NCBI GenBank assembly: GCA_937120535.1
Contig: CAKZJX010000118.1
Location: forward strand, 1-61,661
DNA: 61,661 nucleotides
Direction: 5' to 3'
Source of the DNA: an uncultured Anaerolineae bacterium
GTDB taxonomy: Bacteria; Chloroflexota; Anaerolineae; Anaerolineales; Villigracilaceae
This document shows, one piece after another, positions 1-61,661 of the stretch. Positions within the stretch are counted from its first letter, which is position 1, and every line of letters begins with the position of its first letter. The notes under the pieces were generated by a model, which was not told the origin of the DNA, did not search any database, and was given only the letters and a program-made list of their open reading frames with translations. A program made the position numbers and the translations under genes.

Positions 1-80
1 CGATTCAAGGGTCAAACGGCCTTCTTGTGGCTCTTCTAGAGACAGTTCGTACCGTCCAAAGAGACTTATTGAACAAGGCC
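1..80. repeat. 80-bp long-range inverted repeat, left arm
   Basis: This segment is the reverse complement of 27384-27463 with two mismatches seen by eye (at window positions 27 and 44). It starts at the first base of the window, so it may extend further left. It carries no convincing gene. The other arm lies directly upstream of the tRNA-Glu promoter. Such a pair could be two copies of a small dispersed element or the edges of an inverted segment. Confidence 0.85.
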
Positions 81-137
81 TCTCATCTTGAAGAAACGTG
101 GAGCGTTCGGTATCATTTGGGCAGAGGGAGTGGTGTT

Positions 138-377
138 ATGCGAATGATTCGTGCGTCTGAAATTGGAACGTATGTCTACTGTCGTCGAGCGTGGTGGTAC
201 CGCAAACAGGGGTTCGAGCCAGATCACCAGGCTGAACTGGCAACTGGAACCGAGCTCCACCGCCGCCACGGTCGCCAGGTGATGTTAGCCGGCCTGTTGC
301 ACATCCTGGCGTCTCTTTTGCTCTTAGCGGCGTTTGCTCTCTTGGTAATTGCCCTGATTTGGGTGCTCTTCGGGTAG
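138..377 (+). CDS. Small membrane protein with Cas4-like N-terminal cysteine motif
   Basis: A 79-residue product. The start at 138 is chosen because a purine-rich RBS (GAGGGAG) lies about 7 bases upstream; ATG at 144 is an alternative. Residues about 5-45 read RASEIGTYVYCRRAWWYRKQG followed by a spaced G-x-x-x-H-x-x-H, which resembles the N-terminal segment of Cas4/PD-(D/E)XK-type nucleases. The catalytic core and the C-terminal cysteines of Cas4 are absent. Residues about 49-78 form one hydrophobic helix, probably a membrane anchor. No cas genes or CRISPR array are nearby. It precedes the polysaccharide operon by 59 bases. The function is unknown: it could be a stand-alone small family or a remnant of a larger nuclease. 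The reading frame looks intact and coding. Confidence 0.6.
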   Translation: MRMIRASEIGTYVYCRRAWWYRKQGFEPDHQAELATGTELHRRHGRQVMLAGLLHILASLLLLAAFALLVIALIWVLFG

Positions 378-436
378 AATCAACCCACCTATCTTCAGGC
401 GCAAGGGGGACGCCGCCCAGGATAGGAAATCTTTCC

Positions 437-1894
437 ATGGGACTCTTTCGCTCTCTCTCCTTCAATGCCTTCTTGCGCTCGGTACGAGCTTTCTTTGTGT
501 TTTCCGCAGTCGCAGCCCTATCCCTGTATGCCTACCTGGCCATGCTGGTGCGACTGGCAGGGGATGACTATTGCATTTCTGCCCGATTGATCGGATTTGA
601 TCCGCTGACCGCTAGCCTATTCAAGTATTGGACGGTGTCCAATCGCTTTTCCAATCAGTTTGTGGCCTGGTTGAGCGATGGCTTTGGCCCAAGCGGTGTG
701 CCCGGCTTGGCCGTGTTCACGTTGGCGCTCTCGCTAATCGGGCTTACCTGGTTGTTGTACGAAATCCACCAAGCGCTTGGCTTGCCGTGGGAGAGAGGGA
801 CAGGGGTTTTGCTTGCTGCAATATCAATTTTGCTCTCGCTCTATACCGCTCCCAACCTGTTTCAAGCAACGCAGTGGCGCCCTGGATTGATGACCTATTT
901 TCTGCCGTTGGTCCTCTATATGTTTCTTCTGGCCTGGATCTTCCATCAGGGACGGGTTGCCAAGCTACGCTCTACGTTGACTGGCTGGAAGCGAGTGGCT
1001 CTTTGGGGATCAATCACGGTGTTGTTTTTGGGAGCACTGTTCATCGGCGGGCTTTCCGAAACGATTGGGGCGCTGCATGTCACGTTGCTCGGCTTGGCAT
1101 GGGCCGGCACGTTCTTTGTGAAAAGCCCATCCAGGCATCTCAGCCGGTTGTTGATCGCTGCTGCGCTAGCCGGGGCTATATTGGCTATGGTCGGGATGTT
1201 CGTCACACCGGCTAACGTTATCCGTCTAAATGACTCCCCCCCACCCCCTCTATCACAGGCGATCGGAAAAGCGTTTGTATATGCTGCGCTCTTTTTGATG
1301 GACTTGCCGAAAGTCGTCCCTATCCCTCTAGGAGTGGCATTTTCGACCGGAGCAGTGTTGGCTTATCTGGTCGATCAACGTCAGCGCTCTGCTTTGTCAC
1401 GCCAGGCAGGATGGGGCTTGGTCGTGCTTTCGCTCTTGGCCTATGTGTTGATCGCCGCCTCGTTTGCACCCAGCGCATACGGCCAATCGTATCCAGTCGC
1501 GCGTGTGCGCTTCCCAGCGCATGTAGTGGTGATCTTGACTTTGTTGGCGGAGGGGTATTGGCTAGGGCAATTGGCAAAATCGTTTCGTCGGCCAGCATGG
1601 ACACGATGGCTCGCCGGCCTGGTTTTGTTGCTGCTGGCATTGTATCCGTTGTGGACCATCCGAAACAATCTGGCCTTGGCGCCGCTCTATCAGGACTATG
1701 CAGCTCGCTGGGACGCACGCCACGCTCGGATCGTTGAACGGGCTGCGGCCGGACAGCGATCTGTCGTGGTGGAACGGTTGCCGGCCCTGGGTGGAATTGA
1801 CGATCTCCGAGCTGATCCGCGTCATTGGACAAACTTTTGCGCTGCCATCTACTATGGGATAGACTCGATCTCTACTGTGGAAGAAAGCCCATGA
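437..1894 (+). CDS. Polytopic membrane protein, DUF6056-like
   Basis: A 485-residue integral membrane protein with roughly ten or more hydrophobic helices and an early GDDY motif (after the first helix) that resembles DUF6056-type and GT-C-like surface-glycan membrane proteins. The start at ATG 437 avoids an upstream extension that would overlap the previous gene and precedes a basic, then hydrophobic segment typical of an N-terminal helix. It overlaps the next gene by four bases (ATGA at 1891-1894) and heads the sulfotransferase/GT2/Wzz/ligase operon. An acceptor-modifying or sugar-transferring role in polysaccharide assembly is inferred from context only. No catalytic residues beyond the acidic GDDY can be assigned. 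Confidence 0.75.
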   Translation: MGLFRSLSFNAFLRSVRAFFVFSAVAALSLYAYLAMLVRLAGDDYCISARLIGFDPLTASLFKYWTVSNRFSNQFVAWLSDGFGPSGVPGLAVFTLALSLIGLTWLLYEIHQALGLPWERGTGVLLAAISILLSLYTAPNLFQATQWRPGLMTYFLPLVLYMFLLAWIFHQGRVAKLRSTLTGWKRVALWGSITVLFLGALFIGGLSETIGALHVTLLGLAWAGTFFVKSPSRHLSRLLIAAALAGAILAMVGMFVTPANVIRLNDSPPPPLSQAIGKAFVYAALFLMDLPKVVPIPLGVAFSTGAVLAYLVDQRQRSALSRQAGWGLVVLSLLAYVLIAASFAPSAYGQSYPVARVRFPAHVVVILTLLAEGYWLGQLAKSFRRPAWTRWLAGLVLLLLALYPLWTIRNNLALAPLYQDYAARWDARHARIVERAAAGQRSVVVERLPALGGIDDLRADPRHWTNFCAAIYYGIDSISTVEESP

Positions 1895-2820
1895 ATCACG
1901 GGGTTCGCTCAGCTCCGCTCTTGGTCACGGGCGCACACCGCACCGGCACTACGTGGGTGGGGAAGATGTTGGCCGCTGGCGGCTATGCTTACATCAGCGA
2001 GCCGCTCAACGTCTGGCACCGGCCAGGGGTGATGGAAGCGCCAGTGATATATTGGTACACGTACATTACTCATGAAAATGAGATGACCTATTTGCCTGCT
2101 TTTCAGAAGACCCTGGCCCTGCGTTATGGTTTAGGGGCAGAGTTGCGTTCGCTGCGATCCGTTCGGGATGGGTTGCGAATGGGACGCGATCTTGCCATCT
2201 TTCTGCGTGGGCGTCTGCTTCGACAGCCGGTTTTGTTGAAGGACCCTTTTGCTGTGTTTTCCATTCCTTGGTTCATCGAGCGATTTGGCTGTCGGGTGGT
2301 GGTGACGCTGCGCCATCCAGCCGCATTTGCGAGCAGTTTGAAGCGCTTGAATTGGCCGTTTGACTTCGGCGATCTGCTGGCACAGCCCTCGTTAATGCGC
2401 GATTATTTGGAACCCTTTCGGGAAGCGATGGAACAAGCGGCAGCGGACGATGTGATCGGCCAGGCAGCGTTGCTATGGAAGATGATCTATAGCACAGTGC
2501 GCTCGATCCAGGAGCGTTTTCCATCGGTGGTGGTGGTGCGGCACGAGGATTTGTCGCTCGATCCGGTGGGGGGATTCGCCCGAGTGTATGAAGCGCTGGG
2601 AATGGCGTATCCGGCTCGGGTCCAGGAGGTGATCCGCCGATCGTCGAGCAGTGAGAATCCCGGGGAGTTGTCCCTGCGTCGGGCCCATTCGATTCGCTTG
2701 GATAGCCGGGCTAATCTCGAAAATTGGAAGAAGCGCCTGCCGGCCCAGGAGGTCCACCGCATCCGAGCTGAGACGGAGGAAGTGGCAAGGTGGTTTTATA
2801 GCGACACGGAATGGGTGTGA
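1891..2820 (+). CDS. Sulfotransferase family protein
   Basis: A 309-residue cytoplasmic PAPS-dependent sulfotransferase. Near the N-terminus TGAHRTGTTWVGKML is the 5'-phosphosulfate-binding loop, and VVVTLRHPAAFASSLKRL in the middle matches the 3'-phosphate-binding region. The chosen ATG at 1891 overlaps the upstream stop codon (ATGA); a longer reading into the previous gene is not needed. The family transfers sulfate from PAPS to sugar or lipid hydroxyls. Lying between a membrane protein and a GT2, it probably sulfates a polysaccharide repeat unit. A second, different sulfotransferase closes the same operon at 5841. The acceptor sugar cannot be read from the sequence. Confidence 0.85.
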   Translation: MNHGVRSAPLLVTGAHRTGTTWVGKMLAAGGYAYISEPLNVWHRPGVMEAPVIYWYTYITHENEMTYLPAFQKTLALRYGLGAELRSLRSVRDGLRMGRDLAIFLRGRLLRQPVLLKDPFAVFSIPWFIERFGCRVVVTLRHPAAFASSLKRLNWPFDFGDLLAQPSLMRDYLEPFREAMEQAAADDVIGQAALLWKMIYSTVRSIQERFPSVVVVRHEDLSLDPVGGFARVYEALGMAYPARVQEVIRRSSSSENPGELSLRRAHSIRLDSRANLENWKKRLPAQEVHRIRAETEEVARWFYSDTEWV

Positions 2821-2821
2821 G

Positions 2822-3601
2822 ATGAATGGATTGCCACTGGTTTCGATCGTGACACCGTCGTTCAATCAGGGCCGCTTTTTGGAGGCTACGATTCGTTCGG
2901 TGTTGGAACAGGATTATCCACGCATCGAGTACATTATCGTGGATGGTGGATCGACCGATGAGAGCTTGGCGATTATTCACAAGTACGCCGATCGTTTGGC
3001 CTGGTGGGTGAGTGAACCCGACCAAGGACAGACCGACGCTTTGAATAAGGGGTTTGGCCGGGCTACCGGCGAGATCTTTGCCTGGCTCAACTCGGATGAT
3101 ACGTATCAGCCGGGAGCGGTGGGGGCGGCAGTAAGGTTTTTGATGGCTCATCCTGAGGTGGGCCTGGTGTATGCTGATTGTAATTTTATCGATCAGGCCG
3201 GTCGAGTGATCGGTCGTTTTCCGGCAGCCCAAACCGATTTGAAGCGATTGCGGCGCGGATATGTGCATATTCCTCAGCAGACGGCTTTTTTTCGCGCCGC
3301 GTTGTGGCGACAGGTGGGTCCGCTCGACCCATCGTTTTATTTTGCGATGGATTATGATTTGTGGACGCGGATCGCAGCGCGGGCGCCATTCAAGTATCTG
3401 CCTGGTCAGGTGTGGGCGAATTTCCGCATCCACACAGCCGGTAAGACGATCACCGCCGATGACCGTTGCTGGCCCGAGATGTTGCGCGTTCATTATCGAG
3501 ACGGGGGCTCGTTTTTTGCGCCAATCGTGTTCAAGTATTATCTGCGCCGGTTGATCCGCCCGCTGTGGGTTTGGCGCTTTCGCCGTAAACTGGGCGTATA
3601 A
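2822..3601 (+). CDS. Glycosyltransferase family 2
   Basis: A 259-residue GT-A fold glycosyltransferase. Visible motifs in order: VSIVTPSFNQGRFLEATIRSV (nucleotide-binding start of GT2), YIIVDGGSTDES, the metal-binding WLNSDD (DxD-equivalent) and HIPQQTAFFRAALW near the acceptor site. The length is usual for single-domain GT2 enzymes, and there are no membrane helices. The start ATG at 2822 lies one base after the previous stop; a longer reading beginning at 2651 is an out-of-phase extension through the upstream gene and is rejected. It probably adds one sugar to the repeat unit of the polysaccharide made by this operon. Donor and linkage cannot be inferred. Confidence 0.9.
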   Translation: MNGLPLVSIVTPSFNQGRFLEATIRSVLEQDYPRIEYIIVDGGSTDESLAIIHKYADRLAWWVSEPDQGQTDALNKGFGRATGEIFAWLNSDDTYQPGAVGAAVRFLMAHPEVGLVYADCNFIDQAGRVIGRFPAAQTDLKRLRRGYVHIPQQTAFFRAALWRQVGPLDPSFYFAMDYDLWTRIAARAPFKYLPGQVWANFRIHTAGKTITADDRCWPEMLRVHYRDGGSFFAPIVFKYYLRRLIRPLWVWRFRRKLGV

Positions 3602-3621
3602 TTAGCTATCCATCTCTTGCT

Positions 3622-4347
3622 ATGGCAGATTTTCAATTGTTGTTTTCCCCTGCTTCTGCTGATGACTTCGATCGCTTGTTGAAGGCATGGCGCTTTTGGT
3701 TGGTGATAACGGTGTTGGGTGGGTTGTTCGGCAGTATCGTGTATGGCCTGCTGCCGCCCGCCTATCGCGCTCGCGCCACCGTGCAGGTGGATTTTAATCT
3801 TGAGGAGGCGTATACGCCGACCAGCGATAAGCAGGCGTTTTATTATCTGGAGCGCGAGGTGCGTAAGTTGCAGGCGCTGGCGTTTTCGGACGCTGTGCTG
3901 CAGGCAGTGGCGAACGAGATCGGCGGGGTCTCAGCGACGGAACTGCGCAATGGGGTGCTGATGCTCAGCCAACCTGGAGAGGCAGAGTGGAAGTTTTACG
4001 CTGAGGATCGGGATCCGCAACGCGCTCAAGCGTTGGCTTCAGCATGGGCACGGGCGTTCACTGCGGAGGTGAAGGAGGCTGCCGTGGCAAGCAAGGTCTT
4101 GCAGGCTTTTCACGCTGAGATCCAGGCCGGCTGCGGGCAGGGATGCGCCGAGCTGGAAGCGCGCTTGACCGAGTTGGAGGCGCGGGCGCAAGGCATCAGC
4201 CCGTATGTGGAGGTGGGATTGTTGCAGGTGGATCGACCGCCCGTAAGCCGCAAGGTGAGCCTGGCCACCTATCTGCTGGCCGGCGCACTAATGGGTTGGG
4301 CTGGAGGTGGCTTGGCGATCTTGTTGGTCTCGAGGCGCAAGGGGTAA
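3622..4347 (+). CDS. Wzz/chain-length-determinant-like membrane protein
   Basis: A 241-residue protein with the co-polymerase topology: a helix at about residues 25-45, an external segment with coiled-coil-like heptads (about 60-195), a proline-containing stretch (VDRPPVSRK), then a second helix at about 216-236 ending in basic residues. This is the layout of Wzz/PCP proteins that set polysaccharide chain length with Wzy. The external domain is shorter than in classical Wzz and contains a CGQGC pair that could form a disulfide. No C-terminal tyrosine-kinase domain is present. It sits directly before the O-antigen ligase/polymerase gene, supporting the assignment. A TATAAT at 3597-3602 lies close upstream but lacks a good -35. 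Confidence 0.8.
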   Translation: MADFQLLFSPASADDFDRLLKAWRFWLVITVLGGLFGSIVYGLLPPAYRARATVQVDFNLEEAYTPTSDKQAFYYLEREVRKLQALAFSDAVLQAVANEIGGVSATELRNGVLMLSQPGEAEWKFYAEDRDPQRAQALASAWARAFTAEVKEAAVASKVLQAFHAEIQAGCGQGCAELEARLTELEARAQGISPYVEVGLLQVDRPPVSRKVSLATYLLAGALMGWAGGGLAILLVSRRKG

Positions 4348-4359
4348 GGTTGGTTGGGG

Positions 4360-5844
4360 ATGGTACGTCCTCTCTCGCCAGAGGTTCTGGCTAGGGTCTC
4401 TCGGGTGTTGTGGGCGGCTGTGCTGGTGACATTGCCGGTGACCAGTTTTCGTTATTTTCCGTTCCTGGGAGAGACCACTCAGGTCCGGCCGCTCGCGCTG
4501 TATCCGCTTGCGTTGCTCTTTCCGATCTTGCTCTTACGCCGGCTGCGCGGCGAGATTCGCTTCGCTCTACCTGGCAGCTGGGTGGTGTGGGCGGCGTTTC
4601 TGTTGGCAGCTTTGTTGTCATCGGCGCTAGGGGCATTGGATCCACCGATCGAGTTGCGCGGGGGTGTGTATGCCGAGCGCGTTGTGCGCGCTTGGGTGAC
4701 GGTGGTTATCGGAAGTCTGTTCTTTGTGAGTGCTATTTGGATGAATCAGGATGAGGAGCAGGTGCGCTTTTCGGCGCGTTGGTTGTTGATCGGGTTGTGT
4801 CTGCATTTTTTGTGGAGCTTGGTTCAGGCGTTGTCTTTTTATACGTCGCTTTTGCCGCGCTCGGTGCTGCGAGAGTGGCAGACGTCGTTCTTGATGCGCG
4901 CGCCGATTAAGAACCGTCGTTTTTCGGGGTTGGCTTTTGAACCCGCTTGGTTAGCCGGCCAGCTGCTCACGCTCTATTTGCCCTGGCTAACGGCTGCGCT
5001 GCTCACCCGCACACGGTTGTTCCGCTCCCGTTGGGTGGAGCCAGCGCTGCTGGTGGGCGCAGTGGTTTTGTTGCTCCTGACGTACTCGCGGGGTGGGATT
5101 TTCTCGTCGCTTGCTACAGGGCTGTTGTTCGTCGTTGGGCCGGCACGGACGGAGGTGGTGCAGCGCTGGCGCGAGGGGGTAGCATGGCTACGCTCTCAGG
5201 GCCGGCCGGCGGGGGGAGGTTCGATACGTCGATTTGTTTTGGGCGGATTGATGATCGTTACGTTGATGGCCATCTTAACCGGCGCAGTGTTCGTAGTGGT
5301 CCAGAAGCCCTACGTTCAGGCGTTGTTCTCGGCCTGGCAACGAGCTGATACGCTGGAGGAGTATATCATCCAGAATTACGCCGGCGGGCGTGCAGCTTAT
5401 CTTTGGGCGGCTTTGGGGGTGTATGGCGAACATCCGTGGTTGGGGGCCGGCCTGGGAGCCAGCGGCCTGACAATGTACCATCATCTGCCCGATTTTGGGA
5501 TGACCACCGTGTTTGACATCGCCCGCCAACTGGCGCCCGATAGCCAGGCCATTCCCAACCCCAAATCCATGCCGGCACGTCTGCTAGCCGAGACGGGTTT
5601 GATCGGGTTTTCGTTATTCGCAGCGTTTTACCTGTCCCTGCTGGCGGAGGTGCGCGCTTTGCTCCGCTCAGAGCGCCTGCGGTTCTTCGGCTTGGTTGGC
5701 ATCTTCGCCTGGATCGCAGTGATTTTTTACAATTTGGCTCAAGACTCATTGGCAACACCCAACTTGTGGATTAATCTAGGCATCTTGCTCGGCCTGGCGA
5801 AGGGAAGCCTTTCTTCTTCCACCGCCACCAAGGAGACTTTATGA
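4360..5844 (+). CDS. O-antigen ligase/polymerase family membrane protein
   Basis: A 494-residue polytopic protein of the Wzy/WaaL superfamily. It has about ten to twelve hydrophobic helices, the characteristic LLTYSRGG motif in the middle, and a large extracytoplasmic loop (about residues 330-395) followed by the final helices. Proteins of this family polymerise or ligate undecaprenyl-linked oligosaccharides at the outer face of the membrane. The ATG at 4360 is preferred to a TTG two codons upstream. It follows the Wzz-like gene and overlaps the next sulfotransferase by four bases. Whether it acts as polymerase or ligase cannot be decided; with a Wzz-like partner the polymerase role is more likely. 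Confidence 0.85.
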   Translation: MVRPLSPEVLARVSRVLWAAVLVTLPVTSFRYFPFLGETTQVRPLALYPLALLFPILLLRRLRGEIRFALPGSWVVWAAFLLAALLSSALGALDPPIELRGGVYAERVVRAWVTVVIGSLFFVSAIWMNQDEEQVRFSARWLLIGLCLHFLWSLVQALSFYTSLLPRSVLREWQTSFLMRAPIKNRRFSGLAFEPAWLAGQLLTLYLPWLTAALLTRTRLFRSRWVEPALLVGAVVLLLLTYSRGGIFSSLATGLLFVVGPARTEVVQRWREGVAWLRSQGRPAGGGSIRRFVLGGLMIVTLMAILTGAVFVVVQKPYVQALFSAWQRADTLEEYIIQNYAGGRAAYLWAALGVYGEHPWLGAGLGASGLTMYHHLPDFGMTTVFDIARQLAPDSQAIPNPKSMPARLLAETGLIGFSLFAAFYLSLLAEVRALLRSERLRFFGLVGIFAWIAVIFYNLAQDSLATPNLWINLGILLGLAKGSLSSSTATKETL

Positions 5845-6569
5845 TTGTGCTTTCTGTAGGTATGCCGCGAGCTGGCTCAGGCTGGCATTACAATATCATT
5901 CACGATTTGATGGCCGCCACCGGTTGCGCCGATGCTCGTCAGATACGCGAGAAGTACCATTTGCAAGGCATTCTCACGGCGGTGAACTGCAACATCGGCG
6001 TGCTCTCAGCCCGTCGCCTGGCGATGGTGAGCGTGCCGGCCCTGCTGGGCAATACGTTCGTCATCAAGGCTCACGCCGGCCCGACGGTCGGGTCGCGCCT
6101 CCTGCAACGGCTCGGCTTGCTGCGCATCACTTATATTTATCGTGATCCACGCGACGCTATGCTATCGGCCTATGAATTCGGTCAACGCGCTGTCCGCAAG
6201 GGCCGGCCTAACGCCTTTTCCCACCTGCGCAACTTTCAAACCAGCCTGGCTTTCATGACCGACTACGTCCGCATCTGGGAAAAGTGGATGCAGGAGAAAG
6301 ACGTCTTGATCACCCGCTACGAAGACGTATTGATGAATTATGACCAAGAAATGGAGCGCCTGATCCACTTCTTCGGCCTAGACGCAACGTATCCCAAAGT
6401 GCGTGCCGTGATCGAGCGCTATCGGCCCGACTCAGGCAACGATCAGAAGGGCTTACATTTTCACAAAGGACGAATCGGACGCTTTCGGGAGTATTACAGC
6501 CCAGAGGAACAACGCATCTTGGCCGAGCACTTTGGGGAAGTATTGAAACGAATGGGATACGAGATATAG
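5841..6569 (+). CDS. Sulfotransferase domain protein (second in operon)
   Basis: A 242-residue soluble protein. GMPRAGSGWHYN at the N-terminus is a variant 5'-PSB loop and YIYRDPRDAMLSAYEFG is the classic RDPRDxxxS 3'-phosphate-binding element; ITRYEDVLMN then matches the conserved RYEDL of sulfotransferases. It shares little sequence with the sulfotransferase at 1891, so the two are not a recent duplication. It starts inside the stop codon of the ligase gene (ATGA) and ends the operon. It probably transfers sulfate from PAPS to a second position of the glycan or to a lipid carrier. The acceptor is unknown. Confidence 0.82.
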   Translation: MIVLSVGMPRAGSGWHYNIIHDLMAATGCADARQIREKYHLQGILTAVNCNIGVLSARRLAMVSVPALLGNTFVIKAHAGPTVGSRLLQRLGLLRITYIYRDPRDAMLSAYEFGQRAVRKGRPNAFSHLRNFQTSLAFMTDYVRIWEKWMQEKDVLITRYEDVLMNYDQEMERLIHFFGLDATYPKVRAVIERYRPDSGNDQKGLHFHKGRIGRFREYYSPEEQRILAEHFGEVLKRMGYEI

Positions 6570-6647
6570 CGCCTGGCAAAATGTAATTTAGCTGTAACGT
6601 CCTGGCCGAGTTGAGCCTGCTACTTTTCAGGTATCATAAATACAACC

Positions 6648-8393
6648 ATGCGAACGTATGATTCGCCCTATCTTGCAGATGGATTTGCAATCTTCCTGCG
6701 CTGGGTGACGTTGATCGGGATGCTCATTTCCATCGGGATGAGCGGGCGCTTTTCCCTGGCAGCAGCCTGGCCGCTCTTGCTCTTAACGCTCTGGAATCTA
6801 GGCATGACCTTCTTGGTAGCCTTCAGCGCTCGCCTGTCTGGGCATCGGCTGATCAACGTGGCAGTAGACCTAACGCTGACGGTTGCCTTTTTCCTCTTGC
6901 AAGGAGGTGTGGTTGGAGCCGCCACGTGGGGGATGATCTTGCCGATCTTGACGGCTGCCGTGTACTTTGAATTGTGGGGATCTATCCTGGTTGCCGTGCT
7001 CTTGGTAGCAGTGCTGGCAGGTGAGTCCTGGTGGAGGAGCGGCGTGCTTTCCCTCTCCTATCCACTGATGTTGTGGTCGGTGATCTTTGTGGTGCTAGGG
7101 ATATTATTTGGGATTCTGGGCCAGCGCTTAGCCGTCCACCTACAAAAGACCTACCAAACCTGGCAAGAAAAGCGTGAACGCGAAAAGCATATCGAGAACG
7201 AGCGGCTACGGGCAATTTATGAACTGAGTTCTGCGCTCTCGGCCACCCTGAACTATAAACGCGTGCTTGACGCAGCCATCGATCTAAGTTATCGGGCACT
7301 AAATCCCGATCCCGAACAAAACGGAGATGACCGCTTGGTCAGCGCAGTGCTGCTCTTCAAGGGCGATCAGTTGTACGTTGGGTCGGCGCGCCGCTTCACC
7401 AACGCCGATCTCAAGGTGACTCTGCCGGCCGCCGAAGGGACTCTCAAGAAAGTGTTCGATGAAGGAGAGCCTCTTCTCGCTAGCGGCGTGGGCTACGATC
7501 CAGAGTTGGGTCGGATTATCGCCTTGCGCTCGTGTATGTCGGCGTACTTTTTCCCCTTACGCAGTGGACTAAATGTCTACGGTGTCTTATTGTTTGCCCA
7601 CCCCGATCCAAACTACTTCACGCCCGATCGCACGCATATTCTGGACATCGTGGGCCGGCAGGCGGTGATCGCCATCCAGAACGCCCGCCTCTACCAAGAC
7701 CTGCTCGAGGAACGCAATCGGATGGTGGAAGTACACGAGGAGGCCCGCAAGAAGCTGGCGCGCGACTTGCACGATGGTCCTACCCAATCGGTCTCAGCTA
7801 TCGCCATGCGGATCAACCTAGCCCGAAAATTGATTGAACGCAACCCTCAGATGGCCGTTCAGGAATTGGTCAAGATAGAGGAACTCGCCCATCGCACCAC
7901 CAAAGAGATCCGCCACATGCTCTTCACCCTGCGCCCCTTGATTCTCGAGTCGCAGGGCCTGATCGCTGCCCTGCAAGCTATGGCCGACAAGATGCGCGAG
8001 ACCTTTAACCAGGAAGTGTGTATCCAGGTGGATCCGAAACTGGTTTCGCAATTAGAAATGGGAAAACAGGGTGTCATTTTCTATATTACTGAGGAAGCGG
8101 TCAACAACGCTCGCAAACATGCCCACGCTTCGCTGATCGAGGTACGGCTTCAGCCGGTTGAACCCGGGATAGCCCTGCTCGAGATCGCCGACAATGGAGT
8201 CGGCTTCGACGTAGCTGCTGTAGATCGATCTTATGATCAACGCGGCAGTCTGGGGATGATCAACCTACGCGAACGCACCGAACTGGTGAACGGATTGCTG
8301 CAAATCGACTCGGCCCCAGGAAAGGGAACACGGGTGAAAGTGTATATTCCCCTGACCGAAGAAGCCGCTGATCGCCTTCATCATCCGAACTAA
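6648..8393 (+). CDS. Membrane GAF sensor histidine kinase (NarL/DesK class)
   Basis: A 581-residue sensor. Residues about 10-165 hold five or six membrane helices, about 165-185 is a charged linker helix, about 190-345 a GAF domain (ends in RQAVIAIQNARLYQDL), about 365-430 a HisKA_3 dimerisation domain with the phospho-acceptor His375 in ARDLHDGPTQ, and about 470-570 a HATPase with N-box EEAVNNARKHAHA and G-box DNGVGFD. This architecture partners NarL/LuxR-type regulators; such a regulator lies at 11392. A candidate promoter (TTGAGC at 6611, CATAAA at 6635, spacer 18) would place the transcript start at or next to the ATG, so the mRNA may be leaderless. The signal sensed is unknown. Confidence 0.9.
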   Translation: MRTYDSPYLADGFAIFLRWVTLIGMLISIGMSGRFSLAAAWPLLLLTLWNLGMTFLVAFSARLSGHRLINVAVDLTLTVAFFLLQGGVVGAATWGMILPILTAAVYFELWGSILVAVLLVAVLAGESWWRSGVLSLSYPLMLWSVIFVVLGILFGILGQRLAVHLQKTYQTWQEKREREKHIENERLRAIYELSSALSATLNYKRVLDAAIDLSYRALNPDPEQNGDDRLVSAVLLFKGDQLYVGSARRFTNADLKVTLPAAEGTLKKVFDEGEPLLASGVGYDPELGRIIALRSCMSAYFFPLRSGLNVYGVLLFAHPDPNYFTPDRTHILDIVGRQAVIAIQNARLYQDLLEERNRMVEVHEEARKKLARDLHDGPTQSVSAIAMRINLARKLIERNPQMAVQELVKIEELAHRTTKEIRHMLFTLRPLILESQGLIAALQAMADKMRETFNQEVCIQVDPKLVSQLEMGKQGVIFYITEEAVNNARKHAHASLIEVRLQPVEPGIALLEIADNGVGFDVAAVDRSYDQRGSLGMINLRERTELVNGLLQIDSAPGKGTRVKVYIPLTEEAADRLHHPN

Positions 8394-8402
8394 TAGAGCC
8401 CT

Positions 8403-9185
8403 ATGCCGACTGCAAACGATATGTTCTATTTCGCTCATGGCCTGGAGAACATCTTGCGTCCACCCTTGGTTTTCTTGCATGGCGCTGGAGGCAGTCATCT
8501 ACACTGGCCTCCCCAGGTACGACGGATGGATAGCCAACGCATTTATGCGCTGGATTTGCCCGGGCATGGAAAATCAGGGGGTGTAGGACGTCAATCTATC
8601 CAGAACTATGCAGCGGACGTGATGAAATTCTTGGACAGAGTGGGGCTGAACGCTGCTGTGATCGTCGGTCATTCTATGGGCGGAGCTATTGCTCTCACCC
8701 TAACGTTAGATTATCCAAAACGCGTTCTAGGGCTAGGCCTGGTAGGCACAGGCGCCCGTTTGCGCGTGCTCCCTGCTATCCTAGAAGCCACCTCCAACGC
8801 TGAGAGATTCTCAGAAGCGGTTCAGCTGATTAACGATATGGCGTTCGGGCCAGCGGCTTCGGCCGGCCTCAAAGAACTGGCCAAGCGCCAAATGATGACC
8901 GTGCGCTCCACCGTCCTACACGGCGACTTTGTGGCATGCGATCGGTTTGATGTCATGCCACGCCTAGGTGAGATTACTGTCCCTACGTTGATTCTATGCG
9001 GCACAGAAGACCGCTTGACCCCGCTCAAATATTCCGAGTTTTTGCACCGCCACATCCCCAACTCGCAATTGATCACCTTTCCTGGCGCCGGCCACATGGT
9101 GATGCTTGAACAGCCCGAAGCGGTTGCTCAAGCGATCTCCCGCTTTGCCAATACCATCCCCTACTACCCTGGAATCGTCGTATAA
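8403..9185 (+). CDS. Alpha/beta-fold hydrolase
   Basis: A 260-residue soluble hydrolase. The oxyanion segment is FLHGAGGSHLHW, the nucleophile elbow is GHSMGG (Ser91), the acidic residue lies in CGTEDRLTP, and the catalytic histidine in GAGHMVMLEQPE, so the Ser-Asp-His triad is complete. Length and motif spacing match the large Abhydrolase_1 group (esterases, lactonases, C-C hydrolases). It begins 10 bases after the histidine kinase gene and is likely co-transcribed with it. The substrate cannot be deduced. Confidence 0.88.
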   Translation: MPTANDMFYFAHGLENILRPPLVFLHGAGGSHLHWPPQVRRMDSQRIYALDLPGHGKSGGVGRQSIQNYAADVMKFLDRVGLNAAVIVGHSMGGAIALTLTLDYPKRVLGLGLVGTGARLRVLPAILEATSNAERFSEAVQLINDMAFGPAASAGLKELAKRQMMTVRSTVLHGDFVACDRFDVMPRLGEITVPTLILCGTEDRLTPLKYSEFLHRHIPNSQLITFPGAGHMVMLEQPEAVAQAISRFANTIPYYPGIVV

Positions 9186-9215
9186 CACTGCGTCGGCCGA
9201 TTCAAAGATCCTCCC

Positions 9216-10391
9216 TCAGGCCGGAAGCTCCAACAGACGATAGGGAAAGTCGTAGGCCGGCATCCGCTCTAGAAAGGGATCGGGATCGAACGCTTCGGGC
9301 CCGAAGACCCCCGGTCCCTTCCAAATTCCCTGTGCGATCATCTCTAAGGCGATCACCGGCCCGATTGCCGTCTGGAGCGCCACCGCCTGGACGCCGTAGC
9401 GAGCCATCGACTCCTGATTGTCCATGATCTGATAGAGAAACACCCGCCGCGGCTGGCCTCCTTTCTGGCCAGTCACCAACGCGCCTACGCATGTTTTCCC
9501 CTGCATGAGAGGGCCTAGGCGAGCCGGATCGGGAAGCAGCGCTGCCAAGACATCTATGGGAGCGACCTTGACTCCTTTCACATCCACCGGTTGGCGCGAG
9601 TGCAGGCCCAACAGCTTGATGGTTTGCATGACGCGCACGAACGTCTCGCCCAGGCTATACTTGAACGTCACCTTGCGGCACGGGATCCAACGTGGGATGA
9701 GTACCACTTCCTCGTGTTCTACGGTAACCACCTCCATTGGGCCGATCTCTGGAAATTCGAACACCTCGTTCTGCGAAAACGGCTCCACCCGATACCACCC
9801 CCGCTCGCGCTCCCAAACAACGGCCGGATCGGTGCACTCTTCCATCACATCATAAATGGAGAAGGTGGGCGCAAAAGGATGGCCCTCGACGGAGAGGGAA
9901 GACCCATCGCGGATGCCGATCTCGTCGATCTCATCGAAAAGATGTTTATAAGCGTACTTGGCAAACACGTCCACAACGCCCGGATCCATTCCCATTCCCA
10001 CCACAGCGAGCAGGCCATTTTCCTCCCATTGGCGAGCACGCTCAAATTGATACTGCCCCATCGTTTCGGCAACGCCGTTCAGCGCCAAGTCCATGTATCC
10101 GCAGTGAGTTTGATAAGCGGCGTCAAAGATGAGGTTGCTGTATTCACAACTGACGGCGTTGAGGAGGAAATCCGCCTGATGAGCCCGGGCCAGCTGGACG
10201 ATGCTCTCCAGACGCGAGGCATCCACCTGCGCCACGGAGCAGTGGGCCGGCCGGCCCAACTTCTGATAGACCTCCAATGCCCGCTGAAGGTTGTAATCGG
10301 CCAGGATCAAGCGTTCTAGCCAGGGGCGCTCCTGGGCCACCAGGGCGATGACCTCTCCTACACTACCCATTCCGATCACAAGCAGGTTCAT
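9216..10391 (-). CDS. Saccharopine dehydrogenase family NAD(P)-dependent oxidoreductase
   Basis: A 391-residue protein beginning with a Rossmann nucleotide-binding motif, VIGMGSVGEVIA, followed by LILADYNLQRA and the DFLLNAVSCEYS segment, and a later saccharopine-dehydrogenase C-terminal-like domain (about residues 125-370). The family includes saccharopine, lysine-forming and carboxynorspermidine dehydrogenases, and many members are uncharacterised. The conserved VGMGMDPGVVDVFAKYA resembles the carboxynorspermidine/saccharopine group. It is encoded against the flanking kinase operon, convergent with the hydrolase gene 30 bases away. No polyamine decarboxylase gene is in the window, so the exact substrate is open. 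Confidence 0.85.
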   Translation of the reverse strand: MNLLVIGMGSVGEVIALVAQERPWLERLILADYNLQRALEVYQKLGRPAHCSVAQVDASRLESIVQLARAHQADFLLNAVSCEYSNLIFDAAYQTHCGYMDLALNGVAETMGQYQFERARQWEENGLLAVVGMGMDPGVVDVFAKYAYKHLFDEIDEIGIRDGSSLSVEGHPFAPTFSIYDVMEECTDPAVVWERERGWYRVEPFSQNEVFEFPEIGPMEVVTVEHEEVVLIPRWIPCRKVTFKYSLGETFVRVMQTIKLLGLHSRQPVDVKGVKVAPIDVLAALLPDPARLGPLMQGKTCVGALVTGQKGGQPRRVFLYQIMDNQESMARYGVQAVALQTAIGPVIALEMIAQGIWKGPGVFGPEAFDPDPFLERMPAYDFPYRLLELPA

Positions 10392-10495
10392 TGGTCGTTC
10401 CGCTCCTCCTGCTCAAGATTGCTCGGGTCAAACAATAGACGTCAACGCGACTCAGGATAGGCAGCCGGCGCTTCATCCTCACAGCGCGAGCAAGG

Positions 10496-11170
10496 CTACT
10501 TCACAAAAATGACGTTTGGGAAGCCCAGGGCAGCAAAAAAGCGCGTCAAAAACGCCTCAGCGTTGATCTGCGCCTGATTCAGGATGCCATCTTCCAGGGC
10601 CGCCTTGAGAATTTCCTGCTCTGCGGTTTGGCGCGCCTGCGTTTCCAGATCGTAGACCCCTTTGGTGAACAGGCCCGTCTGCCGGTCATAGACATACGAC
10701 TTTTGATTGTCCAGCGTCGCAACGAAGACTTCTGCCGGCGGCAGGGTCACATAAAGCACCTTGCCGTCGTAACGCAAATCCTCAGGTTGGATTTTGCTCA
10801 TGTCAATTCCGGCAATCACCTTCCCATGCGCCACAAACAATAGACGATCTCCGAACAGGAAATCAAAACTGCCTTGCCCGATCTCGGCGGTGATCACCTT
10901 TTCAATGCTGTATTGGATGGTCTCCAAGCGAGCCAACGAGCGGATTTCAGTGATGTAGGTGACCGGATCAGGGATGATCGTAGGCGTCGGATTCATCAAT
11001 TGAGCCACCTGGGTCTGCAGCGCAGTGTTGGCTTGGGCCAGGGGTTGAATGGCCGCATTGGCCTGCTGAGCGGTCTGCTGGACGGCATCGCGCACCGTGG
11101 TCACGATGAAATACATGCCGGCCGCCAGGACGATGAGCATGAGAAAGTTGATCCAGCTGTTTCCCTTCAT
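10496..11170 (-). CDS. DUF4230 family membrane-anchored protein
   Basis: A 224-residue protein with a single N-terminal hydrophobic helix (about residues 8-28), a glutamine/alanine-rich helical region likely to form a coiled coil (about 30-60), and a C-terminal domain with the DUF4230 pattern: RSLARLETIQYSIEKVI, then a membrane-distal beta domain ending in ETQARQTAEQEILKAA and a conserved C-terminal FFAALGF. DUF4230 proteins are predicted extracytoplasmic proteins of unknown function. It lies 104 bases downstream of the saccharopine-dehydrogenase-like gene on the same strand orientation and is divergent from the response regulator. Confidence 0.85.
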   Translation of the reverse strand: MKGNSWINFLMLIVLAAGMYFIVTTVRDAVQQTAQQANAAIQPLAQANTALQTQVAQLMNPTPTIIPDPVTYITEIRSLARLETIQYSIEKVITAEIGQGSFDFLFGDRLLFVAHGKVIAGIDMSKIQPEDLRYDGKVLYVTLPPAEVFVATLDNQKSYVYDRQTGLFTKGVYDLETQARQTAEQEILKAALEDGILNQAQINAEAFLTRFFAALGFPNVIFVK

Positions 11171-11391
11171 GGGTCAGATTATAAACCACCCTAGGGCAAA
11201 TTGTACACAGCAAATGGCCAATCAAAGAGTACTTTTCGACCTCGTCTTTTGCCGGCGGAGGCCTGCGATGTCTGCAGCGACAAGCTTGCAGAAGGACAAT
11301 TTATGTATAATATATCCTGCGTCTCCACCTCTTGTCAGAGAGTCGCCGCTTGACTAAAATGAACATCCCAACGAGAGAAAGCAGAGGAGAA

Positions 11392-12051
11392 ATGACCAAA
11401 CAGCGTATCCTGCTCGTAGACGATCATGAAGTAGTCCGACTGGGCCTCAAGGCTCTGCTCGAACGACATCCCAAGTTTGAGGTCGTCGGCGAGGCAGCTA
11501 CAGCACGCGAAGCTCTGGAACAGGTTGCGATTTTGCGACCTAATGTAGTGGTGATGGACATCCGACTGCCTGGCATCTCCGGAATCGAGGCGTGCGAGGA
11601 GATTGTCAACCGCTACCCGAACACCAAAGTCATCATGCTCACCTCCTACGCCGAAGATGAGATGCTCTTCTCGGCCATTCGAGCCGGCGCCTCAGGATAC
11701 ATTTTGAAACAGATCGGCAGCGAGGACCTGATCAAAGCGCTCGAAGCCGTAGGGCGTGGCGAAGCGCTCCTCGATCCGGCCGTCACCCAGCGTGTGTTCC
11801 AGGAAGTGCGGCGTGCTGTCCGTGAGGAAGAAGCGTCGGCCTTCGCCAACCTCAGCCAGCAGGAGAAACATGTCTTACTGTTGGTTTCCGAAGGCAAGAC
11901 CAATCGCGAGATCGCCAAGGCTCTCTTCCTCGGCGAGGGAACGGTACGAAACTACGTAAGCAGCATCCTTTCGAAATTGGGCGTGAATAACCGCGCCGAA
12001 GCAGCAGCGTATGCGGTGGAACACAACTTGCGCGAATACCTCAACCTGTAA
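11392..12051 (+). CDS. NarL/FixJ-type response regulator
   Basis: A 219-residue two-domain regulator. The receiver has the acidic pair Asp10-Asp11, the phospho-acceptor Asp56 ([10 protein letters not shown]), Thr in MLTSYAEDE and Lys in GYILKQIG. The LuxR-type helix-turn-helix lies at about 150-212 ([23 protein letters not shown], then [16 protein letters not shown]). ATG 11392 is chosen because AGAGGAGA lies just upstream; ATG 11359 is an alternative. A TATAAT stands at 11306-11311 but no -35 with normal spacing was found. It is the expected partner of the HisKA_3 kinase at 6648, from which it is separated by three unrelated genes. Confidence 0.92.
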
Positions 12052-12087
12052 CCGACCTCCCTGCGCCGACATAAGAGTAGCCTCTTT

Positions 12088-12651
12088 ATGCTTGCTTCAC
12101 CCCTCCTCACGGATCATGTCGTCACCTTACGACGCTTTCGGCTGAACGAAGCGCCGGCCCTCTACGAAGCCGTTCGTGAGACCTTGCCGGACCTGATTCC
12201 CTGGTTGTCGTGGGCCAAGCCCGATTACAGCCTCGCCGACGCCCAACAATACCTGTACAGCGCTGATCAGAGCTGGGAGAAGGAGCTGCACTACGTCTTT
12301 GCCGTCACCGATGCCCAGGATGGAACCCTACTCGGCACGGTCAGCTTGGGCAGCATTCACTCCTTTCATCGCTTTTGCAATCTGGGATATTGGATTCGAT
12401 CCTCACGACGCGGGCGCGGCTTGGCCGGCCGGGCGACGCTCCTGGCCGCCCGCTTCGGCCTGGAAACCCTAAGGTTGAACCGCATCGAGATCGTGGTTGC
12501 TGTCGAGAACCAGGCCAGCCTGCGTGTGGCCGAGAAGAGTGGTGCACATCGAGAAGGGATCTTGCGCCAACGCATTGTGGTGGGCGAACGAATATACGAT
12601 GCAGTGATGTTCTCCTTGATCCGCGCCGACTTTGGCCTCTCACCGTTATAA
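12088..12651 (+). CDS. GNAT family N-acetyltransferase (RimJ/RimL-like)
   Basis: A 187-residue single-domain acetyltransferase. It starts with the RimJ/RimL-type beta strand VVTLRRFRLNEAPALYEAV, and has NLGYWIRSSRRGRGLAGRAT as the acetyl-CoA pyrophosphate-binding motif A, and ENQASLRVAEKSGAHREGILRQ as the conserved C-terminal part. Members acetylate ribosomal protein N-termini, amino acids, sugars or antibiotics. It follows the response regulator by 36 bases. It also precedes sugar genes, so a role in amino-sugar acetylation is possible but not shown. Confidence 0.85.
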   Translation: MLASPLLTDHVVTLRRFRLNEAPALYEAVRETLPDLIPWLSWAKPDYSLADAQQYLYSADQSWEKELHYVFAVTDAQDGTLLGTVSLGSIHSFHRFCNLGYWIRSSRRGRGLAGRATLLAARFGLETLRLNRIEIVVAVENQASLRVAEKSGAHREGILRQRIVVGERIYDAVMFSLIRADFGLSPL

Positions 12652-12729
12652 TTGGGTGGAAATCGTCACCGCGCACGGCTATAGAGCGGACCAAACCGCC
12701 CCTCGCCGGTTCGCGGATCGGTCAACAGC

Positions 12730-13989
12730 ATGAAACTCCTTCTGGTCAATCAAGCGTTCGTCTCCTTCGATGAACCGGGGTTCACCCGTCACTTTGAAAT
12801 GGCGCGCTATCTGCGTGAGCACGGCCATGAGATGGTGATCGTTGGCAGCGACGTGAACTATCAGACCGGCAAACGCATCTTCGAACATGAAGGATGGATT
12901 GCCGAGCAAGAGCTGGACGGGGTACGCGTGCTGCGCGCTTCCACCTTGCCTGCCCTGCACCGCAATTATTTCTGGCGGGTGATCTCCTTCGTGGGCTTTA
13001 TGTTCACCGCCTTGGTAGCCTCGTTGCGGGTGAAGGATGTGGACCTGGTGATCGGTTCCTCACCGCCGATCTTCCAGGCGCTCGCCGCTTGGTTTGCCGC
13101 CTTCCTGTTGCGCAAACCGTTCCTGTTTGAGGTGCGCGATCTCTGGCCGCAGTTTGCCATTGACATGAAGGTGATCCATAATCCGATCGTCATCCATCTC
13201 GCCTACGCAGTGGAGAAATTTCTGTATCGGCGCGCTGTCCATATCCTGGTCAACTCGCCAGCCTACAAACCCTACATCATCCAACGCGGCATTCCACCCG
13301 AGAAGATCACCTTCATCCCCTACGGCACCGACGTCTCGATGTTTCACCCCAACGTGGATGGCAGCGCGCTGCGCAAAGCCTGGGGCCTGGACGGTAAATT
13401 TATTGTGCTCTACGCTGGCGCCATGGGCCAAGCCAACGACATCTACACCGTGCTGCGCGCAGCTGCCCACCTGCGCCATCATCCGACCATTCATTTCCTG
13501 CTGTTCGGCGATGGCAAGGAAGGCCCCAATCTGCGCGCCGAGGCCCAACGCCTGGGCCTGACCAACGTGACCTTTGGCGGCGTCGCTCCCAAGACCAAAA
13601 TGCCGGCCATTGTCGCTGCAGCCGACGTCTGTCTGGCCATCTTGCAGGACATCCCTGGCTTTCGCATGACCTACCCCAACAAGGTGTTTGACCACATGGC
13701 CGCCGGCCGGGCGACTGTGTTGGTGATCGACGGAGTGATCCGCAAGGTGATCGAAGCCAGCGGCGGCGGCGTGTTCGTGCCGCCAGGAGATGACCTGGCC
13801 TTGGCCAAGACCCTGCAAGAACTGGCGAACGATCCAGAGCGAGTCCGTCAAATGGGACAAAAGGCGCGCCAATACCTGCTCCAACACTTTGACCGCCGCC
13901 AGAAACTGGCCGAAACCATGCAACTCTTCCAAAACGTCATTGCCCAATGCAACCGCCAGGGGGGAAAAGCTCCGTCATCGCCCCAATGA
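12730..13989 (+). CDS. Glycosyltransferase family 4 (WcaI/WbuB-like)
   Basis: A 419-residue GT-B enzyme. The N-terminal acceptor domain starts LLLVNQAFVSFDEPGFTRHFEMARYL, the central linker contains LFEVRDLWPQFAID, and the C-terminal nucleotide-sugar domain contains FIVLYAGAMGQANDI and GGGVFVPPGDDLALAKTL with the acidic residues of the GT4 EX7E region. The RDLWP segment is typical of WbuB/WcaI-like enzymes that extend lipid-linked N-acetylhexosamine. It overlaps the WecA-like gene by four bases (ATGA 13986-13989), which makes a functional pair likely: initiating sugar phosphate transfer, then addition of the second sugar. Confidence 0.9.
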   Translation: MKLLLVNQAFVSFDEPGFTRHFEMARYLREHGHEMVIVGSDVNYQTGKRIFEHEGWIAEQELDGVRVLRASTLPALHRNYFWRVISFVGFMFTALVASLRVKDVDLVIGSSPPIFQALAAWFAAFLLRKPFLFEVRDLWPQFAIDMKVIHNPIVIHLAYAVEKFLYRRAVHILVNSPAYKPYIIQRGIPPEKITFIPYGTDVSMFHPNVDGSALRKAWGLDGKFIVLYAGAMGQANDIYTVLRAAAHLRHHPTIHFLLFGDGKEGPNLRAEAQRLGLTNVTFGGVAPKTKMPAIVAAADVCLAILQDIPGFRMTYPNKVFDHMAAGRATVLVIDGVIRKVIEASGGGVFVPPGDDLALAKTLQELANDPERVRQMGQKARQYLLQHFDRRQKLAETMQLFQNVIAQCNRQGGKAPSSPQ

Positions 13990-15020
13990 GATCGATAGAC
14001 AGCGCCCTGCTTTTCTTGGGAGGGTTTTTTCTCTCAATAGGCCTGCTTTCGTTTGTCGGCGTGGAAATGTTCCGCCGCTTGGCCATCCGACGCCGTATCT
14101 TGGATTACCCTGAGGAGCGTCGGCTTCACATCGTTCCTACCCCGCGCGGGGGAGGGTTGGCGATTGTGCTCCTCACGCTGGGTACGTTGCTGATCCTCGG
14201 ATGGCGAGAGGACGTTGACCGACGCTGGTTGACCCTGTTGACGGCCGGCAGTTGGGTGGCTTTCCTCGGCTGGCGCGACGACCTGCGCTCTCTCCCGCCG
14301 GCCCGGCGCCTGCTCGGCCAAAGCCTTGCCGCCGGCCTGACCCTGGCCGGCCTGGGATCCTTCGACTCGATCGCCGTTCCCCTGCTGGGAGTGTGGCGCC
14401 TCGGACAGGCCGGCCCCTGGATCACCTTCCTCTGGATCGTCGGCTGGATCAACTCCTACAACTTCATGGACGGAATTGACGGCATGGCGGCTGGGGTAGC
14501 CGTCGTCGCCGGCCTGGGATGGACTTTGTTGGCGTTCGGCGATCCACTCCCCTTTTGGTTGGCTTTGACCATCGCTGCCAGCAGCCTAGGCTTTCTCCTC
14601 CACAACCGACCGCCAGCACGCATCTTCCTGGGCGACGTGGGGAGCACCTTTCTAGGATACAACTTTGCCATCTTGCCCCTGCTCACTTCGCGCTACGGAA
14701 GCGATGCGCCCTTGTGCGGCGCGATCATCCTGTGGGCATTTCTCCTGGACACTACTTTGACCTTCCTGCGGCGCCTGACGCATGGTGAGAATCTCTTTAC
14801 AGCTCATCGCTCGCACCTGTATCAACGGCTTGTTGTCGCCGGAACGCGGCCAGGCCTGGTCAGCGCCCTGTTTAGCCTGCTCACTGCGTTGGGAGTGGGC
14901 TTGGCATGGGCCTGGGCAAACCGGGTGACCGCTGTAGCGCCCTTCATCACCCTCGGCCTGCCGAGCCTGTGGGCAGCCCTCTCTGCCTTTGCCGCCCGAC
15001 AACAGACCAGCAAAGGATGA
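13986..15020 (+). CDS. WecA/MraY-family glycosyl-1-phosphate transferase
   Basis: A 344-residue polytopic enzyme of the polyprenyl-phosphate sugar-1-phosphate transferase family. Seen motifs: GWRDDLRSLPPARRLLGQ (aspartate pair of cytoplasmic loop 2), NSYNFMDGIDGMA (catalytic loop 3), FLGDVGSTFLGY (loop 4) and the loop 5 HRSHLYQRLV histidines. It loads HexNAc-1-P or a related sugar onto undecaprenyl phosphate and so starts a glycan chain at the cytoplasmic membrane face. The start within the GT4 stop codon is preferred to an upstream in-frame start. It could serve either the sulfated polysaccharide operon or the glycan genes further right. Confidence 0.9.
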   Translation: MRSIDSALLFLGGFFLSIGLLSFVGVEMFRRLAIRRRILDYPEERRLHIVPTPRGGGLAIVLLTLGTLLILGWREDVDRRWLTLLTAGSWVAFLGWRDDLRSLPPARRLLGQSLAAGLTLAGLGSFDSIAVPLLGVWRLGQAGPWITFLWIVGWINSYNFMDGIDGMAAGVAVVAGLGWTLLAFGDPLPFWLALTIAASSLGFLLHNRPPARIFLGDVGSTFLGYNFAILPLLTSRYGSDAPLCGAIILWAFLLDTTLTFLRRLTHGENLFTAHRSHLYQRLVVAGTRPGLVSALFSLLTALGVGLAWAWANRVTAVAPFITLGLPSLWAALSAFAARQQTSKG

Positions 15021-15158
15021 TCCCGTGAACCATTCCAATTGCGCTCCTCGTTCGCCCAGCCGCACCTGGCTCAGCCTCGCCGCTGATCGCAACACACTGC
15101 CCGAAGAGGGCCGGCCGACGGCAAGCTCCCTTTTCCTCTGCTGCGGAGTAAAGTCTCG

Positions 15159-17243
15159 ATGGCGACCTGGATAGACCAACTGGATGCCCTGCTGTTCCTG
15201 GCCGGGCGCTTCGGCTGGCAGTGGTTGCTCTTCCGCCTGGGTTACGTCTTGTGCATGCGGGTAGGATGGATGCGTTTTCAATTCCCTCCCTACGAGTGGG
15301 ACGAGCGGCCGCTGGCATCGTGGCTGCGGCCAGGGGTGCCTGCTGAGCCCCAAGCCTACGCTGCCTGGCGGGCCGAGCACGAGCCAGCGTTTTTCTTCCA
15401 CGGCCCCCCCTCCCTGCCGGCCGATCCTCCCTGGGACCCGCAATCGGTCGTTCAACAAGCCGAGCGCATCTTGCAAGGCGAACTGCTTTACTTCGAACAT
15501 ACCCCCTTCCCCATCGGTTTTCCGCCCGATTGGCACCTGGACTTGCACAGCGGTCTACGGCTGGATGGACGCCGACATTGGTCCCAGATTCCCGATTTTG
15601 GTGATTACGACATTAAATTCGTTTGGGAGGCCGGGCGCTTCCCTCACGTCTATCCCCTGGTGCGGGCCTATGCCGTGCAGCGAGACGAACGTTACGCCGA
15701 AGCCTTCTGGCGCCTGGTGGAAGACTGGGCCCATCACAACCCTCCTCAGCGCGGTCCACACTGGAAGTGTGGTCAAGAAACCTCATTGCGCCTGTTAGCC
15801 TGGTGTTTCGGCCTGTATGCCTTTAGGCGCTCTCCGTCCACTACGCCCGAACGCCTGGCCCAACTGACCCATTGGATTGCGGCCCAGGCCGAACGCGTGG
15901 AGCGCAACCTCGCCTTTGCCCTCTCCACGCGAGGCAACCATGCCATCAGCGAGGCGTTTGGCCTATGGCTGGTGGGAACACTCTTCCCGGAATTGCGAGC
16001 GGCAGAGCGATATCGTAAACGCGGACGCGCCTTGTTGGAGCAAGAAGCCGGCCGGCACCTCTTCGACGATGGGACGTACTCCATGTACTCTCTGAACTAT
16101 CATCGCTTCGTGCTCCACGTGTACATCCTCGCATTGCGCTTGGGAGAACTCAACGGAGAGCGCTTTTCGGAATCCCTCTACCGCTCCATTGCCCGCTCGG
16201 TGGACTTCCTGAGCCACCTGATCGAACCCGACACCGGCCAGATGCCGGTCTACGGATCCAACGACGGGGCGCGGGTTTGCCCGCTCGACGGATGCGACTT
16301 CACCGACTATCGCCCCACTCTGCAGATCGGCTATTTCCTCACCCAACGACGGCGTCGGTTCGGGCCAGGCCCCTGGGATGAGGCCTTGTTCTGGTTGTTC
16401 GGTGAGCCGGCCCTGAGGTCCCAGCAGGAACCGCCGTGGAGTCCCCAGGGGCGAGGGTTTCCCCAGGGAGGGGTGTACGTGCTACGGGGACGATCGACAA
16501 AAGTCGTCCTGCGTTGCACCGAGTTCCGCGAACGACCTTCTCACGCCGATCAATTGCATCTTGATTTATGGCGGCGCGGTCGTGAGATCGCCTGTGATGC
16601 CGGGACGTATCTGTACAACGGCCCCCTCCCTTGGCGCAACGGCTTGGCCGGCACGGCTGTGCACAACACAGCGACGGTGGACGATCGCGATCAGATGATC
16701 CGTCTCAGCCGCTTCACCTGGGGACGTTGGGCAGGCGGACGGGTGTTGCGCCACGAACCGCGTTTATGGCAGGGCGAGCACGATGGCTATGCCCGCCTAG
16801 GAGTGCATCATGTGCGCACCGTGCTTAGCTTGGAGGACGATCGCTGGTTGATCGTTGACCAACTAGAAGGCCGCCGGCCCCACACCTACCGCTTACACTG
16901 GCTGCTGTGCGACGCTCCCTATCAGCTAGATGCCCAGGCTGGGAGGCTACATCTGTGGCCTGAGGCGGAGGGAGGGTTGGTTCAGGTGGGCGTGTTAGAG
17001 AAACAGGGCACCCTCTCCCTGGTGCGCGCCGATCCCGAATCGACTCGCGGATGGCGCTCGCGTTATTACGGCCACAAGGAGCCGGCGCTCTCGCTCCAAC
17101 TGGAAGTCTGCAGCGAGCGAGCTACGTTCTGGACCTTGTTCGGCTTCCAGGGCGATCTCGTCCGCTTGGACGGCCCAATCCTACAAGTGCAAATTGGCGG
17201 GCGAACGATCGAGATAGCGCTCAACAGGCAAATCCAGCCCTAG
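15159..17243 (+). CDS. Heparinase II/III family protein (polysaccharide lyase-like)
   Basis: A 694-residue protein with the two-part layout of this family: an alpha/alpha-toroid N-terminal half (about residues 80-370; includes RNLAFALSTRGNHAISEA and GTYSMYSLNYHRFVLHV) and a C-terminal beta-sandwich (about 400-680; RPSHADQLHLDLWRRGREIACDAGTYLYN). The toroid GNHAISEA and the YSMYSLNYHRF tyrosine/histidine are the expected catalytic region. No clear signal peptide: the first helix (about 8-30) is hydrophobic but not cleavable-looking. Proteins like this are common in glycan-biosynthesis loci, where they may trim or modify uronic-acid-containing chains. A GGAG lies 10 bases before ATG 15159. The gene ends tail-to-tail with panC. 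Confidence 0.85.
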   Translation: MATWIDQLDALLFLAGRFGWQWLLFRLGYVLCMRVGWMRFQFPPYEWDERPLASWLRPGVPAEPQAYAAWRAEHEPAFFFHGPPSLPADPPWDPQSVVQQAERILQGELLYFEHTPFPIGFPPDWHLDLHSGLRLDGRRHWSQIPDFGDYDIKFVWEAGRFPHVYPLVRAYAVQRDERYAEAFWRLVEDWAHHNPPQRGPHWKCGQETSLRLLAWCFGLYAFRRSPSTTPERLAQLTHWIAAQAERVERNLAFALSTRGNHAISEAFGLWLVGTLFPELRAAERYRKRGRALLEQEAGRHLFDDGTYSMYSLNYHRFVLHVYILALRLGELNGERFSESLYRSIARSVDFLSHLIEPDTGQMPVYGSNDGARVCPLDGCDFTDYRPTLQIGYFLTQRRRRFGPGPWDEALFWLFGEPALRSQQEPPWSPQGRGFPQGGVYVLRGRSTKVVLRCTEFRERPSHADQLHLDLWRRGREIACDAGTYLYNGPLPWRNGLAGTAVHNTATVDDRDQMIRLSRFTWGRWAGGRVLRHEPRLWQGEHDGYARLGVHHVRTVLSLEDDRWLIVDQLEGRRPHTYRLHWLLCDAPYQLDAQAGRLHLWPEAEGGLVQVGVLEKQGTLSLVRADPESTRGWRSRYYGHKEPALSLQLEVCSERATFWTLFGFQGDLVRLDGPILQVQIGGRTIEIALNRQIQP

Positions 17244-18085
17244 CCCACGACGATGTTATCTATCAACCGCGTGTTTCCAATGAAGACAGCCATCGAGAGC
17301 AAAGCCTTGCCGGAGATGGTTTGAAGCTCTTCGAGAGTGTCATAGTCAGCCACAGAAACGTACTGCATCTGCGCCAATGGCTCAGATGCAATCACCTCGG
17401 CCATCAGGGTGCGCAGCACTTCGGCGTTTCGCTCGCCTTGTTGATAGGCCGCCTGGGCAGCTTGCAGCGCACGGAAGAGCACTGTGGCCGCTTGGCGCTC
17501 TTGGGGATTTAGGTAGACGTTGCGGCTAGACATGGCCAAGCCATCGGGCTCACGCACCGTCGGACAGACCACGATCTCGATCGGAAAATTCAGATCGCGC
17601 GTCATGCATCGGATCACCAGGGCCTGTTGTGCGTCCTTTTGACCGAAATAGGCCTTGTGGGGCTGAACGGCGTTGAACAACTTGGTCACGATGGTGGCGA
17701 CACCGCGAAAATGCCCTGGACGGGCAGCGCCCTCCAAACGGCGGGTCAACCCCTCGACTTCGATCCAGGTGGCGTAGCCAGGTGGATACATCTCTTCTTC
17801 GGTAGGTGTCCACACCAGATCGACCTCCTCGCTCTCCAGCAGGCTGAGATCGCGTTGCAGATCGCGCGGGTAACGGGCCAGGTCTTCGTGGGGGCCGAAC
17901 TGGGTAGGATTGACAAAGATGCTCGCCACCACGCGATCGCATTCGGCGCGCGCCCGACGGACCAGGGAAAGATGACCTTCGTGAAGGTAGCCCATGGTGG
18001 GAACAAAGCCAACCGTCCCTTCCAGCAGGCGGCGGGCTGTGCGCAGTTCGTCCAGGGTAGTGGCCAGGATCATCTGTCGGGGCAT
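17240..18085 (-). CDS. panC: Pantothenate synthetase
   Basis: A 281-residue enzyme joining pantoate and beta-alanine with ATP (pantothenate/CoA pathway). The signature elements are complete: FVPTMGYLHEGHLSLVRRAR with the HEGH ATP-binding motif, SIFVNPTQFGPHEDLARYPR, the pantoate-binding YFGQKDAQQ, and MSSRNVYL corresponding to the KMSKS-like loop. The length is typical. AAGGAG lies about 7 bases before the start codon. The last bases overlap the stop of the heparinase-like gene on the other strand. No panB or panD is adjacent, so panC is isolated here. Confidence 0.96.
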   Translation of the reverse strand: MPRQMILATTLDELRTARRLLEGTVGFVPTMGYLHEGHLSLVRRARAECDRVVASIFVNPTQFGPHEDLARYPRDLQRDLSLLESEEVDLVWTPTEEEMYPPGYATWIEVEGLTRRLEGAARPGHFRGVATIVTKLFNAVQPHKAYFGQKDAQQALVIRCMTRDLNFPIEIVVCPTVREPDGLAMSSRNVYLNPQERQAATVLFRALQAAQAAYQQGERNAEVLRTLMAEVIASEPLAQMQYVSVADYDTLEELQTISGKALLSMAVFIGNTRLIDNIVVG

Positions 18086-18212
18086 GGGATCTCCTTGTTG
18101 GGGCAGGTTGCTCGGCTGCCCAGAGACGACCTCAGCCGGCGCTCGTTTGACAGCCGAGCAGGGAAAGAACCGCTGAATGAGAATTTCTCTACCATAACAG
18201 TGATTGTTCCAA

Positions 18213-18239
18213 GGGAGTGGCTCAAAAATGGGCTAAAAT
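18213..18239 (+). repeat. 27-base dispersed repeat (copy A)
   Basis: GGGAGTGGCTCAAAAATGGG followed by CTAAAAT. It matches 27090-27116 at 26 of 27 positions and is related to the ends at 27187 (inverted), 27545 and 48866. It probably is the terminal sequence of a mobile or MITE-like element; no second end was found near this copy. Confidence 0.75.
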
Positions 18240-18291
18240 CGCGACATCTATAGAATGCCCACAAGGTCGCCGAACCGAGCGACAAAACAGA

Positions 18292-18331
18292 GCCGGGAAA
18301 ACCGGCAGCGGCGGGCAGCGGTATCGCTGCC
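18292..18331. other. Tandem hairpins of unknown function
   Basis: Two perfect stem-loops: GCCGG-GAAAA-CCGGC (18292-18306) and GGCAGCG-GTAT-CGCTGCC (18314-18331). There is no U-tract of terminator quality on either strand, and no gene ends next to it. It may be a structured RNA fragment or a decayed element. Confidence 0.45.
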
Positions 18332-18618
18332 TGTATGATTTGAGTGTGTTACCTCCTAATCTTACAAGGAGCTCACCTTTTTGTCAAAACTGACCAAGGG
18401 CGTTCGAGAATTCTGCCAATCCAACAGGTGTGGTCAAGCGTATCGTCCGGAACAGCGGAACGAAGACGCCAATCTATGGGCAAGGGATGGTTGGCCTAAG
18501 TCCTACAGCCAAGAGTGATGCGCCTTCGTGTATTCGTTGACGGTTTTGCTCGCCATCGAACAGCCTAGCGTTTGACCCTCCCCAAAGCCACCAAATGTTA
18601 CAGTGTCGGGCGACACTC

Positions 18619-19312
18619 CAGGACTTTTCAAGAATCTCACTTTGTGACATACTTACAAAAGCATCATTTCCAGAGGCCAAGCGATGAAGATGACAAGTGT
18701 GCTTCAAGCGCTCAAAACCGTTCCGGACCCGCGCGGACGGCAGGAGCGACAATATCCGTGATTCAGCGAGAATTCATACAGGCATTGATCCAGTGGATGA
18801 CATCGTTTGCGCCTGGTCAACCTGCTGCCAAGATGGTACGGGTGATCAAAGGACATGGGGGCTGGAACACAGTAGGCGTTACATCTTTACCCCTGTAGCG
18901 AAGCGTCTGAGCACATCGGGGAGCGGTTTTGCTGGCCGAGGGAATGGGGCGGTTGGTTGGAGCGTCTGGTCTGGCGCTCCGGCTAAGCCGCTCCCGAGTA
19001 CAGTCGACAGGTTGGGGTGGCCGGCGCCGCCTTCGCCTAGCCCATGACGGCTGAAGAAGCGTTCACTCGTCTGCGTCAGCATTGGATGATAGAAAATGGA
19101 GTGTTTCAGGTACGGGATGTCACCCACGAGGAAGACCGTCTCCACGGTCGGAAGATCGGCCTGGCGCTCAGCAGTCTCCGTCATGCAGCCATTACACTGC
19201 TCAGGCGGTTGGGATAGGACTACCTCCCGGACGCTCAACGTGCTCTGACTGCTTCTCTACACTCGGCTGGGCAACTGCTTGAAGGATTTGCTTAATTGTC
19301 CGAGAAGCCCTG
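18619..19312 (+). mobile_element. ISAs1-family insertion sequence relic
   Basis: Possible terminal inverted repeats are CAGGACTTTTCAAGAA at 18619-18634 and, on the other strand, CAGGGCTTCTCGGACA at 19312-19297 (11 of 16 match). The CAGG start is typical of ISAs1 elements. The 694 bases between them are much shorter than a complete element and contain only both ends of a transposase gene. No target-site duplication is visible. The family assignment rests on the transposase remnants; the ends are less certain. Confidence 0.65.
18684..19295 (+). pseudogene. Decayed ISAs1-family transposase
   Basis: The N-terminal piece (18684-18761) reads LQALKTVPDPRGRQERQYP then a stop, matching the ISAs1/DDE_Tnp_1-associated start (L-x-x-x-x-x-x-PDPR). 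The C-terminal piece (19044-19295) reads LRQHWMIENGVFQVRDVTHE then EEDRLHGRK and LRHAAITLLRRLG, matching the HW-x-IEN...DVT-x-EED block with the catalytic Glu, followed by an in-frame TAG at 19215 where the family has a tryptophan-like codon. The central catalytic core is missing between them. So the gene has suffered a large internal deletion, frameshifts and at least two stops. It cannot make an active transposase. Confidence 0.8.
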
Positions 19313-19330
19313 AAACAAGGCCCAGAAAGG

Positions 19331-19359
19331 TTGCCAACTTATTCAATCACTTGTATAAT
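19331..19359 (+). promoter_or_regulatory. Sigma-70-type promoter for the S1-domain gene
   Basis: TTGCCA (19331-19336), a 17-base spacer and a perfect TATAAT (19354-19359) lie 34 bases upstream of the start codon at 19393. It is placed just after the IS relic. Confidence 0.8.
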
Positions 19360-19392
19360 CTTCCCATCTTTTGCGTATTGGAGTTACGAGTG

Positions 19393-20652
19393 ATGGAACA
19401 ATATGAAGCCCTGAATGGGCAGGGGGCCGCCAGGTCAGAGCTTGAACAGAACGAACCCCTAAACCATCAGAGCATGGAGACGCTCCTGCAGGAATCCTTG
19501 GGTGTGGAACTTCCCCAGGCCGGAGAGATTCGTCGCGGCGTCATCGCTAGTATTAGCCCGACCCAAATCCTGGTCGGCATCGGCGCCAAATCCGAAGGGA
19601 TCGTCTCCGGCCGCGAGCTGGAAGCCCTTTCGGAAGAAGAACGCGCTGCTCTCTCGGTTGGCCAGGAAGTCTATGTCTACGTGGTCAGCGCCGAGGATGT
19701 GAACGGCAGTGTCATCCTTTCGATCAAACGCGCTCAGGAACAGATGATGTGGGATAACGTGGAGCGCAAGCTGGCCAATCAGGAAGTGATCGAAACCACC
19801 ATCAGCGGCTATAACAAAGGTGGGTTGATCGTCCACGTAGGCGGTTTGCGCGGCTTCGTTCCTGCTTCCCAGATCAGCCTGAGCCGTCGTTCCATGGCTG
19901 TTGGCGACACGCCCGAGCAACGCTGGGCAAAGATGATTGGCGAACCGATCACCGTCCGCATCATCGAAGTGGATCGTGGGCGCCGACGTCTGATCCTCTC
20001 TGAGCGCGCCGCTACTCCCGAAACGCGGCAATCGATCCGCGAGCGAGTGATTGCCGAACTGGAAGTCGGAAAGGTCTACACTGGCCGCGTCACCAGCCTG
20101 GCCAACTTTGGCGCCTTTGTCAACATCAACGGCGCCGACGGCCTGGTCCACCTTTCGGAGATCTCCTGGGAACACATCCGTCACCCCAGCGAAGTGTTGC
20201 AGATCGGGCAAGAAGTACAGGTTAAGGTGATCAGCATTGACCGTGAAAAAAAGCGCATCGGTCTTTCGATCCGTCAACTTCAGGAAGACCCCTGGCAAGC
20301 CAAAGTGGCCAAATTCAGCGTCGGTCAGTTGGTTGAAAGCGTGATCACTCGCCTGACGAAGTTTGGCGCCTTTGCCCGCATCGAGGGTGATCTCGAAGGG
20401 CTGATTCATATCTCCGAGATCAGCGAACAGCGCATTGAGCATCCCAAGGAAGTCCTCAAAGAAGGTGATGTCAAGACGCTGCGTATCATCCGCATTGAGC
20501 CTGAGCAGCATCGGATCGGCCTCAGCCTACGCAGAGTGGATTCGGGGGCTTACCTTGACAAAGACCTGAAATCCCTCATGGCCGAACTCCAAGAAGAGAC
20601 CGAGAAACTCTCCGACGAGCCTTCTGCCCCACCCGAACAAATGTCATCTTGA
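19393..20652 (+). CDS. rpsA: S1 RNA-binding domain protein (RpsA-like)
   Basis: A 419-residue protein with four S1 domains: about 40-110 (GEIRRGVIASISPTQILVGI), 125-205 (ETTISGYNKGGLIVHVGGLR), 220-295 (GKVYTGRVTSLANFGAFVNI) and 305-385 (VESVITRLTKFGAFARIEG). The third and fourth have the canonical GAF...GL(V/I)HxSEIS core. The C-terminal tail is acidic. Ribosomal protein S1 helps mRNA dock to the 30S subunit; proteins with four S1 domains replace the six-domain E. coli form in several phyla. The ATG at 19393 follows GGAG at about 12 bases; a longer in-frame reading would overlap the promoter and IS relic. It could also be a general S1-domain regulator. Confidence 0.85.
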   Translation: MEQYEALNGQGAARSELEQNEPLNHQSMETLLQESLGVELPQAGEIRRGVIASISPTQILVGIGAKSEGIVSGRELEALSEEERAALSVGQEVYVYVVSAEDVNGSVILSIKRAQEQMMWDNVERKLANQEVIETTISGYNKGGLIVHVGGLRGFVPASQISLSRRSMAVGDTPEQRWAKMIGEPITVRIIEVDRGRRRLILSERAATPETRQSIRERVIAELEVGKVYTGRVTSLANFGAFVNINGADGLVHLSEISWEHIRHPSEVLQIGQEVQVKVISIDREKKRIGLSIRQLQEDPWQAKVAKFSVGQLVESVITRLTKFGAFARIEGDLEGLIHISEISEQRIEHPKEVLKEGDVKTLRIIRIEPEQHRIGLSLRRVDSGAYLDKDLKSLMAELQEETEKLSDEPSAPPEQMSS

Positions 20653-20696
20653 TGCTGGGAGAGCGTGCCGAGCAGTGCGCTCTTCTTCACTCGCCC

Positions 20697-21788
20697 ATGT
20701 ACCTGATCGTTGACGCCCACCAGGATCTGGCCTGGAACATGCTGACCTTTGGCCGCGACTATCGGCGTTCAGCAGCCGAGACGCGCGCCCTTGAGCGCAG
20801 CTCCTTGACCGTTGAACGCAACGGCGACACCTTGCTGGGGTGGCCGGAGTATCAACGTGGCCACGTGGCCATTGTCTTTGCCACCCTGTTTGCCGCCCCA
20901 ACCCATGCGCGCCGGGGAGAATGGGAGCCCTTGGTCTATGCCCATGGAGATTATGAGACGGCCCATCGCCTGTACTGGAAACAACAAGAGACCTATCACC
21001 GCCTGTGCGATCAATCGCCCGATCACTTCTCTCTCATCGGTTCCCGCGCCGACCTCGGCCGGGTTCTCCACCCCTGGCAGACTGCCGGCGAGGGGCCGGT
21101 TGGCTTGGTCGTCCTGATGGAAGGTGCGGATGGGATTCGTTCCCCTGACGAGCTGGTGGAGTGGTGGCAAGGCGGGGTGCGCTTGATCGGCTTGGCCTGG
21201 GCCGGCACGCGCTACAGCGGAGGCACGCACCAACCCGGGCCTCTCACCGCTGAGGGCCGGCGCCTGCTGAACGCTATGGCGGAGTTCCCCTTTCTCCTCG
21301 ACCTGAGTCATATGGACGAAGTCGCTGCTCTCGAAGCCCTCGATCGCTATGAGGGACCGATCGTGGTCACCCATGCCAATTGTCAAGCCCTGCTCAAAGG
21401 TCTGGAGAGCAACCGTCATCTCTCTGATCGCGTGATCGCAGGCCTGATCGAGCGTGGCGGTGTGATCGGCGTAGTGCCCTACAATGCCTTTCTCAGCGTC
21501 GGCTGGTCCTATCGGCGCGGGAGCCGTCGTGAGGAGGTCTCCCTTGCCCATCTCGCCGATCACGTAGATCATATCTGTCAGATCGCCGGCAACGCCCGAC
21601 ATGTCGGCCTCGGCTCGGATTTCGACGGAGGATTTGGGGTACAATCGGTCCCAATCGAGATCGACACCATCGCCGATCTGCAAAAACTGGCCGATTTTCT
21701 CCGTCCCCGTGGCTACACCGAAGAAGAGATTGCGGCCATCCTGGGAGGAAACTGGTTGCGTCATCTGCAGGAGAATTTGCCCACATGA
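20697..21788 (+). CDS. Membrane dipeptidase family peptidase (M19)
   Basis: A 363-residue metallopeptidase of the renal dipeptidase family. Zinc ligands are visible in DAHQDLAWN (HxD), in the internal glutamate of VVLMEGADGI, in the LDLSHMDEVA and VVTHANCQAL histidines, and in GLGSDFDGGFG. The family cleaves dipeptides, often D-amino-acid-containing peptidoglycan fragments. The start at 20697 gives the usual MYLIVDAH beginning; ATG 20652, overlapping the S1 gene stop, would add 15 residues. It ends with a 4-base overlap with the following membrane protein gene. No signal peptide is seen, so it is probably cytoplasmic. Confidence 0.88.
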   Translation: MYLIVDAHQDLAWNMLTFGRDYRRSAAETRALERSSLTVERNGDTLLGWPEYQRGHVAIVFATLFAAPTHARRGEWEPLVYAHGDYETAHRLYWKQQETYHRLCDQSPDHFSLIGSRADLGRVLHPWQTAGEGPVGLVVLMEGADGIRSPDELVEWWQGGVRLIGLAWAGTRYSGGTHQPGPLTAEGRRLLNAMAEFPFLLDLSHMDEVAALEALDRYEGPIVVTHANCQALLKGLESNRHLSDRVIAGLIERGGVIGVVPYNAFLSVGWSYRRGSRREEVSLAHLADHVDHICQIAGNARHVGLGSDFDGGFGVQSVPIEIDTIADLQKLADFLRPRGYTEEEIAAILGGNWLRHLQENLPT

Positions 21789-22327
21789 ACGCCGACCGCT
21801 CGCCTTCGATAACCCGCCTGCGGGTGGGACTGTTGAGCGTCCTGTTTGGCTTGTTTGTGTTCATCGTCGGCGCCAAGCCGGCCTGGTTTGGTTGGGACAA
21901 TAGCCCTGTGGTGGGATTCATCCAGGTATCCGTCCTACTGATCGGATTGGGGATCCTGTGCCTGGGCGGTTATATCACCATAGATACTTTTTGGATTGGA
22001 CAAGAACGCACCATTCCGGCCGATATCGGCATGCGTCTGGTGGCCACTGGCTACGTGATCGCCGTGTTTTCCGGCATGGCCGACGTGTTCGGTCTAGGCA
22101 CCCAAGTTGGGCCCGAGGCTCCCTTCTTCGGGCCTGTCCAGGCCGGCGGAATCATCTTCGGCCAGGCGGTCATCGCTATTGGATTTCTGATGATGCTTCC
22201 GTTCCCCTATTACAGACAGTCCACCGCTCTGGCAGACGTGGTGGCCGAAGAAACGCTCCCTGCCGATGCTGGACAACCCTCCCCGCCTTCCGGTGCCAGT
22301 CCGCCGTCCGACGCCCCTTCGTCCTGA
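21785..22327 (+). CDS. Four-helix membrane protein of unknown function
   Basis: A 180-residue protein starting inside the stop codon of the dipeptidase gene. It has four clear hydrophobic helices at about residues 12-30, 45-65, 85-105 and 117-137, and a hydrophilic Pro/Ser/Ala-rich tail. I do not recognise a family. Tight coupling to the peptidase suggests co-expression; the function is unknown. Confidence 0.75.
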   Translation: MNADRSPSITRLRVGLLSVLFGLFVFIVGAKPAWFGWDNSPVVGFIQVSVLLIGLGILCLGGYITIDTFWIGQERTIPADIGMRLVATGYVIAVFSGMADVFGLGTQVGPEAPFFGPVQAGGIIFGQAVIAIGFLMMLPFPYYRQSTALADVVAEETLPADAGQPSPPSGASPPSDAPSS

Positions 22328-22407
22328 TCCCTGCGCCTCAAGACACCAGAACCTGGCTGTGCCGGCAAACCGCTGACATGCCCTCGATTCTTGATCCTTT
22401 CTGAGGG

Positions 22408-23319
22408 TCACCCCACCATCAGCCTGTTGATCACCACAAAGACTGTAATAATTGTTAACTGCGCCAGAGGATAGAAGCTCGCGCTATCGAACAACCGCGC
22501 TGCCAGGCGACCGTCCAGCGTCTTATATAACAAGTATCCCGGACGCAACAGGAACCATACGCCGGCGGCCAGCGTGGCCAGCAAATACGGCCAACCCAAC
22601 GGCAAAGGCGAAAGGATCGGCAAGAACAAGCTGACGATCACTGTGAGGACCAACATGACCAAGGCGATCTGGCCGGCGCGTCGTGGCCCCAACTGCAAGG
22701 GGATGGTCTTGGCGTTGACTCGTCGATCCTCTTCGGTGTCGTTCCAATCGGCGGGGATGTTCTGCCCACCGATCTCCCAGCAAAACACCCACGCCAAGGC
22801 CAACAACAGCCATTCGGGGCGCGGATTGGGTTCCACCACGAAGATAGCTGCGATCGGGCCGCTGGATTTGACAAAACCACTCACCACCGTCCGCCAGTAG
22901 GTCACCTTGAGCAGCAGACAATAAATCACCTCCAACATGGCTGCAGCTAGCAGAATGATCACGATCACCGGATTGAGCAAATAGGATCCGATCAGGGCGG
23001 CCACAAACCAGCCGGCAAACCAGAGCAGACCGCTGCGGTAACTGAGCACACCTTGAGCCAGCGGATAGCGTAGCGCCGAGGCTTCCACCGAATACCCAGG
23101 GTTGATGCCCCCCACAAATTTCTCTCGGTCGGCGACTACACCCATCAGATCGTTCAGCGCATAAATCGCTGTATAGGCGGCAAAAGCGGTAAACAACGAA
23201 AGCAGGATAATTGGCAAGGGCGGAAAGTCGCCTAACCAGAGCAAGGCGTAAAAACCAGGTGCGGCAATATCCAACACGCCGTGAGTGGTGCGAGAAAGGG
23301 CAAAAAAGGGCCGAAGCAT
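22408..23319 (-). CDS. UbiA-like membrane prenyltransferase
   Basis: A 303-residue polytopic protein with about eight or nine helices. It has both aspartate-rich motifs of the UbiA superfamily: NDLMGVVADREKF (first motif, Mg-diphosphate site) and DWNDTEEDRRVN (second motif). GGGAGGGAG directly precedes ATG 23319; a longer in-frame reading is not needed. It is the last gene of the five-gene operon with the UbiG-like methyltransferase (19 bases upstream) and the sugar phosphate cyclase. UbiA enzymes attach prenyl groups to aromatic or other polar acceptors. The cyclase next door suggests that the acceptor could be a cyclitol, and the arrangement is comparable to EboC in ebo-type gene sets. Standard quinone synthesis is an alternative. 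Confidence 0.85.
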   Translation of the reverse strand: MLRPFFALSRTTHGVLDIAAPGFYALLWLGDFPPLPIILLSLFTAFAAYTAIYALNDLMGVVADREKFVGGINPGYSVEASALRYPLAQGVLSYRSGLLWFAGWFVAALIGSYLLNPVIVIILLAAAMLEVIYCLLLKVTYWRTVVSGFVKSSGPIAAIFVVEPNPRPEWLLLALAWVFCWEIGGQNIPADWNDTEEDRRVNAKTIPLQLGPRRAGQIALVMLVLTVIVSLFLPILSPLPLGWPYLLATLAAGVWFLLRPGYLLYKTLDGRLAARLFDSASFYPLAQLTIITVFVVINRLMVG

Positions 23320-23338
23320 AACTCCCTCCCTGATCAGG

Positions 23339-24049
23339 TCAGTCTTTAGCAAAGTGCATGAAGTAGTTGACGTCTTCCTTATCGTATGCCAAGCGGAAAC
23401 AACGAGTGAATGGATTGAAGATCAGACTAGCGCTGCGCACAAAACGCAGGCCGGCCTGAGCCCCCCAGCGACGCAGCTCCTCCGGCCGGATCAACATTCG
23501 ATAGACATGCGTGCCGCGCGGCAACAAGCGAAAGATATACTCCCCGCCGATGATGGCAAACAGAAACGCCTTGGGGGTGCGGTTGATGGTGGAAAAGAAC
23601 GCCTGTCCCCCTGGTTTCAGGGCCCGAGCGCAGGCAGCCACTACCTTTGCGGGTTCCGGCACATGTTCCAGCATTTCCAAGCAGGTTACGGCGTCAAAAA
23701 AAGCAGGGCGTTCGGCGGCAATCTGCTCAGCGCTGGCGTGAACATATTCAATCTCCAAGCCTTGCGCTCGAGCATGGCGACGCGCCACCTCAAGGGAAGG
23801 TTCAGAGAGGTCAATGCCGGTCACCTGGGCGCCGCGGCGGGCCAGGGCTTCAGCCAAGATGCCGCCTCCACAACCTACGTCCAGAATGCGTGGCGCCGTT
23901 GTCGTGTGATCCAATCGCTCGAGGATAAATTGTGTCCGCAGAGGGTTGATGGTGTGTAATGTCCCCATCTCTCCCTGCGGGTCCCACCAGATTTGAGAGA
24001 CGCGATCAAACTTCTCGATCTCAGCATGATCCACATTCATGTGCTTCAT
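23339..24049 (-). CDS. UbiG-like SAM-dependent O-methyltransferase
   Basis: A 236-residue class I methyltransferase. The N-terminal IWWDPQGEMGTLHTINPLR is the signature of UbiG-type polyprenyl-catechol O-methyltransferases, followed by motif I ILDVGCGGGILAEALA, the acidic end of beta2 (VTGIDLSEPS), and LEMLEHVPEP. The amphipathic region YIFRLLPRGTHVYRMLIRPEEL also matches UbiG. The start overlaps the cyclase stop by four bases (ATGA). Chloroflexota are not known for ubiquinone, so this enzyme probably methylates another prenylated or ring-hydroxylated lipid made by the operon. Exact substrate unknown. Confidence 0.88.
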   Translation of the reverse strand: MKHMNVDHAEIEKFDRVSQIWWDPQGEMGTLHTINPLRTQFILERLDHTTTAPRILDVGCGGGILAEALARRGAQVTGIDLSEPSLEVARRHARAQGLEIEYVHASAEQIAAERPAFFDAVTCLEMLEHVPEPAKVVAACARALKPGGQAFFSTINRTPKAFLFAIIGGEYIFRLLPRGTHVYRMLIRPEELRRWGAQAGLRFVRSASLIFNPFTRCFRLAYDKEDVNYFMHFAKD

Positions 24050-25182
24050 ACCCGTATTACCGCCCAGTCTTTGAGAGAGTGTACGGCACGTTCGATTTCC
24101 TCAGGACAAATATCGTTCACGAACACACACTGGCCGATCCCTTGCGGAATTGGAGCGCGTTGCAAACCATTGCGATGATAAGTACGCTCCACAAGTGATT
24201 CCCAGAGCAGGGCCGGGGTGAGCACCCCATAATCCAGCTCGATGCCCAAAGTATGGATCAAGCAGAACAGGCGTTCTACTTCAACAGCGGTCAACAAGCC
24301 GCGCCCTTGAGCGATGATCGAGGACAGAAGAATATCGAGCAGCACCGCCTCGCCATGCAAGAGATGCCTGGCATGATGCGCTTCTAGGCCATAACTAAAG
24401 GTGTGTCCAAAATCCATCTTGCGCTCCAGATCATCCTCGAAGAGGTTGGGTTCCAACTCTTCCAACACATCCTCGATGGCACGCCTCAAGATAGCTTCGC
24501 CGACCGGGTTTTGAAAACTTGCCTCCACACTCTCTGCGCCGTGAGACTCCAACCACTCAAACAGTTCGGCGTCCTTGATCACGGCTAATTTGACGATCTC
24601 ACAAATCCCATTCAAAAGATGGCGACGCGGCAAGGTCTTCAGGAACGCCTTGTCCAGCAAGACCAACCGCGGCGGATGAAACGCCCCCAAGCGGTTCTTG
24701 TTGCTGTTGAAATTGATGCCAGTCTTGATCCCGATTGATGCGTCGATGTATCCCATCAGCGTGGTCGGCACCTTAACATAGGGCACACCGCGGCGATAAC
24801 TGGCGGCCACAAACCCCACCAGATCGGTCAACACCCCACCTCCGATAGCCAGAATCGGCTCATCGCGGCGATAGATGGGGAAGGCGTCCAATTCGCGCAC
24901 AATGCGCACGTAGTGTTCCAGAGTCTTGTTTTCCTCTCCCCCCGGAAAAGAGACGATACGCGTCTGGATGCGATGATGGTCGAAGTAAGCGCGTATCGCC
25001 TCACCATAGTAGGCTTCGACAGCTGCATCCACCACGACGAAGCGTCGAGCGTCGAGACGACGCCCGACGGCCAACAGCGCTGGATTGTCGGGATGGAAGA
25101 GGTCGGAGGTGGTGATCACCTCATAGGTGACGGTCTGGGTATAGGCCACGCGACGAGCTTGGGGGAGAACTAGGTCCATCAT
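24046..25182 (-). CDS. Sugar phosphate cyclase, 2-epi-5-epi-valiolone synthase-like
   Basis: A 378-residue member of the dehydroquinate synthase fold. NAD-binding and core motifs are FPGGEENKT (about 79-87), GGGVLTDLVGFVAASYRRG (114-132), PTTLMGYIDASIGIKTG (139-155) and NFNSNKNRLG. Metal ligands would be Glu195 (CEIVK), His260 (DFGHTF) and His276 (LHGEAV). True DHQS enzymes have GHTFGHA; here the sequence is GHTFSYG, so the second catalytic histidine is lost, as in valiolone-synthase-type cyclases acting on sedoheptulose 7-phosphate. The KNRLGAFHPP segment also fits that group better. ATG 25182 overlaps the luxS stop. The likely product is a C7 cyclitol; the exact stereochemical class (EEVS, EVS or DDGS) cannot be decided by eye. 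Confidence 0.88.
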   Translation of the reverse strand: MMDLVLPQARRVAYTQTVTYEVITTSDLFHPDNPALLAVGRRLDARRFVVVDAAVEAYYGEAIRAYFDHHRIQTRIVSFPGGEENKTLEHYVRIVRELDAFPIYRRDEPILAIGGGVLTDLVGFVAASYRRGVPYVKVPTTLMGYIDASIGIKTGINFNSNKNRLGAFHPPRLVLLDKAFLKTLPRRHLLNGICEIVKLAVIKDAELFEWLESHGAESVEASFQNPVGEAILRRAIEDVLEELEPNLFEDDLERKMDFGHTFSYGLEAHHARHLLHGEAVLLDILLSSIIAQGRGLLTAVEVERLFCLIHTLGIELDYGVLTPALLWESLVERTYHRNGLQRAPIPQGIGQCVFVNDICPEEIERAVHSLKDWAVIRV

Positions 25183-25658
25183 ACAATCTGTCGCCATTGA
25201 TCCTTTGCAGCTAGAACGCGTCGTGCGAGGGCTTGGGCCATTTCCAGGCTGTGGTTCTGATAATTGCCACATTGGGTAATGTTAGCATATGGCACTTCGG
25301 TGGCTACCAGGATGTCGTTTAGGATCTTCTCGTACACGTCCATGATGATCTCAGCACGACCTTCATTGAGTAGGATCAAGTAGAAGCCGGTCTGACATCC
25401 CATCAGCCCGACGGAAATGAAGTGGTTCGGCAAGTATTTCTGAAAGCCCCACAGCAGGAAATGCTCAAACGAATGCATTTCGGTGGTGCTGAGGAACTCG
25501 GTGTTCGGGCGATTGAGGCGTAAGTCTACGGCATAGACCACGTCCCCGTTGGGGCCGGGACGGGCAGCGCGCAACTTGACATGGGGCGCTTTGAGCCGAC
25601 GATGATCCAACTCGCCAACGGTATGGACATCCCAACCAAGTTGTTCGACATTGATCAT
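25179..25658 (-). CDS. luxS: S-ribosylhomocysteine lyase (LuxS)
   Basis: A 159-residue LuxS. The metal site is complete: His62 and His66 in MHSFEH and Cys130 in TQCGNYQNHSL; the catalytic Cys88 lies in GLMGCQTGFY and the general base Glu65 in HSFEH. The substrate-binding DHRRLKAP region is near the N-terminus. LuxS cleaves S-ribosylhomocysteine to homocysteine and DPD, the AI-2 precursor, in the SAM recycling cycle. The start at 25658 has TGGAGAA 8 bases upstream; a longer reading overlaps the isomerase gene. It lies inside the cyclase operon, overlapping the cyclase start by four bases, next to a SAM-using methyltransferase. No pfs (nucleosidase) gene is in the window. Confidence 0.93.
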   Translation of the reverse strand: MINVEQLGWDVHTVGELDHRRLKAPHVKLRAARPGPNGDVVYAVDLRLNRPNTEFLSTTEMHSFEHFLLWGFQKYLPNHFISVGLMGCQTGFYLILLNEGRAEIIMDVYEKILNDILVATEVPYANITQCGNYQNHSLEMAQALARRVLAAKDQWRQIV

Positions 25659-25708
25659 AGGCTTTCTCCAAAAAGCAAATAGGTTGATGAATAAGCAAGC
25701 ACAGCACG

Positions 25709-26953
25709 TTACACGAACTGGGAGAGATAACGATAGCTGTCGTGCAAGGCTTTCTCCCAAGAAGCCACGTGATGGTACAGTTCCACAGAAGCGTAGCCAG
25801 AAAAGCCGTTATCGGTTAGGGCTTTGAAACTGGCGGCAAAATCCATTGTGCCTTCGCCCGGGATCTCGTGGAAATGCACGATGCCAGTCAAAGTATTGGC
25901 CACCATTTTGTCTACCAGCGGTTTACCGTTTTCATCGCGTGCGGTGCGCAAGTAGAGGATGATCGGCCGGGCACGCTCCAACACGTCAAAGCTCAGGCCG
26001 GGAGTCGAAATCAGGTAGACGAAAATCTCGTTGTCGATCGGAGAGGAGCCGGCATAGAGGCTGTTGTAATCCACGAACGCCAACGGAACCGAGATGTTCA
26101 CCGAGGAGAGAATGGCCTCCACCCGTTTCATCTGGGCCGGCCCAGGCTGCTCGTCGTCGTAGAAATAGATCGGATGATCGGGGTCGACCAGCAGATACTC
26201 GGCCGTCTCTGGGAAGTAGATCAGGTAACGGGCGAAGTTCAGGTCGAGGCGCAGGCCCTCCGACATCTTGACCAGCTTTAAGTTATAACCCTCCTGAGCA
26301 TCCGAGACATGTAAGAAGCGCGTATATGGTGCCGCTTTGGCCAACGCACCCAGATAATTCTGCTCCGAACAATAGTTATGACACAGGTCTAGATGCAGTT
26401 GAAAATGCGGCGAGTTGACCTCTTTCACTAACCGAATGCCCTGCTCTAACGTTTCGATATGCATCCCTGGCTCGGGTTCGATCAGCAACGTGATGTCTTC
26501 ACCGGGGCGGATTTCTTTCAGGCACTGATGGATGCTATCCACTAGCAATTCGTGGGGATCAATGGAGGGGTTGTTCAGGTGTTCGTCACGGATGAAACCG
26601 CTCCCGAAGGTGACCAGGGGTACCCCCAGTTTACGCGCTACCCGAATCCCGCGTTTGATCAGGTCAATTCGGCGCTTGCGGCCGGCCAAGTCAACGCTCA
26701 TCAACGAGGGCTCATGAGGGCGCGAGGGAGTGAAAAAATGCGAAGCCGTCGCCACACAGGCTGCTCGAACGTTGAGGCGGCCCAATGTCCGCTTGACAGC
26801 GTCCAAATCGTCGTCGGCGATCTCGAAGGGATTGAATTGATCGCGATGAAAGGCCAGCTCAATGCCAGGATACCCTGCCCGATCCACCGCCTGAATGGCA
26901 TCCAAGAACGTCAGATTGGTTAATCCAAAGGTGCTATAGCTAAGTTGAATCAT
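25709..26953 (-). CDS. TIM-barrel sugar phosphate isomerase/epimerase with insertion
   Basis: A 414-residue xylose-isomerase-like TIM barrel. It starts IQLSYSTFGL, with metal-site strands TLLIEPEPGMH, FQLHLDLCHN, RFLHVSDAQEG and, at the end, YASVELYHH. Members are usually 270-300 residues; this one has about 110 extra residues at roughly 235-345, between the HVSDAQEG strand and GIVHFHEIPGEG. First gene of the operon: TGGAG lies about 9 bases before ATG 26953. Related barrels occur beside valiolone-type cyclases and in ebo-type sets (EboE), so epimerisation of the cyclitol product or its phosphate is a reasonable guess. The true substrate is unknown. Confidence 0.85.
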   Translation of the reverse strand: MIQLSYSTFGLTNLTFLDAIQAVDRAGYPGIELAFHRDQFNPFEIADDDLDAVKRTLGRLNVRAACVATASHFFTPSRPHEPSLMSVDLAGRKRRIDLIKRGIRVARKLGVPLVTFGSGFIRDEHLNNPSIDPHELLVDSIHQCLKEIRPGEDITLLIEPEPGMHIETLEQGIRLVKEVNSPHFQLHLDLCHNYCSEQNYLGALAKAAPYTRFLHVSDAQEGYNLKLVKMSEGLRLDLNFARYLIYFPETAEYLLVDPDHPIYFYDDEQPGPAQMKRVEAILSSVNISVPLAFVDYNSLYAGSSPIDNEIFVYLISTPGLSFDVLERARPIILYLRTARDENGKPLVDKMVANTLTGIVHFHEIPGEGTMDFAASFKALTDNGFSGYASVELYHHVASWEKALHDSYRYLSQFV

Positions 26954-27046
26954 CGCTCTAGCTCCATCCTGTGAATGAACCAGGTCAATCGCCGGCGCAC
27001 AGCGATAAGACCGTCGAGGAATTGCTCTTCCAGCTGGCAAGCTGTA

Positions 27047-27078
27047 ATTTTACCACGTCGCCAAATATCTTTCGTCAA
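27047..27078 (-). promoter_or_regulatory. Candidate promoter of the cyclase-luxS operon
   Basis: On the minus strand TTGACG (27078-27073) is followed after 20 bases by an extended -10, TGGTAAAAT (27055-27047). The spacer is long, but the TGn extension can compensate. It lies about 95 bases before the first gene and 12 bases from a MITE-like element. Confidence 0.45.
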
Positions 27079-27089
27079 CCCTAATGATC

Positions 27090-27187
27090 GGGAGCGGCTC
27101 AAAAATGGGCTAAAATAGAGACATGCAGGAAGTGATCCAGGAAATATATGTGTTTCAGTTTATCTAACCCATAGTTTAGCCATTCCC
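27090..27187. mobile_element. 98-bp MITE-like element
   Basis: The left end is GGGAGCGGCTCAAAAATGGG (27090 onward) and the right end, read on the minus strand from 27187, is GGGAATGGCTAAACTATGGG. The first 27 bases of each end match at about two thirds of positions. The left end is repeated at 18213; the right end matches the starts of the long repeats at 27545 and 48866 over about 38 bases. No coding capacity. It looks like a non-autonomous element or fused ends of a larger one. Confidence 0.65.
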
Positions 27188-27214
27188 AGTGATCTGTAAA
27201 AAGGCACCGTTAAT

Positions 27215-27242
27215 CAAAACACACCCACAATGGGGTGTGTTT
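27215..27242 (-). terminator. Intrinsic terminator of tRNA-Glu
   Basis: A perfect 10-bp stem (AAACACACCC at 27217-27226 with GGGTGTGTTT at 27233-27242) and 6-base loop. On the minus strand it ends in GTGTTTTG, giving a short U-tract. It lies 14 bases after the tRNA 3' end. Confidence 0.8.
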
Positions 27243-27255
27243 GACAGCGCCCCTA

Positions 27256-27328
27256 TGCCCCCACGGGGATTCGAACCCCGGTTTTAGCCTTGAAAGGGCT
27301 GCGTCCTGGTCCTCTAGACGATGGGGGC
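27256..27328 (-). tRNA. tRNA-Glu (anticodon UUC)
   Basis: A 73-base tRNA on the minus strand. The acceptor stem is GCCCCCA pairing with TGGGGGC, followed by discriminator A. The T arm is CCGGGG-TTCGAAT-CCCCG. The anticodon loop is CTTTCAA with anticodon TTC; the outermost pair of the anticodon stem is a C-A mismatch. CCA is not encoded. It has its own promoter (27347-27375) and terminator (27215-27242). Confidence 0.95.
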
Positions 27329-27346
27329 GCTCTCCAACGGTGTGGG

Positions 27347-27375
27347 ATTGTATCACTTCCATCGGGAATGGTCAA
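27347..27375 (-). promoter_or_regulatory. Sigma-70-type promoter of tRNA-Glu
   Basis: On the minus strand TTGACC (27375-27370), a 17-base spacer and TACAAT (27352-27347), about 18 bases before the tRNA 5' end. The 80-bp repeat begins 8 bases further upstream. Confidence 0.82.
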
Positions 27376-27383
27376 GAAAAACT

Positions 27384-27463
27384 GGCCTTGTTCAATAAGT
27401 CTCTTTGGACGGTACGAACTCTCTCTAGAAGAGCCATAAGAAGGCCGTTTGACCCTTGAATCG
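27384..27463. repeat. 80-bp long-range inverted repeat, right arm
   Basis: Reverse complement of 1-80 with two mismatches. It lies immediately upstream of the tRNA-Glu promoter. The short motif TTGAACAAGGCC inside it also occurs at 27886. Confidence 0.85.
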
Positions 27464-27544
27464 GCGACTGATTCCATCGCTGATCCCCTCCTATGCCTGC
27501 TCTACCGGACTCTCCTTGTGCGCGTCAAGGATGCTTATTGAACG

Positions 27545-27885
27545 GGAGCGGCTGAATTATGGGTTGATAAACTGAAACGCATGAGCGGGATAGTTCGGAA
27601 AACGCTGCTTGCGCCATGGACGGCAGTGGAAGCAGTGCAGAAAAATCTTCCAGGCTGCCTTCCAGGCTTCTGGACCACGCGAAAAACAGCGCGAGCGTCG
27701 CGCCAGGCAAGCGAGATCCTGGCCTCACTCGGCGTTCTTCCCTTCGGGGTCGGCCTGTGCTTGGGAGCCGGCCTCCACCCTACCGTGCAACGTGAGTCGT
27801 ATGGGAACCCAACACGTAGACCACAGAGCCTCCCCGTGTCTTTGTGTCTCTGTGTGAAAAAATCCCCTTTTTATCCGCTTCCTGT
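27545..27885 (+). repeat. ~340-bp dispersed repeat, copy 1
   Basis: Aligns with 48866-49216 along its whole length, by eye at roughly 85% identity with a few short indels. The start (GGGAGCGGCTGAATTATGGG) resembles the MITE ends; the last part, CTTTGTGTCTCTGTGTGAAA then AAATCCCC, is identical in both copies. Short open frames within it (MS-I-VRKTLLAPWTAVEAV) are shared but disrupted by indels, so coding is unlikely. It occupies the gap between the tRNA region and comM. Confidence 0.8.
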
Positions 27886-27904
27886 TGAACAAGGCCTTGA
27901 TGAG

Positions 27905-27933
27905 TTGACGTTTTGTCCGTCCTGGTCTAAACT
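27905..27933 (+). promoter_or_regulatory. Candidate comM promoter (leaderless)
   Basis: TTGACG (27905-27910), a 17-base spacer and TAAACT (27928-27933). The predicted transcript start coincides with the ATG at 27941, implying a leaderless mRNA. Confidence 0.6.
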
Positions 27934-27940
27934 TTAGGAC

Positions 27941-29485
27941 ATGCTGGCTCGTGTCTATTCTTGTGCGGTTATCGGTCTAGATGGTGTGATCGTTGAGGTG
28001 GAGGTAGATATCACCCAGGGCTGGCCGGGGATGGACATCGTCGGTCTGCCGGATACGGCGGTGAAGGAGAGCGCCGCCCGCGTGCAAACCGCCATTCGCA
28101 ACGCCGGCCTGCCCTACCCGCGTCAGCGCATCGTGGTCAACCTGGCGCCGGCCTCGGTGCGCAAAGAAGGGCCGGCCTATGATTTGCCCATCGCCTTGGG
28201 GATCGTGATGATGCAGGGCAACCTTCACCCCGACGCTCTTAAGGATGCTATCGTGGTGGGGGAGCTTTCGCTGGATGGGATCGTGCGCCATACGCGCGGT
28301 GTCTTGCCGATGGCCGCTACGGCACGCGAAAAGGGATTCAAGCGGATCTTCGTTGCCGAACAGGACGCAGCCGAAGCGGCGCTGATCCCCGACCTGGAAG
28401 TCTATCCCGCCCCCACGCTCTCGGCTCTGTATGCTCACCTAGCGGGGTTGCGCCCCATCGAGCCGTATCGCCCTTCCAATATTGCACCAGCGCCTCTTTT
28501 TGCGCCGGTGGATTTTGCCGAGATCAAGGGACAAGAACATGCTAAGCGCGCTCTGGAGGTGGCAGCAGCCGGCGGGCACAACGTGCTGATGATCGGCAGT
28601 CCCGGGGCCGGCAAGACCCTGCTCGCTCGGGCTTTGCCCGGCATCCTGCCGGAGATGACACTAGAAGAGTCGCTTGAAGTGACCAAGATTTACTCGATCG
28701 CCGATCAGCTCCCTGCGGGAATGCCTTTGATCCGTCATCGGCCGTTCCGAGCGCCGCATCACACCATCTCGCATGCTGGGCTGGTGGGTGGGGGCAACAT
28801 TCCCCATCCAGGCGAGATCTCCCTGGCTCATCGCGGCGTGCTGTTTTTGGACGAGTTGCCGGAGTTTGGAACGCGCGTGTTGGAGGTGTTGCGCCAGCCG
28901 ATGGAAGACAAGGTGGTCACCATCAGCCGCGCCAAAGGCTCTCTCACCTTTCTGGCGAATTTCCAATTGGTGGCGGCGATGAACCCTTGCCCATGCGGCT
29001 ACTCCGGTGATCCGGTGAAGGCCTGCACCTGTGCCCCTGGAGCAGTCACCAAGTATCAGAAACGCATCTCTGGCCCCCTCTTGGATCGAATTGACATTCA
29101 CATCGAAGTGCCACGCTTGGAGTATGAGAAACTCTCGACCGATCGGATGGGAGAGCTTTCGGCGGTTATTCGTCAACGGGTGGAGGCCACCCGGCAACGA
29201 CAACGGGAACGGTTTGCCGCTCTCCGCTCGTCGGAAAACTCGTCCCATGCTGTGTTGTGCAATGCCGATATGCGCCTCGCTGAGATCCGCCAATTTTGTA
29301 AGTTGGACGAGACCGGTCAAATGTTGTTGCGATCGGCTATGAGCCGGCTCAATCTTTCGGCGCGGGCCTATCATCGGGTTCTAAAACTGGCGCGCACCAT
29401 TGCTGATTTGGCGGGCAGCGAGTCCATTTATCCGGAGCACCTGGCCGAGGCGTTACAATATCGGCCAAGGCTGGAGCTGGGCTAA
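27941..29485 (+). CDS. comM: YifB/ComM family Mg-chelatase-like AAA+ ATPase
   Basis: A 514-residue protein: N-terminal ChlI-like domain (about 20-140; EVEVDITQGWPGMDIVGLPD), AAA+ core (about 190-395) with Walker A GSPGAGKTLLARAL, Walker B VLFLDELPEF, a zinc-like NPCPCGY...CTC cluster, and a C-terminal Mg_chelatase_C domain (about 405-510; LSARAYHRVLKLARTIADL). ComM is a hexameric helicase that drives branch migration during natural transformation; many non-competent bacteria also have it. The gene follows a dispersed repeat and has a candidate leaderless promoter. No other competence genes are in the window. Confidence 0.93.
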   Translation: MLARVYSCAVIGLDGVIVEVEVDITQGWPGMDIVGLPDTAVKESAARVQTAIRNAGLPYPRQRIVVNLAPASVRKEGPAYDLPIALGIVMMQGNLHPDALKDAIVVGELSLDGIVRHTRGVLPMAATAREKGFKRIFVAEQDAAEAALIPDLEVYPAPTLSALYAHLAGLRPIEPYRPSNIAPAPLFAPVDFAEIKGQEHAKRALEVAAAGGHNVLMIGSPGAGKTLLARALPGILPEMTLEESLEVTKIYSIADQLPAGMPLIRHRPFRAPHHTISHAGLVGGGNIPHPGEISLAHRGVLFLDELPEFGTRVLEVLRQPMEDKVVTISRAKGSLTFLANFQLVAAMNPCPCGYSGDPVKACTCAPGAVTKYQKRISGPLLDRIDIHIEVPRLEYEKLSTDRMGELSAVIRQRVEATRQRQRERFAALRSSENSSHAVLCNADMRLAEIRQFCKLDETGQMLLRSAMSRLNLSARAYHRVLKLARTIADLAGSESIYPEHLAEALQYRPRLELG

Positions 29486-29512
29486 ACAGCCCGGAACGGG
29501 AGGGGCAGAACC

Positions 29513-30031
29513 ATGGATGTGTTCGAGGCAATTTGCGAACGTCGCTCGATTCGCGCCTTTGCAGGGAGGCCGGTTGGCGACGCAGATGTCTGGCGTATTC
29601 TTGAGGCGGCCAATGCCGCTCCGTCAGCAGGGAATCTGCAGGCGTATGAAATCTATTGGGTTCGGGCCGAAACTGCCCGTTGGGCGCTGGCTAGGGCGGC
29701 CCACGATCAGGAGTTCGTGGCTCAAGCACCCGTGGTGTTGGTGTTCTGTGCTCATGCGGCGCGCTCCGGCCGGCGATATGGCCGGCGCGGAGAAACGCTC
29801 TATGCCGTGCAGGATGCGACCATTGCTGCCACGTTTGCTATGCTGGCAGCGGTGGCCCTGGGCTTGGGCAGCGTGTGGGTGGGGGCGTTTGATGAAGAGC
29901 AAGTTCGATCGGTGATCGGCGCGCCGGCTGGGCTGCGGCCGGTGGCGATCTTGCCCATCGGTTATCCGGCCGAGCATCCTCCCGCCACACCGCGCCGATC
30001 GCTGAAGGAGATCGTCCATGAAGTGGCATGA
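29513..30031 (+). CDS. Nitroreductase family protein
   Basis: A 172-residue FMN-dependent oxidoreductase. FEAICERRSIRAFAGRPV at the start (with the RRSIR phosphate-binding arginines), AANAAPSAGNLQAYEIYWV and ALGLGSVWVGAFDEEQVRSV are the family blocks, and VAILPIGYPAEHP is near the end. Its length is typical of the small NfnB/FRase-like forms. GGGAGGGG lies about 8 bases before ATG 29513. It overlaps the next gene by 14 bases. Substrates of the family include nitro compounds, quinones and flavins; the natural one here is not known. Confidence 0.88.
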   Translation: MDVFEAICERRSIRAFAGRPVGDADVWRILEAANAAPSAGNLQAYEIYWVRAETARWALARAAHDQEFVAQAPVVLVFCAHAARSGRRYGRRGETLYAVQDATIAATFAMLAAVALGLGSVWVGAFDEEQVRSVIGAPAGLRPVAILPIGYPAEHPPATPRRSLKEIVHEVA

Positions 30032-30863
30032 ACGTTTGGTATGGATGGTGGCGATCCTAGCGTTGATCGCCGCTGGCTTTTTCGGTTATCGGTGGTTGGT
30101 GGGCCCTCGACCGGCGTCCTCCACGGCCGAACCTGGCTTGACCACGCCGGCGGCCAAAACCGAATCGCCGGCTTCGGCGGCCCCGACCGACGATCCGTTC
30201 CTGGAGCGGCGGTTGCGGCTGGTGGAGATCATCGAGGCGCAGGGGGTGAAGGACCCTCAGGTGTTGGAGGTGATGCGTCGGGTGCCGCGCCACGAGTTTG
30301 TGTTGCCTGAGTTTCTTTCTCAGGCCTACAACAACCATCCCTTGCCAATTGGCTACGGTCAGACCATCTCGCAGCCGTTCATTGTGGCTTGGATGACCGA
30401 GCTGCTGGAACTGAAGCCCGGCGAGAAGGTGCTTGAGATCGGCACGGGCTCAGGCTATCAGGCGGCGGTGTTGGCCGAGCTGGGATTTGTGGAGGTGTAT
30501 TCGATCGAGATCCTTCCGGAACTGGCCGAGCGCGCCGCCCAGACTCTGCAGCGCTTGGGCTACGAGGCGATGCATTTGAAGCAGGGCGATGGCTACTACG
30601 GCTGGCCGGAACACGCGCCCTTCGACGCGATCATTGTCACTGCGGCGCCAGATCACCTGCCGGCCCCGCTGGTGGCGCAACTGGCCGAAGGCGGTCGGTT
30701 GGTGATCCCGATCGGCCCGCCAGGGGCGTATCAGATGTTGTGGAAATTCGTGGTTCGGCAGGGAGAGCTGGCAGCCTTCAATCTGGGTGGGGTGCGGTTC
30801 GTGCCGCTCACCGGGAAGGGCGTGGAGAGCGGAACGGGCGCCGGGGAAGGGGGGACTCCATGA
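30018..30863 (+). CDS. pcm: Exported protein-L-isoaspartate O-methyltransferase
   Basis: A 281-residue protein: N-terminal hydrophobic helix (about 8-27) acting as a signal anchor, a Thr/Pro/Ala-rich linker (about 35-62), then a PCMT domain. It shows PRHEFVLPEFLSQAYNNHPLPIGYGQTISQP, SAM motif I VLEIGTGSGYQAAVLAEL, and IVTAAPDHLPAPLVAQL. These enzymes methylate isoaspartyl residues to start their repair. The N-terminal anchor suggests the catalytic domain faces outside or is membrane-tethered, which is uncommon because SAM is cytoplasmic. Its last 56 bases overlap the convergent membrane protein gene. Confidence 0.9.
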   Translation: MKWHERLVWMVAILALIAAGFFGYRWLVGPRPASSTAEPGLTTPAAKTESPASAAPTDDPFLERRLRLVEIIEAQGVKDPQVLEVMRRVPRHEFVLPEFLSQAYNNHPLPIGYGQTISQPFIVAWMTELLELKPGEKVLEIGTGSGYQAAVLAELGFVEVYSIEILPELAERAAQTLQRLGYEAMHLKQGDGYYGWPEHAPFDAIIVTAAPDHLPAPLVAQLAEGGRLVIPIGPPGAYQMLWKFVVRQGELAAFNLGGVRFVPLTGKGVESGTGAGEGGTP

Positions 30864-33225
30864 CCAGCCAGGCCGCAGCGTAGCACAGTGCGCCTGTGAC
30901 CAGCACAGCTTGAAAGCCAAAGGTAAGGGCCAGCAAGGCAGCCAGAATAGAAGAAATCACTGAAGCAGCGCCATTGGCTGCCCAAACCAGAGGCACGGAG
31001 GAGGAGGCGGATGAAGCCGAAGAAGCGTAGTTTTCGTGTAGCCAACGGAGGCCAGCTGGGAAGGGCAGACCCATCAGGAAGCCCAGCGGGGCTAGTACAG
31101 CCACAGTGATCGCCAGGCGCAGAGCCAGCGGCAAGCCCAGTGTGGTTTGGAATAAGTGTGGCAGGAGCAGGGGCAGCAGGAGCGCCACGATCACTAGGGC
31201 CGGAAGGGTCCAGCGCAGAGAAAGGCGGTGGCTGAGGCGGCTACCCCAGCCGGAGAAGAAGAGCAGGGTGAACAGAACGGCTGTGAAGGCATAGGCCGGG
31301 TTGCCCAAGTAAAGGATGAAGCGCTGGATCAGGGGGATCTCTACCAGCAGGAACGCTAGCCCGATCAGGGAGAAGTACGTCAGGGGACGGGCCGGCGGGG
31401 TGGCCGCACTGGGCCGGCGGAGCCATAGCGGCAGGAGGAGGATGACGCCGGCCAGGATCAGGGCCAAGAGCAACAGGGCCAACACCACGAAGTACCCTGC
31501 TCCCCCAAAGGGTTGCCAGGTCTGACCGAGTTCGGCCCATACCTGGGGGGCTTGCTGCCACTTGAAGTAGTGGCCGAAGAAGGGGTGATTGTCGGTCGGT
31601 GGTTGAACCTGATAAGGGTAGTCGTGGTAGAACCGCTGACGAGGTTGCGTTTCGAGCAGGGAGACGAAGGTTTGGTAGTAGATGGATTGGGGCAGGACGC
31701 TGTAGCGGTTGGTCTCTTCCGGCCGAATGTCAGGCAGATAGATAGGGTCGAAGGCGCAGCGGGCGAGGAAGTCCCGCACCTGGGCAAGTTCTTGATCTGA
31801 GAAGGGGCGATTGCTCACGATGAGGGTTGCCAGTTGGTAGCCGCGAAAGGCGATGATTTGGGCGCGAGGATCGCCTCCGGTGGCTTCTAGAGCGGTTAGC
31901 GCCAGGGCGAAGGCCCGCAGTTCTTCGCTGGGTGGATCTTGGAGCCAGCGCGAGACGACCAATAGGCCATCTGGGCGCAGGCGATGGAGGGCGTCGGTGA
32001 AGGCTTCTACGGTGTATCGGTAGTCTTCGGACAGGCTGTAGGCGCCGGAGCGGATCGGGTGGTAAGACTCGGTCAGGGAGAGCACGATCAGGTCGTAGCG
32101 TTCTGGAGTGCGGCGTAGGTAACTGCGATCGGACTCTAGGATCACCCGCAGGCGCGGATGGCGGTAGAGCGGTTGAGCGGCTTCGACGATCAAGGGATTC
32201 ATTTCTACGGCGATGACGCGCTGTGCTCCGAGAGCCAAGGAGGTGAACACGTCCAGGCCGCCGCGCGGCTCGAGGATCAGCACCTCTGCCGAGGGACGAA
32301 GGCGGTGCGCTAGGGCGAGGGGCAGGTAGTCTGCGAACGAAGGATCGGCGTCTGGGGAGAGGATCTGGCTGAGATTGTCGCCGTCCACGAAGAGGGCGTC
32401 CACCGATGGCAGAGGCGCCAGGTAGCGGAAGCTCAGGCCGGGGAGGGAGTGGATGCTGGTGCTGCGCACGCGATCAACGCGCGAGAAGGCGTTCCAGCGG
32501 CTGAAGATCAGGCGGGCATCAGGGTAGCGCAGAGCGTAGGATAGTCCCTTGTAGGGCGAGAGGCGCAGGTCGAGGAAACGCACGGGGAGGCCTAGAGCAC
32601 GGCCCACCAGCAAAGCCAGCAGGGTGAGGCAAAGCAGGCCAGCCAGGAGGGTCATCCGAGAGGGCCGGCGTAGATCGGTGCTCAGCAGGGCGGCTAGGCC
32701 GGCGAGCAGGCTGCTGAGCAGGACGACGCCTTCGCCGCCTACCACGGAAGGGGTCAGCAAAGCTAGGGCGCCGCCGGTGGCCGAGCCGATCAGGTTGGCG
32801 GCATAGGTTCGGCCGGCTGCTTCGGGGAAGGCGGAGAGCAACCATCCCACGGCCATGCCGCTGATGAAGAACGGCAGCGCCAAAGCTAAGTAATGGATCA
32901 CTAACACAGCGATCTGGCGCCGATCCCAGGCGATGCTGAACGAGTCGAAGGGCAGCCAGTTGGTCAGTAGATATGAGGTCGAGATGGCCAGGCCGGCCAT
33001 CAGAGAGAGCATACCCAAGCGGTGGTGGGGGCGGGAGGTGTGTGTCAGGGTGGGAAAGACGGCCAGGGCCGTGCCGCTGGCGCCGAAGCCGAGCAGGGCA
33101 ATGCTGACGATCAGGAAGGCGAAATGGTAGAACTGAGCAACCGAGAAGAGGCGGCTAAGGTGTAGTTCGAAGGTGAGGGTTGCTGTGGAGAGCAAGAAGA
33201 GAGCAAGGTAGAGGCGACGGGTCAT
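30808..33225 (-). CDS. Membrane-embedded spermidine-synthase-like protein
   Basis: An 805-residue protein with three parts: N-terminal membrane domain with about six helices (1-210), a SAM-binding spermine/spermidine-synthase-like domain (about 290-440; VLILEPRGGLDVFTSLALGA, VIAVEMNPLIVEAA, YDLIVLSLTESYH), and a C-terminal group of six or seven helices (about 570-790). The catalytic aspartates of true polyamine synthases are not obvious. Such fused proteins are widespread and functionally uncharacterised. It is the last gene of the long minus-strand glycan operon: its start overlaps the Mut7-C gene stop by four bases. The start of SpeE domain is uncertain. Confidence 0.85.
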   Translation of the reverse strand: MTRRLYLALFLLSTATLTFELHLSRLFSVAQFYHFAFLIVSIALLGFGASGTALAVFPTLTHTSRPHHRLGMLSLMAGLAISTSYLLTNWLPFDSFSIAWDRRQIAVLVIHYLALALPFFISGMAVGWLLSAFPEAAGRTYAANLIGSATGGALALLTPSVVGGEGVVLLSSLLAGLAALLSTDLRRPSRMTLLAGLLCLTLLALLVGRALGLPVRFLDLRLSPYKGLSYALRYPDARLIFSRWNAFSRVDRVRSTSIHSLPGLSFRYLAPLPSVDALFVDGDNLSQILSPDADPSFADYLPLALAHRLRPSAEVLILEPRGGLDVFTSLALGAQRVIAVEMNPLIVEAAQPLYRHPRLRVILESDRSYLRRTPERYDLIVLSLTESYHPIRSGAYSLSEDYRYTVEAFTDALHRLRPDGLLVVSRWLQDPPSEELRAFALALTALEATGGDPRAQIIAFRGYQLATLIVSNRPFSDQELAQVRDFLARCAFDPIYLPDIRPEETNRYSVLPQSIYYQTFVSLLETQPRQRFYHDYPYQVQPPTDNHPFFGHYFKWQQAPQVWAELGQTWQPFGGAGYFVVLALLLLALILAGVILLLPLWLRRPSAATPPARPLTYFSLIGLAFLLVEIPLIQRFILYLGNPAYAFTAVLFTLLFFSGWGSRLSHRLSLRWTLPALVIVALLLPLLLPHLFQTTLGLPLALRLAITVAVLAPLGFLMGLPFPAGLRWLHENYASSASSASSSVPLVWAANGAASVISSILAALLALTFGFQAVLVTGALCYAAAWLVMESPLPRRPFRSPRPSR

Positions 33226-33926
33226 TCCAAGCCAATATGTCGCATATGCTTGAGCATGCGCTCGTAGTGAGAGCCCTTCCAGTAGACCTGATCGCAGGCC
33301 GGGCAGATGTGGAATTCGTCAAAGTATAGCTTGGTGAGGGGTTCTAAGCGGTGCAAGATGGCCTGTTTGTCAATCGGCTCTAGAGGGTGATTGCAGCACA
33401 GGCAGCGGTGAAAGGGCTTGATCCAGCGTTGGAGCTGATAGCGTTCTACTACTTCGCGCAGTTGTTCTTCAGGGTCCAGGTTGCGCAGCAAATAGCCTCG
33501 GGTGAGATCTCTGTGCATCAGCAGGCGACGGTCGCGGGTGAGCAAGATGCGTCCTTCTTGCAGGCTGATGCGGAGTAGTTCCCGATCGTCGAAGTCGTTG
33601 CGATACAGGCAATCTAGCCCGAGCATGCGCAGATGGGCGGTTAGGCGGCCAAGATGGTTATCGAGGATGAAGCGCGGCTCTTCCTCGTCTACGGATTGAG
33701 CCGCGCCGACCTCGATGCAATCTCCGTCTTGGACCAGGTAATCGAGGGCGATAGGATGTCCGTTGCAGGCAACGTCGCCGATCTCGGTGTGCGGGATGCC
33801 CAACGCCTCGATCAGGTGCTTAACCGATTGTGGCCCCCGAAAGGCGTACTCGAAGTCGCCGTTGCGCCAGTGACGGGGTAACAGCGGCTGCAGGGGAACG
33901 GCAAATCGGAAGCGGGCGATCTTCAT
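33222..33926 (-). CDS. Mut7-C RNase domain protein with ubiquitin-like N-terminus
   Basis: A 234-residue protein. The N-terminal about 80 residues resemble a ThiS/ubiquitin-like fold (FRFAVPLQPLLP then GDCIEVGAA at its end). The Mut7-C domain follows: RFILDNHLGRLTAHLRMLGLDCLYRNDFDD, RILLTRDRRLLM, and two CxxC pairs (CLCC and CPAC) forming a zinc ribbon. Mut7-C domains are PIN-like predicted RNases; the acidic residues (D in FILDNHLG, TRDR) are present. ATG 33926 lies three bases after the neuB stop. Coupling to glycan genes is odd and may only reflect co-transcription. Confidence 0.88.
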   Translation of the reverse strand: MKIARFRFAVPLQPLLPRHWRNGDFEYAFRGPQSVKHLIEALGIPHTEIGDVACNGHPIALDYLVQDGDCIEVGAAQSVDEEEPRFILDNHLGRLTAHLRMLGLDCLYRNDFDDRELLRISLQEGRILLTRDRRLLMHRDLTRGYLLRNLDPEEQLREVVERYQLQRWIKPFHRCLCCNHPLEPIDKQAILHRLEPLTKLYFDEFHICPACDQVYWKGSHYERMLKHMRHIGLE

Positions 33927-33927
33927 T

Positions 33928-34998
33928 TCATGCAGGGCCCAAGTCGGTCCACCGCAATTCTTCGCCATACTTCAGGTCGCGCAGGGCGCGCGTGCCGATC
34001 ACGTTTTGGATTTGATCAGGTTTGATAGCGCCGGGCGCGGCCGGCCTCAGGACGTCGATCATCTCGCGGGTGAGGATCTCGCCGGCCCTGATGTCGCGTG
34101 CAGTGCGCAGGCAGCGGCGTTGTACGATCACCGTCTCGCGCTCGTTCTCGGCGACGAACTTATCGGGCGATCCCAAGGCGCGTTCTAGCAGGCGGGTCTC
34201 CTCGACCATCTTGGCCCAGGTGTCGGGGTTCATGGCAAACTTGTGGTCAGGGCCTTCGCGGTTGTTGTCGTCGGTGAAGTGGCGTTCGATGACGCGGGCG
34301 CCCAGGGCCACTGCGCCCAGGACCGGGGCCAGGGCGTGAGTGTGATCAGAGAGGCCGAGGATCACATCGGGGAACATGGTGGCGTAGGTCTTGAGCACGT
34401 TGAGGTGGAGATGGTTGTAGTTATCGGGGCTGGCCGTGTAGTTAGTGTTGCATTGCATCAACACCAACTGCTTGTTGTAACGGGTGATGGTGTGAACGGC
34501 TTGTTGGACCTCGCCGATGGTGGCAGCGCCAGTGGCTAGGATGACCGGCTTGCCCTTGCGAGCCATGCGCTCGAGAGCTTCGAGCCAATCGATCTCGCCC
34601 GAGCCGATTTTGTAGACTTCGACGTGGGGGTCCAAGAAGTCGATGGCGCCGAAATCGTAGGGAGAGGAGAAATAGTCAATGCCGACCTTCTCACACTCTT
34701 CCTTGAGGACGTAGGTCCACTCAAAGGGGATGGAGGCAGCCTGGTAGACTTCGAAGACGGACTTGCGCCACGAGGCTTGATGGCTGAGCTGGGTGCCTAG
34801 GGCGCGGAAACCGTAGTCGGAGACGATCTTGGGGGCGTCGAAGTTTTGGAATTTGGCGGCGTCGGCGCCGGCCTGTTTCGCCAGGCGGATGAGCAGTTTG
34901 GCGCGCTCGAGGTCGCCATCGTGGTTGGCGGCGATGTCGGCGATAAAGTAGGTGGGATGGTTCAAACCGATGGTGCGCTTGCCAATTTTGATTTCCAT
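33928..34998 (-). CDS. neuB: NeuB-type nonulosonic acid synthase
   Basis: A 356-residue enzyme condensing phosphoenolpyruvate with an N-acyl-hexosamine to give a nine-carbon acid sugar. The TIM barrel contains YFIADIAANHDGDLERAK, AAKFQNFDAPK, FSSPYDFGAIDFL, YKIGSGEIDWL and GLSDHT; the C-terminal SAF/antifreeze-like domain (about 290-350) contains RRCLRTARDIRAGEILTREMI. GGAGGACC is well placed before the start. It sits just after a 272-base A/C-rich leader (see 35000-35271) and downstream of PseB-like and RmlD-like genes. Sialic, legionaminic and pseudaminic acid synthases cannot be separated by eye. Confidence 0.92.
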   Translation of the reverse strand: MEIKIGKRTIGLNHPTYFIADIAANHDGDLERAKLLIRLAKQAGADAAKFQNFDAPKIVSDYGFRALGTQLSHQASWRKSVFEVYQAASIPFEWTYVLKEECEKVGIDYFSSPYDFGAIDFLDPHVEVYKIGSGEIDWLEALERMARKGKPVILATGAATIGEVQQAVHTITRYNKQLVLMQCNTNYTASPDNYNHLHLNVLKTYATMFPDVILGLSDHTHALAPVLGAVALGARVIERHFTDDNNREGPDHKFAMNPDTWAKMVEETRLLERALGSPDKFVAENERETVIVQRRCLRTARDIRAGEILTREMIDVLRPAAPGAIKPDQIQNVIGTRALRDLKYGEELRWTDLGPA

Positions 34999-34999
34999 A

Positions 35000-35271
35000 G
35001 GTCCTCCGGGGTGAAAATGAATCTCGTGCAGCCAGAAATACTTTGGTTTGGATCGGTTGATCTTTTCGTCTTGCGGTGGATTGGCGCTGGTTGGTTTGTC
35101 GTGGTGTGGCCTGGTGGATTTTGGTCTTGTCCAGTTGGCTTAGCTCCCTAGCGGTTGGTTGGATTTGGTTCGGTTCGCCGTGGCTTCGTTCGGTTGGTTT
35201 GGCTGCGTTGTGGTGGATTGGGTTTGGCTCGATTCGCTTTGCCTTGGGCGTGGCCGTGCGGCGGACAGTGC
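35000..35271 (-). promoter_or_regulatory. Uridine-poor, A/C-rich neuB leader
   Basis: The stretch between the RmlD-like gene and neuB. On the plus strand it is built from repeated GGTTGG, GGTTTGG and GGATTTGG words and is nearly free of A: I counted 13 A in the 240 bases 35041-35280. The transcribed RNA is therefore almost devoid of U, so it should be weakly structured. The plus strand has many GG pairs that could form two-layer G-quadruplexes. No gene is supported here; a short minus frame rich in Asn, Pro and Thr is judged compositional. Confidence 0.5.
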
Positions 35272-36195
35272 TCAGCCGGCCTGTGCATAATTGCGCAATT
35301 TTTGTGGATATCCATCGAGAAGCTGTTGATAGAACAGGTCAAGGCCTTCGGGAAAGCTGGGGAAAGGATGGCCGAGGGCGGTGGATAGTTTGTGTACAGA
35401 GAGGTACAAGTTATGGGCGCGCCGGGCGATCAACGACGAGGCATGGATGGATTTGGGTGTGATGATGTTTTCGTCCAGGCCGAATTTGCGGGCGATCTCC
35501 ACCCCGAACTGATATTTGGTCATCGGTTGGGGGCCTACGGCGTGGTATAGTCCGTGTAGACCTTTTTCGAGCATTTCTAGCAGCAGGGCAGAGAGGTGGG
35601 CGACGTGCATCGGGCAGAAGATCACGTCGGTGTAGCCGCTCATGGACTTGTGGGTGGTCAGGTTATTGAAGAAGAACTCGGCCAACGAGCGCCGGCCGGT
35701 GAGCGACCAGCCATAAAAGTTGACTCGGACGACGATGGCTTGGGGATATTCAGCCAGGATGCCGCGCTCGGCGTCCAGTTTGGTCTGGGCGTATACGCTA
35801 AGGGGGTTGGGAGGATCCTCTTCGGTGTAGGCGCCGGATTTGTCGCCGTCGAAGACGGCATCGGTCGAGATCTGAACGATGGGGATGCCGCGCCGGCGAC
35901 AGGCGCGGGCGAAGGCGACCGGCAGGTCTACGTTGAGGCGGCGCGCCAGGTCGGGGTTTGCCTCGCAGGCCTCGAGGTCCGCCAGCGCAGCGCAGTGGAT
36001 CAGCCAATCGGGCCGCGAGCGCTCGAGGACGGCCTCCACCGCTCCTTCATCCAACAGATCGGCCTGGATAGTCGCAAAGGGCGGAGCTTTTAGGCGGCTC
36101 CGATCCACACCGATCACCTCATGGGAGGTCATGGCGTGTAGGGCTAGATTCAGGCCGAGCAGGCCGCTGGAGCCGGTGATCAGCAGACGAGCCAT
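35272..36195 (-). CDS. RmlD-like NAD(P)-dependent sugar reductase
   Basis: A 307-residue extended SDR protein. It has the Rossmann motif LLITGSSGLLGLNLAL, the LIHCAALADLEACE segment, QISTDAVFDGDKSGAY with the catalytic Thr/Ser, and the YAQTKLDAE form of the YxxxK pair. It resembles dTDP-4-dehydrorhamnose reductase, but no rmlA/B/C genes are present, so the true substrate is probably a 4-keto sugar produced by the PseB-like dehydratase encoded immediately upstream. The gap to neuB downstream is unusually long and compositional (see 35000-35271). Confidence 0.85.
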   Translation of the reverse strand: MARLLITGSSGLLGLNLALHAMTSHEVIGVDRSRLKAPPFATIQADLLDEGAVEAVLERSRPDWLIHCAALADLEACEANPDLARRLNVDLPVAFARACRRRGIPIVQISTDAVFDGDKSGAYTEEDPPNPLSVYAQTKLDAERGILAEYPQAIVVRVNFYGWSLTGRRSLAEFFFNNLTTHKSMSGYTDVIFCPMHVAHLSALLLEMLEKGLHGLYHAVGPQPMTKYQFGVEIARKFGLDENIITPKSIHASSLIARRAHNLYLSVHKLSTALGHPFPSFPEGLDLFYQQLLDGYPQKLRNYAQAG

Positions 36196-36216
36196 AGGTT
36201 GCCGCAGGCGTGTGGG

Positions 36217-37227
36217 TTACTCTTCCAGTTTACCCTGTTTGTACAATTCTTCAAATGGTGCGATATAGCGCTGAATGCTGTTTTCGTCTAGCCAGCGGGT
36301 GTTGGTGTCGGAGGAGTAGCGGAAGCCGTGATCGAGCAGTTTGCCTCTATTTTGCCATTGGTAGCCGAACCAGAAGGCTTCGGCGGGTTGGATGACGAAC
36401 ATGTCCTCTAATTCTACCGCGTGGCGGGCTTCGTCTTCAGAGATCAGCACTTCGTGTAGTTTCTCGCCAGGGCGGATGCCGATGATTTCAATTCGGGCGT
36501 CGGGGGCGATCACGCGGGCCAGGTCAATCACCTTCATGCTGGGGATTTTGGGGACAAAGACCTCACCGCCCTCCATCTGTTCGATGCAGCGGATGACGAA
36601 GCGCACGCCTTCTTCGAGGGAGAGCCAGAAGCGCGTCATGCGTTCGTCGGTCAAGGTCAGGACACCGCTTTGGCGTTGTTTGAGGAAGATCGGTACCACC
36701 GAGCCGCGCGAGCCAACCACGTTGCCATAGCGGACACAGGCGTAGCGGGTGGCGGTGCTGGCGGCGTAGGCGTTGCTCTGGATGGTCAGCTTTTCGGCCA
36801 CCAGTTTGGTGGCGCCGTAGAGGTTGACCGGGTTAACGGCTTTGTCGGTGCTGATAGTCATCACTTTTTTGACGCCGGCATCCAGGGCGGCTTCTAGGAC
36901 GTTGCTGGTGCCAATGATGTTGGTCTTGACGGCTTCCATCGGGTTGTATTCGCAGGCCGGCACTTGCTTGAGCGCTGCGGCGTGGACCACGATGTCGACG
37001 CCGTGCATGGCGCGGATCAGCCGATCGCGATCGCGCACATCGCCGATAAAGTAGCGCAGGTTGGGCTGGTTGAAGCCCATGGTGCGCATTTCGTGTTGCT
37101 TCAGCTCATCGCGGCTAAGGATGATGATCTTTTTGGGTTTTTTCTCGGCCAGGAGGATCTCGGTGAATTTCTTGCCGAATGATCCGGTACCGCCGGTGAT
37201 CAAGATAACTTGGTCGGTCCAGTCCAT
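36217..37227 (-). CDS. pseB: UDP-GlcNAc 4,6-dehydratase (PseB/FlaA1-like)
   Basis: A 336-residue SDR dehydratase. ILITGGTGSFGKKFTEILL binds NAD(P); ISTDKAVNPVNLYGATK contains the catalytic Thr/Asp/Lys and the YxxxK site; VRYGNVVGSRGSVVP and IRPGEKLHEVLIS are hallmark segments of the PseB/CapE family. PseB forms UDP-4-keto-6-deoxy-AltNAc-type sugars for pseudaminic acid or related 6-deoxy amino sugars. GGAG precedes ATG 37227 by about 9 bases; the longer reading adds five residues. With neuB two genes downstream, a nonulosonic-acid pathway is plausible, but the aminotransferase, acetyltransferase and UDP-hydrolase (PseC/H/G) are not adjacent. Confidence 0.9.
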   Translation of the reverse strand: MDWTDQVILITGGTGSFGKKFTEILLAEKKPKKIIILSRDELKQHEMRTMGFNQPNLRYFIGDVRDRDRLIRAMHGVDIVVHAAALKQVPACEYNPMEAVKTNIIGTSNVLEAALDAGVKKVMTISTDKAVNPVNLYGATKLVAEKLTIQSNAYAASTATRYACVRYGNVVGSRGSVVPIFLKQRQSGVLTLTDERMTRFWLSLEEGVRFVIRCIEQMEGGEVFVPKIPSMKVIDLARVIAPDARIEIIGIRPGEKLHEVLISEDEARHAVELEDMFVIQPAEAFWFGYQWQNRGKLLDHGFRYSSDTNTRWLDENSIQRYIAPFEELYKQGKLEE

Positions 37228-37248
37228 GAGGTTGCTCCACAACGAGGA

Positions 37249-38091
37249 TTAGAGGGCGCCTGGCTTTGGCGGTTTGCGAAACACCAACAACGGGTATTGG
37301 CCGTGGGTGCCGAAGAAGTGGGGAAAGCGCTCTTCGAGCCAGAATATCAGGCGCAGGAAGGCTTTGCCGAAGGGAGGATGAACGAAGTTGCGCAGGAAGG
37401 GAGTGCTCAGGCTGCGCCAGGAATAGACGGTGAACTCCATCAGACCGTTGAGATCGCGTCGCAGGCTGGCAGGGGTGATCTTGGCGACGAAGGTGCCATC
37501 CGGTTGGCGATCGGCCGGCCGGATCTTTTTTCGTTTTGGGCCGCGACCGGCCAGGAGGCGGGCCAGCCGGATCAACGGCTCTGTCAGGCGCATGAGCAGC
37601 GGGTCTTGCCAGCCGTTGACCACCACCATGGTGCGGCCGGGCTTGAGCACGCGATGCAGTTCCTGATAGGCGCGGCGGTGCTCGCTTGAGGGCAGGTGAT
37701 GGATGGTGTGTAGGGAGACCACGGCGTCGAAGGCGTCGTTGCCGAAGGGCAGGTTGGCCACGTCGGCCACCACGTACAGGCCGCGATCGCCGAGCCGTTG
37801 GCGGGCTTCGCGCAGGGCGGTGATCGAGATGTCGGCACACACGCGGCGACGGTAGCCCTCGGAATAGGAGAGGTATTCCGGGTATTGGACCGGCCCGGAG
37901 CCGGCATCCAGGAACAGGTCGCCGCTAGGGGCGATGTGGCGCGTCACGCGCAGATGACAGCGGTGGATGTATTCACGCGAGACCGGCCGCAGGTCTTCGT
38001 AGCGGGCGTTCTGGTAGATGCCTTCGCCGATCTGCGACCAGCCGATGCGATCATAGAATTCGCGCACTTGTTGTTTGGTGTTTTCGTCCAT
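37249..38091 (-). CDS. Class I SAM-dependent methyltransferase
   Basis: A 280-residue methyltransferase. The N-terminal ENTKQQVREFYDRIGW is typical of ubiE/methyltransf_11-like starts; motif I is LFLDAGSGPVQYPEYL, then VCADISITALREAR and SLHTIHHLPSSEHRRAYQEL, with LKPGRTMVVVNG as the post-motif strand. The C-terminal about 90 residues (FVAKITPASLRRDL onward) form an extra segment. ATG 38091 is chosen; the longer reading runs into the adjoining gene. It lies between the capsule-type glycosyltransferase and the PseB gene and probably methylates a sugar of the exported glycan. The acceptor is unknown. Confidence 0.85.
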   Translation of the reverse strand: MDENTKQQVREFYDRIGWSQIGEGIYQNARYEDLRPVSREYIHRCHLRVTRHIAPSGDLFLDAGSGPVQYPEYLSYSEGYRRRVCADISITALREARQRLGDRGLYVVADVANLPFGNDAFDAVVSLHTIHHLPSSEHRRAYQELHRVLKPGRTMVVVNGWQDPLLMRLTEPLIRLARLLAGRGPKRKKIRPADRQPDGTFVAKITPASLRRDLNGLMEFTVYSWRSLSTPFLRNFVHPPFGKAFLRLIFWLEERFPHFFGTHGQYPLLVFRKPPKPGAL

Positions 38092-38104
38092 CGGGGTGAG
38101 TGGC

Positions 38105-39718
38105 CTAATCGTTCCAGGTGAACGGTTCGCCGACCAGGAAGCGGAAAGTGTCGCCGAAGAGGGTTTGACCTTCGGGGCTGAGCACGCGATCGAGGGGCCA
38201 AACGTTGAGGTCATCCCAGAAGTTCATCAGGCGCCAGGGAAAGGGACGCGGGTATTCAAAGAAGAAGCGATAGGCGTAGTTCCAGGCCTGGGCGATCTGG
38301 GCTTCGCTCAGGCGATGGGCGGGGAGGTTGGTCAGGAGGCGCTCCAACAGGGTGAAGTATTCGTCCCACGAGTTGGGGTCGAAGGTGAAGCCGCGGCCGC
38401 GGTAGTGGGTCTTGCCGCAGACGATGACCGGCACGCCGTTCATGGCCGTTTCGAGGCCGACCGTGGTGGTGTAGGCCAGGCCGAGGTCGGCGATCTCGAT
38501 CAAGTCGTAGGTGTTGATCGGGTCGGCGGCACGGATAAGGTGGATGTGCTCGGGGAGGGCGGGCAAGGCCTGGCGCACCACCTGCTCCATGGATTTGGCC
38601 TTGGGAACCAAGGTTTCTCCAGGATGGACACGGATCACGAGCTGGACCTCGGGGCGGTCGGCGAAGAAGCGGACGGTGCGCGTGATCCAATCGGTCATGG
38701 AATCGGCGAAGATGTTGCGTCCTAGGGTGAGGCTATCGCCCAGGACGTTGGCCGCCAGCATGACCACGGGCCGGCCATCCAAGCCCAGGGCACGGCGCGT
38801 GGCTTCGGCCCCCTGGGCAGAGATGTATTGCCACAGGCGTTTGGATTTGCCCCAGACGCGCGCTCCACGGCGGGCGTTTTCCAGGTCGGCCAGGCGGTGG
38901 TACATGGCTTCGGTCATTGGCAGGTGACTGCGTGTGGCTACCAGATAGTCGGTGTCTTGCTGCATGATGGAGGAGTTGTGAGCGAGCCAGATCTGTTCAC
39001 GCTGGTCGTTGAATTCATACGTCACGGTGGGAAGATTGAGGAAGCGCGCAGTGCGGAAGACGGCGCCCATCTCCAGGATCAGGCCGTTGGGGATCAGGAC
39101 GACGTCGGGGGGGCGATCTTGCAGGTAGGCCAGCAATGCCTGCGCGGCTCGGGTGTTGCGTTCGAGGCGAAGATGGTAGAGGGCGCGATCTTCGGAGGGG
39201 CCCTCCAGGTCTACCTCTTCGCGCATGAGGGTGTATTGGGTGTCCCATAGGGAGATTTGTTCCACCGCTCGTTGTAGGTCGGCCGGAAGGCCAGCGGCCG
39301 GCCGAAGGTCCAACAGAGAGAGGTGTTTGACCAGAGTGGAGAGGGGGGCCAGAGCATGGCGGGTGTGCAGCAGGCGACGGCGCTGGGTGAGCCGGTCGGT
39401 TTTCTTGTGCCATTCGGCGTAGGGAAGGGTGATCAGGGTGACGCGATGCCCCAAGGCGGCCAGGGCCAGGCTGATGACGGCAGATTGTTCGATCCAGTAG
39501 TGGAGGGTGGAGAAGAAGAGCACACGCTTGCCAGGCGGCGCTGAGCGGGCGAAGGGCGCAACAACTTGGACCAGATCGGGCAGGGCTTTTTCGAGCCGAT
39601 GCAAGTTGTAGCGATCTTTGCCGGCCCGGTTGCGCGCCGCAGGGCGCAAGCGATATTCTAGATCGGCCAAGAAGGGCATTTCACAGAGAAGGTGGCGGAG
39701 CAGGGACGACTTAGCCAT
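38105..39718 (-). CDS. Capsule-polysaccharide-type glycosyltransferase
   Basis: A 537-residue soluble protein with a two-domain GT-B look. The C-terminal half contains VVMLAANVLGDSLTLGR, RPEVQLVIRVHPGET and the donor-site-like DLGLAYTTTVGLETAMNGVPVIVCGKTHYRGRGF, the pattern of capsule polysaccharide biosynthesis proteins (KpsC/KpsS/LipB-like and CDP-glycerol-transferase-like groups). The start at 39718 is used because an in-frame extension reads backward through the Wzt C-terminus. It follows the ABC exporter genes, so it may extend or cap the exported chain. Sugar specificity cannot be given. Confidence 0.8.
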   Translation of the reverse strand: MAKSSLLRHLLCEMPFLADLEYRLRPAARNRAGKDRYNLHRLEKALPDLVQVVAPFARSAPPGKRVLFFSTLHYWIEQSAVISLALAALGHRVTLITLPYAEWHKKTDRLTQRRRLLHTRHALAPLSTLVKHLSLLDLRPAAGLPADLQRAVEQISLWDTQYTLMREEVDLEGPSEDRALYHLRLERNTRAAQALLAYLQDRPPDVVLIPNGLILEMGAVFRTARFLNLPTVTYEFNDQREQIWLAHNSSIMQQDTDYLVATRSHLPMTEAMYHRLADLENARRGARVWGKSKRLWQYISAQGAEATRRALGLDGRPVVMLAANVLGDSLTLGRNIFADSMTDWITRTVRFFADRPEVQLVIRVHPGETLVPKAKSMEQVVRQALPALPEHIHLIRAADPINTYDLIEIADLGLAYTTTVGLETAMNGVPVIVCGKTHYRGRGFTFDPNSWDEYFTLLERLLTNLPAHRLSEAQIAQAWNYAYRFFFEYPRPFPWRLMNFWDDLNVWPLDRVLSPEGQTLFGDTFRFLVGEPFTWND

Positions 39719-39722
39719 GGGG

Positions 39723-41027
39723 TTATCGGGTTGGGGCAGAGACGATCTGTTCGATGGTCCAGTTGAGGCGCGGGCGAACGGCGCCCACGCGCGGTTCAGA
39801 CCATTGGGTGCCCGGAGCGCCGCTGATATCCACATTGAAGGATAGAGCGCTCTCGTCCAGGAAGTAGCGACGGATGCCGAAGGAGGAGGCGTTGACGCCG
39901 ATGGTGTAGCGTCCTTCGTTGAGCAGGTCGGCGGGGATTTGGACGCGGCTAAGGTAGTGGCCGGCGGGACGCACTTCGTGGCTCTCAAAGAGCTGCGGAT
40001 CGTCGGTGTCGAAGGAGGTGAAGGCGTATTCGCCGCGAATGGTGGAGAGGTAGATGCCAATGCGCAAGCCGGTGATGGGCGCCTCGAGACGATATTCAAG
40101 TTCGATGTGGAACGGCTCGGTGGATCGGACGGTATCCACCACACGGCCGCGCCGATCGCAAACAGCCACGCGGATCGGGGTGAAGGGGGCAGCCGAAGCG
40201 GGGATCTCTTCAGGTTCCCACAGGCGTTCGCCGGCCTGGGCTTGGCCAGAAGAGAGGTAGTGATCCACCACTTCTTGGGTAGGGCCGCGCAAGATCAGTT
40301 TGCCTTTGTGGAGCAAGATGGCTTCTTGGGTGAGGCGCAGGATGGCCGACATGTTGTGGCTGACGAAGAGCACGGTGCGGCCTTGCTGGGCTACTTCGCC
40401 CATCTTGCCGAGGCATTTTTTCTGGAACTCGGCATCGCCCACGGCAAGCACTTCGTCTACGATGAGGATTTCCGGCTCGAGGTGAGCGGCCACGGCAAAG
40501 GCCAGGCGCAGGTACATGCCGGACGAGTAGCGCTTGACCGGGGTATCCACGAAGGGGCCGATCTCGGCGAAATCCACGATCTCGTCGAATTTGCGATCAA
40601 TTTCGGCCCGCTTCATACCCAGGATGGCGCCGTTCATGTAGATGTTCTCGCGGCCGGTCAGCTCGGGGTGAAAGCCGGTGCCCACTTCGAGCAGCGATCC
40701 GACGCGGCCGCGCACGATGACCAGGCCCTTGGTCGGCTCGGTGACCCGCGAGAGGATCTTGAGCAGGGTGCTCTTGCCGGCGCCGTTGCGTCCGATGATG
40801 CCGAGCACTTTGCTCTCTTCGAGATCGAAGGACACATCGTCTAGGGCCCAGATGAAGTTGCGGTTGGTGCGCCGTTCGGAGCGGCCGGCCAGGGTTTTGG
40901 CGAGGCGGATCGGGGCGGTGACGGTGTCCACGATCACGTCGCGGAACATGTTGTAGCGAAAGCGGGTTTCGGCAGCGCCGATTTGGTAGCGTTTGCTCAG
41001 GTGTTGAACACTGATGGCGATCGTCAT
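39723..41027 (-). CDS. wzt: ABC-2 polysaccharide exporter, ATP-binding protein (Wzt type)
   Basis: A 434-residue protein. The N-terminal ATPase (about 1-255) has Walker A GIIGRNGAGKSTLLK, signature YSSGMYLRLAFA and Walker B ILIVDEVLAVGD, with the long insertion between strand 1 and Walker A typical of TagH/Wzt proteins. The C-terminal about 150 residues (from FTPIRVAVCDRRGRVVD) match the Wzt C-terminal carbohydrate-binding beta-sandwich that recognises the capped end of the glycan. It pairs with the permease encoded 37 bases upstream. A Wzt_C domain implies chain-terminus recognition before export. Confidence 0.92.
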   Translation of the reverse strand: MTIAISVQHLSKRYQIGAAETRFRYNMFRDVIVDTVTAPIRLAKTLAGRSERRTNRNFIWALDDVSFDLEESKVLGIIGRNGAGKSTLLKILSRVTEPTKGLVIVRGRVGSLLEVGTGFHPELTGRENIYMNGAILGMKRAEIDRKFDEIVDFAEIGPFVDTPVKRYSSGMYLRLAFAVAAHLEPEILIVDEVLAVGDAEFQKKCLGKMGEVAQQGRTVLFVSHNMSAILRLTQEAILLHKGKLILRGPTQEVVDHYLSSGQAQAGERLWEPEEIPASAAPFTPIRVAVCDRRGRVVDTVRSTEPFHIELEYRLEAPITGLRIGIYLSTIRGEYAFTSFDTDDPQLFESHEVRPAGHYLSRVQIPADLLNEGRYTIGVNASSFGIRRYFLDESALSFNVDISGAPGTQWSEPRVGAVRPRLNWTIEQIVSAPTR

Positions 41028-41064
41028 AGGACAGGGATCCGAGCAGGTAGGTGTTGGGGCGGGC

Positions 41065-43979
<2,915 letters not shown>

Positions 43980-43983
<4 letters not shown>

Positions 43984-44453
43984 GCGTTCTCCTCCATGTG
44001 TAGAATCACCTTCCAGCCCTTTACTTCCAAAGTGGGCGCCTTCCCTTCCTGAACGATGGTAATCCCCTGCTCAAGACAGGTCAAACGGGCAACGTCGGCC
44101 ACGTCGCCCTCGCCGATCAGACGAACCCGATCGTAACCGGCACGGCGGACCTCGGTCAGGTATTCTTTCACCCGTTGACGGGTTTTGCGATATAGCTCGA
44201 ATGAGCGTTCCAAGTAGTCTATGGTCAAGCGAGCGCGTAGGGCCAGGCCCTCAGGGGTGATGATGTAGCGCAGCTTCTTGCGCTCGGCGCGCATCACTTT
44301 GACGTAACCCTTTTGAATCAGCCGTTTGAGGTGCCAGTTCACCGTTCCGATGGCAACGCCGAGGCGGGCGGCCAGGGTCGCCTGGTTTACGTTGGGATCG
44401 TTCTCGATCTGTTCCAATAATGAGAGGTCGCGAGCGGTATCTTGTGTGTCCAT
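43980..44453 (-). CDS. Winged helix-turn-helix transcriptional regulator
   Basis: A 157-residue protein. Residues about 8-75 are a MarR/Lrp-like winged helix (LLEQIENDPNVNQATLAARL, then TVNWHLKRLIQKGYVKV), and the C-terminal part forms a helix plus a small alpha/beta domain (VRLIGEGDVADVARLTCLEQ), possibly ligand-binding. It is the first gene of the twelve-gene minus-strand glycan operon and overlaps the epimerase gene by four bases, so it probably controls the operon by autoregulation. A TATAAT-like -10 on the minus strand lies at 44490-44485, 32 bases before the start; the divergent gene begins 100 bases away. Confidence 0.85.
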
Positions 44454-44525
44454 ACGGTTGACGCTTCCAAAATTCAGGAGTTGAATTATAACATAGCCAC
44501 TCTTGGTTTCCTTGAAGCCTCGAAG

Positions 44526-44538
44526 ACCGAAAATCGGT
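44526..44538. promoter_or_regulatory. Candidate operator palindrome
   Basis: ACCGA-AAA-TCGGT, a perfect 5-bp inverted repeat in the 99-base divergent region between the regulator (minus) and the MT-GT2 fusion (plus), directly before a TAAAAT at 44539-44544. It could be a binding site for the regulator. Weak evidence: short arms and a single copy. Confidence 0.3.
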
Positions 44539-44552
44539 TAAAATCCCCCCGC

Positions 44553-45992
44553 ATGCTTTCTCCCCCGTTTGATCCTTCTGGACAACGTTATCAACAGGAA
44601 CGCATTGCCCACTGGGATTGGGTGGCCCGCCTGCGCGATCGCTGGCAAGGATGGGGCGGCGCCTACCATCGGCGCTTGCGGCAAGTTTATCGCTTCTTGG
44701 TCAGCCCCGGCTTGCGGGTGTTGGAGATAGGCTGTGGGATGGGCGATTTGTTGGCCGCCGTGCAGCCGGCCTGCGGCGTGGGCGTGGATTTCTCGCCAGA
44801 GATGATTCGACGCGCTCGGGCGCGCCATCCCGACTTGGAATTTCTCTGTGCTGACGCCCATGATCTCTCGTGCTTGAACGAGACATTTGACGTCATCATC
44901 TTATCTGACCTGGTGAACGATGTGTGGGACGTGCAGCGCGTGCTGGAGCAGGTGCGTCGGCTGTGCACGCCTCGAACCCGCCTGATCATCAATTTTTATA
45001 ACCCTCTCTGGCAACCTATCCTGAGCCTGGCACAGGCTTTGAAGTTGGCTGCGCCAAACCTGGAACAGAACTGGCTGACGCCTACCGATCTGCGAAACAT
45101 GCTTAACTTGGCCGGCTTTGAGACCATTCGCGATTGGTGCGAAGTGCTCTTGCCCTTGCCGCTCCCGATCGTGGAGCCGCTCTTCAACCGTTTCTTGGTG
45201 CGTTTGCCGCTGTTTCGCCATCTAGCGTTGGCAAACTTTTTGGTAGCGCGCCTTCAACCGCTGCCGGCCCCCGATGTCCGCGTCTCGGTGATCGTTCCAG
45301 CGCGCAACGAGGCCGGAAATATTTCGGCGATCTTTGAGCGCTTGCCCCGCATAGGGCGCCACACGGAGTTGATCTTCGTTGAAGGGCATTCGCGAGATGA
45401 TACATATGCTGTGATCGAACGGGAGATCGCAGCCCATCCTGAGACCCCGGCTCGTCTATTGCGTCAACCTGGGATCGGAAAGGCGGATGCGGTGCGCACT
45501 GGTTTTGCGGCCGCTCAGGGCGACATCTTAATGATCTTGGATGCCGATTTGACCGTTCCCCCAGAAGACTTACCGCGCTTTTACGAAGCGCTGCGCTCCC
45601 GGAAGGGAGAGTTTATCAACGGCGTGCGTCTGGTGTACCCGATGGAACGACAAGCCATGCGCTGGTTGAATCTGCTGGGCAATAAGTTTTTCAGTTGGGC
45701 ATTTACGTTCTTGCTGGGCCAGCCCATCAGGGACACGCTATGCGGGACCAAGGCGCTGTGGCGGAATGATTATGAACGAATCGCCGCCAATCGTTCGTAT
45801 TTCGGCGAGTTTGATCCATTTGGCGATTTTGACCTGATCTTTGGCGCGGCTAGGTTAAATCTGAAGATCGTGGATCTGCCCATCCGCTACCGCGAGCGAA
45901 CCTATGGCGCCACGAACATCTCGCGCTGGAAGCATGGATGGTTGTTGATCAAGATGGTGGTGTTCGCCGCGCAGCGGATTAAGTTTGTTTGA
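44553..45992 (+). CDS. Methyltransferase-glycosyltransferase (GT2) fusion protein
   Basis: A 479-residue two-domain protein. Residues about 15-235 are a class I methyltransferase (motif I VLEIGCGMGDLLAAVQ, VGVDFSPEMIRRAR, IILSDLVNDVWD); residues about 245-475 are a GT2 domain (VRVSVIVPARNEAGNISAIF, LIFVEGHSRDDTY, ILMILDADLTVPPEDLP with the DxD site, DTLCGTKALW). The GT2 part resembles dolichyl-phosphate mannose synthase-like enzymes. ATG 44553 is the likely start, close to a TAAAAT, so the mRNA may have almost no leader. The fusion would couple sugar-lipid synthesis and methylation. The upstream longer reading overlaps the divergent regulator and is rejected. Confidence 0.88.
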   Translation: MLSPPFDPSGQRYQQERIAHWDWVARLRDRWQGWGGAYHRRLRQVYRFLVSPGLRVLEIGCGMGDLLAAVQPACGVGVDFSPEMIRRARARHPDLEFLCADAHDLSCLNETFDVIILSDLVNDVWDVQRVLEQVRRLCTPRTRLIINFYNPLWQPILSLAQALKLAAPNLEQNWLTPTDLRNMLNLAGFETIRDWCEVLLPLPLPIVEPLFNRFLVRLPLFRHLALANFLVARLQPLPAPDVRVSVIVPARNEAGNISAIFERLPRIGRHTELIFVEGHSRDDTYAVIEREIAAHPETPARLLRQPGIGKADAVRTGFAAAQGDILMILDADLTVPPEDLPRFYEALRSRKGEFINGVRLVYPMERQAMRWLNLLGNKFFSWAFTFLLGQPIRDTLCGTKALWRNDYERIAANRSYFGEFDPFGDFDLIFGAARLNLKIVDLPIRYRERTYGATNISRWKHGWLLIKMVVFAAQRIKFV

Positions 45993-46015
45993 AGGGACAC
46001 ACCGAGACACGAAGT

Positions 46016-46725
46016 ATGAGGGAGATTTCGCTGTGGCTCTGGGAGCGGATTTCAAGAGTTTCGTGCGCCCGACACACGGCGCTTACCGGGCTGGCTTGTT
46101 GGATAGCGGGCTTGAGGGTAAGGTCTGAACGTAGAGTCGGGTTCGGGCATCGGCAGCATTCATCAGGTGATCCCGGATTGCGTGCGAACCGATCTGTTCC
46201 CCTTTCCCTGGATCGACCGGGTAGAGAATGCTTACCGACTGAGCTTTGGCGATGAAACGTTGGCCAACCTGTTTATGGTGGATGTGTTCCATCATCTGCG
46301 CTACCCCGGCGCGGCGTTGCAGGAGTTCTGGTGGGTGTTGCGCGTGGGAGGGCGGTTGATCCTGTTGGAGCCGGCCCTGAGCATTCTGGGGTATCTGATA
46401 TATGGGCTTTTGCATCCCGAATGGATCGGCAGGCTGATCGGATTGAATGGCTGGCGCCGCTGGGCTGGTCGCTGGAGGACTTGGATTATTACACCGCCCA
46501 GGGCAATGCTACGTACATCTTCTGGCAGGATCGGTTTGCCGATCGGCTTCAGAGCTGGAAGAAGGTTGCCGTTCAACCGCTGGTGACACTGGCATATGTG
46601 GCTTTGGGGGCTATTCTGGGCCGCAGTTGTATCCGACCGTGGCTTATCGGTGGTTGAAGCGCTTAGAAACATGGCTTGAGCCGTTTCCGACGCTGTTTGC
46701 CACACGCTTGTTGGTGGTGCTGTAG
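46016..46725 (+). pseudogene. Frameshifted methyltransferase remnant
   Basis: Fragments in several frames add up to one class I methyltransferase: LWLWERISRVS, then GAYRAGLLDSGLEGKV in another frame, ESGSGIGSIHQVIPDC, VDVFHHLRYPGAALQEFWWV and VGGRLILLEPALSILG, and finally LEPFPTLFATRLLVVL before a stop at 46723. At least three frame changes and a broken SAM motif I are needed to connect them. The gene lies 23 bases after the MT-GT2 gene and was probably a third member of that operon. Confidence 0.75.
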
Positions 46726-46742
46726 AAAACCGCCGGTCCCGA

Positions 46743-48739
46743 TCAGCGGGCCTGACAGGCGGTGATCTCCAGCAAACGGCGGAAGTCTCGGCGCTGATCG
46801 TCGAGCGAGCGCACACCGTGCCCTTCGTTCACAGTTTGCACACAGGCGCTTGTCTCGAATCGTTCTCGTCGTAGCGGCGAGAGCCCCTCCCAATAGTCCA
46901 GGTCGAAGTAGAGATGGGTGTAGCCTGCCACGCGTAGGGCGTAGGGATCGGGGTCGGCAACCAGGGCTGCCCAGTCGGGCCGGGGCGTCCAGAAGTGCAT
47001 GGCGTCGCTGGGCCGGCCCAATACAGTCACCGCCCGTCGTGGGTCGGGGTCGAACACCATGGCGTTCGGGGGCAGGCGGTTCCAAAGTTCGCGGTGCATG
47101 CGCACATCCAGGTGAGAGATAAAGGTCGGCCGGACGGGCTGTCGAGCGGCGATCAACTGGATACCGAACAGCACCAAGCCGCTGAAGACGGCCAGGCCTG
47201 CTGCGCCGGCCGCCGCCAAGCGGGCGGCCTCGCCCCGCCCACGCAGCCAGGCCCAGGCTAAGGGCACGGCGTACAAGGTGCCGGCTGTAGCAGGATGCCG
47301 AACAGGCGAGCGTTGGCGCTCTGGCCGGCTGAACCGGCATACTTCACGAACAGCGGGAGCAATACGAAGACCCCACCCAGGGCGATGCCGGCCTCCCACC
47401 ACTTTTGGACGCGGATCATCTTCCCTCCCCAGGCAAACAACAACGGCGTTGCCAGGAGGACCGGCCCCAGTTCAAGCAAAGCCGCCACCAGTGGATAGGG
47501 ATGGAGCAGCTCCAGCCAGCCCAAATGGCCGGAGACTAGAGAGGGGGTCGAGAAGCTGAATTGAAAGGTGTGGAAGGACTGCCGGGCGTCGGCCGTCAGC
47601 AGGCGTTCGCGGACCAGTTCGGTCAGCACCCCACCTTGGACGGCGGCTATCGGCAACGCACCGGCGGCCACCGCGGCCGTGGTCCAAAACGAGCGCAGCA
47701 CCCCTACCTTGCGTCGGCGGACCCAATCGAGCAAGAGCACCAACCCCAAGGCCGCATACATGACCAGAAAGTCAAATTCCACGGTGAGCGCGTGGGAAGC
47801 GATCAGGGTGATCAATACCAGACCGCCCGATAGATTACGCAGACGGCGAAAGAGCACCAGTAGCAGCAAGGGGATCAGGACGTAGAGCGCCCCCACGCCG
47901 CCGTGGGCCATGGTGGTTGGATTGTTGATCCCATTGGCAAAGGCAAAGGGGAAGGGGATCGGTCCATCGCCTTCGATGCGCCAGGGGGCGGTCAGGCCGG
48001 CCATTAGGTCGGGGGCGCTGGCCGCGCCAGAGCCGATCAGGCTGATCGAGCGCGAGATGGACCGGCTGAGCGCCTCGGGGAGGAGCAACAACAGCCAGCG
48101 AGCTCCGCCGGCAAAGGCCACAAACGTCGCTGCTATCCCGCCGGCCAGACGGCTACGCGCCATACGGCCGGCCCACACATACGTCAACACCAGCAAGAGC
48201 GCCAGGACCACGGCGCGGGCCAGGTCCACTGCGGTCCATGGGAAGAGATCGCCCAGGCGTATCAATTGGGCAGCGAAGAGCAGCAGCAAATAATGATAGC
48301 CAAATCGCAGATGGGGAGCGTAAGGAAAATGCGGAGGGATGTCTCCGGCCGCCATCGTCGAAGCAGTCGGTATGTTTTGGAAGTCATCGAAGATATTCAA
48401 GCCGCGCTCAACGGCTAAGAAGACGTAAGTCAGCACAGCCAGGGCGAGGGCTTGCCCGATCGGCAGGGAAAACGGGCGTTGCAATCGCCGGCGCGAGCGC
48501 ACCATGGCGATCAGGCCGAAGAGCAACACTGCGCCCGCGCTGGCCCAAAACGAAGAGGGCGCCGGTATCGCATACGTCAGGGCATTGGCGAGCCATAATT
48601 GTAGGACCAGTCCTAATGCCAAACCAGCCACAAAACGCTCGCGCTGTAGGTCAAACACCGCCCAGGCGATCAGATAGCCGCCGATCGCCCAGGAGGCGGC
48701 CCAAATCAAGAAGGGGAGGATCGTAGTCAACTCCGTCAT
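46743..48739 (-). pseudogene. Polytopic membrane protein gene split by one frameshift
   Basis: Two overlapping frames, 48739-47258 and 47402-46743, together give one membrane protein of about 665 residues. The first frame has about twelve helices and an external loop (GLNIFDDFQNIPTASTM) and runs out at LFGILLQP; the second continues GTLYAVPLAWAWLRG with one helix and an external domain (SDAMHFWTPRPDW). The span is 1997 bases, one short of a multiple of three, so a single missing base at about 47280-47284 (in GCCGG) explains it. It may be a sequencing error or a recent mutation. The family is not recognised; the layout recalls glycosyltransferase-like surface proteins. Confidence 0.75.
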
Positions 48740-48865
48740 CTGGTCCTCGTCGTGTGGGAGATAGCGGTCGAATTGTACCTGAAACAGATTGCCACAGATT
48801 GATAGATTTTGCTTCAGCGCATTGTAGCGTGCACCTGGCAGCTTGTCGGCGCTGGACGTCGGAAG

Positions 48866-49216
48866 TGGCTAAATTATGGGTTGATAAACTGAAACACATG
48901 AGCTGGATCGTTCGGAAAACGCTGCTTGCGCCATGGACGGCAGTGGAAGCAGTACATCAAACGTTTCAAGGAAATGTTTCAAGGCTGCCTGCAAAGCTTC
49001 TGGACCACGCAACAAGAAAAACAGTGCGAGCGTCGCGTCAGGCGAGCGAGATCATGGCCTCGCTCGGCGTTCTTCCCTTCGGGGCCGGCCTGTGCTTGGG
49101 ATCCGGCCTCCACCCTGCCGTGCCACGCGACTCGCATGGGAACGCAACACGTAGATCACAAAGCCTCCCCGCGTCTTTGTGTCTCTGTGTGAAAAAATCC
49201 CCTTTTTATCCACTCC
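48866..49216 (+). repeat. ~350-bp dispersed repeat, copy 2
   Basis: Aligns with 27545-27885. It begins GGAAGTGGCTAAATTATGGG and ends in the same CTTTGTGTCTCTGTGTGAAA block. It fills most of the 626-base gap between the membrane protein gene and the cytidylyltransferase gene. The rest of the gap shows only a TATAAT at 49256-49261, without a clear -35. Confidence 0.8.
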
Positions 49217-49365
49217 CCTGGCCGTCCTGTGAGCCTGCTATAGCTCGGCATGGGATATAATAAGCCCTGCGTTCCCTGCCGAACCACAGCCGGCCTGGTG
49301 CGTGAGAGCTTCTTTAGCGCTCTTGCACACCGGAATTCCTTCGAACCTTGGAGTGAGCGAAATCC

Positions 49366-50103
49366 ATGAAACGACTTGCCGCCCTGGTCCCGATGCGGCA
49401 TCACAGCCAACGCGTGCCCGGAAAGAACTATCGTCCCCTGGCGGGCAAGCCGCTCTTCCATTACATTCTTGAGACCCTGTTGGCCGTCCCCGAGATCGAG
49501 ACCATCGTTGTGGATACCGATTCCGAACCCATCTTGGAAGGGATACGTCGATCCTTTCCAATGGTGCAACTGATCCATCGGCCAACTCACCTGCGCGCCG
49601 ATGATATCTCGATGAACGAGATCCTGATCTACGATACCGCTCAAGTGGAGGCCGAATTCTACCTGCAAACCCACAGCACCAATCCCCTGCTCCGGCCGGC
49701 CACCGTCTCCCGCGCGATTCACACCTTCTGGCAGGCCTACCCGCGTTATGACTCCCTCTTCTCAGTCACCCGCCTGCAGACCCGCCTGTACGATCAAGAA
49801 GGCCGCGCCCTCAACCACAACCCCCTAGAGCTGATTCAAACCCAAGACCTCCCACCGGTATACGAGGAAAACTCTTGCCTCTACCTTTTCACTCGCTCCA
49901 ACCTGCTGGGCCGGCGCCATCGCATCGGCGAACGGCCTCTGATGTTCGAGATCCCGGCCGATGAGGCGTGGGATATTGACGAGGAGCTCGATTTTGCCAT
50001 CTGCGAATTCCTGATGGAGCGCCGGCAAAAATCCCTCTCCGCCGAAAAACCTACCTATGCCCACCGTACTGATCACCGCCCCCTACATGATCTCCGTCCT
50101 TGA
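49366..50103 (+). CDS. Acylneuraminate cytidylyltransferase family protein
   Basis: A 245-residue nucleotidyltransferase that activates an acidic sugar as the CMP derivative. RLAALVPMRHHSQRVPGKNYRPLAGKPL is the CTP-binding start (the family usually has IPAR-x-GSKG-x-P-x-KN), followed by IVVDTDSEPILEG and LQTHSTNPLLRPATV. GGAG stands 9 bases before ATG 49366. It would complete the pathway begun by NeuB at 33928, although the two genes are 15 kb apart and on opposite strands. It overlaps the SerA-like gene by 47 bases. Confidence 0.85.
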   Translation: MKRLAALVPMRHHSQRVPGKNYRPLAGKPLFHYILETLLAVPEIETIVVDTDSEPILEGIRRSFPMVQLIHRPTHLRADDISMNEILIYDTAQVEAEFYLQTHSTNPLLRPATVSRAIHTFWQAYPRYDSLFSVTRLQTRLYDQEGRALNHNPLELIQTQDLPPVYEENSCLYLFTRSNLLGRRHRIGERPLMFEIPADEAWDIDEELDFAICEFLMERRQKSLSAEKPTYAHRTDHRPLHDLRP

Positions 50104-51007
50104 TCGCTTTCGTCCGCTCCTGGAACAGCATGGCCTGGACCTGATCGTGCCCGACGTGCGCGAACGTATGGAAGAAGACGATCTGTTGCACTACGCCGGC
50201 CAATTCGACGGCACGATCTGCGGCGATGACCGCTACACTGCGCGCGTCCTAGAAGCCTGTGCGCCGCGCCTGAAAGTGATCTCAAAATGGGGAACTGGCA
50301 TCGACTCGATCGACACCGCCGCCGCTTCCCGACTCAACATCCGCGTGGCGCGCACACCCAACGCGTTCACCACCCCCGTCGCCGACACGGTGATCGGCTA
50401 CCTGTTGGCCTTTGCCCGCCGCCTGCCCTGGATGGATGCCGCTATGAAGCGCGGCGAGTGGCGGAAATTGCCCGGCCTTGCCTTGAGCGAGTGTGTGCTG
50501 GGCATCGTCGGCGTCGGGAACATCGGCAAAGCGGTGGCCCGACGGGCGCGCGCCTTTGGAATGCGCGTGCTCGGCAACGACATCGTGGAGATCGATCACG
50601 TCTTCCTCACGGAGACCGGCGTTGAAATGACCGATTTGGAGACCTTGCTGGCCCAAGCCGATTTCGTCTCTCTCAACTGCGATCTGAACCCGACTAGCCA
50701 TCATCTGATCAACGCTCGGACCCTGGCCATGATGAAACCCTCGGCGGTGCTGATCAATACCGCCCGCGGCCCGATCGTGGACGAAGTCGCCCTGATCGCC
50801 GCCCTGCAAGCCGGCCAGATCGCCGGCGCCGCCTTGGACGTGTTTGAGCAAGAACCGCTGCCGGCCGATAGCCCACTCTTGAGGATGGACAACGTGTTGC
50901 TCGCTCCCCACAACGCCAATTCCAGCCCAACCGCCTGGGAGCGCGTCCATTGGAACACCATCCGCAATCTGCTGGAAGGCTTAGGCCTGTCAGGCGAAGG
51001 CCGCTGA
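50057..51007 (+). CDS. D-isomer-specific 2-hydroxyacid dehydrogenase (SerA-like)
   Basis: A 316-residue dehydrogenase. The NAD-binding motif is LGIVGVGNIGKAVARRARAFG; the catalytic residues are Arg in NTARGPIVDE, Glu in FEQEPLP and His in LAPHNANSSP. The substrate-side domain (1-100 and 290-316) is short and there is no C-terminal ACT domain, so it is not a full-length SerA with feedback control. Its start lies 47 bases inside the cytidylyltransferase gene, and such pairing is common in surface-sugar loci. A role in making a hydroxy-acid precursor for a sugar substituent is possible; phosphoglycerate is the alternative substrate. Confidence 0.87.
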   Translation: MPTVLITAPYMISVLDRFRPLLEQHGLDLIVPDVRERMEEDDLLHYAGQFDGTICGDDRYTARVLEACAPRLKVISKWGTGIDSIDTAAASRLNIRVARTPNAFTTPVADTVIGYLLAFARRLPWMDAAMKRGEWRKLPGLALSECVLGIVGVGNIGKAVARRARAFGMRVLGNDIVEIDHVFLTETGVEMTDLETLLAQADFVSLNCDLNPTSHHLINARTLAMMKPSAVLINTARGPIVDEVALIAALQAGQIAGAALDVFEQEPLPADSPLLRMDNVLLAPHNANSSPTAWERVHWNTIRNLLEGLGLSGEGR

Positions 51008-51019
51008 CAACGAGATGCT

Positions 51020-52351
51020 ATGGATGACATCGAAAAAGCCTACAACCTGGCGCTAGACTATCTCTATTCGTTTGTGGACTACAGCCTGAAGCACGTCTCA
51101 GAGCTGGCAAAAGCCGACTTCAACCTAGATCGCATGTTTGCCTTGATGGACGCGCTGGGCAACCCGCAAGAGACCTATCCGATCCTCCACGTGGCCGGGA
51201 CGAAAGGCAAAGGCTCCACCTGTGCCCTGTGCGCTTCGGCGCTGCAGGCCGCCGGCTATAAAGTGGGATTGTATATCTCCCCCCATCTGTTCGACTACAC
51301 CGAGCGCATTCAGATCAACGATCAACCGATCTCCCATGCGGAGTTGGTCGCCTTGGTAGAGCAGGTGAAACCCTACGTTGCCCGCATCCCGCGCTTGACG
51401 ACGTTTGAGATCACCACTGCCCTGGGCTTTTTGGCGTTTGCCGAGCGGGGCGTGGATGTGGCGGTCGTCGAGGTGGGGTTGGGGGGGCGCCTGGATGCGA
51501 CGAACGTGGTGCGGCCGCGCGTGGCGGTGATCACCTCGCTCTCAATGGATCACATGGCGGTTTTGGGGGATACGCTGGCCAAGATCGCCGGCGAGAAGGC
51601 CGGCATCATCAAGCCGGGCGTTCCGCTGGTCTCGGCGCCGCAGAAGGAGGAAGCGTTGGAGGTGTTGAAGCGGGTTGCCGCCGAACGGGACGCGCCGATG
51701 ACCTTGGTGGGCCGCGAGGTGAGGTTTGAAGTGCTCGACTCTTCGCTTGAGGGGCAAGTGGTGTTGCTGCGCGATGAGGTGCAGCAGACGGCGCTCGAGG
51801 TGCGTCTGCCTCTGTTGGGCGATCATCAGGCCATCAATGCGGCCGTGGCCTACGCGGCGTTGCAGGCCGGCGGGTTTCACCTAGGGCCGCAGCCTATACA
51901 AAGTGGTTTTGCTCGGGTAAAATGGCCCGCTCGCTTTGAGATCGCGCGCCGCGAGCCGCCGGTGATCTTCGACTCGGCGCACAACGATGAGTCGTTTGCT
52001 CGGCTGCGCGCTACGCTGGAGCAGCATTTCCCAGGCCGGCCGGTGATCCTGATCTTCGGGGCTTCGGAGGACAAAAATATCCCCGGCATGTTGCGCGAGA
52101 TAAAGCCCAAGATACGGCGGGTGATCCTGACGTGTGCCGATCACCCGCGGGCCCTGGGGGTGGAAAAACTCCAGGAGTTCGCCGAGCAGGCCGGGGTCCC
52201 GTATGAATCGGTGACGCCGGTTGAGGCAGCGCTGGCTCGGGCGTTAGATCTGGTGGCGGAGGACGGGAGCATCGTCCTTTCGGCCGGTTCGATGTTTGTC
52301 ACCGCCGAGGCGATGACCGCCTGGAAGAAGGTTTCTCAGCTTGGCAAGTAA
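51020..52351 (+). CDS. folC: Folylpolyglutamate synthase / dihydrofolate synthase
   Basis: A 443-residue Mur-ligase-family enzyme adding glutamate to folates. It has the P-loop HVAGTKGKGSTCALCAS, YISPHLFDYTERIQIND (omega loop), EVGLGGRLDATNVV, ITSLSMDHMAVLGDTLAKIAGEKAGIIKPG and the C-terminal FDSAHNDESF. The length is usual. It begins 13 bases after the SerA-like gene and is followed by lon. No unusual features apart from the FDSAHN motif where many have DGAHN. Confidence 0.94.
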   Translation: MDDIEKAYNLALDYLYSFVDYSLKHVSELAKADFNLDRMFALMDALGNPQETYPILHVAGTKGKGSTCALCASALQAAGYKVGLYISPHLFDYTERIQINDQPISHAELVALVEQVKPYVARIPRLTTFEITTALGFLAFAERGVDVAVVEVGLGGRLDATNVVRPRVAVITSLSMDHMAVLGDTLAKIAGEKAGIIKPGVPLVSAPQKEEALEVLKRVAAERDAPMTLVGREVRFEVLDSSLEGQVVLLRDEVQQTALEVRLPLLGDHQAINAAVAYAALQAGGFHLGPQPIQSGFARVKWPARFEIARREPPVIFDSAHNDESFARLRATLEQHFPGRPVILIFGASEDKNIPGMLREIKPKIRRVILTCADHPRALGVEKLQEFAEQAGVPYESVTPVEAALARALDLVAEDGSIVLSAGSMFVTAEAMTAWKKVSQLGK

Positions 52352-52381
52352 TTTTTTTCGAAAGCGGGTTAGAATAGATGT

Positions 52382-54865
52382 ATGACGATGAATCAGTTCG
52401 ACGATTGGAGCGAAGACGAACCGTTCAGCTTTATGTTGTCGCAGCGCACCGATGAGCTGTACAGCGTCCTCAGCTTGGAGCCGGACCGCAATGGCTTCAT
52501 CGAGGCAATAGCTTTGCCGTTGCGAGATGTGGTCATTTTCCCGCGCATGGTGACGCCCATCTTTGTCGGGCGCGAGGTCTCGGTGTCGGCATTGCAGGAA
52601 GCCCAGCGCCGCAATCAGACGTTGATCGGGTTGGTGCAGCGCAATCCAGAGCAGGAACAGCCGGGCCCGAAGGATTTCCTGCCGATCGGGGTGGAAATGG
52701 CCGTCGGCCGGTCGATCGAGATGCCCGACGGGTCGCATTCAGCGTTGGCGCAGGGGCGCCGGCGGGTCGAAGTGGTGGAGTTTACCCGCCTACGGCCGTA
52801 TTTCAAGGTGCGGGCGCGGGTGTTGGAGGAGTCGACCCGTGTCGATCGTCAGATCAAGGCGCTGATGCGCTCTGCGCTCGATCTGTTTGAGCGGTGTGTG
52901 CAGTTGAATCGCTCCATCCCCGAAGAGGCGCTGGTGTTTGCGATGAATATTCACGAGCCAGGTTGGCTGGCCGATATGATCGCCAGCGCGCTCTCGCTCA
53001 AGAATGAGGAGCGCCAAACAGTGCTGACCACGATCGTTCCTCAGGTTCGTCTGCAGTATGTGAATAAGCTCCTGGCCCAGGAAGTGGACGTGCTGGAGCT
53101 GGAGGACGAGATCCACGCGCGCGTTCAGAACGAGGTGGATCGCAGTCAGCGAGAGTTGTATTTGCGCGAGCAGATGCGCCAGATTCAGCACGAGTTGGGG
53201 GAAGGGGATATCTTCAATCGCGAGATTAAAGAGCTGCGCGAGCGGATCGAGAGGGCCAATCTGCCAGAGGAGGCTCGCCAAACCGCGTTGAAGGAGGTGG
53301 AACGGTTGAGCCAGATGCCGCCCATGACGCCTGAGGTGGGCATCATCCGCACGTATATTGATTGGATTTTGGAATTGCCGTGGAACACGGTGACGGAAGA
53401 TAAGCTGGACGTGAAGAACGCCGCTCGGATCTTGGATCGCGATCATTACGGGTTGAAGAAGGCCAAGGAGCGGATTCTGGAGTATATTGCTGTTCGATCG
53501 CTCAAGCCGAAGAAGTTGCGCCAGCCGATCTTGTGTTTTGTGGGGCCACCTGGGACGGGGAAGACGTCGCTGGGGCGGTCGATTGCCGAAGCGCTGGGCC
53601 GCAAGTTTGTGCGCGTCTCGCTAGGAGGGGTGCGCGATGAGGCCGAGATCCGCGGTCATCGCCGGACGTATATCGGCGCGTTGCCCGGGCGTATTCTGCA
53701 GACGATGAAGCGGGCCGGAACCGCCAACCCGCTGTTTATGCTGGACGAGATCGATAAGCTGTATACCGACTTTCGCGGCGACCCGGCGGCTGCCTTGTTG
53801 GAGGTGTTGGACCCTGAGCAGAATCATGCCTTTAGCGATCATTATTTGGAGTTGCCGTTTGACCTGTCGCGGGTGATGTTCATTACTACGGCCAATTATC
53901 TGGGGACGATCCCGCCGGCCCTGTTGGATCGGATGGAGGTGATCGAGTTCCCCGGCTATATCGAGGAAGAGAAGCTGGTGATTGCTGAGAAGCATCTGAT
54001 CCCACGTCAGTTGGAGGAGAATGGGATCGAAGACTTGGGGGTGACGTTTCAGCGCGAGAGTTTGCAGAAGATCATCCGCGAGTATACGTCGGAGGCCGGG
54101 GTTCGCCAGTTGGAACGCGAGATCGGGCGCATGTTTCGCAAGATCGCCCGTACAAAGGCCGAGGGCAAGGCGCCGCCTCAGGTGATCACGCCGGAGCTAG
54201 TGGAAAAGTTCCTCGGTCCGCCACAGTATTTCCAGACAGAGGCCGAGCGTCAGGACGAGGTGGGTCTGGCCACCGGCCTGGCATGGACCGAAAGCGGCGG
54301 CGAGATCATGCTGGTCGAGGTGGCGGTGTTGGACGGGAAGGGGAGTTTGCAGATCACTGGCCAGGTGGGGGAGGTGATGCAGGAGTCGGCCCAGGCCGGC
54401 CTGTCGTACATCAAGTCGCGCGCTAGGAGGTTGAGGATCGATCCGGAAGTGTTTGAGCGCATGGATGTGCATATCCATTTGCCCGAAGGGAGCATCCCAA
54501 AGGATGGTCCAAGCGCCGGCATCACGATGACCACGGCGTTGGTCTCGGCCTTGACCGGCCGGCCGGTGTTCAAAGAGGTGGGGATGACGGGCGAGATTAC
54601 CCTGCGAGGAAGGGTATTGCCGGTGGGTGGGATTCGCGAGAAGGTCATGGCCGCCCATCGGGCCGGCTTGCGGAAGGTGATCCTGCCGGAGCGCAATCAG
54701 AAGGACTTGGTAGATGTGCCCAAGGCAGTGCAGCGCGACCTGAAAATCGTGCTGGTCAATCACATGGATCAGGTCTTGGGGGAGGCGCTCTCGAAGGAAG
54801 CGGCGATGGATCCGCCGCGTCCGCGGTCACGGCGCGAGGAGCAGCAAGAGCAAGAAGAGGAATGA
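52382..54865 (+). CDS. lon: ATP-dependent protease Lon (LonA)
   Basis: An 827-residue LonA. The N-terminal substrate-binding domain is at about 35-240 (LPLRDVVIFPRMVTPIFVGR), a coiled-coil segment to about 340, AAA+ module 375-620 with Walker A GPPGTGKTSLGRSIA and Walker B NPLFMLDEIDK, and the protease domain 630-815 with the Ser711-Lys754 dyad (PKDGPSAGIT; IREKVMAAH). The acidic/glutamine-rich C-terminal tail (RREEQQEQEEE) is extra. Lon degrades misfolded and regulatory proteins. The -10-like TAGAAT at 52370-52375 would put the transcript start on the ATG, so the mRNA may be leaderless; no consensus -35 was seen. Confidence 0.96.
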   Translation: MTMNQFDDWSEDEPFSFMLSQRTDELYSVLSLEPDRNGFIEAIALPLRDVVIFPRMVTPIFVGREVSVSALQEAQRRNQTLIGLVQRNPEQEQPGPKDFLPIGVEMAVGRSIEMPDGSHSALAQGRRRVEVVEFTRLRPYFKVRARVLEESTRVDRQIKALMRSALDLFERCVQLNRSIPEEALVFAMNIHEPGWLADMIASALSLKNEERQTVLTTIVPQVRLQYVNKLLAQEVDVLELEDEIHARVQNEVDRSQRELYLREQMRQIQHELGEGDIFNREIKELRERIERANLPEEARQTALKEVERLSQMPPMTPEVGIIRTYIDWILELPWNTVTEDKLDVKNAARILDRDHYGLKKAKERILEYIAVRSLKPKKLRQPILCFVGPPGTGKTSLGRSIAEALGRKFVRVSLGGVRDEAEIRGHRRTYIGALPGRILQTMKRAGTANPLFMLDEIDKLYTDFRGDPAAALLEVLDPEQNHAFSDHYLELPFDLSRVMFITTANYLGTIPPALLDRMEVIEFPGYIEEEKLVIAEKHLIPRQLEENGIEDLGVTFQRESLQKIIREYTSEAGVRQLEREIGRMFRKIARTKAEGKAPPQVITPELVEKFLGPPQYFQTEAERQDEVGLATGLAWTESGGEIMLVEVAVLDGKGSLQITGQVGEVMQESAQAGLSYIKSRARRLRIDPEVFERMDVHIHLPEGSIPKDGPSAGITMTTALVSALTGRPVFKEVGMTGEITLRGRVLPVGGIREKVMAAHRAGLRKVILPERNQKDLVDVPKAVQRDLKIVLVNHMDQVLGEALSKEAAMDPPRPRSRREEQQEQEEE

Positions 54866-54869
54866 TCTA

Positions 54870-56012
54870 TTACGCCACGCCGATGATCCGGCGCTGAAGC
54901 AGATGGTGGATTTGGTCGTCTTCCAGGCCGATTTGACGCAGGGTCTCGACGGTGTGTTGGCCGAGTTTGGGCGCCGGTGGGAGTTCGCGCCGGGCAAACA
55001 CGAACGGGGAGTGCACGTCGATCGCTTGGCCGTCGCGTTGGCGAAAGTAGCCGCGTGCTTGGATCTGGGGATGGGCAAGCATTTCTTCGAAGGAGTTAAC
55101 CGGTTCGACACAACCATCGCTGGTAGAGAAGGCTTCGAGCCACTCTTGGCGGGTGCGTTGGCGAAAGATGGCCGCGATCTCGGGGCCGATGGAGCGGTCG
55201 AACTGGCGGGGAAGCAGGTCTGGGCGGTCGGTGACGCGACAGAAGTCGGCCCAGAAGGCCGGCTCTAGGGCGGCTAGGGTCAGGTATTTGTGGTCGGCTG
55301 TCGGGTAGATGTTGAAGCAGGGCAAGCCTCCCAGGAGGGGGAGGGCGCCAGCGGCGACTTCGAGGCCGGCCAAGAAGGCGCCGGCCGCCAAGGGGGTCAT
55401 CCAAGAGATGACGCCGTCTAGGAGGGCTATGTCGAGGTACATGCCGCGGCCGGTTTGAGAGCGACCGAGAAGAGCTGCAAGAATGGCGATGCCGGCCAGC
55501 ATGGCGCCGGCTAGGTCGGCGGCCGGCAGGCCATAGGGCACGGGGGCCTGGCCGCGGCGGGCGTTCAGGGCCAGGGCGCCGCTGATGGCCAGGTAGTTCA
55601 GGTCGTGGCCGGCCCGTTCCCGGTAGGGCCCGTCTTGCCCGTAGCCAGAGAGGGAGCAGTAGATGATGTCTGGCTTCGCGGCTTGAACGGCAGCGTAGTC
55701 AATGCCCCACTTCTGCACCGCGCCGGGCTTGAAGCCCTCCAGGATCACATCAGCGGTTTGGGCCAGGCGCAGGAAGATCTGGCGTCCGTGGGGGTTGCGG
55801 TAGTTGATGGCCACGCTCTTCTTGCCGCGGTTGACCATCTCGAAGAGGCGACCCAGGCCCATCTCAGGCGGGGCAAGGCGAGCATAATCGCCTGCCAGCG
55901 GGGTTTCCACCTTGATCACTTCGGCGCCTAGGTCGGTCAGCAGGGCCGTTAGGTAGGGCCCTGGCAGCAGGCGGGAGAGATCGAGCACGCGGATTCCGGT
56001 GAGGGGTAGCAT
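54870..56012 (-). CDS. CaiB/BaiF CoA-transferase family protein
   Basis: A 380-residue family III CoA-transferase. GIRVLDLSRLLPGPYLTALLTDLGAEVIKVE is the conserved start; the nucleophilic Asp is in RAGHDLNYLAISGAL; the nucleotide-binding-like NRGKKSVAINY and GFKPGAVQKWGIDY are also typical. The group includes formyl-CoA transferase, carnitine CoA-transferase and alpha-methylacyl-CoA racemase; the GHDLNYLA motif recalls racemase-like members. It lies 18 bases after zwf on the same strand and converges on lon. Its substrates cannot be assigned. Confidence 0.88.
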   Translation of the reverse strand: MLPLTGIRVLDLSRLLPGPYLTALLTDLGAEVIKVETPLAGDYARLAPPEMGLGRLFEMVNRGKKSVAINYRNPHGRQIFLRLAQTADVILEGFKPGAVQKWGIDYAAVQAAKPDIIYCSLSGYGQDGPYRERAGHDLNYLAISGALALNARRGQAPVPYGLPAADLAGAMLAGIAILAALLGRSQTGRGMYLDIALLDGVISWMTPLAAGAFLAGLEVAAGALPLLGGLPCFNIYPTADHKYLTLAALEPAFWADFCRVTDRPDLLPRQFDRSIGPEIAAIFRQRTRQEWLEAFSTSDGCVEPVNSFEEMLAHPQIQARGYFRQRDGQAIDVHSPFVFARRELPPAPKLGQHTVETLRQIGLEDDQIHHLLQRRIIGVA

Positions 56013-56030
56013 AGGGCTTGACCTGTGAGT

Positions 56031-57494
56031 TTAGCAGCTGCTGCAGCCCAGACGCCAGATATGCCCTTCGCGGGCCAACAAGGCCTCGGCCTCCGGGGGG
56101 CCCCAGCTGCCGCGCGGGTAGAAGACCAGCGATGGGGTGTCGCTCTGCTCCCAAGCTTGGAGAATAGGGTCTATCAAGCGCCAGGCGGTTTCGATGCCGT
56201 CGGAGCGGGTGAAGAGGGAGGCGTCTCCTTCCAGGGCTTCCATGAGCAGACGTTCATAGGCTTCAGGGATGCTGCGGTCGGTGAAGGAGTTGCGGTAGTG
56301 AAACTCCATCTCGACCGAGCGCATCTCTTGGTCGGAGTCGGGCACTTTGGCTTGGAAGCTGAGGTGGATGCCCTCGTTGGGCTGGATGCACAGGGAGAGG
56401 ATGTTGGGGACGATGCTCTCGCCTGGGGGTAAGCGGAACATGAGGTGGGGCGGGCGCTGGAATTCGATGATGATCTCGGAGGTCTTTTGTTTGAGGGCCT
56501 TGCCAGAACGCAGGTAGAAGGGAACCCCACGCCAGCGCCAGTTGTCAATATAGAGCTTGAAGGCCGCGTAGGTGGGAGTGCGCGAGTCGGGGGCAACGCC
56601 GGGGGTGAGGCGATAGCCTTGGTATTGGGCGCGCACGGCGTCTTCGAGGGCGATGGGGCGAACGCTCTGCAGGACTTTGACGATCTCGTTGCGCACAGCA
56701 TCGGCGTTGAAGGAGGCCGGCGGCTCCATGGCCACCAACGCCAGCAGTTGGAGCAGGTGATTTTGGAACATATCGCGCACCACGCCGGCCCGGTCGTAGA
56801 AGCCGGCCCGAGATTCCACATCGACCGTTTCGGCCACGGTGATCTGGACGTTGCTGACGTAGCGGCGGTTCCAGATCGGCTCAAAGATGGCGTTGGCAAA
56901 GCGGAAGAAGAGGATGTTTTGGGCGGTTTCCTTGCCCAGGTAGTGGTCAATGCGGTAGATCTGGCTCTCGTCGAAGGCGGCATGGAGGGCCTGGTTGAGT
57001 GCTTGAGCCGAGAGGAGGTCGGTGCCGAAGGGTTTTTCGACGATGATCCGTCGCCAGGCACCGCTCTCGGGGTCGTTGCGCGACATATCAGCAGCGTTAA
57101 GGGCGGAAGCTACCGGGGCATAGTGTTCTGGAGCGGTGGCCAGGTAGTAGAGGCGGTTGGCCGGCCCGCCTTCGAGGGAGCATAGAAAGGTGTTGAGGCG
57201 GAGGAAGTCGGCTGGAGCGTCGAGATGGCCGCGGAAGTAACGGATAGAGCGCTCGAAGCGGGCCCACAGGTCGGGATCGAAGGTTTCGGGGCTGAATCGG
57301 TGCACGCCGTCGCGCAGGTGGGCGCGAAAGATGTCGTCGGTGTATTCGCGGCGGGCGAAGCCGACGATGATCGTCTGCGGGCTCAGGCGGTTTTTGCGAA
57401 AGTTGTTGTAGAGGGCCGGGATGAGTTTGCGCCAGGTTAGGTCGCCCGAGGCGCCAAAGATGACGATGGTGGTGGTTTGAACAGGAGAGGTCAT
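56031..57494 (-). CDS. zwf: Glucose-6-phosphate 1-dehydrogenase
   Basis: A 487-residue enzyme. The NADP-binding start is [20 protein letters not shown]; the substrate and catalytic segment is [17 protein letters not shown]; and the IAVETVDVE-like [26 protein letters not shown] block is present. It oxidises glucose 6-phosphate in the oxidative pentose phosphate pathway, making NADPH. Its start overlaps the gnd stop by four bases (ATGA 57494-57491), and it is third in the pgl-gnd-zwf operon. A C-terminal CSSC-like end is noted. Confidence 0.95.
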
Positions 57495-58411
57495 GCTCCA
57501 CTAGCCTTTTTGACCGCATGGCCACCAAATTTGTGGCGCATGGCTGCCAGCAATTTGGCGGCATAGCTTTCTTCTTGACGACTGATAAAGCGCTGTTGTA
57601 AGGAGAGGGTGATCACCGGGGCCGGCACGTCTAGGTCAATCGACTCGAAGACGGTCCAGCGGCCCTCGCCGCTGTCCTCTACGTAGCCGGCGATCTCGCT
57701 CAAGGTCTGATCTTCACGCAGGGCGTCGGCGGTCAGGTCGAGCAGCCAGGAGCGGACGACGCTGCCGTAGCGCCAGATTTCGGCGATTTGGTGGAGATCG
57801 AAGTGGTATTCTTGTTTGGCGCGCAGGATGTCGAATCCTTCGGCGTAGGCTTGCATTATGCCGTATTCGATGCCGTTGTGGATCATTTTGACAAAGTGGC
57901 CGGCCCCGACTGGGCCAACATGCCCCCAACCGCGATCGGGGGCCGGGGCCAGGGCTTGGAACAGGGGGGTGAGGTGGGCCACCGGATCGGGGTCGCCGCC
58001 GATCATCAGGCTGTAGCCGGCGGTGAGACCCCAGATGCCGCCGCTGGTGCCCACGTCTACGTAGTGGAGACCTTTCTCCTTGAGCCAGGCTGCGCGACGC
58101 AGATCGTCTTTGTAGTAGGTGTTGCCGCCGTCTACCACGATGTCGCCTGGGGCGAGCAGGTCGGCCGCTTGGCGGATGGCTTGGTCGGTGGTCTCGCCGG
58201 CCGGCAGCATGATCCAGACCACGCGCGGGGTTTGGGTGAGAGCAGCAATGGCGGCGGGGATGGTTTCGGCGGGGATCAGGCCGGCTTCTTGGGCCAATTG
58301 CTGGGCCACTTGGTAGGTGCGGTTATATCCGATGACGCGATGGCCGGCCCGCAAGAGACGGCGGGCCATGTTGGCGCCCATGCGTCCTAAACCGAGAACG
58401 GCAAGTTCCAT
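57491..58411 (-). CDS. gnd: 6-phosphogluconate dehydrogenase, short (GndA-like) type
   Basis: A 306-residue enzyme oxidatively decarboxylating 6-phosphogluconate to ribulose 5-phosphate. NAD(P) binding: [18 protein letters not shown]; substrate site: [14 protein letters not shown] and [10 protein letters not shown]; catalytic Lys in [31 protein letters not shown]-like [12 protein letters not shown] near the end. It is about 300 residues, the short type, lacking the long C-terminal helical domain of the approximately 470-residue Gnd; the short type often prefers NAD. AAGGAGG precedes ATG 58411; a longer reading overlaps pgl. Confidence 0.94.
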
Positions 58412-58425
58412 AGTAGAGGTCCTCC

Positions 58426-59157
58426 TTAGGATGCAGATGAAATGTGGGCCGCTGCGTCGGCGTCGGCCAGCCAACTCAGGTCGTCCTCCACGGGGCGGAG
58501 GCGCGCTGCGGGGAGCGAGAGATCGCCTTGGGCGACGCGGGCCAGGGCCGGGGCTTTGGAAACGCCGCTGATCAGGACGAGCAGGCGACGGGCGGCGTTC
58601 AGAACCGGCAGGGTGAGGCTGAGACGAGTGACCAGCGGCGGAGGCGGGGAATCGTGGGGGACGACGATCACCCAACGGTCAGGATCGTCTATCCCAGGCG
58701 TGTTGGGGAAGAGCGAGGCGATGTGGCCGTCTTCGCCCATGCCGAGCAGGATCAGGTCGAAGCGGGGCCGGCCGCCGAAGTGTCGGCCGAGTTCGGCCTG
58801 ATAGCGCTGGGCCGCTTGTTCGGGGGGATCTTCGCCGGCCATGCGATGGATGTGATCGGCCGGTAAGGGCACATTACGCAGCAAGTGTTCGTAGGCCATG
58901 CGGTAGTTGCTATCGGCATGGTCGGGCGGAACGCAGCGCTCGTCCCCCCAGAAAATGTGAGTTTGAGACCAAGGGAAGTGATCAGCTAGATCGGGTTCGG
59001 TCAGGCGGCGGTAGAGGGCGCGCGGGGTATGACCGCCGGCTAGGGCCAGGTTGAACTGGCTGCGAGCGGCCGCCGCTTCTTGCGCTGTTTGTAACACCAA
59101 CTCGGCAGCCCGCTGGGTTAGGGAAGGAAGATCAGGGAACACGAGCAGGTTTGCCAT
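58426..59157 (-). CDS. pgl: 6-phosphogluconolactonase
   Basis: A 243-residue SugarP_isomerase-fold lactonase. FNLALAGGHTPRALYRRL binds phosphate, IFWGDERCVPPDHADSNYRM and LILLGMGEDGHIASLFP are the signature and active-site blocks (the GDER and GxGxDGHxASLFP patterns). It hydrolyses 6-phosphogluconolactone between the Zwf and Gnd steps. First gene of the three-gene pathway operon; the stop lies 14 bases before gnd. No convincing promoter was identified in the 290 bases upstream. Confidence 0.95.
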   Translation of the reverse strand: MANLLVFPDLPSLTQRAAELVLQTAQEAAAARSQFNLALAGGHTPRALYRRLTEPDLADHFPWSQTHIFWGDERCVPPDHADSNYRMAYEHLLRNVPLPADHIHRMAGEDPPEQAAQRYQAELGRHFGGRPRFDLILLGMGEDGHIASLFPNTPGIDDPDRWVIVVPHDSPPPPLVTRLSLTLPVLNAARRLLVLISGVSKAPALARVAQGDLSLPAARLRPVEDDLSWLADADAAAHISSAS

Positions 59158-59446
59158 GAATGGTCACAAGGAGGGATGAGAGATATTGCAATGGCTCAGA
59201 GACAACTGCCTGCACCAGCCATCTTCTAGATGCTAAACGCAGGTCGAATTTTACTCAATTTGTCCTAATTCGAGAGAGAATTCCTGCGGGGCAGCGACCG
59301 CACGAAGCCCAAACCAGGCAGGACGAGCCACTCTGCTCCTCCGGCTTCTTCAAGGCGCTAGGACCCCCCTTTGACGGACGGAACAACACAGCCATAATAC
59401 CGGCCGAGGCGGCTCAGCTGGGAAGAGTCAGGGTCTGGCCGGCCCG
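59158..59446. other. Intergenic region without supported gene
   Basis: 289 bases between pgl and the DUF499 remnant. A short plus-strand frame (59160-59471) has a readable segment (FFKALGPPFDGRNNTAIIPAE) that might be upstream debris of the DUF499 gene, but this could not be confirmed. No promoter, terminator or RNA was recognised. Confidence 0.4.
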
Positions 59447-60625
59447 GTGGCTATGGCTGTTCGAGCGCTAGTCCTGCGTGAGCAATTCCAGAGTCAGGTC
59501 GGTCCAGTCATGCCCAATTCGATCCCTCAGGTTAATGACCTCCTCCGCAGCGATATCTGGCCCGAACCCGTGCGGGTGCTCACCGTCCGGCCGGTGGGCG
59601 ATCGGTGGCGCATCGAAACAGTAGGGACGCAGACCAATCAGTTCTACAAGAACTTCCGCATCCCCACCGGCCTGGCAATGGCGATCTTCTTCGGCTCCTT
59701 CAGCGGCGCTGAACGCAAGGGGATGGGCATCCAGCGGCTGCGTCTGGCCGTCCTGCGGGAGGACATTCCCGCCGGCCCTGGTCGGCGACACGCTGCAACG
59801 GCTGGAGACGGAGCTGTGGCACCTGCAGGTCGAGGGCGGCCTGTACCGCTTTTCCAGTCAGCCCAACCTGAACCGCATCATCGTGGAGCGAGAGGCGCAG
59901 TGAAGGAAGAGCAAGTTCTGGAAGAGCTGCGCCGCCGGCTGGCGTCCGTCGCCGGTTTGGAGCTGCCGGTTGTCCTCTGGCCGCGCGATTCTCAGGACGT
60001 GGTGGACACGAAAGCGCTCAAGCTGGTCGTTCTCTCCCCCGACTATCCGCACCCGAGCGACGATGCCACCCGCTTTGTGGAAAAACTGCTGGACAAGTGC
60101 GGGCAGAACTTTCGCATCTACCGCAAAACCCTGCTTGTGCTGGCCATGGATAAGAACGAGCTGACCAGACCCAAGCAGCAGGCGAAGCGTTACCTGGCGC
60201 TGCGTTCCATTCAGGACGACGAAGCCCTGATGGAACAACTTCCCAAAGAGAACCGCCGGATGCTGGAGAGCCACCTGAAGGACAGCGAGAGCAAGATGGA
60301 TTTCAACCTACTCTCGGCCTACCGTCACCTAGCCAAGGCCGGGCGGGAGGGGACGGTGTGGATAAACTTGGGGCTGCCCACCATCGGCGAGCGGCTCGAC
60401 TCAGTGCGCCGGGTCCGTCGCTACCTGGAGCGGGAGGATGCCCTAGCGACCCGCCTTGCCCCCAAGCAGTTGCTGGAAAAGGCGCTGGGGCAGGACGAGC
60501 AAGAGAAAGCGGTGGAAAGTGGATGACTTTCAGAGCTACCCCCAACTGCCGATGGTGAAGGACAAACAAGTCGTGCTGGAGGCGGTGGCGCAGGGAGTGC
60601 AGGACGGGCTGTTTGGCGGTGGTAC
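59447..60625 (+). pseudogene. Truncated, frameshifted DUF499-type ATPase
   Basis: Three frames join into the C-terminal part of a DUF499 protein. Segment 1 (about 59447-59770) reads VNDLLRSDIWPEPVRVL...SGAERKGMGIQRLRL; the frame changes at about 59771 to GDTLQRLETELWHLQVEGGL, returns at 59900 with VKEEQVLEELRRRLAS and the diagnostic DSQDVVDTKALKLVVL and QLLEKALGQDEQ, and changes again at about 60518 to DDFQSYPQLPMVKDKQVVL. The ATPase N-terminus is missing and the end is cut at about 60625 against the convergent FtsK-type gene. DUF499 proteins are large ATPases often found in defence loci (PglY-like); this copy is decayed. The middle part (59900-60526) alone is open and could be mistaken for a gene. 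Confidence 0.7.
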
Positions 60626-60629
60626 AGAG

Positions 60630-61661
60630 TCAGCGCTTATTCAATTGCTCCACCCATTGTGCTAAGGATAGAGAACCGGCCGAAGGATCGGCCAGTTTGA
60701 GCCGCCAGAATTGGCCGCGGCGGATGTAATAGCCCTCGCCGGAGGAAAGGGTTTTGGCGGGATTATCGGCGGGTAGGTTTAGTTTGAAGATGTTGTTGTA
60801 AGCTGCATTGCCGAGTTGGAAACCCACTGCTTGGTTGCGGAGTTGGGCGATCCAGCCCCAGGCGTTTTCGATGTCCTGGGTGGGGCCGGCAACGATCAGG
60901 TAAAAGCCCAGTTCGCGCCATTTTTTGAGATGGGCATCCAGCAGGCTCTTTATGCCCTCTTGTGCCTCGCTCTGGAAGATGTCAAAGTCGTCCATGACCA
61001 TCAGGATGGCCGGCTGAGCGGCCTGCCAGGTTCGGAGATCAAAAGCAGCACGTCCTTTGTTACGGGCAGTGTTCAAAGTCTGTTCACGATGACGCATAAC
61101 CTCGGCTATTTCGGCCAGCAGGTCAGAAACAGCGGTTTCGTTGGTGATGTAACGCGGTTCACTCTGGCGACGGGCGCTGCGCTTATCGGGCAGGGGATGC
61201 CGGGCATGAGGCAGTTCACTCAACGGCAGTAGACCGCTATGACGAAAGTCAACCAAACACAGACGCAGTCTCTCAGGGGTATAGGCCTCGGCCAGAGCCA
61301 GCACCCAGGATTGCAGCAGCGTGGTCTTGCCGGATTGGGGTGTGCCGGCGATGATGAAGTATGGGCCGTCGCTCAGGTGTATGTCAAAGGGCCGGTCGGG
61401 GTCGTCGTAGGGGAGTGCAAAGCGCGCGACGAAGCCTGGCGTAGGCGGATCGGGCCAAGAGGCGCTTGGAGAAAGGACCTGGCTCAGGCCGAGCACGGCC
61501 GGCAGGGGGGCAAAGGCCCGTGGGCGGGGGCCGGCCCACGCCTGGTTCATCTGTTCCATCAATCGCTTGAGGACAAGGGTGCGTTCGGGGTCGTTTTGGC
61601 CGCGCACCGGCAGGGCGGTCTGGAATTCCAGGGGGCCGCGGAGCAGGCCTCGGCCGGGGAT
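60630..61661 (-). CDS. FtsK/SpoIIIE-type ATPase, EccC/EssC-like (partial)
   Basis: The C-terminal part of a larger protein; the frame is open to the window edge (61661), so the N-terminus is missing. Upstream of the GTG at 61607 it reads IPGRGLLRGPLEFQTALPVRG, the linker between FtsK domains in type VII secretion ATPases (EccC/EssC). The visible domain has Walker A YFIIAGTPQSGKTTLLQ, a Walker B-like ILMVMDDFDIFQS with one extra aspartate, and the end LSLAQWVEQLNKR. This is probably the last, possibly degenerate, ATPase domain. It suggests a Wss/type VII-like secretion locus to the right of the window. Confidence 0.8.
   Translation of the reverse strand: MPGRGLLRGPLEFQTALPVRGQNDPERTLVLKRLMEQMNQAWAGPRPRAFAPLPAVLGLSQVLSPSASWPDPPTPGFVARFALPYDDPDRPFDIHLSDGPYFIIAGTPQSGKTTLLQSWVLALAEAYTPERLRLCLVDFRHSGLLPLSELPHARHPLPDKRSARRQSEPRYITNETAVSDLLAEIAEVMRHREQTLNTARNKGRAAFDLRTWQAAQPAILMVMDDFDIFQSEAQEGIKSLLDAHLKKWRELGFYLIVAGPTQDIENAWGWIAQLRNQAVGFQLGNAAYNNIFKLNLPADNPAKTLSSGEGYYIRRGQFWRLKLADPSAGSLSLAQWVEQLNKR

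Follow-up and report, generated by a model that had tools for sequence, protein, structure and literature searches.

The window, i.e., the whole 61,661-nucleotide stretch of Anaerolineae DNA analyzed, carries a five-gene operon (22408-26953) in which a LuxS homologue apparently no longer serves the quorum-sensing role typical of the family. We conclude that this protein has been recruited into a pathway that, with substrates and product as inferred here, would convert sedoheptulose 7-phosphate into a C7 ring carrying prenyl and O-methyl groups. With a probability of about 0.55, the operon would represent a self-contained pathway which has spread between phyla as a unit and whose product is seated in the membrane. 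LuxS is usually credited with a single job, the splitting of S-ribosylhomocysteine, and its presence is readily taken as AI-2 signalling. Here, a whole LuxS clade from three phyla and one MAG of a fourth is tied to a biosynthetic operon and is devoid of a key binding residue.

Organization and Conservation of the Operon

The five genes lie on the minus strand throughout and are transcribed in the order TIM barrel, LuxS, cyclase, UbiG-like and UbiA-like (coordinates include stop codons). The first (25709..26953) encodes a 414-aa AP_endonuc_2 (xylose-isomerase-like) TIM barrel with a ketose 3-epimerase fold (PF01261, 121.8 bits). It is followed by genes for a LuxS homologue of 159 aa (25179..25658; LuxS PF02664, 116.3 bits), a 378-aa sugar phosphate cyclase of the DHQS superfamily (24046..25182; DHQ_synthase PF01761, 131.8 bits), a UbiG-like O-methyltransferase of 236 aa (23339..24049; Methyltransf_11, 99.3 bits; UbiG model TIGR01983, 250.5 against a cut-off of 102.95) and a 303-aa UbiA-family membrane prenyltransferase (22408..23319; PF01040, 95.4 bits against a cut-off of 34.2). 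The gene families named in the initial annotation are borne out by the coordinates and by the Pfam and NCBIfam profile searches used for domain assignment. So is the spacing it gave: the LuxS/cyclase and cyclase/UbiG-like pairs overlap by 4 bases each, and gaps of 50 and 19 bases separate TIM/LuxS and UbiG/UbiA, respectively.

Among 80 cyclase-seeded loci, three to five of the genes are kept in the same order in 79, and the order is violated in none. All five genes are at least partly present in 75 of these loci and full length (85-115% of the lengths of the window genes) in 67. Loci L127, L128 and L153 are incomplete through contig ends, L090 is without UbiG, L154 holds a DHQS-like protein alone, and one locus of the genus search, L187, has a diverged UbiG (39-45%). 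The carriers of the cyclase-seeded loci are Chloroflexota, Pseudomonadota, Mycobacterium and one Vulcanimicrobiota MAG. LuxS-seeded searches of 894 sampled genomes returned 18 strong matches (9/298 in the window's own class, 4/299 in Lysobacterales and 5/297 in the genus of M. szulgai), all adjoining the TIM barrel, cyclase and UbiG genes; outside the cluster, these 894 genomes gave a single LuxS-like match, a partial one of 21.5 bits (G506).

The association of the five genes is far beyond chance, because all nine family genomes with LuxS, the window's own included, share the five genes in identical order and strand. Pairwise distances among the five proteins correlate at 0.82-0.89 over 67 loci and the window. 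The flanking genes are unconserved: over 8 kb, or as much of it as a locus covers, the best family recurs at 12 of the 79 loci, and no sixth conserved neighbour gene was found at the loci compared. Lack of co-occurrence in related genomes, the outcome that the initial annotation had named as speaking against it, was tested and did not occur (79/80 loci and 18/18 LuxS matches).

The LuxS Homologue and SAH Recycling

The AF2 model of the LuxS homologue (pLDDT 96.3) has the LuxS fold, with 148 residues aligned to H. pylori LuxS at Z 22.9 and rmsd 2.9. Seven metal and catalytic positions, including the catalytic Cys, Glu, Arg and His, are kept in 79/79 sequences. Fold, metal ligands and catalytic residues are common with the LuxS of the AI-2 pathway, whereas Asp78 and other binding positions are changed. 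The Asp78 equivalent is Asp in 0/79 (Ser in 70, Cys in 5 and Gly in 4), but Asp in all five solved LuxS compared. The Phe7 site is Gly in 79/79; at the Arg65 site, Gln occurs in 43, Arg in 14 and other residues in 22 of 79, the next residue being Lys or Arg in 75. Asp78 and Arg65 (B. subtilis numbering) are substrate-binding residues, which PMC2656534 names along with Glu57. The loss of Asp78 is by itself no proof of a different substrate. In addition, the cluster LuxS proteins are separate from the five solved LuxS with support of 100/100.

Nevertheless, the protein might still cleave S-ribosylhomocysteine, recycling the SAH of UbiG or making AI-2, and be merely co-transcribed with its neighbours. 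The retained fold and catalytic residues agree with this, as does the production of SAH by UbiG, and the SAH nucleosidase model TIGR01704 finds some match in 18 of 24 cluster genomes, over the cut-off in 5 and weaker in 13. However, the window's own genome (97.94% complete) gave no TIGR01704 match, although a diverged nucleosidase could escape detection, and a nucleosidase over the cut-off is absent from 8 of the 9 cluster-bearing family genomes. SAH hydrolase is present in 14/14 family genomes and 14/15 other carriers, and it is by this enzyme, other than the LuxS route, that the host recycles SAH. Together with the uniform changes at the Asp78 and Phe7 sites and the near confinement of LuxS to the operon in the sampled genomes, where every strong match lies in it, this makes the ordinary function quite improbable. 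It is probably wrong to call these genomes, mycobacteria included, AI-2 producers.

The Sugar Phosphate Cyclase

The motif GHTFSYG pointed out in the initial annotation occupies residues 259-265 of the cyclase. The identity as dehydroquinate synthase (AroB) was rejected: the protein fails the NCBIfam aroB equivalog (234 bits against a cut-off of 305) and falls outside the DHQS rows of the tree, so that the position inside DHQS, which had been set out as the contrary outcome, did not materialize. Its best PDB match is 4p53 (ValA) with 343.6 bits, then 5tpr with 257.9; the best other enzyme solved as DHQS, 5tpr aside, reaches 174.8 bits. A separate PF01761 frame, in which the motif reads GHT(V/I)GHA as in DHQS, exists in 14/14 family genomes, and a second PF01761 copy over the cut-off is found only in the nine family genomes with the cluster.

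In a tree with seven EEVS/DDGS-type rows, the cluster cyclases form their own clade (100/99), which is grouped with EEVS/DDGS at 99/98; those seven rows hold together only at 86/77. D257 and H336 are present in 77/77 cluster cyclases, whereas DDGS rows have Ala and Thr there, and we take these to be the Asp/His sites separating EEVS from DDGS (Kean 2014). D257 and E278 match all five EEVS-type rows and H336 matches four, the remaining row having Arg; all three residues are also common to the EboD rows. The Pro of GHTFSP is replaced in the cluster cyclases by Tyr (69 of 77), His (7) or Gln (1), while the EEVS-type reference rows show SP in 4/5 and GP in the fifth, and the DDGS-type rows have Pro at this site as well. 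The proposal of a valiolone-type cyclase stands as far as the grouping with EEVS/DDGS and not DHQS is concerned, but not for the separate clade and the replaced Pro. Judged from its sequence, the enzyme is a member of a separate clade grouped with EEVS/DDGS and not simply a valiolone synthase.

The TIM Barrel, UbiG-Like and UbiA-Like Proteins

The TIM barrel (AF2 model, pLDDT 94.9) finds its best fold match in T. maritima 2zvr (Z 30.1, rmsd 2.3, 251 aligned), and an insert was placed by eye at about residues 225-345. E159, D189, H215 and E391, which correspond to metal and catalytic residues, are kept in 73/73, the site correspondence being read from the alignment. The likeness to the ebo operon (eboABCDEF) mentioned in the earlier annotation holds for enzyme types. 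Both combine a sugar phosphate cyclase, a xylose-isomerase-like TIM barrel of about 400 aa and a UbiA homologue, both are spread over phyla, and the TIM barrel has an EPEP...DxCH-like stretch in common with EboE (hhalign E 0.0019, probability 14, 49 columns). Membership is another matter. The three EboD rows form their own clade (100/100) and do not join the cluster and EEVS/DDGS rows, and the tree disfavours the assignment; the TIM barrel scores 14.8 bits against an EboE cut-off of 250, and EboC is unmatched in a small profile comparison (probability 1.7, with only two EboC rows in the profile). The conserved unit, moreover, consists of five genes only, LuxS and UbiG included. A divergent ebo operon is therefore extremely unlikely.

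The methyltransferase matches 4kdc, a 3-demethylubiquinone-9 3-methyltransferase, with 245.6 bits over residues 4-233, i.e., full-length homology. It has this full-length match over the family cut-off in common with UbiG of ubiquinone biosynthesis, but differs in sitting with a cyclase and LuxS. In the UbiA-like protein, N56, D57, D64 and D191, D194, D198 (ND......D and D..D...D) are present in 73/73. The usual first Asp-rich motif of UbiA has a middle Asp, which is unconserved here; the protein reaches no NCBIfam cut-off and has no PDB sequence match up to E 0.1. UbiA-family enzymes prenylate non-aromatic acceptors too. Prenylation and O-methylation of a ring product, as suggested beforehand, is the natural reading of a UbiA and a UbiG homologue whose motifs are intact.

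In one particular version, the preferred pathway would yield a prenylated gadusol-like compound, namely an O-methylated cyclohexenone (enediolone) ring anchored through UbiA in the membrane, where it would act as an antioxidant or protectant. According to PMC4426668, EEVS and the methyltransferase-containing MT-Ox make gadusol in fish, and DDGS with a methyltransferase makes 4-deoxygadusol; the cluster cyclase carries the EEVS and not the DDGS letters at 257, 278 and 336. The closeness of the methyltransferase to UbiG argues against this version, which would also leave two enediol-type enzymes nearly without a task, and we regard it as possible but doubtful. Gadusol and mycosporine pathways resemble the operon in that a SAM methyltransferase acts after a C7 cyclase; their cyclases differ in the Pro site described above. 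To our knowledge, those pathways contain neither a prenyltransferase nor LuxS.

Proposed Pathway and Quinone Readings

Family homology does not fix substrates, and we infer every substrate, the step order and the product. In the favoured pathway, the cyclase would form a 2-epi-5-epi-valiolone-type cyclitol ketone, which the TIM barrel, with metal site and glutamate pair intact, may epimerise or isomerise beside the carbonyl via an enediolate. In ordinary LuxS, the machinery of metal, Cys84 and Glu57 shifts a carbonyl along the polyol chain before beta-elimination; the homologue may apply it to the C7 ring and not to S-ribosylhomocysteine. UbiA would subsequently add a prenyl chain and UbiG would O-methylate a neighbouring hydroxyl.

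It is conceivable, though unlikely, that the genes encode an oxygen-independent route from sugar to a ubiquinone-like membrane quinone with LuxS as the aromatising enzyme, a function we do not know for this family. The cyclase product C7H12O6 would then lose two waters via the TIM barrel and LuxS: beta-elimination at C5, a carbonyl shift from C1 to C2 and elimination at C3 would give a trihydroxybenzyl alcohol, C7H8O4. Prenylation by UbiA and methylation of the catechol by UbiG could turn it into a methoxy-polyprenyl-hydroxymethyl benzoquinol, a ring derived, if this is true, from neither chorismate nor tyrosine. Such a quinone would be accessory because the cluster is not distributed in step with respiration, COX1 being found in 9/9 cluster genomes and also in 4/5 cluster-free ones. 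A role as the main respiratory quinone source of these Chloroflexota is in the same way very improbable. It would suit the absence of an MqnA-type gene in 14/14 family genomes, MenD over the cut-off in only 3/14 and the quinone-pathway families of UbiA and UbiG. However, MenA is over the cut-off in the window's own genome, the three MenD genomes carry the cluster too, and the cluster is rare in the sampled Lysobacterales (4/299) and mycobacteria (5/297).

Relation to Known Systems

In the literature searched, the five genes were found together only as a list of neighbours: Table A1 of PMC8756737, in the part available, gives them in the same order under consecutive protein numbers (RJP53741-RJP53745) in the NirS neighbourhood of Chloroflexi SURF MAG 42, with no pathway proposal. 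To this extent, the earlier view of an undescribed pathway was right. BE-40644 of Actinoplanes is built by EEVS and later farnesylated, presumably by a UbiA-superfamily enzyme (PMC5133447). A C7 cyclitol from sedoheptulose 7-phosphate, here proposed, followed by UbiA-superfamily prenylation is common to both; the available description of BE-40644, the only basis of comparison, differs in naming no LuxS or TIM barrel (PMC5133447). If the proposed pathway is true, a prenylated C7-ring compound class is added beside the ebo product. Two kinds of operon now combine a UbiA protein with a sugar phosphate cyclase and a large TIM barrel. The present one is small and portable, and its five genes are apparently all that is needed, so that expression and mass spectrometry of lipids offer a direct way to its product.

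Operon and Its Surroundings

The five minus-strand genes at 22408-26953, transcribed in the order TIM barrel, LuxS, cyclase, UbiG-like methyltransferase and UbiA-like prenyltransferase, are read here as a probable pathway of C7-cyclase/prenyltransferase type into which LuxS was recruited. Positions, strand, overlaps and gaps of all five genes in the initial annotation agreed with the window sequence, and the five families that it had named were recovered with Pfam and NCBIfam; the methyltransferase passes the NCBIfam cut-off for UbiG and the cyclase fails that for AroB. Contig C118, which makes up the window, belongs to an assembly of 3.1 Mb that is 97.94% complete; among named relatives, the closest are MAGs of Anaerolineales and Chloroflexi. 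In the literature searched, which was thin in subscription journals, LuxS and a valiolone synthase were found together only in PMC8756737, where Table A1 lists the five genes among the neighbors of NirS in a MAG from Chloroflexi.

No sixth conserved gene was found within 8 kb or to the end of each locus, as flanking families recur in at most 12 of 79 loci and the commonest of them looked generic by eye. Scans for promoters and terminators gave no more than chance would (4 promoter-like sites where 3.0 were expected, and 4 terminator-like sites where 5.6 were expected). Upstream of the operon, at a distance of about 300 bases, a tRNA-Glu(ttc) gene lies on the minus strand at 27256-27328. Mobility linked to tRNA genes was rejected because no tRNA gene was found in 49 of the 56 other loci scanned, and the sole one to recur, a tRNA-Ala, lies some 7 kb downstream of the operon in the three mycobacterial loci. 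In addition, a gene resembling L-aspartate oxidase by eye stands upstream of the operon in the pseudomonadotal loci L108, L113, L118, L120, L122, L123 and L139, just 11 bases away in L108.

Assignment of the Cyclase

The closest solved relative of the cyclase is 4p53 (343.6 bits), followed by 5tpr (257.9 bits), which is filed as 3-dehydroquinate synthase and which we take to be the Anabaena DDGS, and then by DHQS (174.8 bits). A passage of PMC4426668 identifies 4p53 as ValA, an EEVS. A tree of 38 sugar phosphate cyclase rows was built, in which 23 of the 80 cluster cyclases are represented (the window and 22 chosen loci). Reference rows were taken from plasmid records and comprise four that carry the annotation sedoheptulose 7-phosphate cyclase (L156-L159), three EboD (L160-L162), each beside an annotated EboE gene, and one putative DDGS (L155), which adjoins an O-methyltransferase gene and lies near a D-Ala-D-Ala-ligase-domain gene. 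The cluster cyclases form one clade (100/99) and group with the EEVS/DDGS-type rows (99/98), which themselves hold together at 86/77 only; EboD (100/100) and DHQS fall outside, in a tree that has several long branches and no proven EVS, and in which no single branch separates the outgroup from all other rows. The valiolone-type cyclase proposed earlier is thus not placed inside DHQS, the latter being represented by just three rows (two solved, one from the own genome), since a motif filter that excluded GHTVGHA removed eight of the nine family AroB loci tried.

A misnamed AroB was rejected on the failed cut-off, on the position of DHQS in the tree and on separate DHQS-type frames in the family genomes: all 14 carry a further PF01761 frame with a DHQS-type motif, GHTVGHA in 13 of them and GHTIGHA in the own genome. 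A second PF01761 copy over cut-off occurs, among the 14 examined, only in the nine genomes that bear the cluster. The motif of the cluster cyclases is DFGHTFSYG; the corresponding stretch reads D(F/Y)GH(S/T)F(S/G)P in the EEVS type, AYGHTWSP in DDGS, DFGHWAAH in EboD and NLGHTFGHA in DHQS. Column counts cover 77 rows (79 loci and the window, minus three whose frames are broken, cut or run on), all of which have D257, E278 and H336. The first two match five of five EEVS-type rows and H336 four of five, and DDGS differs; the EboD rows share these letters too, so they argue against DDGS without singling out EEVS. At position 264, 69 rows have Tyr, seven have His and one has Gln.

The likeness to ebo gene sets was not borne out as membership, the tree, the model score and the profile comparison all standing against it. 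Near the ebo operon of Azospirillum sp. B510 (plasmid locus L162) lie deoC and a gene whose annotation is autoinducer 2 ABC transporter substrate-binding protein, a curious parallel to the LuxS association that may be due to chance.

Distribution and Co-inheritance

A cyclase-seeded contig scan with two peptide patterns, which misses distant variants, kept 80 of 91 relatives: 39 from Chloroflexota, 36 from Pseudomonadota, three from Mycobacterium, one from a Vulcanimicrobiota MAG and one from Clostridia. The co-occurrence in other genomes that the initial annotation had set as a check was found, with all five genes present at least in part in 75 of the 80 loci, at 85-115% of the window lengths in 67, and with no violation of gene order in any. 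Three loci are cut (L127, L128 and L153), L154 has a DHQS-like protein alone (31% identity), and in L090 the cyclase is followed by UbiA, with UbiG missing from its usual place between them. The UbiG of L187, a locus from the genus search, is more diverged (39-45%) than its neighbors; methylation may be optional or changed in L090 and L187. The match to the TIM barrel of M. simulans (L184) is split in two, with about 100 bases in between, and short frames within the contig affect cyclase and UbiA in L152, UbiA in L131 and the TIM barrel in L093, reflecting either real breaks or assembly errors.

LuxS itself was found in nine of 298 sampled genomes of the class, all in the window's own family (nine of 14 there), and in every one of these the five genes share one order and strand. 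LuxS-seeded searches gave four strong matches in 299 genomes of Lysobacterales and five in 297 of the genus of M. szulgai; in all nine, TIM barrel, cyclase and UbiG genes adjoin LuxS, and four of these genomes (M. angelicum, M. szulgai, M. simulans and Lysobacter sedimenti) had also contributed to the 80 loci. The locus of a fifth, partial match in Lysobacterales (genome G506, 21.5 bits) does not contain the cluster. Over 67 loci and the window, the pairwise distances of the five proteins correlate at 0.82-0.89, hence the five-gene unit evolves as one. The M. angelicum cyclase groups with Chloroflexota sequences (99/92), which points to transfer between phyla.

LuxS and SAH Recycling

The model of the cluster LuxS is a clean LuxS fold, compared with that of H. 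pylori LuxS (1j6x), and 18 cluster sequences stand apart from five solved LuxS at 100/100. Residues were counted in 79 cluster sequences (L128, a cut locus, left out), at sites presumably equivalent to Ser6, Phe7, His11, Arg39, His54, His58, Cys84 and Cys126 of B. subtilis. Metal ligands and catalytic residues are invariant in all 79. The Ser6 site is never Ser, the Phe7 site is always Gly, and the Asp78 site is Ser in 70, Cys in five and Gly in four; the five solved LuxS whose alignment was examined all have Asp78 and Arg65. Glu57, Arg65 and Asp78 are described in part of PMC2656534 as important for substrate binding, and Cys84 numbering is also given in a section of PMC3907816. Since 14 of the 79 sequences keep Arg at the Arg65 site and a basic residue follows that site in 75, these changes should probably not be over-read.

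SAH hydrolase is encoded in all 14 family genomes and in 14 of 15 other carriers of the cluster. The SAH/MTA nucleosidase model found no match in the own genome; it gave some match, mostly weak and partial, in 18 of 24 carriers and passed the cut-off in five (three mycobacteria, a Burkholderiaceae MAG and genome G148). Where this nucleosidase is lacking, the usual source of S-ribosylhomocysteine is missing.

Proposed Pathway

The TIM barrel folds like a ketose 3-epimerase (against 2zvr, 251 residues align with Z 30.1 and rmsd 2.3) and has, by eye, an insert that spans roughly residues 225-345. Its Glu/Asp/His/Glu set is invariant in 73 rows, as are the UbiA motifs ND......D and D..D...D in an equal number. 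The VIA list is headed by ketose 3-epimerases and the Foldseek list includes AsbF and a TIM-barrel/dioxygenase fusion, so that the fold search leaves epimerase and dehydratase unseparated. UbiG matches a solved 3-demethylubiquinone-9 3-methyltransferase near full length (245.6 bits), and UbiA reaches no curated equivalog cut-off of NCBIfam.

The reaction of LuxS ends in beta-elimination. Part of PMC3907816 describes its chemistry as carbonyl migration via a 2-keto intermediate. The cyclase would convert sedoheptulose 7-phosphate to a cyclitol ketone, whose carbonyl and hydroxyls would be placed for LuxS chemistry and for that of a xylose-isomerase-like barrel; it is on this ground that both enzymes are assigned to the C7 ring. 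Most likely, LuxS and the TIM barrel work on the ring, with prenylation and O-methylation coming after. Precedents are BE-40644, in which an EEVS step precedes farnesylation, presumably by a UbiA-type enzyme (in a portion of PMC5133447), and gadusol, made by EEVS and MT-Ox (in a portion of PMC4426668). A prenylated gadusol-like enone would fit as product; so would a ring of hydroxyquinol type as precursor of a ubiquinone-like quinone, the loss of two waters taking C7H12O6 to C7H8O4 by our own calculation.

The main respiratory quinone as product of the operon was not supported when MqnA, MenD, UbiA and COX1 were compared over the 14 family genomes. COX1 is found in 13, namely in all nine with the cluster and also in four of five without it, so the cluster does not track respiration. 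No MqnA-type match was obtained in the 14, and MenD is over cut-off in three. The own genome has nine UbiA-family matches including that of the cluster (stretches L167-L173): two resemble heme o synthase, of which one passes the cut-off, one is MenA over cut-off, three are MenA/PRK05951-like and one decaprenyl-phosphate phosphoribosyltransferase-like, all below cut-off, and one is without assignment.
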